Source: Chrysophaeum taylorii (taxonomy: Eukaryota; Sar; Pelagophyceae; Pelagomonadales; Pelagomonadaceae). Taken from it: 28,099 bases of DNA. Made by a program: the position numbers and the translations under genes. This document shows positions 1-28,099 of this stretch, in pieces (the stretch's first letter is position 1; every line of letters starts with the position of its first letter). The notes under the pieces are model-generated. The model had not been told where the DNA came from. It did not search any database and saw only the letters and a program-made list of their open reading frames with translations. The stretch spans positions 1 to 28,099 of the forward strand of contig JAQMWT010000554.1 in the NCBI GenBank assembly GCA_029834535.1, read 5' to 3'.

Positions 1-697
1 GTTACATATTGGACGAAGTATCGTCGCAATGATAACAAGTGACGGAGCGACCTGGAAGATGAGAGAACCAAATTGCATGCACATACGCGCGTCAAGCATA
101 ATCCCTGAAGTGTAGCGATAGGACAGCGGCTAAACTTATGAAACGTGTAAAGTAATATACGGATAATCATTTTGCGATGAGGATATCGAGATAAAGCATG
201 TAGGGTTGCCATAAGAACAAATAAATTTGCGTAGACTTGGGGTTGTAGTCTCGTGTAAGTCGCCAGTGGCATCATCAGATGGATGGGGAGAACTGAGGTT
301 TTGCAGTGTATGGCGCGTGATGGTGGATACAGGCTAGTGTCCTGTGCTGAAGAGTAGGGTGCCCGTGCAGAAAATGCAGAAGAGTTGGGCAACAGACGAA
401 AATGCCAATGGGCGATGGACACTTGAAGATAGTCGTGCCAGGGGGTTGACTTCAAGGTCAGTCAAAGTCGCATCTTTCGTGTTCTAATCAATAAGTAATC
501 CTGAACTGGAACAATCGACTGATCTATTCATTTCATGTCCTGAGTCGTTTTCCCAAGAATCAAACTTCCCTTGATGTACAACGCGAGAGAGCGCAGTGCT
601 TCCTGGTGAATCGTGGCAGTGACTGAAAGGTGAGACATTCGACAGAAGGGTGTTGTCGATACACAGGCATTACAGTATCTGGCGTGAGCGGCGCGTT
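1..697. other. Stretch with no recognisable gene
   Basis: I see no long open frame, RNA gene, LTR end or repeat here. It probably continues the transposon-derived DNA to its right, but nothing in the sequence shows this. Confidence 0.4.
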
Positions 698-2350
698 TCA
701 AAGGATAGGTCTGTGGACGGGGATGTCCGGGCGAACATGATGTGAGTCCTGTCCATAATGCGAGAACGTCCGATAATAAGTTGTGGAGACGTGGCGACTA
801 GCAGCAGTGAGGAATGAAGAGTAGATAGGCATGGCAGTTAACTTCCCTGATTCGTAACACAACTGGGTGGGGCTAGCGGTGTGCAGCAGTGACATTTGGT
901 GGAATGAGTAGAGCGCAATCCAACCTGCGGAGATTGGGGTTATCCTCGCAGGTGCTACAGGCGTCGACTGGGTGCGAATCGCAATGGCGGCTGTTGGGCT
1001 CAGAGTTCTGCAATATGGAACCTGCAGTGCTAACGGAGAGGAGCGAACCGGGTGCGTCATAAGAGCGCAATGCGCGAGTGCAGTCTGAGCTGTGTCCGAA
1101 GCATGATTCTGATAGCAATGTCGACAGATGCGGATGCGATCAGAACGGACGAGGATTTCGCGTGAGATTGTGTCGTAACAGAACATAGTGGTGCAGAGCT
1201 TCAACGTCAAGCATGGTGCTAGGAGGACGTGGGTGAGACAAGGACTTATGCGTGCGGCTATCATTTGGTGGCAGGCATTATTGCGCGAGACTAGCGATGA
1301 CGCGACGTTGGCGACTTTAGCGTGACAGAACGTTTGCATATGGCAGCATGCAGGATAAAATCGAGCGAGTGGAATGCAGAAGCTTGAAGGTGACCTGCAA
1401 GAGACGACGGAAGAGCGTGAGAGCTCTGGGTGCGTTGTGACGGAACTTAGTGTCATCACAAATCGTCAGGGATTTGGTCGTCAGGAGTTGCGTCAAGCGG
1501 GGAGGAACGACAGAATACTCATCAGGTCTTGGCGTGTGACAGAGGTCGGAGGGACTTCGGTACGTGCCTCAATTGATTCCGATGTAGCCAGAGTAGCAGA
1601 GGCATGACTGATACAGATCGAAACGAATATTGTCGTCGGTGGAAAACTAATGCGCCCTCGTAATTCGAACTGGGTGACTAAGTGCCGGTGAGACGGAAGA
1701 CCATGGTTGCAGAAACGAGCGCAGAGCCGGGCGGCGGTCGGAGGAGGCGCTTCAGCGGTGGCTGAGACGACAGTGTTCTGCGTATCATGAATCAAAAGGT
1801 GTTTGGGCATCGTACTGTGCGACAAGCGAGCGTGCGTCTCATTTGACTGTGAGTGTACCATGGGTATGGCGCTATGTTCGTAGTCTAAACCGAAAGGGGC
1901 GGTGAGCGTGCCGTCGCGAGTGCATAGCCGCGCGCGTTGTCTGAGCGCGTCGGAATATGACATGACGTGCGCAAGGCGATGGAGCTGAATCAGACGTGAT
2001 GGGACTGGCTAGTAGTGCCGGGAGCAGCATGTGGGGGTAGCGCTCAGAGATGAGGGTGGAACGCAGTCGCTTCTATCTTGGTTGCCGTGTGTCGCGGTAC
2101 TATGGGCGTAAACAAATGACATAGATAAATGCTTGTCCCAAACGAGAATGCGGTAAAAGTCGCATGGGGAGGTTGCATTTGTCTCTGCTGCAGTCAAAAG
2201 GGAAGAAACCAATGGAGAAACCGAGCACATGGGTGGCGTCTTGTGGCCAAAGTTCCTGTGGGAGTGGCTGAGGTGACTCCAAAGTAGGATTCCTTCTTGG
2301 TATGACTCAAGCGTTGCGATGAGTTCATGCTCGAGATCATAGTCGTCCAA
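698..2350 (-). other. Cluster of short minus-strand open frames, unidentified
   Basis: Three open frames follow one another on the minus strand: 698-1459 (253 codons), 1493-1963 (156) and 2009-2350 (113), in changing frames. None shows a motif I recognise. They are rich in Ser, Thr, His and Pro and may be chance frames or the frameshifted tail of the Gag-like unit that begins at 6796. The peptide ELRGRIS near 1651-1663 resembles short peptides coded at 3203-3216 and 5024-5038 on the same strand, which weakly favours a common coding origin. Confidence 0.2.
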
Positions 2351-3363
2351 TAGATGACTTTGGTGATCGCGAATGAGCGATGCGTCGACCTGGTGTCAGG
2401 GAGACCGAGGTGGTGCAGTGACCTGACTGGCTGAGTAGCCGTGCTGGTAAGATTCCAGCGGTGCGCATAATCTGCAGAGTGCTGACATTGGCGTGCCTGA
2501 TCTGCATGTGCTAATGCGGATTGCAGCGACAGGGAAGGGCCAGGTGCCTGGGGGGCTGAGAGGCGGCATTTGTCTTCCAGAGGCGAAGGGAACAAGCAAA
2601 GCTGTAGCTTCGTCTCGTCGTGGTCGGATAGGCGCAATGAGCTTGTGCGCGTTATCGTGGTGCGCTTACCTGTGCCTTCCTGATGTACCTTTGTGTCCTG
2701 TGGTGGTGCTTCTGCGAGCGGGACATATCTTAAGGATTGGTCCATCGGATGGGGTGCATCAGCTATGAATGAGACAGGAGCCAGTAGCAGTGCAAGGTCA
2801 GGTGACAGAACACGTTGCGTGTGGTCGAGTAATTGAGCGTTGGACCTGAGCATCGTCTGCATAGTCTGGAATCGTGCTGTGCAGTTGGTTTGCTTTTTCT
2901 CGTCTGCTACTTCAATGAGCTGGCTGGTGTAGCTGGCCGTTGTGGTCTTATCTTTCGTCTTGTCGTCCAATAGAGACTGCGAGATAGTACTCGTTGCTAT
3001 GTGCGAGACTACGAGTAGCTGTTGAGCAGCCGTGGAGAGTTGAGTGCTTTCTTGTCTGGCAGTTTCCGTGGCTTTGGAGTTCCAGAGACATGATTGCGCA
3101 GCTTCTGACGTCTTGGCATTGGGGATTGCCATAAAGTAACTCGTAAGTTCAAAGTCGGACGTCGGAAAATGCATCGAAAGACCTGTGAGGTCACCAATTG
3201 AAATACGCCCTCGTAAGGCGTGCGCGACGTGGTGCGGGCGTGAGCGACTTATGTTGGTGATCTGAAGGTCGTGAGATACTTTGCGGCGCGGAGTGTCGGT
3301 GGAAAATGGCGAGTGTCTTGGTGTTAGAGGCGGTGACACGGAGAGCATCGAAAAGCGTGTCAT
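2194..3363 (-). CDS. Hypothetical 389-codon open frame, possibly part of a frameshifted element
   Basis: I do not recognise this frame. Residues of about 60-200 have a plausible helical composition (alternating Ala, Gln, Thr, Leu with charged residues), while the last third is rich in Ser, Arg and Pro and looks less protein-like. It overlaps the 402-codon frame above it (3191-4399) by about 170 bases in another frame, as expected if one long frame had suffered a frameshift. There is no transmembrane segment, zinc knuckle or reverse-transcriptase motif. All the long frames from 6796 down to about 700 are on this strand, so it may be the 3' part of a gag-bearing retroelement with a non-standard internal region. 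It could equally be non-coding. Confidence 0.25.
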   Translation of the reverse strand: MTRFSMLSVSPPLTPRHSPFSTDTPRRKVSHDLQITNISRSRPHHVAHALRGRISIGDLTGLSMHFPTSDFELTSYFMAIPNAKTSEAAQSCLWNSKATETARQESTQLSTAAQQLLVVSHIATSTISQSLLDDKTKDKTTTASYTSQLIEVADEKKQTNCTARFQTMQTMLRSNAQLLDHTQRVLSPDLALLLAPVSFIADAPHPMDQSLRYVPLAEAPPQDTKVHQEGTGKRTTITRTSSLRLSDHDETKLQLCLFPSPLEDKCRLSAPQAPGPSLSLQSALAHADQARQCQHSADYAHRWNLTSTATQPVRSLHHLGLPDTRSTHRSFAITKVIYWTTMISSMNSSQRLSHTKKESYFGVTSATPTGTLATRRHPCARFLHWFLPF

Positions 3364-4399
3364 GCTCCAAGAGCAAAAGCGCGTTATGCGGGTGGTCCGA
3401 AGTCAGTGCAAAAAGGGGTGTGGCTCGCGGCTGACCTGTCTGCAAGGTAGGGCAGATGGGCGCGTGAGCTGAGATCCCGTGGTGGAGAGTATCCGGCCTG
3501 GAGTGCTTGGGGTCCAGTGCGGGAATTCGAAAATAGGGATCGCCGAAGGAGAGCGCAGGAGAGCCAAGGGCGATGAAAGGGTCAGTCCTGCTGGGTGCAT
3601 CCTTAATGGCGGAGATGCTGGGACCAGAGCAGTGAGTGCCGTAGTGACCAGGGTTGCCCATAGGCGTGTGGAGCATTCGAAGGTGCGGGCATGTGACATG
3701 CGTCCTCAAATGAGGAGTGACGTGCTGAGCGATAAGACGCTTTTGAGGGAGGCAACGTACGTGACTTGGGTGCATGTTTGTGGTGGAGCCGGCAGCTGGC
3801 GTGGAGCGTTTGTCGTACATTCCAGTGATGCGAAAATGCTGACAGAAGCGGCTCAGGTGGAGCGAGTCTGTGCATAGTGCGCAGAGAATGTTTCCTGAGA
3901 GCGCAACGTCGATTTTCCGGAGGCAGCGCAAGCGTGTGGCGTCCAGAAGAGAGCCATGCAAGGGGAGATAGAGGACCGAAGTGGTCGCAATGGAATTGTG
4001 CATAGTTCGCGGCTGATCGGGTCGTTCAGAACTCTCGAAATCTGTGTCTGTTGCTGCGGCCATGGGGAAAGCTTTCCAGAAGCGTGGTCGCGGTGAGACA
4101 TAAGGATCGGCAGCCGAAAGGATTGCGTCCTCTGACTGAAAGCTGGGGAGCGGGTGATCATGTGCTGCGACTGGTGATCGTGCGAAAACACCCATCGAAT
4201 CGTGACATGGTGGTCGCAGATAGGTCCATGCAATCTGCTGAGCAGTGTCATCAAGTGCATCCGGCCGAGAAGGTGGATGGTGGGTGCAGCAGCGAGCGCC
4301 GGTGAGCGGCAGTGCGCGTCTGTCTTCGGGGAGAGGAGGCGGCGAGGCGGAACCAGCTTCGAAGTGATCGGGAGCTGCTGATCGAAAGATATCGAACAA
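3191..4399 (-). CDS. Hypothetical 402-codon open frame
   Basis: This frame begins about 90 bases beyond the stop of the 768-codon Gag-like ORF and runs in the same direction. It is rich in Pro, His, Ser and Thr. The middle third contains several Cys and His residues in irregular spacing, and I could not fit a CCHC knuckle or an aspartic-protease triad. A competing minus frame (3853-4521) covers its first half, and I cannot tell which is real. No family is recognised. Confidence 0.25.
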   Translation of the reverse strand: MFDIFRSAAPDHFEAGSASPPPLPEDRRALPLTGARCCTHHPPSRPDALDDTAQQIAWTYLRPPCHDSMGVFARSPVAAHDHPLPSFQSEDAILSAADPYVSPRPRFWKAFPMAAATDTDFESSERPDQPRTMHNSIATTSVLYLPLHGSLLDATRLRCLRKIDVALSGNILCALCTDSLHLSRFCQHFRITGMYDKRSTPAAGSTTNMHPSHVRCLPQKRLIAQHVTPHLRTHVTCPHLRMLHTPMGNPGHYGTHCSGPSISAIKDAPSRTDPFIALGSPALSFGDPYFRIPALDPKHSRPDTLHHGISAHAPICPTLQTGQPRATPLFALTSDHPHNALLLLEHDTLFDALRVTASNTKTLAIFHRHSAPQSISRPSDHQHKSLTPAPRRARLTRAYFNW

Positions 4400-4489
4400 G
4401 GCGGGAGTGCCTGGTGAATCTGAGCTGATACCTGCAGGCGCGGTGAGTGCCTGCGAGTATGTTGACCGTTGGACCGTTGACAGCGTGTC

Positions 4490-6796
4490 TTATCCTTGTG
4501 GATACGGCATTGCGGGGGCATTGATGGTGCTTGGATTAGGCGGCTGATCTGGAATGGTCGAGGAGACCATCTTCGAGACTAGTGAAGTGGGTCTTGCTTC
4601 TTCGCTGTATGCATCATACCAAGGGGCTGAATCCGAGGGGATGTTGTCAATGGCCTGCGGCTCTTGTGCCTGGGGCATAGAAGACGGCGGAGAATTAGGT
4701 TTTTGGGTGTGGTTGCCATAGTCGATGTAGGCATAATACTCGGGAGCATCTCGAGGTGTCTCGTTCTTAGACTTGTCGAAAGTGGGAACGAGGTGGCTTG
4801 GTGTTCCTTCGACAAGGCTGCTTCCTGGGTCGTTGTGCCCGAGGAGAGAAGAAGCTCTTGTGCATGTTTTGGCAGCATGATGGTGAGCATGACCATCAGG
4901 CAAAGAGCTGTCTTTTGATAGGTCGGAGTTTGTCGACTCTTGATGTTGGTGGTCTTGTTTCTTGGTGGGACTTTGCACGTGGTGATCGTCGCTGGTGGTA
5001 GGGGTACGGTCGCCGGTGTTGGATGTACGCCCTCGCAACTCGGACGCGGGGATGTGGTCGAGTTGGGATGAACCAGGTGGCTGAGAAGGCGAGCGGGTGC
5101 TAAGGGGTTCAGGGCGTGCCAGATAGGCGAAGAGTGATGTGGCAGAGGAGGAGGGGCCAGAGATGGCGGGGGGTGGAGAACAGAGAGACGGAGTGGGTGT
5201 TGAACCAGGAGAACCAGGTCCGGGGCATCCGTGGGGGTGGTGATGATACTCGGGGAGAGGCGGGGGAGAGGCATTGGAGGTTGGTTCGGAAGGGGATGGA
5301 GGTTGGTTGTGGATGGGGAAAGGAGGTGAAAGAGCATCTTTAGTGGGGTGGGTGGCATCTAATGAGGTGAGAATGGTGTGGAGGACGGCGTTGGTTTCAA
5401 AGTGGGAGTTGCGGATATCAGCGTGGGCAGTTTCGAGTGCCTTGAACTGTGCGTGGGTGAGATGGAGTTCCACGTGGGTGGAGACCAGTTCGTCGGCTTG
5501 GATGGCGAGCTGGGCAGTGGCGAAAGCCAGGGCGGCGTCGGTGATGTTGAGTTTGGCGGCTGTGGAGGACAAAGCGTCATTCTTGCGAATGAGCATGGCC
5601 TTGGTTGCGGCCAATTCAGCGGTTTGGGAGCGGAATGCAGCCTTGGTGGTGGCCAACTCGCGTTGGAGCGCAGACGGGGGTGCATTGGAACTTTGAGAAA
5701 GGAGGTGGGTTTTTGCTTGGGTGGAGACGGAGGAATGGTCGTAGTCGTGGAATGCGTTGTCACGCGGGTGGAGATGCAAATCGGGGGAACAGCGACTTTC
5801 GAAAGGTGATGAGGGTTTGTCAGGAGGGTCCGATGGTTGGGCGGCAGTAGCTTGAGCCGGGGAAAGAGCTGGGGTAGGAATGGAAGTGCCGGGGCCGTCG
5901 TGGCTGTAGGTGGCATGGTCTTGTGGATGGAGAGGAAAGTCCTGAGGAGAGTGACTTGCGGAAGATGATGGATATCGGACAAGAGAATCCGACGGTGGGG
6001 CGGCAGGAGCTTGAGCCGCGGTGGGGGCTTGGTCAGGGATGACGGTGCCGGGGCCGTCATGGCCGTAGGTGGCATGATCGTCAGGAAGGGGATGAGTAGT
6101 GCGGCGAGGGGGTTGACGAGGATATTGGGGAACTTGAATAGATGGTGAAGGGAGAGTCGCCGATAGTGGGGAGTTAGGCTCCAGTGAAGGAGGTGGAGGC
6201 TCCGGTGGGGTTGGTGGAGTGAAGAGATTATTGTTGAGTGGTGGTGGAGTGTTCAACATTGCTGGTGCGATATTCGAACAAGGTGGAGTGTCCTCGTGAA
6301 TGTGGGGTATGCCAGGTTGTGGAGTAACCTTGGCAATGCCTGGGTCCGGAGGGAAGGCAGTGGGGTCTGAGACTTTGCCGTGGGGTGTTTGACATCCGGT
6401 GGAGTAGTCGGCATGAGGGGGGGTGACCATCGAGATGATCGGATCTTGGGTCGCGACTTCGTGAGAAGTTTGCTTTTGCTTGAGGGGAGTTGCCGTAAGA
6501 ACAGGTGGTTGGGGAGATTGTTCAAGTTGCTCGTCTTGATCGAGCTGCGCGTCTTGATCGAGTTGCTCGTCTTGAGCTTCGATTGCGGCAGTGACTTTGG
6601 CTCTGAGATCAGCGTAATCAGCGGCGTAATCAGCGGCGATTTTGACTTTTAAGGCAGCGTTATCGGCGGCGAGTTGATCTAAGAAATTAGCTTTGAGCTG
6701 TTGCAAATTAGCTTGGAGCTGGTGCCAGAGAGCTTGTTGTGTAGCGAATTGCGTCGCGACTTCCAGACTCGGGACTTGTGGGTCGTGAGTCGCCAT
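4490..6796 (-). CDS. Gag-like coiled-coil, Pro/Ser-rich protein (768 codons)
   Basis: An uninterrupted ATG-initiated frame lies about 200 bases inside the end of a gypsy-type LTR, the place of a retrotransposon gag. Residues of about 10-95 form a Gln/Ala/Asp-rich helical segment with short repeats (LDQD, LEQ, YAADYADL). Residues 150-400 are Pro/Ser-rich and include three roughly 53-residue repeat units. Residues of about 400-500 form a second long coiled coil with a 7/14-residue rhythm (ELAATKAML-type units). The C-terminal third is low-complexity and Pro/Ser/His-rich. No zinc knuckle, protease or polymerase motif is visible. A structural Gag of a non-autonomous LTR element is my best inference; a host coiled-coil protein cannot be excluded. 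The frame is remarkably free of stops beside its decayed neighbours. Confidence 0.5.
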   Translation of the reverse strand: MATHDPQVPSLEVATQFATQQALWHQLQANLQQLKANFLDQLAADNAALKVKIAADYAADYADLRAKVTAAIEAQDEQLDQDAQLDQDEQLEQSPQPPVLTATPLKQKQTSHEVATQDPIISMVTPPHADYSTGCQTPHGKVSDPTAFPPDPGIAKVTPQPGIPHIHEDTPPCSNIAPAMLNTPPPLNNNLFTPPTPPEPPPPSLEPNSPLSATLPSPSIQVPQYPRQPPRRTTHPLPDDHATYGHDGPGTVIPDQAPTAAQAPAAPPSDSLVRYPSSSASHSPQDFPLHPQDHATYSHDGPGTSIPTPALSPAQATAAQPSDPPDKPSSPFESRCSPDLHLHPRDNAFHDYDHSSVSTQAKTHLLSQSSNAPPSALQRELATTKAAFRSQTAELAATKAMLIRKNDALSSTAAKLNITDAALAFATAQLAIQADELVSTHVELHLTHAQFKALETAHADIRNSHFETNAVLHTILTSLDATHPTKDALSPPFPIHNQPPSPSEPTSNASPPPLPEYHHHPHGCPGPGSPGSTPTPSLCSPPPAISGPSSSATSLFAYLARPEPLSTRSPSQPPGSSQLDHIPASELRGRTSNTGDRTPTTSDDHHVQSPTKKQDHQHQESTNSDLSKDSSLPDGHAHHHAAKTCTRASSLLGHNDPGSSLVEGTPSHLVPTFDKSKNETPRDAPEYYAYIDYGNHTQKPNSPPSSMPQAQEPQAIDNIPSDSAPWYDAYSEEARPTSLVSKMVSSTIPDQPPNPSTINAPAMPYPQG
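5720..6085 (-). repeat. Tandem 159-bp (53-residue) repeats inside the Gag-like ORF
   Basis: The peptides HATYGHDGPGT and HATYSHDGPGT are exactly 159 bases apart (DNA landmarks at 6045 and 5886). A third, diverged unit (NAFHDYDHSSV) lies another 159 bases on. The periodicity is a multiple of three, so the reading frame is kept. The two proximal units are clearly similar and the third is strongly diverged. Confidence 0.7.
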
Positions 6797-6989
6797 CGTT
6801 TTCGGGGTTGCGTTTTGCGCGTTGTTGGTTGCCTTTCACACTTTTTCACACTTGATCACCAGTAGCAAGCGATGAGACTTGACTACGGTCTTAAAACTTT
6901 CAGGAAGCGAGAGATTGCTCTTGCCTGGAAATCGTGCGTCTTTGTCCGAGACGTCGAACGAGATCGATGTCTTTCGGAGGACGTTTCTC

Positions 6990-7395
6990 TACCAGCACCG
7001 GACTGGGTCCAAACCTAGAGAACAGTAAAAATCACTGTGCCCCTGGTAGAGAATGGTGGCAGGGTAGGCCACTCTTCTCGTCCTGTCCTCTTACGACACA
7101 AAGAGCGGCACGGTGTTCGACACAGCGATTTTGGGTGTTTACGTGTGAGTGTGAGATTAAGGGGGGAGGGGCCCTAACCCTAAATGGAATTTTCTATATC
7201 TAGGGATGGAGAGTCGACTTATGATAGCAAGATACTCTCTTCTCGAGAGAAAGGGATGACATCACTAGGAAACTGTGACATCACCAGGAAAGTAAGGAAG
7301 GGCGTCCCGTTGAGCGGGTACAAGCCTTAAGGAGTGGGGGTAAGCCTTAGCGAGCAGGAGTTGCCGCCACAGGACTCCCCTAGTGAGAAAACGAG
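6990..7395 (-). mobile_element. Gypsy-type LTR (minus orientation)
   Basis: Read on the minus strand, this segment lies directly after the integrase ORF and before the Gag-like ORF. A purine-rich stretch AGGGGAG (around 7375-7381) follows the integrase end and could be the polypurine tract. The segment between about 7000 and 7210 is clearly related to 21350-21580 read on the plus strand. Shared blocks are TAGGGTTAG, the CGCTGTGT block, a block ending in AGGACAGG, and a terminal CACAGT-ACTGTTCTCTA block. That second copy identifies it as a dispersed LTR. The exact ends are not certain: the 5' end is probably near 7370-7390, and the 3' end near 7010, followed by a possible primer site around TTTGGACCCAG. 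Confidence 0.6.
7257..7291 (-). promoter_or_regulatory. Direct repeat with CRE/ATF-like TGACATCA cores in LTR U3
   Basis: Two 16-base units, 7257-7272 and 7276-7291, differ at one position and read TGACATCAC-N-AGGAAA on the plus strand. TGACATCA resembles the bZIP (CRE/ATF) core. Tandem sites in the upstream half of an LTR are typical of enhancer repeats. The binding role is inferred from sequence only. Confidence 0.4.
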
Positions 7396-7401
7396 CTGCC
7401 C

Positions 7402-8990
7402 TCAGCGAGCTCGACGAGAATCACGAGCCTTGGCTGAACGAGCGTCTCGGGAATGGATTTTCTTGCAGACGCGCTCGATGACAGGTCCGGGGACGCGTCC
7501 ACTACGCAAAGTGAACGTAGGGATCAACACATCGATCTCATGCGGAGCGAAGTCGGTGACACAGGGAGTGGTACTGTTGTTGACCTTGGACTTGTCTGTG
7601 AAACTGCGACCGTCCACGCCCTTGTACTCCGGCTTAAGCTTGCGAGTATAGAGATGTGAGGTGGGCTTGTAGTAAGAGACCTTATCGTGCGGACCGAGAT
7701 CAGCGTAGAAATGCAGAGCGACTCGATCATTCACAAAATCATAAGGCTCATAAACTTCAGCCACATAGATCTTCTTGCGCCAATCGGACCGTTTGTTATC
7801 GGGGATCCGAAAGACGACGAATTTACCGTGCTTGAACTCATCTCGGAAGGTCTCCTTGGGCTTAGGCACGACTCGATCGACCACGGGAGAAACCATCACA
7901 GGGGTGATCTGACTGACATTAACAGTACGGCGCTCCGGAGGAGAATCGAGAGACTCAATCCTTTAGGTAACCGGAGACAAGCTTTCCACAATAACAAAGG
8001 TCCAGCGCCATTCCGGTCGAAGCTTATTTTGGAGGAAAGGGATGTAGAGCAAAACATGTGACCCTTCCTCGTACTCCACATCGACATGGTCCGCATTGTA
8101 GGCAAGTCTTTGGTTCCGGATGGCCTTCTCGCGAGCTTCGTTCGCCGTGGCGGTGTAGAATTTCAGCCTCTCGCGAGTCTCTGCCACAACATCGGAACGA
8201 GTTTTACGCAGGCGGCGGACATCGAGATCCATGATCGTATAATCCGTCGGCAATAGAGGCTGACGGTTGAGACGAAGCATGAAAGGTGAGATCCGAGTTC
8301 CCGGAATGAACTTGTGATTGTAGCAAAAAGCGATGTACTCCGCGAATTCGGGCCAGTCCGTGATTTTGCGGTCTTGAAGACACGCACGGAGTAAAGCCTC
8401 GATAAAGCGGTTTACCCGTTCAGCAGGATTGGCCTGAGCATGATACGGGATCGTGGTATTATACCGAACATTGAAGAGGTGACAGTACTCCTCCATCAAT
8501 TTGTTGACGAACTCCTTACCGTTGTCGGTACGAATCCGCCGAGGCAAATAACCTTTGAGTAATATATTCGCGACAAAAGACTCGAGGATCGCCTCAGCAG
8601 TCTTGTGGTGCAGTACGTCGAGAATCAAGAAATGAGAAAATGGATCAAAGAGGACGATGAGATACGTCTCGGGACCTGCACTGGGCAAGGGTCCAAACAA
8701 ATCCACACCAAGAACGGCGCGATCGCCATAATACACAGGTTGCTGAAGAAGACCTGCGCTCTTGGGTTCAGGCGTGCGAGCTTTCTTGCACACCAGACAT
8801 CCAGCAATGTAGGCACCCACCTCATTAGACATGTGGGGCCACCAAAAACGTTCAAGTATTGACTGCACCGTACTTTGACGACCCAGGTGACCACCATTGA
8901 GAGGGGTGTCATGGCACAGTCGGATGATGCGCGTCCGTAAAGTCAGGGGTGCGACTATCATCGGGTGCAAGTCGGGGCGGCACGGTAGAG
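7402..8990 (-). pseudogene. Ty3/gypsy integrase with C-terminal accessory domain
   Basis: The product would insert reverse-transcribed DNA into the genome. The zinc domain is visible as H-x7-H followed by CLVC. The catalytic core has Asp in VDLFGPL, Asp in RTDNGKEF and Glu in NPAERVNRF, the last two about 35 residues apart, as in the retroviral-type DDE integrase family. One in-frame TAA (7963-7965) separates the core from a further 165 codons (7402-7899). That segment has an SH3/Tudor-like flavour (KKIYVAEVYEPYD, VALHFYADLG), where many gypsy elements carry a chromodomain. A frameshift near 8970 links it to the upstream linker. The copy is inactive, but all catalytic residues are retained. 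Confidence 0.85.
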
Positions 8991-9515
8991 GAATCCCTTC
9001 ACGACTTGATAAGGATAGTTGGCTCCGTACCGACGAAGAGAATGGCCCTGAGCCATGCGATAGCGAATGTCTTCGCAAGTAGCATCAGGGATCTGCTCTA
9101 TGGCTAAATCTTCCAAAGTCAAATTGTCCGGAATCTGGTCGATGTACTCTTGGTAATCATCAGCATCACGGAAAATGCTAGGTTGGGTCTGCAGACGAGT
9201 CTTCTGACGTTGTCTCGTAGCGTGAGACGTAGCCAATTGCATCGGATCGTCGCCACAATCTTCTTCTTGCTCTGCAGGCAACTCAGTCGTGACAAACGAC
9301 AAAATGACATGACAGCCAGGTAATGGTACTCCTTTGTCATCAACAGGTCGAGGAAGTCCTTGGCACACTAAGTAAGCGTGGTTCAAGGGCTCACCGAACT
9401 CATCCGTCTCGATGACATGATCGATAGGATTGCGAGAGAGGCAGTCAGGGATGCTCATTCCCGGTGACTTCCCTGGCTTGTAGCCCAATTCAGGATCAAA
9501 ATTGGCAAGCCGCAT
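8958..9515 (-). pseudogene. Gypsy pol: RNase H tail and RNase H-integrase linker
   Basis: This frame begins with the end of the RNase H domain: FDPELGYKPGKSPG then PDCLSRNP, equivalent to the family's PGK-N-xADALSR ending. An acidic linker of about 110 residues follows, then the lead-in to the integrase zinc domain (YPYQVVKGFLYR). It is joined to the RNase H frame by a frameshift near 9515 and to integrase by another near 8970. Confidence 0.75.
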
Positions 9516-9971
9516 ATCGCCCGTCGAGCTAATTGTCCAGACGAGTGCTTCGCCTTCCGTAAAAACGTCAAATTGCGGTGATCCGTTTCAAAGATCGTTT
9601 TGTGCCCTTCAAAATAGGAGCGAAGATGCTCGAGAGAAAGAATAACTGCCAGTAGTTCTAGCCGGCGGGGCTCATAGTTCCGCATCTCTTTCGGCACAGC
9701 TCTGCTCCAATACTCAAACGCTCGTTCCTCTCGTGTCACCTTGCCGGTGTCGTCTTTGACTTCCACGAGTTGGAAAAGATAAGCGCCCTGACCATCCTTG
9801 GAGCATCCGAGCTGATCTAAAAGGGACGGTCGTAGTCCGGGTGATAGACTCCGCGAGAGTCCACCAAGGCTTCAATGATCGTATCCCACGCTTTCTGGCA
9901 ATCGGGCGTCCACTCGAACGGAACACCTTCAAGACACAATCGCCTCGACGGCTCTACAATATTCGAATAAC
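9455..9971 (-). pseudogene. Gypsy pol: reverse-transcriptase end and RNase H core, 5'-truncated
   Basis: The segment opens with the connection typical just before gypsy RNase H (FEWTPDCQKAWDTIIEAL, then a D-A-S-like first active-site region). It continues with NYEPRRLELLAVILSLEHLRS and ETDHRNLTFL, the expected Glu and TDH motifs. A TAG and a one-base frameshift near 9810-9825 break the frame. The reverse-transcriptase palm with YxDD, the protease and the matching gag are absent: the homology stops where the copia LTR begins at 9972, so the element was cut at that junction. Confidence 0.8.
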
Positions 9972-10285
9972 TGCAGAGAATTCGGCTAGGCAGTGGTTAG
10001 ATCACCGAGTGACCATCCCGTATCACCGCGCGAGTCTGGCAAGGTAGGTTTCAGGGAACTAAAGGTAGGGGTCCCCCTAGCCTCGGCACACGACAGACGA
10101 TACATAGCAACACATCAGTGTAACATGTAATTACTACGTACCTGCGGGACGCGCTAGACCATGATGATGAGCGTGAGCACAGATCAGAGGACTATTCGAC
10201 TGTGTAAAAAGGAAGAAGAAGGGTAAGGAAGAGATCGCTTTCTCAACGGACGGAATAAGGGTAGGAGTTGGCAGATTTCTCTGCA
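9972..10285 (-). mobile_element. Copia-type LTR, minus orientation (copy D)
   Basis: This 314-bp segment is about 80 percent similar by eye to 21819-22136 in the same orientation. On the minus strand it starts TGCAGAGAAATC and ends GAATTCTCTGCA, giving 9-bp inverted termini with the TG...CA ends of an LTR. A GA-rich polypurine run (CGAGGGGG) abuts its start, so it is best read as the 3' LTR of a minus-oriented element lying to its right. The perfect primer site seen beside the other copy is missing, and no 5-bp target duplication is evident. Confidence 0.7.
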
Positions 10286-10293
10286 CCCCCTCG
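10286..10293 (-). other. Polypurine tract before LTR copy D
   Basis: On the minus strand CGAGGGGG is directly followed by the LTR start TGCAGAG, the position where plus-strand DNA synthesis is primed in LTR elements. Similar AGAGGGGGA runs occur inside the plus-strand copia element. Confidence 0.5.
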
Positions 10294-10685
10294 ACATGTC
10301 TTGTGGTAGAGGAACATGACATCTCTTGAAAAATGTGATGGAGGACGAGATCAGGATAAACAAGAAGTGCACTTCAGAGGTCACATAAAGTGGCACAACA
10401 GGTTTATCGGCAGACAGGTGTCACGGCTTGGACTTGGTGATAACACTCGGAATGATTTTAGCAACGGAAACTTTGAAAGAGGGCAGTGAATGTGAGTGTG
10501 AGGTAGAAGTTAATGATAACGGTGAGGAGATTGCTTGTTCCTCTTGGACCTCACATATGGCGGGAACGTCATCATCTTCAGGTTCAGAAGGATGATTGAT
10601 GCTCTTTGCGGAAGCTAGAGGAAACAACAAAAGAAAAAAAAAGGTAGAGAATGCGCAAGTAAAGACACAGGTAGCGAGACTGCAT
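10286..10685 (-). pseudogene. Possible small secreted or membrane ORF between pol remains and 3' LTR
   Basis: From an ATG at 10685 the minus strand codes a hydrophobic stretch (LCLYLRILYLFF). At a run of nine T (rc of about 10633-10641) the frame shifts by one base into a segment ending LASA, a good signal-peptidase context. About 60 mostly polar, acidic residues follow, with two Cys. A TGA at 10421-10423 ends it. The same frame continues through a hydrophobic segment (HFLFILISSSITFF) and a basic KRCH. Signal peptide, ectodomain and transmembrane segment would be the layout of a type I membrane protein, but the frameshift and stop mean that this is conjecture. No homology is recognised. Confidence 0.3.
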
Positions 10686-10891
10686 GACCTTTATATCGCA
10701 CATATAGCAGAGAGCAGAGACATCAACACGTTAAGCGTGTGAGTTGGGTAGCGGTAAACGCTCTTGGCAGAGTTGTGTTGTGACATAAGCCGATGATGTT
10801 TAAGGACGAGGATGGAAGACTTCAACCTGAGCATCAGCACCATGTTCCATGAAGCGTCGTTGTTTTATTAAAATGCAACGTCAAAGCGATG

Positions 10892-11222
10892 GAGGACGGT
10901 GCCTCATGAATCCTGAGCCTTGCGAGGGCATCCGCCCTCCCGGCGTAGGTTGGCACCTATTCGCCTCCCGGGCGGGCCGGTTGGCAGCCGGAACGTTCGC
11001 AGTGGGACGGGGTATGGCCGGGGGGCGAAGACGGAAGGTTATCGACGAGTTGGTTGTCAGTCACATCGCGGTCTCCTCGTCGCATGGCGACAAGCTTGAT
11101 GGTCACTCTCCGCCGACCGACCTTTCGGCGCTCCTCGTCTACAGGCCCGTGATTCCGGACTGGCACCTGTCGGTCCGGCCTGGCTCCCATGCTCGGGAGA
11201 GGTCTGAAGTTAGTTTTAGTTA
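10892..11222 (+). mobile_element. SINE-like retroposon, longer copy
   Basis: The last 249 bases (10974-11222) are nearly identical to 14441-14690. The copy ends in an imperfect TTAG repeat tail and is flanked by a 17-base direct repeat with one mismatch, GCAACGTCAAAG[C/A]GATG, at 10875-10891 and 11223-11239. A 3' simple-repeat tail, a longish target duplication and a 5'-truncated sister are the marks of LINE-mobilised retroposition. The extra 5' part (10892-10973) may hold a polymerase III promoter; only a weak B-box-like GGTTGGCACC (10948-10957) is visible. The open frame through it is probably meaningless. Confidence 0.75.
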
Positions 11223-11239
11223 GCAACGTCAAAGAGATG

Positions 11240-11892
11240 AAACTTGTAAGTAAGATAGAGGTTGTAGTCCTCGTAGTGAGGGCGGTCAAATAAATAAATA
11301 AATAATAGTGAACTGTTAGTGAACAGCAAAGAAGAAGTGAAACTACAGAGGTCGCATGAAGAAACACAATTTCTTGCAGATCATGTTCAGTCGTAGAATC
11401 ATCAGCAGCTTGCTAACCTGGACGTTATATGGGTAGAGGATGAGTCCAGGAAGATATAAGGCGTGATGATAAAGAGAATGAAGATTGAAGACCAGTATGA
11501 GTATGTCAATGTACCATGGACTCAAGGAGGGTGTTGTAAGAATCCTATCTGAGATCATGAAGGAAACAAAGAAGCGTGATCTGACACATAGTCGGATATT
11601 GTCGGCAATGTATAGCGAGTTGAGGTGGAATCGTGAGACAGTAAGGGATTCAGGTCTCATGCCCATAGTAGACCATGAGTGTGGACGATATGGTACCACT
11701 GGGGTGGTGTCCGTAAGCCATACGCTATCCAGCACTGGGCATTTAGTCATTAGGAAGCAATGTTGGGCGGTAAGGATACCCAACGAGAAGTGGACCCTTT
11801 AAGATTGTTAGTGTACAGTGGGCGCCGAGTGAATACATTGTTGTTGTGATGTTTGGTAATTCCAGAGAGCTACACTATTATGTGTGCGACAC
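11240..11892. other. Relic sequence without recognisable gene
   Basis: It contains a short AAAT microsatellite near 11289-11307 and a minus-strand open frame (11343-11783, 146 codons) in which I could find no family motif. By position it may be internal sequence of the minus-oriented copia element whose 3' LTR is at 9972-10285. Confidence 0.3.
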
Positions 11893-12249
11893 TGGAACAT
11901 TTCACACCGATCTCTACAAGAGGGTTTTCTCTCCGTAATACGGCTTTCCCTCTATCCTTCCTTACCCTTCCGCAATTACTTATACTATGAAGAACCCAGT
12001 CTGAAGCTCTTTTCCAACGTGGAGTAGGCCTCCAGGTGCGTACCGTCAGGTACGGGGTTGTCTGTTTAATTAACAGAGGCTTCGTTCCTCGTTGTCAGTG
12101 TAAACGCTTCTATGGGGCCTAATGTCCTTAAGGAGTTAGGGCTTAAATTCCTACCTTGTGTAGTAGCATGTGACAAGCGGAATGGTCTGTACACGCCTAA
12201 GACTGCACGCAGTCTCTACCATGTACCCGGAGAGGGTCAAATCTCTCCA
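11893..12249 (+). mobile_element. 5' LTR of the methyltransferase-bearing copia element (copy A)
   Basis: The start TGGAAC is shared with the diverged copy at 26918. The end CTCTCCA is fixed by the primer-binding site directly after it. Blocks shared with the other copies are TTTTCTCTCCGT-ACGGCTTTCCCTC (also in 26918-27345), TTCCTTACCCTTC (also in the minus copy 21819-22136), and GTAGCATGTG, GCGGAATGGTCT and a stem-loop (12200-12215). The length of 357 bp fits the 314-428 bp of its relatives. The 5' boundary is inferred from comparison and could be wrong by tens of bases. No matching 3' LTR is present in the window. Confidence 0.65.
12200..12215 (+). other. Conserved stem-loop in copia LTR
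   Basis: AGACTGC-AC-GCAGTCT forms a 7-bp stem. The aligned site in the LTR at 27265-27278 is GACCGC-AC-GCGGTC: a T-A pair has become C-G, keeping the stem. The minus-oriented copy has a related CTCAC-CGC-GTGAG stem at 21869-21881. Compensatory change suggests that the structure matters, perhaps in packaging, dimerisation or transcript processing. Confidence 0.5.
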
Positions 12250-12263
12250 GGTCATGGGCCCAG
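12250..12263 (+). other. Primer-binding site for half-tRNA initiator Met
   Basis: GGTCATGGGCCCAG follows the LTR end directly. It is complementary, with one mismatch, to the anticodon arm of eukaryotic initiator tRNA-Met (GCUGGGCCCAUAACC). Drosophila copia and yeast Ty5 prime from this internal half-tRNA instead of the tRNA 3' end. The perfect version is at 21804-21818. Confidence 0.75.
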
Positions 12264-12734
12264 ATGCGTAGGTGTGTCAGCCCAACTGTGTTGTACGTAT
12301 AAATGGAGTGATCAATTTGCGCCTGATCACGAGTACAATGCGACAATGTGTTTGGCGGTGGTCTACTGTACATATTTGTTGTGTGACGGTATGTGCCCAC
12401 CAGTTAATTTGGTTTGTGACCGAGTTGGGTCGGTCACTGGTCATATGCACTCGCATAGCCAATAAAATTAAAATTTTTCCTACACAAGCCGCGGAAACTT
12501 GTACGGGTTTTTCCTCTTATTCCCCTACAAAAGACTGTCTGCTCGAGAATTAATCCATTCTTCAGTCTCAAGTCATCCTGTTTTTAAATAACATGTTGAT
12601 TTGTTTGGTCTTGTAAATAAGCCCACGCTTAAAATAGCGTACTGTACATATGACCCGCACTCGAGAAGCCCTTCATTCTTATGTGTCGAATATGTCTATC
12701 AATCCTGTAACCTATTCTTTAATAGGCCATAGCC
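12264..12734 (+). other. Leader between primer site and gag
   Basis: About 470 bases without convincing coding sequence. It has a TATAAA-like string near 12299, an A/T-rich stretch with AATAAA near 12462, and a perfect 6-bp stem-loop CCTATT-CTTT-AATAGG at 12710-12725 ending nine bases before the gag ATG. An LTR-element leader normally carries packaging signals, which I cannot identify here. Confidence 0.45.
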
Positions 12735-14440
12735 ATGTCAAAACAAAAACCAATATCCACTACGGATATCTACAAACAAGAACAAATCCTCGTTGATAAA
12801 ATCAACGCAGGATTGCGTTTCCAAGACAACTCAACCAAGGTGAACTTACAAATTAAGGTACTTCGCAGGCATATGACAAGTCCATACGTGGACGCGTTAT
12901 TCTGCTTCGATTCATATGAAGCTTACACCCGGAACGCTCCGGAGTATAACCAACTTCTTGAACAAGAAGTTGATATCATCTTCGCTCAATGGAAAGCTGA
13001 ACAAGTAAATGATTTACACTTACCGGATGAAGATGCCCTGCCTGATCATCTTTAAACTTGGTACGTCAATTCATCACATCAACTATCAGTTGATGCTCGT
13101 AATAATCTCGAACGACTTTACTACCAAGAGTCATACAATCTCGTTCGTCCCGAATTAAATGAGGATGTTAAACGTGTCCTCACTTTATTAGATACCCGAC
13201 TCCCTAAATCAATTGTGTATGATTCATCTCTAACTAACATATCCTTTACAGGTCTCTCTAATGCCGACTGGATCAAACACTGCGAAACTTATGCAGGTTT
13301 CTTGTACACATTCTTTAATCTGGAATCACAAGAAAAAACCGCACTCGCCATGTGGCCTCAATTAAAGAAGATATATGCACTTACTGCACATCCTAATAAA
13401 CTACGTGCAGTAATGCTTTTAGCTTACCATTACTATGAGACAGTGTCTTGTACAGATGTCACTGAGCTTAAATCCCAGTTTAATCGAATGTCTTTAAATG
13501 TTAATTGGTATGCCCATGTGTTTGTCGAACAACTCCTTGCTCTCCAATCTCAGGCAAAGCAATTAAATAATGATGAAGCATCAATCCAATTTAATGATTC
13601 CATAATCACTCTCAAAGCCCACGAGGAGATCTACCGTCTATATGCTAATCCCTCGGATCACGAGCGCTATTCTCAATCTCTATTGGAATGGTGTAAACTC
13701 TACGAGACACGCTCTGGGAACAACTCGATTCACGATCCTGAATTGTTAAAGCTAGTTGATCCTAACGACGTTCGTCCGTTATTGGAGTTCCTGTTAAAGA
13801 TATACAATGAAACAACGTTTTCCTCTGACCGACGCTCGGATAAACCCGCTTCCTGGATCCCTTACATCCCTGGTACTACCGCTACCAAGCCACCTAAGGT
13901 ATTATTGATGGGGACTATTCATCAATCCCACGACTCTCTAAACAATGCTTACTCGTTGTTAGCTACTGTGGCTGGACAGTCTGGCTTCAACGCTCGTAAG
14001 CTTCGTAATGCAAAAGATAAAGCATCGACAATTTCACCTCGTGACACGTCGTACTATCGCCCACCTTCAAATTATAACGTCAAAGGTACCAGCTTCGATC
14101 GTCCTGTCTACTCACACTCCTCTAACCGTAATGCACGCTCTAATATGTCTCTTATGGACCGGGCTACTTATCAAGTTGATCGTCTTCGCCACCAGTTTGG
14201 TAAACTACAGGAAACGAATCCCAACCCCTCTACCGACTCCAAAATGGCACAGGAGGAAATGAAAAGCTTACTGAGTACCCTCTGGACAACCGCTTCTCAA
14301 GCTTCGACACAGTCCTTAGATCCTGATGAAGCCACCCAAGTTCATCTCTACTTATCTCGAGTTGATACTATGTCCAATACCATATCGAGCCTCTTAGAAG
14401 CCGATAAGGAATCTCTTGTTTCAGAAGAAAAGTATCAAAC
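12735..14440 (+). pseudogene. Copia Gag, broken by a stop and a SINE-like insertion
   Basis: A single frame runs from ATG 12735 to the insertion at 14441 with one TAA (13053-13055). Removing the 260 bases of insertion plus duplicated target returns to the same frame, which continues into the protease. The first 350 codons are mostly alpha-helical in character (for example WPQLKKIYALTAH, LKSQFNRMSL), as in copia-type capsid domains, followed by a Ser/Asn-rich basic segment. I see no CCHC zinc knuckle. The element context identifies it, since Gag sequences diverge too fast for recognition by eye. The codon use is more A/T-rich than in the neighbouring gypsy and GC-rich relics. Confidence 0.7.
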
Positions 14441-14690
14441 GGGCCGGTTGGCAGCCGGAACGTTCGCAGTGGGACGGGGTATGGCCGGGGGGCGAAGACG
14501 GAAGGTTATCGACGAGTTGGTTGTCAGTCACATCGCGGTCTCCTCGTCGCATGGCGACAAGCTTGATGGTCACTCTCCGCCGACCGACCTTTCGGCGCTC
14601 CTCGCCTACAGGCCCGTGATTCCGGACTGGCACCTGTCGGTCCGGCCTGGCTCCCATGCTCGGGAGAGGTCTGAAGTTAGTTAGTTAGTT
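14441..14690 (+). mobile_element. SINE-like retroposon inserted in gag, 5'-truncated copy
   Basis: It is flanked by an exact 10-base target duplication, AGTATCAAAC (14431-14440 and 14691-14700). It ends in TTAG repeats and matches the last 249 bases of the copy at 10892-11222 almost base for base. It lacks that copy's first 80 or so bases. Insertion in the same strand as gag disrupts the frame. Near-identity of the two copies implies recent activity, later than the insertion of the copia element. Confidence 0.85.
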
Positions 14691-14700
14691 AGTATCAAAC

Positions 14701-15556
14701 TGAAACATCTGCTCCTGCAGCGTCCCCCGGTGATGCGGAGCAGAGGGGGACTGATACAGAGAAAATGTTCCACACTTTTCTGTCCATTAAAGATGATGAA
14801 ATCGATAACATCCCTCAGCCGCTATTGCAGCACATAAATGCTAAAGCTCAGAATGCTATCGTTCGTCGTCAAGCTCGGGAAACTTTCTCGCACTCTGAGC
14901 TCCCCAGTAATCTACCCAATGAAGATAATGAAGATGGTGCAGATCCCCCTGTGTTGCTACCAAAATTAAACACTGGTTTTACAGTCGCCGTTGTGCCTTC
15001 CGAACAAACGCAAAGTTTCATGACACAGTACGTGTTTGGTCAAAGCTCAACACATGCCTGTTATGCAACAATGCTTAAACTGTACAACGAGTACAATTTG
15101 CCGCTAATGACTACGCCAGGACATGCTGACACATGTGCTTCTCAACATGTAATTAACTTTAAACGTTACGCTGATCCTATCCACATCGCAAAGCTACCCG
15201 AGTCCTTATCACCTGCTATCCAGACTGCCACGGATACGCAGAGTATCACACATGCTATGATTATAAGGACTGTCATTCCCGCTCTCCCAAAGCATCCAAA
15301 TGTGGGATATGTAAAGCTAGACGTTGCGCTTTTCCTACCCAAGCAAAACGACCATAACGATCCCGATCTGCACATCATCAGCATGACTCAATGGGGACAA
15401 GATAAACTTGGTATACATCTTTATGGAGTTGAATTTAAAGGACAATCTTCTATCCAGAGTAAAATTGATGATAATGTCAAGATTACTTTGTTTGGACTTA
15501 ATAACCTAACAGCCTACTATACCAATTTATTCGCTACAACAAGCAAAGGCGCGTAA
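14701..15556 (+). pseudogene. Copia Gag C-terminus and aspartic protease
   Basis: This is the continuation of the gag frame, open to TAA at 15554-15556. The protease is seen around 15115-15150 as GHADTCASQHV, which corresponds to the copia-family W-x-DSGAS-x-H active site with Cys replacing the usual Gly. A downstream segment (VKLDVALFLPKQND then IISMTQWGQDKL) matches the family's V-L-x-VP...L-x-S pattern. The enzyme would cleave Gag-Pol. The D-T-C-A-S variant may be a decay mutation (Gly to Cys needs one base change) or a lineage trait. A QRG-containing peptide just upstream (PGDAEQRG, 14727-14750) recurs after integrase. Confidence 0.7.
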
Positions 15557-15557
15557 A

Positions 15558-17969
15558 ATGGAACTTCGCTCACTACAGTTCAGACTATGTGCTTTTAATG
15601 AACAATGCGAAATGCTTAAACTATATTCCACCCTCATGGAACGCGTAATTTACGTCCCATGGCTCAAAACCATCTTGGAGTCAATGCATTCGCAGCTGCC
15701 TTGCATACGCAAGCATTTCCCACCTCCCGTATGACGCAAGGTTACCACACGTTTGCTTCACACAGTAACTACGTCTCCTAGCTCACGAACACCTACTGTA
15801 ACTCTACTTTGCTCTGGGATGTCCACTCCTGCCTTCTTGGCCTGCGCTTCTAATGACTTGCAAATCAACATCAACGTTAAAGTTCTTGTTGAGAGCGACG
15901 ACAATCTCACGCACATGCTACGAAGACGATTTGGTAATTCCATCGAAATTTTCTCATCCCTACCCAAGTTTCTGACATACCTCCATCGAGCATCGGACGC
16001 TGAACGTGCACGATATTACACCGATATAGTGGAACTGACATCACCATGCACAAATCGCAACATAATCAATGGGAGATCCATTTCCACCTTCGAGCGTGAT
16101 ATGGATGATTCCTTGTTTCCAAGTGCTCTAAGTGTACTTGAGCTTTTAAAGCCGCTCGTTCTTTTCACGGAAATGACACCACCACACTTCGCATCGTATG
16201 AAGACCATATACGAGTTGCTAATCTCATCTTCTCAACGATGCACTATACGGTGGATACATGTGACCGATTTCCATGCTATCTATGTGGAGATTATCAAGC
16301 CAGAGAAAGATGGATCCTCGTTGCACGCGAATATAACACCGGCCATCTTGATCTGCTTTCCTGGCCTAACAAACGAGTCACTTCCTTTCTGGACATTGCA
16401 GACCACGCTAATTCCATCAGTCGCAAGTTAATAGTCGACGAACCTTGGACGCAGGTCTTTCACGACGTACCATTCGTGTCCACACCTAAAACCTACAACA
16501 TCTTTAGTCGTACAGGATCCGTGCGCTTAACTGTGACTGAGCTTGAAACCTTAACCATGCTGTTCCTTCGTCTGCACTCTAACAAAACAGTCGAACATCC
16601 CAGTCAAGATGAAATGGAGGGCATTTCTAACTTTCGCCTGGGATTCTTGACTAATTCAACAAAACCACATGCTTGCATGAGATCTCCTATTGAACTCAAA
16701 GCTTTCGTGCTCCTCTATAATATTATGGGACGTTTATTCCCTAAATCTATCACATTACCTGTGTCCTTTCGTATTACAACTATCGAATCTCACCAACCAT
16801 CTCACCGGTTATTCTTAAATAAATCCTCTACTTCCTCCATCATTTACATCACCGGTGGAAGAGACACAAGCGGAGACATAACAGTTTCCAACTCCTCTTC
16901 TAAACACCAGGCACATATAAATGCTTTTGGCGAAACCTATACCTTCCTAACACATGATGCCGGAATCGATAAGACTGCTTATCTCGAACCTGTTACTGGT
17001 TTTCTTTGGCTTTGCCAAGCATACCATAATAATAATGAAAATCAAGACACGCGTCGTCTAGTACAAGCACTGGTTCCCCATACTTCTCCTGTATTTCACG
17101 ATTCTTTTGTCTTCTACCCTCAGGAAAATCGTCTCGAATTTATCGATAAAATGTTTGCTTTAAGTGACATGCATCTGTCCCAAAGCAGATACCTGGGCTT
17201 TATTACATCAAGCGATAGGAAGATGGGTGCCAAAGTTCATTCTATATACACTCCCACTCCTACCATTCGTGGAGTTGCCAATATGCTCGTGTACGATCCA
17301 CGACTCGATCGCATTCGACACTACTCAACTCGTGAATTGGCACGCGCCAATAACTTCACAGCGCACCAAATCAATTTTCTTTTGTCTTTGTCCCCGGCCC
17401 TATGCTGTGACATAATCGCAAATGCTATTCCGGCTGGAACATATCATATAATTTATAAACATTTGTGTCAGCTTGTCTATGACTTGCGTAAATTAACGCT
17501 ATCACCATCATTTGACCCTGATCATGCTTCTCTAACCAAAAACTATAGGTCAACCTTCTTCACCAATATATTCCCCACAGACACATCCTTAATATTACAC
17601 CAGAGTTCCATTACAATGTTGTACATCTCCAATAAAAAACTCTCATGTTGTGATAATCTTGCTTCTAACCACGAACTTCCATCTTTTCATTTCGATTCAG
17701 TAGCTCATGTCTTCCTCTCTAACACCTCATCCGCAGATATATCATCTCCTACTAAAGAAAGACAAATTCCTCTTATAACGCCAAGACAGCTCCATGAGAA
17801 GCATGCGTCCTTCGATAAGAAAGTTCATGCCAGGGGCACCCTCGCATTTCGAGATGCGCAACAACGAGCTACCAATTTTTACAACATCCACCATTCTAGT
17901 GATTCTCAAGCTATAAAAGCTGTTCAGGTTATTGCCAGTCCTGGACACCACCCATCGGACGTACCCTAG
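15558..17969 (+). pseudogene. C5-cytosine DNA methyltransferase domain in copia Pol
   Basis: The enzyme class transfers a methyl group from S-adenosylmethionine to cytosine C5 in DNA. Numbering is from the TTG at 15753. Motif I is VTLLCSGMSTP-A (16-27). Motif II is VLVESDD (44-50). Motif IV, DIVELTSPCTNRN (91-103), has the catalytic Cys at 16047-16049. Motif VI is LVLFTEM, with its Glu at 16170-16172. Motif VIII, CYLCGDYQARERWILVA, has QxRxR from 16296. A long variable region of about 320 residues follows. Motif IX is IRHYSTRELARANNF (17313-17357), and motif X is IIANAIPAGTYHIIY (from about 17415). The frame opens at ATG 15558, one base after the protease stop. It holds one TGA (15732-15734) and runs through TAG 17967 into integrase. 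The canonical PPCQ is SPC-T and ENV is TEM, so it is a diverged member. About 150 residues before integrase hold no clear motif. Confidence 0.82.
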
Positions 17970-18770
17970 CGTAAGTTCTGTGTGGATTGTACGATTAATC
18001 AAAAACGCTTTCCTCATCCACATCACCCTACCAAGCAACCATCATTCGAAAAAATTTTCCAACTGGTGAAGCCTGGGCATGTGACGGTGGTTTTCGTATC
18101 CGTTCTCTCGGAATGGGGATCCTTTCGACATATCATTGTTTTTAAGTGCCTCATTTCTAAATTTTTGTTAGTGTACTTTTGTCGTAGCACTAACTCCAGC
18201 GAATTTTGCAACGCCCTTGAGTTTGTCCGCAATTTTTGCTCTACTTATGTTCATGTGCAACTAAAACAAATCTATTGTGATTCCTTTTAACCCTATTTAT
18301 CTCGGCATGTTACAACCCCCTTCCGTGTGGAACACGGTATTAACATGTCCGCGTTCCCCCCTTACTTACATGTCTTTAATCATGACGTAGAAGCCGCTGT
18401 TGGTCATACGGCCACTGCCGCGTCTACACGACTCCGGCATATGCTTAATGTATCCTATAAAGGTCACCTCCTAACAGATCCGGCACCACACTACCCGTGG
18501 GCTGTTATACATGCCATCCAATCGTATAATCTCCTCCCTAACGTTGCTCTCGAACGCATTTTTAATAAAGTCCTAAGCTATAATAAAGTCCTAAGCCCCC
18601 AACAAGTTTTGTTATACCAATGTAATGTTCCCCAACAAGACTACCTCAAACCTTTTGGTTCTGTTTGTTATCTGCATTTGGAACCTAACGAATTTCATAA
18701 ATATGAGCCTCGATGTCGTCCTTACATCTACTTATGTGGTGCTAATGTTATAAACCCTTAATAACACCCC
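17970..18770 (+). pseudogene. Copia integrase, degenerate
   Basis: It continues the methyltransferase frame beyond TAG 17967. The zinc domain's CVDC is at 17979-17990, followed by a K-x-R/F segment. The core is recognisable: second Asp in YCDSF just before TAA 18288-18290, then GINMSAFPPYLHVFNHDVEAAVGH with the Glu about 36 residues on. The C-terminal copia signature L-x-PFGSVCYLHL is near 18648-18680. The first catalytic Asp is replaced by Val (VTVVFVSVLSE), one base change away. A frameshift follows near 18755-18770. An 18-bp in-frame tandem duplication (18563-18598) adds six residues. The copy is inactive. Confidence 0.8.
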
Positions 18771-19145
18771 ATGTTAATCATTTGGCCGATGTTGTCCTTA
18801 ATCCTGAAAACGGTCAAGTCCGTGTTTCCTCTAAACTGACTTTTCCTCATCTCATTTCTAAATCTCCTCCCGATTACGAACAACATCCCCCACCCGCACC
18901 TTCACCCGAAATACCCTTTTCTGTTCACCGCACCCCCAATGATGCGGCGCAGAGGGGGAATGCTATGCCTACCGACACTGACCACGAGAGGGGGACTCCT
19001 TCTTCTCCTCTCCGTGCTCCCTCTCCCGTTCCCGCATGTGCTCCAGCTGCTTCTGCACCCGCTACTTCCGCCACCACACCTACATCTGAAGTGTCCTCCA
19101 ACACTTTGCCACTTTTACCATCTTATCGGTCCCTCTATTCCCAGG
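18771..19145 (+). pseudogene. Pro/Ser-rich spacer after integrase; element ends before reverse transcriptase
   Basis: The segment starts with the usual integrase tail (DVVLNPENGQVRVSSKLTF) and becomes Pro/Ser/Thr-rich, as in the spacer between integrase and reverse transcriptase of copia elements. It contains a second QRG peptide (PNDAAQRG) and two AGAGGGGGA runs (18951-18959 and 18987-18995). Around 19145 base composition jumps from mixed to GC-rich, and the sequence becomes the reverse complement of a Gag-like gene. The copia reverse transcriptase, RNase H and 3' LTR are therefore missing from this window. Confidence 0.6.
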
Positions 19146-19150
19146 ATGTC

Positions 19151-20178
19151 CTACGTCTCACCCGTGGTTTCGGCTGCTTTGTCCGATCCTTCCGGTTCCG
19201 GCGTGATCGGTTCCTGGGCGGGTTCCTCTACTGGTGGCGACTCGCTGTTTCCGCTGCCAATATCGCGGCCGTGTCCGCGGCGGGTACCCCCTCGGGGAGA
19301 GTGCGGCGTCGCCCTCGACGTTGAATCGGGGATGATATCGTTGTCGGTTGTGCTGCCGGCGGCGTCATGGTCGTTTCGGTCGGGCGCGTAGCCGACCGCA
19401 TCCGCGGGGTTTTGTCGGCTTCCGTGGGTTCCTTCTCTTCCTCGTGGGCTCGCGGACGATTCGCTGGCCCCGTGCGCCGGATCGGCGGTTCGCTGCTCGG
19501 CGGCTCGGAGTCGGATTCGTCGAGATCCGATCCGCAAGGCGATTCGGGTCGCGGTGGTCGCGCTCGCTGCTCTCGACGTGTCTTGAGCGAGCGCACTTCC
19601 TCCCGGAGATCTTGGATTTTGTTTGCTGCGGCTTCGCGAGCGTGCTCCGCGTCCTCGCGGGCGCGTCGGAGCTCGTTCTGAAGGGCTTCCTTCTCCTCAC
19701 GGGTCGCGGTTTCGAGAAGAGCCGCCGCCTCTTCGATCTGCGCCGCGATTTCTTGGGCAAACCGATCGCGCTCCTCCTCGCGCTCTTGCGCTTGCTTTCG
19801 ACTCTCCTCATCTTGTACTCGGATCCGCTCTTGCAGCAGGCTTCGCTCTTCTTCATCTTGCCGGGTGCGCTGCTGCAGCTGGTCTTGGAGCAACGATACC
19901 ATCTCCTGCAGCTCGCGAACTGCTCAGGTGCTTTCGGCGGCGCGCTCATCGGCGGGTTCGGTTCGAGTCGTGGCTGGGGCGCTTGGCTGCTCGCCCGTCG
20001 ACTCTTCATCTTTTCTCTCTTCGGCTTCAGCCGGTCGTTCGGTTTCTCGGCCTGGTTCGTGTGCGGCGGCCGGCGCCGGCGCGGGTGGCTGCTTCGGCGG
20101 GGTCTCTTTTTCTTCCGCCCCTTCTCTCCCGGCGTCGGGGGGGACGTCTTCATCTCGTATGATGCGTCGCTTCGGCAT
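19151..20178 (-). pseudogene. Second Gag-like coiled-coil relic, GC-rich
   Basis: The minus frame starts at ATG 20178 (MPKRRIIRDEDV). It is acidic and Pro/Ala/Glu-rich for about 80 residues, meets a TGA near 19924-19926, and continues in frame as a strong coiled coil. Glu, Arg and Gln heptads run from about 19900 to 19600 (for example LQERIRVQDEE and EEREEERDRFAQE). A Pro/Arg/Ser-rich tail ends at 19228, with an alternative frame to 19151. Highly charged coiled coils are common in Gag-like proteins of algal and protist LTR elements, but no zinc knuckle or pol domain is present. The high GC content sets it apart from both neighbours. Confidence 0.45.
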
Positions 20179-20576
20179 TGCTGCTGGCGCTGTCTCTTTC
20201 AGTGCATCTCTTTTGGCTTGGCCCGTCTTCTCGGACTCCGCTCACTCTTTCCGGTCGTGCGCTCATCGGCGGGTTCGGTTCGAGTCGTGGCTGGGGCGCT
20301 TGGCTGCTCGCCCGTCGACTCTTCATCCTTTCTCTCTTCGGCTTCAGCCGGTCTTTCGGTTTCTCGGCATGGCTCGTGTGCGGCGGCCGGCGCCGTCGCG
20401 GGTGGCTGCTTCGGCGGGGTCTCTTTTTCTTCCGCCCCTTCTCTCCCGGCGTCGGGGAGGACGTCTTCATCTCGTATGATGTGTCGCTTCGGCATTGTTG
20501 CTGACGCTGTCTCTTTCAGTGCCTCTCTTTTGGCTTGGCCCGTCTTCTCGGACTCCGCTCACTCTTTTCCGGTCGT
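19942..20576 (-). repeat. 317/318-bp tandem duplication
   Basis: Two units, 19942-20258 and 20259-20576, begin GCGCTCATCGGCGGG (diverged in part at the ends) and end CCGGTCGT, with few differences. The unit length is not a multiple of three (317 and 318). Each unit carries its own copy of the start peptide MPKR-IIRDEDV (starts at 20178 and 20495), so the frame is not continuous across the pair. Confidence 0.9.
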
Positions 20577-20890
20577 CGGCTATTTGGTTGTCCTCGGGCT
20601 TGTCGGGCGAGTCGATGCTCGTCTCCGGATTTCGCGCAAATATACGTTTTCACACGTATGCCGCGTTCGACGCTCCGCTCAGGTCCACGTCGGGAAGCTT
20701 CTTTGCCACTCAGCTCCCAAACTGGTGGTGATACCGAGAGATGTTGTCTCGGCCGGGCACCCTTCTTGTTGTTGTGCGTGTCTTCACGCGGGCGTACGAT
20801 CTCGTCGACGATCGTACGGAGCACGCTAAGTGTGCTAGTCTTCTCTCGAGCGCCTTGAAGAGCTTCGGGGGCGATCAATCCCCGCGGCAA
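20516..20890 (-). pseudogene. Upstream minus-strand frame of the second Gag-like relic
   Basis: These 124 codons are basic and Arg/Pro-rich and lead into the tandem duplication, where they end at a stop. They include VLRTIVDEIVRPRED, which looks like ordinary coding sequence. It may be the original N-terminal part of the same gene. No family is recognised. Confidence 0.25.
20793..20818. repeat. 9-bp inverted repeat
   Basis: CGTACGATC and GATCGTACG flank an 8-base spacer (TCGTCGAC). It lies within a minus frame that looks coding, so it may be incidental. Confidence 0.4.
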
Positions 20891-21339
20891 CTACCGGCGG
20901 TGCTTGTGCTGTTCCCAACTCTTGGCTTGCGGTTGCAGGTTCGGAGATCTCGCCGATGTAGCAAGATCTCATATCCTCCACCACCTGCGGCAGGAAAGGA
21001 TTATGCGCGCTGACTTCTTACCCTGCTTCGACTGTGCCCTCGACGTCTCGAGGGTGCCGAGCGGGTTGAGGAGCGCTTCCTTCCTGTCGATCAACCTTAA
21101 AACTGCCCACGAGCTTCAATCCGAAGACTCGTGAAATGATTTATGGTTGAGATTAGTCGATTTGAAAGAGTAAACGCCTGGTGGCGTTGCAATACGTGCG
21201 TCAGGGGTTGAAGTAGAGTCCAGTAAACGGGAAGTGGGGTAGAGAACTCGATAGAACTAGGGGTAAGGATGGCGGTGTAAGGGTTACGGCCACAGGTGAG
21301 ACGCTTCCTGCTTAGTTTGATCCAGATTTCGCTCACCGA
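20891..21339. other. Relic sequence without recognisable gene
   Basis: Short frames only, with no domain or repeat that I can identify. It may be the leader of the second Gag-like relic (minus) on its left and the unrecognised front part of the LTR (plus) on its right. Confidence 0.3.
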
Positions 21340-21590
21340 TTTCAATCTGTGAGGGCGTAGAGATAGAAAATCTGAATTAGGGTTAGTACCCACTATTCTA
21401 GGGATAGTTCCCTTAAATTTAGCACCCTTTGATTTAAGAAAACGCTGTGTTATTCACACCGGCTGTCCTCGTTTTAGGAGACAGATTCGAGGGCAGACTA
21501 CCATTGCTCTCACGCTCTGCTGAAGGGTAGCACAGTAGAAATTACTGTTCTCTATATTCCAAGCGCGCGTGCAATCAATACAGGACTTGT
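21340..21590 (+). mobile_element. Gypsy-type LTR fragment, plus orientation
   Basis: This is related to the reverse complement of about 7000-7210, with several ordered blocks: TAGAGATAGAAAAT, TTAGGGTTAG, ACGCTGTGT, GGAGACAG, GGGCAGACTACCATT and CACAGTAGAAATTACTGTTCTCTA. The similarity ends near 21575, giving the likely LTR 3' end. The front part is not recognisable. No associated coding region is seen to the right, where copia leader sequence begins. Confidence 0.55.
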
Positions 21591-21803
21591 ACAGACAACA
21601 CACACACCGACACTTTCACGACAATAAGATACTATAAACAAGCACACAGGGGGCACGCAGTCTTAACGTGTGCGGTGTAGCTATGTACAACCCATGTATA
21701 AGCGTATACAAACACTTGTGTTGCATGGCGAGGCTAGACCGGCGCGGCAACGGTCCAAAACCCATATGGCACGTGCATGCAACACATGATCCCTCAGGAC
21801 CCC

Positions 21804-21818
21804 GCTGGGCCCATAACC
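21804..21818 (-). other. Perfect half-tRNA initiator Met primer-binding site
   Basis: The plus strand reads GCTGGGCCCATAACC, identical to the anticodon arm of eukaryotic initiator tRNA-Met. The minus strand is therefore its 15-base complement and starts at the last base of the LTR (21819-22136). About 200 bases of leader-like sequence follow on the minus strand before the gypsy LTR fragment cuts it off. Confidence 0.85.
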
Positions 21819-22136
21819 TGCAGAGAATTCCGCTAGGCAGTGGTAAGATCACGGAGGAACCATCCCGTCTCACCGCGTGAGTCTGGCAGGGCAGATTCGG
21901 GGGACAAAGGGCACAGCCCCCCTAGCCTCGGCACACGGCAGACGATACATAGAAACGCACCAAGGCAACATGTGATTACTACATACCTACGGGGCGCGCT
22001 AGACCATGATGATATGATGATGAGCGTGATCACAATATCGTAGACTAATGACTTGTGTAAAAGGGGAGAAGGGTAAGGAAGAGATCGCGTTCTCGACGGA
22101 CGGATAAGGGGTAAGGAGTCAGCAGATTTCTCTGCA
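21819..22136 (-). mobile_element. Copia-type 5' LTR, minus orientation (copy C)
   Basis: This 318-bp LTR on the minus strand starts TGCAGAGAAATC and ends GAATTCTCTGCA, with TG...CA and 9-bp inverted termini. Its end is proven by the adjoining primer site. It is closely similar to 9972-10285 and more distantly to 11893-12249, sharing TTCCTTACCCTTC and the stem-loop region. The rest of the element is missing after the leader. Confidence 0.85.
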
Positions 22137-22644
22137 CGCCAATGTTATTTTTCACGCGATATTTTTAAATGTGTCTGTTACCAGGAAGAAAGAGCTATAA
22201 GAACAGGGCCGCAGCCACGAGGACATCCTTGAGCTTTGAAGCGAAATGTGTAGGTTGAAAATAAATGCGCAGTCATTCTTAGGAAGGCGTATTTCGTTGT
22301 GCTAATGGAACGGTTAGGGCGTGTAGCGCAATCAACACGCAGTTCTGGCCGCATACGCCCTATACATACGAAGAGATAGCATGTCTTGAAAAGAATGGCG
22401 TCACAGCTGCAAAACCCCTAGCGAAGTATGCTTATAGCATTGCCTAATTACATTCTAGACAGAACAGACAAAGTTGAATCATAGAGAGGATTCCATGCTC
22501 AAAATGAGCCTAGAGGCTGCAAATATTGTCAAGTTCACCATATCGCACGCGCGTAAAGCTACGCTAGGTGAAATGAAACGCAAGTTTATTTAACGTGCTG
22601 ACGCACCTACCGTGCTCAAACCCTTCAGCGTCATAGTCACATCT
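22137..22644. other. Intergenic region downstream of the transporter
   Basis: No open frame, LTR or repeat is recognised. It should contain the 3' UTR and polyadenylation region of the minus-strand transporter gene, but no clear signal stands out. Confidence 0.4.
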
Positions 22645-23777
22645 TCAAGCGTCGAACTGATTAGGCTTGAGATCTTGGACCTTGTGTTTACGGCCTTTGT
22701 GATTATAAACACACGCGCTCAAATGAATCAGAACACTGCCAAAAATGAAGGTGGATGAGGGTTGAAAACCAAACAAAACCATTTCAAGAACACAAGCGGT
22801 AACCGTTGAAAATGCTGCTGCAAAGCCCTTGAGGATGCTGTCAGCATACTTCAATATGAAAGCAACATTCAATCCACCAAAAGCCTGCAGTCCGATTACA
22901 AGCCAGACTAGCTTTGAGTACCCATAGAAGAAGCCGCGGCTATGGATTGTTGTTAGATCTTTAACCAACACAGAGGCCATTCCAATAGTAATTGAAGAGA
23001 CACCCATCTGTATGTTTCGAATCCACATTGACGTGCGCGAACCTTTAAGGATACTTTGTTGATATACACCCGAGAACCCTGAAGTTATGGCCGCCACAAA
23101 GACTGCCATGAACCCAAGGCTGCTCTCGAAAGTGCCCTCGAGAGTAGAAATAGGTGCCGTGGTTGTTTCCTGTCTCCCTATCTGAACAACCGTGACTCCT
23201 AAAAAGAGGGCAAACAAAGCCAGCCAACGTTGGGTGTCTAGTTGCTGTCCAGTAAGTGTCACTGAGAAAACAGCGCTTGTGAGGATTTTCAAGTTATAAG
23301 CGACCTTGTACGGTGTAGCACGCAAGTGCGATAAAGCAAAATACAGCAAATTATTTTGCGCGACATACAGCACTGCAGGTAACCTACTTCCGAGTGTCAC
23401 GTCTGGCAATAAAACGAGCGTTCACTGGACGCGGAAGACGCCACGATAGTTTCGCAACATCTCTGGGCTTACACACGAGCTCTTTGTGGAGTACCCCAAT
23501 TAACTTAAGCAGCCTGGATTCATATTCTCTGGCTACATGGTATTACACAAGGCGTCACTCTGGCATCAGGCGAGCCGCCAGCCTCTCGGCAGAATAGTAC
23601 ACCAAGACAAAACAAAAATTTGAGAATCTCCATGCAACACACAGCAGTAGATGACAGATACAGTGGTCCAGATTTATGACGTGAGTACCGCAAGCAGAGC
23701 ACGAGTGCGGTGTCCTGAGCAACGAGCAACCCTAGGGATCCATACCGCAGAAGAGTGGCTTTCGAGTAAGCCAGCAT
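22645..23777 (-). CDS. Nucleotide-sugar transporter of the UDP-Gal/UDP-GlcNAc (SLC35A-like) family, three exons
   Basis: Golgi or ER membrane antiporters of this family import UDP-sugars in exchange for UMP for glycosylation. Exons are 23777-23603, 23532-23445 and 23383-22645, with GT-AG introns of 70 and 61 bp. Together they give 1002 bases, 333 residues plus stop, the usual family length. Family landmarks occur in order: LRYSR and YLSSTAV (exon 1), VLHKELVCKP (exon 2), a QNNLLYFALSHL block, YNLKILTSAVFSV, SGFSGVYQQSILK, WIRNIQ, and LKYADSILKGFAAAFS. The peptide across intron 2 aligns with the family without a gap. The intron 1 acceptor could be 4 bases further on. Start: ATG 23777, just before the first hydrophobic helix. 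About ten transmembrane helices are expected. The substrate cannot be assigned. Confidence 0.9.
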
Positions 23778-23852
23778 CAACCCTTCCACTTGGCAGTCCT
23801 TTGGCAGTCCTTAGTATACTGTACCTAGAGGGTATGGGTAGACAAGTGCAGG

Positions 23853-24166
23853 CCAGTAAGTTCACCTACTCCCAATCTCTAACCCCAGTAAGTTCACCTG
23901 GTCCTAGTAAGTTTCGTATAAGTTCACCTGGTCAGTAAGTTCACCTAGCTCATACCAACTCCTTTGAGCTCGTCGCTCTCGCCTCCGCCAACTTAAGCTG
24001 CTTTGATCCGCACGCGCCGCCAACCTTTGAGTTTACTCTAAAAACTTTACTCTAAAACCCCCAGTAAGTTCATCTGGTCCCAGTAAGTTCACCTGGTCAC
24101 TATATTCACCTAATCCCAATCTCTAACCTCAGTAAATTCACCTGGTCCCAGTAAGTTCACCTACAG
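23853..24166. repeat. Array of AGTAAGTTCACCTGGTC motifs upstream of the transporter
   Basis: About ten full or partial copies of a 15-18 base motif (CAGTAAGTTCACCTGGTCC and variants) occur in two clusters, 23853-23948 and 24059-24166. A longer unit, TTCACCTA-N-TCCCAATCTCTAACC followed by the motif, appears in both. Spacing is irregular. The array lies 75 to 390 bases before the transporter's ATG, so it may be a promoter element cluster; the reverse complement contains an E-box-like CAGGTG. It could also be a degenerate minisatellite. Confidence 0.7.
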
Positions 24167-24192
24167 TGCGCGTGTAGACGCCGGGAGGGGGC

Positions 24193-24752
24193 TTATCGGT
24201 ATTGCGCAGCACGTGTGGGGTAGGGTGGAGTCGTCGACTCAGAAGAGGTTATCCTCGGGGTTGCCGATCGACAGAGAGCCACGTAGAGCTGGACGTGGCA
24301 GAAGACGGGCTTCGCCAAGAGGACGCCGACCTCGCGGGGCGTCTGGCCCTGGCTCTTGTTGATCGTTTGGCGTAGGCGGGCCTTAAGGGATACAGGTTGG
24401 AGTAGCCTCGGTGACAACGACACGATCGATCATGTATCTGGTACTGTTGCAGTGGCCATGCGACGGGTCGAGGTTGCGAAGACTTTAAGCTCGCGATCAA
24501 AGTCAGCATGCCGTTGGTTGTCAGGGAGTTGAAAACTCTACTGTAAAGAGCGAGGCGTCGTCTTCCGACCCAGCCTAGTCAGCCGAAAAGAACTCCGACG
24601 CCTCGTCTCCGGGAAAAAAAGGCCGCGGTCATGCGCGCGTTGTCAGCATCGACAACATCGTTTCGACGGGGCGTGAGAATGGCGCGCTGAAAGAGCCGCC
24701 GCGGGTCGTGGAAATAGTCTGCGAGGTCGCCGTAGACGGCTTGGAGGATCAC
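24193..24752 (-). pseudogene. Helitron-type Pif1-like helicase, C-terminal relic
   Basis: On the minus strand, in shifting frames, the C-terminal landmarks of Helitron Pif1 helicases appear in order: RAILTPRRNDVVDADNARM (near 24640-24700), PGDEAS, a NSLTTNGM stretch, NLDPSHGHCNSTR, and INKSQGQTPREVGVLLAKPVF followed by QLYVALCR (24290-24370). These correspond to the N-x-x-V-x-x-IN, NLDP-x-x-GLCNGTR and TINKSQGQ...QLYVALSR motifs of the family. Several frameshifts and stops break it. Rep, Walker A and Walker B portions are not found to the right, so it is a fragment. It begins right beyond the transporter's motif array. Confidence 0.85.
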
Positions 24753-24760
24753 TGTCTGGC

Positions 24761-24853
24761 TCTCGCGCCTACCTGATCCTTACTCTCGCGCCTACCTGAT
24801 CCTTACCCTAAATCGAGGGACAGACAAACAAACAAACAGACAGACAGACAAAC
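24761..24853. repeat. 23-bp tandem duplication and ACAG/ACAA microsatellite
   Basis: Two exact 23-base units (24761-24783 and 24784-24806) are followed after 12 bases by alternating ACAG and ACAA tetranucleotides (24819-24853). They lie next to the helicase relic. Confidence 0.85.
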
Positions 24854-24855
24854 AT

Positions 24856-25099
24856 CTGTCGATCAGTAGTTAGGATTCAACATAGTCTGCATTGTCTCTA
24901 GCCCTGTTGAGAGACGTTCTCCCTTGTTTCCCCAAGCTTGAGAAACTGGACCGGGACGGAAGGTGTTCAAGGTTGGTATTAGCGCCGCAGAGGCCACCAA
25001 ACATGTGCTCAAGACCCTTCGTGACCCCTAGAGGCACAGAGACCGTCGATACGACTGGTGGCAGTTTTGCTTTCCGCCTTGGTTTCAGCCAATCATCCA
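24856..25099. other. No recognisable feature
   Basis: Short frames on both strands and nothing with family motifs. Confidence 0.3.
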
Positions 25100-25200
25100 A
25101 TAGAGAAGAAGGTATGCCCTGCGTGTCGAGGCGATGGGCCCAGCGAGCATCGATATGCGGGGACTCACTGCGGGAACTCGCGAGGTTATCGACCCTACAT
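25100..25200 (+). pseudogene. Possible relic of a nuclear-receptor-like C4 zinc finger
   Basis: A short plus frame codes C-x2-C (Cys codons 25115-25117 and 25124-25126), 14 residues including EHRYAGTH, a third Cys (25169-25171), and then GNSRGYRP. A C4 finger would have C-x2-C-R/K-x-F-F-R-R here. The fourth Cys is Ser, and FFRR is reduced to YRP. The resemblance is short and could be chance. Confidence 0.2.
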
Positions 25201-26917
25201 TAGCGCGATGCACATGTTGGTCGGCTTTATGCACGCTTCAGCACAACCAACCTGACTCGGCATCGATCAAGCGCTCCGAGCCTCGCGGAGAGCGTCTGCG
25301 TCTGCGGACAACTGTCGGAAATATCGTTCTCACCGCAGTCGCCCACCTTATCGACCGTCTTATGCCGCAACGTGAACACCGATGAACAACAAAAGTGGTC
25401 ATTGCGCACCCCTGAATATTATAGTAACATCGACCAGGCTTCCCCTAATATACGACTCGCAGCAAGGAGGCAGCAGCGAGGCAGGTCGCGCCGTAGGTAT
25501 CTGTCGATAGATCGACGAGGTGGAGGCCCTCGGGGACTGCCGCGAGTGCGCGTAAATACGGGCTAGCGGGCAGAGTCCGCGTCGGCCACGGCATGTGCGT
25601 AGCAATCCGCTTTGCCCCGGACAAGTTACAGGAGACACTTTACGCAGTAAATTTGTACAAACTTCAAGGCAAAATGTTTCCATCAAAGACAGTATAAGCT
25701 CACCAATACCTACGTAATACTGCTATGTCGTAAAATGAGGTCTCTGGAATATTATGGGGGGCTCAAGCAACGGGATTGGACACGGTGCTCACCAACGCTG
25801 CCTGCACACAGCTGGCACACGCACAGTACTAGCACGCGCGCGCGCGTGCAGACTGCACTAAACCAGACCCACGCCGACCCTCCCCGAGCTCCCCCAATTC
25901 CCACTTCCCTGGAGTAGTCGGTGCTTAGCATATTTTTTGTCGGGAGTCACGAGTCGAGTGAGCTGTGGTTGGCGCTCGCATGGAAGCCCCTCGGGCAGAG
26001 CAGAGCAGGCCGTTTCAACGCGCCACGATGATCAACTTACACGACGACATCACGACATCGTCCTGGTTCAACGCGAGTTCGGCCTTCTTGACCTTGGGCT
26101 TGAGGCCAGGATTGGCTCGCTTGACGTCGGATTCAACACGCGTGGCGGGAATCCTGTTGCGACAAGGCCCGATAACGACAGCCAGCCTCCCTGGGCGGCC
26201 ATTGCACGACGAGGACTTGTGCATGGTGTTGTGCTTTTGGAGTCGAGAGGACGGATCGTATGAGGATCCACTGTACACCTAGTGGTGGTGGTTTTCGAGT
26301 ACGAAGACGTAGTAAGAACCGTTGTTTACGGACTCATCGTTCATCATGCCCAAGTCGGCTCGACGAGAGCGGCGCGGCATCCTTCGTCGCTATGGCGGCG
26401 TACCTTCATCGCATCGCAGTCGGTTGCCTCGGCTACAGGTTTGCGCTTGGAGAGCTTGATGCAAAGGCGCAAACACGCCAGCAGTGCGATAGAGTCGTCG
26501 CTTCGCTGGGGCGCACGTCTTCGTTATCGACGAATGTGCAGTCATCACCCTTATAACATCGTCGACATCGCTATCACGGTCGCTCCATTTAATGGAGTCC
26601 ATACTGCTGTCAAATCGAAGCGCTCTGGATCCCCCATATCTTCTTCTCTGAAACGGCGTCCGTTGCGCCAAGAAGACCGTGGGTTTTTTTAAGTCGACTA
26701 CTCATAGGGGGGGCAAGGGTGTCGAGGGGTTTTGGTTGATTGCGCGAAGACGTGAGGGATGCGGGAAAAGCGAAGGTATCTCGTGCACGGGTGGGGTTCT
26801 GCAGACCCGGCTTCAGGACCGTAGCTACGAGCTGGATTCCGCCAAGCCAGCATGGACCGGCGAATTCGTCAGAGGCGGTCCAGAGAGTTTTTATGTTTAT
26901 ATTCGTGTATGACTTTC
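25201..26917. other. Long stretch without recognisable gene
   Basis: Open frames on both strands reach 95-136 codons but show no motif, and they overlap each other. There is a GCGCGCGCG run near 25838-25848. Missing parts of the Helitron could lie here, but I found no Rep or Walker motif. Confidence 0.3.
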
Positions 26918-27345
26918 TGGAACTCCTACACTTCACTCCTGATGCCCTAGACCAACTTCAACCTCTCTTTCTTTGCGGATTTTCTCTCCGTTCAGTACGG
27001 CTTTCCCTCGATTCATACCCCGGTCCTTCCTTCCCGTTTTCCACTTTTAAACTAGGCATTTAGCCCGTCTGGCCCTTCCTCTTTCTCGAAGCGCTCCACC
27101 ATGCTTGCCGAAAGATGCAGAGTCCTCTCGTGAAGATGACGGTAGCTATGTGTCTCTCTGACAGTGTGAAAGCTAGCAGGTCACTGTGTACCTGTGATGT
27201 CAGGCACTATATTTGTCCCTCGCACGTAGCATGTGGTGAGGCGGAATGGTCTAGTGCCACCTAAGACCGCACGCGGTCGCTACCCACCTCTCGGGAAGCG
27301 GGGAGAAGAAGGATCTATCGCCGTAGTAACGGTAAGGAACTCCCA
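26918..27345 (+). mobile_element. Diverged copia-type LTR (copy B)
   Basis: It shares ordered blocks with 11893-12249: start TGGAAC, TTTTCTCTCCGT...ACGGCTTTCCCTC (near 26981-27010), GTAGCATGTG, GCGGAATGGTCT (27241-27252) and the following stem-loop (27265-27278). It ends CTCCCA. The next 15 bases, GGCTAAAGAGCCAGC (27346-27360), match the half-tRNA primer site at 10 of 15 positions. No internal plus-strand element follows, so this is a solo or truncated LTR. Confidence 0.6.
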
Positions 27346-27363
27346 GGCTAAAGAGCCAGCAGT

Positions 27364-28099
27364 TTAGTCGTTCGTGCTCGTCGCGTGCGGCACCACGCGC
27401 TGGCGCTTCGCATCCCGCGTCTTGGCTCGCGCCACCTGAGCACGCTTGCTGTTCTTTTCGAAGGATTCGGGACGGAGTTCCTTGATAATCTCCGGGAGGA
27501 GATCACAGATGGCCTTCCAGTTGGATTCTTGACCCGGTTGCAGACGCGCGTTGACACGAGCCTCGAGCAGTGCGACACCCTGCTGCTCGCCGTGCTTTTC
27601 GAGATAGTCGAAGATAGGCTTGCGCTTCTCGTACGTCGTGTTAAACTTGCGGCTTTTGCCTCTCGGATCGCGCGCTCTGGCGCTGCGCCAGGAGAAACCC
27701 GTTTTGCCGGTACCCGGGCGCCTGATGGGACCGTAGTACTCGTCAAGGTACTTGAGAGGAGCACCGATGCCGACGCCGCGGAAGTACTCTTCGGCCAACT
27801 CCCCTATGGTCGCTGGGCATGAGGCGAGCTTCGTCGCAAGAGCGAAGTTAGGAAGCGCGGGGGGGGTCAACCGGCCAGGTCGATTTATCCGACACAACCA
27901 GTCTTTGTTGACCAAACAGAGGGGCGTCGTCTGAGGCGTCGTTTGAGTCGGCGGCCGAAGCCCGTGGCGGTGTCTCTGGAAACAAAGCGGGAGTGGTCGC
28001 AGGGGGGTCCGATATCGCGCCGGTGAGACGCCGCGGCGCGTCATAGCCACATATTTGGTCGTGGATCTCGCTGATGTGCCTAGCAAGGCGTCCGCTTTA
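27364..28099 (-). CDS. ORF with GCR1_C-like DNA-binding domain, partial at window edge
   Basis: The minus frame is open to the window edge and stops at 27364-27366. From about 27811 to 27560 it reads TIGELAEEYFRGVGIGAPLKYLDEYYG, then FSWRSARA, then YEKRKPIFDYLEKHGEQQG. This resembles the GCR1_C domain (W/E-Y-x-G, L-E-x-x-YG, WR, Y-x-R-R/K-x-I), known from yeast Gcr1 and from proteins linked to Crypton elements. A Lys/Arg-rich C-terminus follows (AKTRDAKRQR). Upstream of about 27915 another frame (RRLARHISEIHDQI, Ser/Pro/Asp-rich) looks more protein-like, so a frameshift or an intron near 27915 is likely. It could be a host regulator or a transposon protein. Confidence 0.45.
   Translation of the reverse strand, partial: KADALLGTSARSTTKYVAMTRRGVSPARYRTPLRPLPLCFQRHRHGLRPPTQTTPQTTPLCLVNKDWLCRINRPGRLTPPALPNFALATKLASCPATIGELAEEYFRGVGIGAPLKYLDEYYGPIRRPGTGKTGFSWRSARARDPRGKSRKFNTTYEKRKPIFDYLEKHGEQQGVALLEARVNARLQPGQESNWKAICDLLPEIIKELRPESFEKNSKRAQVARAKTRDAKRQRVVPHATSTND

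Follow-up and report, generated by a model that had tools for sequence, protein, structure and literature searches.

A cytosine-C5 DNA methyltransferase-like domain in the pol region of a Ty1/copia retrotransposon family of Chrysophaeum taylorii

Introduction

Retrotransposons mostly figure as targets of DNA methylation, not as its source. The locus described here, from the genome of Chrysophaeum taylorii, raises the question whether a Ty1/copia element can bring along its own cytosine DNA methyltransferase (DNMT), and what such an enzyme would do for it. The window, i.e. the whole stretch of 28,099 nt that was analysed, makes up one complete contig (C554) of an assembly of 70.8 Mb in 697 contigs, and its content is eukaryotic. 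The original prediction, made from the letters alone, had placed a C5-methyltransferase frame before the integrase of a plus-strand copia element; this reading is borne out by conservation across the family, by profile-profile comparison with shuffled controls and by sister families.

DNMTs are known in LINE, DIRS and Gypsy elements (PMC5890265, sections concerned), and one sentence in the section concerned of PMC12344493 places some DNMT3 members in LTR Copia and DIRS elements, citing an earlier report on streptophytes and dinoflagellates. The pertinent sections of PMC9998398 and PMC12477816 contain no such copia element. In the literature searched, which was mostly open-access, no report was found that describes a copia enzyme other than a Dnmt3, a genome in which both LTR superfamilies bear DNMTs, or a UGA ahead of the DNMT. 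The capture of DNMTs itself is already published; what is new is that the enzyme is divergent, that a UGA precedes it and that a single genome holds several DNMT-bearing LTR families.

Structure of the window element

The plus-strand element is a degenerate member of a Ty1/copia retrotransposon lineage, here named copia-a (Table 1). Its gag region has an in-frame stop at 13053, the frame is lost between the protease region and the DNMT, and the integrase is broken by in-frame stops at 17967 and 18288 with an altered frame between them (by eye, compared with the relative L051). Since the copia similarity stops after the linker, the reverse transcriptase is missing from this copy. In Pfam searches of relatives a copia-type reverse transcriptase was found in L052 (RVT_2, 4.9e-36), and rve reached 0.0098, below its cut-off, in L051. 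An RVT_2 match lies at most 6 kb downstream at 16 or more of the 60 places of the family (57 of 150 RVT_2 matches used). The expectation that DNMT and integrase share a reading frame holds, as the two form a single frame in relatives of the window copy. No LTR pair was found in the slices of L051 and L052, which were possibly cut too short to hold one.

Table 1. Coordinates of the copia-a copy, its methyltransferase-like motifs and the neighbouring gypsy fragment in the window
Feature	Position	Strand	Basis or remark
Truncated Ty3/gypsy pol (RNase H, integrase)	7337..9970	-	86-88% to L054, 75% to L059
gag region, copia-a copy	12736..14439	+	ORF list; Retrotran_gag_2 only 0.41; blastn to another copy 93%
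253-bp mobile insert in gag, GTTA-repeat end, short flanking direct repeat	14440..14692	+
Protease-like region, DTCAS motif	14693..15556	+	motif by eye, no Pfam match
In-frame TGA before DNMT frame, probable readthrough site	15732..15734	+	context TGACGC, conserved
Open frame of 744 aa: C5-methyltransferase-like domain (~15792-17480), then integrase start	15735..17969	+
Motif I, LLCSG	15804-	+
Motif II, VES	Glu codon 15891-15893	+
Motif IV, SPC, putative catalytic Cys codon 16047-16049	16035..16058	+	Cys in 22/22 copies and in sister family
Motif VI, EM, putative catalytic Glu codon 16170-16172	16164..16184	+	Glu in 22/22 copies
Motif VIII, GDYQARERW, QxRxR	16287..16313	+	family and sister alignments
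Motif IX, RHYSTRELARANNF	17316-17357	+	profile alignment; motifs IX and X together 17316..17447
Motif X, IANAIPAG	17415-	+	N563, P566 in 22/22 copies
Copia integrase region, broken	17560..18761	+	SH3_retrovirus 8.5e-6, just under its cut-off
Linker after integrase	18746..19168	+	copia similarity to another copy ends at 19168

The sequences that we take to be motifs I, II, IV, VI, VIII, IX and X were read in the window frame in the predicted order, which is kept in 22 copies and in a sister family. Motif I of copia-a lacks the FxGxG form, and motif VI reads EM rather than ENV. The latter was predicted to be unusual in the form TEM; the EM is shared by all 20 aligned copies, among which TEM is private to the window copy, the 19 others having MEM and the sister family AEM. 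A variable stretch of about 330 residues lies between motifs VIII and IX in the window frame.

Several other features surround the element. LTR-like direct repeats at 9967-10289 and 21813-22140 (81%, 11.8 kb apart) frame the copia copy together with a minus-strand GC-rich gag-like stretch (by eye), and the latter contains a 300-bp tandem duplication (95%) at 19932-20548. A second, near-identical and SINE-like copy of the 253-bp insert with the GTTA end is located at 10973-11223, and the same insert occurs within the gypsy copy L054. A repeat of about 1 kb at 23842-24876 is 86% identical to an inverted insertion in the copia-a copy L051 (2017-3091). On the minus strand, 22645-23421 is a nucleotide-sugar transporter frame (PF04142, 6.6e-74), a host gene, and 27364-28098 a frame with a GCR1_C domain (26.3 bits, cut-off 23).

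Copies of the family and selection

The DNMT family of copia-a has at least 65 matches in the 70.8 Mb assembly, spread over about 60 places, so its motifs are not a product of chance, and the objection raised with the original prediction, that no other copies might carry the gene, fails. All family match counts given here are lower bounds; they probably include some doubles, since contigs C10 and C297, which are probably allelic or duplicated, carry copies of the same element at nearly the same coordinates.

Among the 30 best matches 19 are free of stops and 11 contain them. Ka/Ks was calculated for 22 stop-free copies, namely the 20 of alignment A1 together with L056 and L057; L058 and the stop-bearing copies were excluded. 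The median for the DNMT domain is 0.081 (231 pairs), with the farthest copy of this set at a Ks of about 2. G28, E53, C105, E146, Q188, R190, R192, N563 and P566 are invariant in all 22 copies, and P104 of motif IV is kept in 21 of them. The DNMT-like domain is under strong selection in copia-a, the family measured.

A conserved UGA before the methyltransferase frame

In copia-a the DNMT frame continues the upstream frame in the same phase, and a single TGA separates the two. The TGA was found in 29 of the 30 loci in which the site could be placed (34 examined), as TGACGC in 27 and as TGACAC in 2; with L009 and L051 being the same copy, this corresponds to 28 of 29 distinct copies, L001 being the window. 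At the corresponding position the sister family reads TGACTA. In 6 of 28 loci the reading frame preceding the stop stays open for 499 codons, up to the locus edge; the shortest has 63 codons and the window 74. The 130 codons preceding the TGA give a Ka/Ks of 0.126 (23 copies; 225 of 253 pairs with Ks >0.02; five placed loci with shorter frames or without the TGA left out), and the conserved in-frame stop therefore stands between two selected frames, with 0.126 upstream and 0.081 downstream.

UGA followed by C is a leaky context, and UGA CUA is among the classic readthrough signals. The conservation of an in-frame UGA makes readthrough in copia-a quite likely. In copia-a a restart at an AUG would truncate motif I, within which the first Met downstream of the UGA is found; the sister family has a Met immediately ahead of motif I, and there a restart that spares the motif is possible.

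Homology to cytosine-C5 methyltransferases

Searched by itself, the window protein matched nothing in Pfam (no DNA_methylase up to E 1), the PDB, the protein database, the viral contigs or NCBIfam. The suggested Pfam search of the window frame with PF00145 thus gave no match, and identification of the domain needs family profiles. Predicted structures of the domain alone and of the domain with a piece of P0003 (see below) are low-confidence models (pLDDT 35.7 and 29.9).

Profiles were compared with those of a second family, copia-b (L053), in which Pfam calls a DNA_methylase domain (1.1e-7, 32.1 bits), and of P0003. Against the pooled copia-b and P0003 profile copia-a alone reached 84.2% (E 7.4e-6; reversed profiles E 0.31), with motifs IV, VI, VIII, IX and X in register. 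Adding the sister family, for 24 sequences in all, raised the match to 95.6% (E 1.3e-8), collinear over 483 columns, with a score of 75.0 compared to a maximum of 26.9 in 100 column shuffles. Single partners gave weak matches, both for copia-a alone (copia-b 0.1%, P0003 26%) and for copia-a with its sister (1.5% and 30.7%). That the motifs arose by coincidence in a long pol spacer of unrelated origin, as the missing database match of the window protein and the weak single-partner matches might suggest, is very improbable in view of this score, its collinearity and a pooled partner that includes a family called DNA_methylase by Pfam.

The profile of copia-a with its sister did not rise above shuffles against the reference DNMTs (score 25.4, shuffle maximum 28.6) and found no PDB chain at E 5. 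The pooled copia profile matched the pooled reference C5 enzymes at 97.1%, and single references at 1.9% to 94.9%. Phage C5 enzymes were the best of the eight references (KP15 94.9%, CRP5 93.6%, SPR 87.7%, NatCom 76.3%), followed by a DNMT5-like host protein (63.6%), a relative of E. coli Dcm (10.1%), Dcm itself (2.9%) and a Dnmt2-like host protein (1.9%), in a reference set without any Dnmt3 sequence. The profile of copia-b and P0003 found M.HaeIII (0.0016) and M.HhaI (0.003) as best matches in the PDB, and TIGR00675 (dcm) matched copia-b at 2.9e-8, below its curated cut-off in NCBIfam.

From these sequence comparisons the domain of copia-a is very probably homologous to C5 methyltransferases. 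Its proposed status as a separate acquisition or a deep branch is favoured rather than proved: the copia profile matches the pooled references, the gypsy domains described below score no better than controls against the copia ones, and at identities near 20% to Dnmt1, Dnmt3 and Dnmt5 a tree would hardly resolve the point.

P0003 is a copia polyprotein of 2396 aa from ENA with 34 members, and was the only protein at E <=0.01 when the copia-b domain was used as query (E 6.9e-20; 7983 candidates scored). Its motif VI, NEMVPP, resembles the EMTPP of copia-a, and its reverse transcriptase is 38% identical to that of copia-b. Pfam gives no DNA_methylase match for P0003, which as a query in the protein search matched only itself. 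It is probably from another organism.

Other methyltransferase-bearing families in the genome

A Pfam DNA_methylase search of the genome gave at least 123 matches at E <=0.1, not all of them above the PF00145 cut-off of 22 bits. The sister family copia-a2 (L095) is 47% identical to copia-a, has the same catalytic residues and at least 78 matches, and yields no Pfam DNA_methylase match. Its DNMT, integrase and reverse transcriptase (RVT_2, 7.7e-42) lie in one frame of 1691 aa, in which the integrase matches, both before RVT_2, stay below the cut-off (SH3 0.00056, rve 0.0076).

Copia-b is present with at least 88 matches (77 candidates scored). In L053, where an LTR pair of 88.6% was found, DNA_methylase, a weak rve (0.0061) and RVT_2 (1.6e-38) occupy one frame of 1952 aa. 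Copia-b is without the UGA; its protease region and DNMT are in one frame, and gag and pol overlap in different frames. The window itself probably holds a solo LTR of this second DNMT-copia family, judging from the similarity of 21295-21554 to the 3' terminal repeat region of L053 (88%) and of 21399-21554 to the 5' repeat (82%).

In two related Ty3/gypsy families a DNMT precedes the reverse transcriptase and follows a protease-like stretch; the latter was recognized by eye with no Pfam match, and in L054 about 390 residues separate its motif from the DNMT. The first family, gypsy-1, has at least 129 matches and reaches 22.6 bits with PF00145 in L054 and 19 bits, below the cut-off of 22, in L059, whose DNMT, RVT_1, RNase H and integrase share a single frame of at least 2593 aa. 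The second, gypsy-2, reaches 37.6 bits (2.2e-9) in L092. The two DNMT domains match each other at E 9.7e-48 with 40% identity. A loss of motif VI in the gypsy domains was considered and rejected, as IEQE/LEQE fits this motif once L092 is aligned (by eye). The pooled gypsy profile matched the references at 82.9% (E 9.2e-6) over motifs I to IV, and at 68.8% when the two enzymes of the host itself were removed; its best PDB match (0.39) is a cytosine-specific methyltransferase. In the truncated gypsy pol of the window, whose similarity ends at 9970, no DNMT was found, though the family carries one elsewhere.

A common origin of the copia- and gypsy-borne DNMTs is unsupported, with E 0.25 between gypsy and copia and 0.31 in the reversed control, although saturation could hide one. 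As the two score like the reversed control, at least two captures of DNMTs by LTR elements are likely.

Proposed mechanism and alternative readings

The preferred reading, held with a moderate degree of confidence as a whole, is that of a captured and selected DNMT that is expressed by UGA readthrough and marks cDNA. The lineage would long ago have taken up a cytosine-C5 DNA methyltransferase gene between the protease region and the integrase. An occasional ribosome would pass the UGA and yield a Gag-PR-DNMT-IN-RT-RH polyprotein, from which the protease would release the DNMT, to be packed in the particle with reverse transcriptase and integrase. There it would methylate the element's own double-stranded cDNA, so that a new insertion would arrive marked. 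The mark would most likely serve a tolerated, self-silenced or disguised insertion, and a maintenance enzyme of the host may keep it. The position in pol, the low-output signal and the selection on the active site fit an enzyme that is packed with reverse transcriptase and acts on cDNA. A packaged DNMT acting on cDNA was already proposed for DIRS elements, two isolated DIRS-borne DNMTs methylate CG in yeast, and LINE- and Gypsy-borne enzymes gave no activity there, a result called inconclusive by the authors (PMC5890265, sections concerned).

The domain of copia-a is likely to be an active enzyme. It could instead be a former methyltransferase that has lost its activity and now serves the polyprotein in a structural or nucleic-acid-binding role, for example by binding RNA or cDNA in the particle. 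Such a role would suit the divergent motifs I and VI, the large variable region, the absence of a CpG footprint and the yeast results on LINE and Gypsy enzymes just mentioned, inconclusive as their authors hold them; a mere binder, however, would have no need of the catalytic Cys and Glu or of the arginines of QxRxR, which are invariant in all 22 copies and recur in a sister of 47% identity, and this role is therefore unlikely. As to the footprint, CpG depletion is absent in the 22 copia-a copies (observed/expected 0.83-0.99). In 18 copies the rate of C/T differences at third positions was 0.268 at CpG and 0.250 elsewhere, and the G/A test (0.282 vs 0.087), which is confounded by codon type, points the opposite way; no clear deamination pattern emerged in the copies of copia-a.

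Own cDNA is only tentatively taken to be the main substrate of the preferred reading's enzyme. Action in trans on the host genome or chromatin, favouring the elements as a group, would draw on the large pool of enzyme that hundreds of DNMT-bearing copies in several families could supply, and host-wide effects were suggested for Symbiodinium (PMC5890265, section concerned). A position inside pol after a probable readthrough signal would nevertheless mean little enzyme, packed with reverse transcriptase, and so favour cDNA; action mainly in trans is accordingly rated as rather improbable. Methylation of RNA, either that of the element or a primer tRNA, in the manner of Dnmt2 or Dnmt6, is still less probable. 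RNA methylation was suggested for LINE-borne enzymes in the same section, whereas the pooled copia profile is closest to phage C5 enzymes and hardly matches the Dnmt2-like host protein; with the low values for E. coli Dcm and its relative, this ranking does not prove a DNA substrate.

Host enzymes bear on the maintenance of a mark. Among L031-L050 and the further loci examined, the only PF00145 matches that did not look borne by elements belong to two genes, one Dnmt2-like (L031) and one DNMT5-like (L032), both classes being assigned by reading; the latter has an open frame of 2086 aa with PF00145 at 7.9e-18 and RING only at 0.23. Intron-split host genes can be missed, so that absence of Dnmt1 or Dnmt3 cannot be read from this search. 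DNMT5 of Cryptococcus is a maintenance enzyme. The section concerned of PMC11185503 likewise describes DNMT5 as such. A bolder and doubtful extension would make retrotransposons, and not the host, the main source of new cytosine methylation in this genome: copia and gypsy lineages would each have gained a DNMT, inserted after the protease-like region and before the following pol domain, and would stamp their cDNA, and the host enzyme would maintain the mark. If true, the inheritance of silencing would be common to parasite and host.

Relation to known systems

The closest described counterpart, KnitGypsy-Dnmt3 of Klebsormidium nitens, is likewise an LTR element with a DNMT in Pol that is under purifying selection (Ka/Ks <0.2) and keeps its functional residues. 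It is, however, a Ty3/Gypsy element with a Dnmt3-type enzyme, whereas copia-a belongs to Ty1/copia, and its divergent domain, some 560 residues long, lies between protease region and integrase and is preceded by a conserved UGA. SymbioDIRS-Dnmt3 and SymbioLINE-Dnmt of Symbiodinium share with the elements described here the many DNMT-bearing retrotransposon copies per genome, but are DIRS (with tyrosine recombinase) and LINE elements without LTR/copia structure (all from the relevant sections of PMC5890265). The Copia elements of PMC12344493 bear DNMTs like copia-a; theirs are named DNMT3 members, and the section concerned does not give their architecture. Within the present material, copia-b L053 and P0003 resemble copia-a in the position and extended form of the domain and in collinear motifs, copia-b differing by ENV in motif VI. 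M.HhaI, M.HaeIII and the enzyme of phage KP15 share the motif order I, IV, VI, VIII, IX, X with copia-a, but bacterial and phage C5 methyltransferases are free-standing and have a shorter variable region.

Implications

As Pfam and NCBIfam miss the divergent enzyme of copia-a, such elements may be commoner than surveys with PF00145 show, and if P0003 is from another organism, the association of copia and DNMT is not confined to the genome of Chrysophaeum taylorii. In a single small genome, copia as well as gypsy families have retained a methyltransferase-like domain in equivalent positions, after the protease-like region and ahead of the next pol domain. This offers a testable case for the ideas that an LTR element benefits from marking its own cDNA and that DNMTs were captured more than once.
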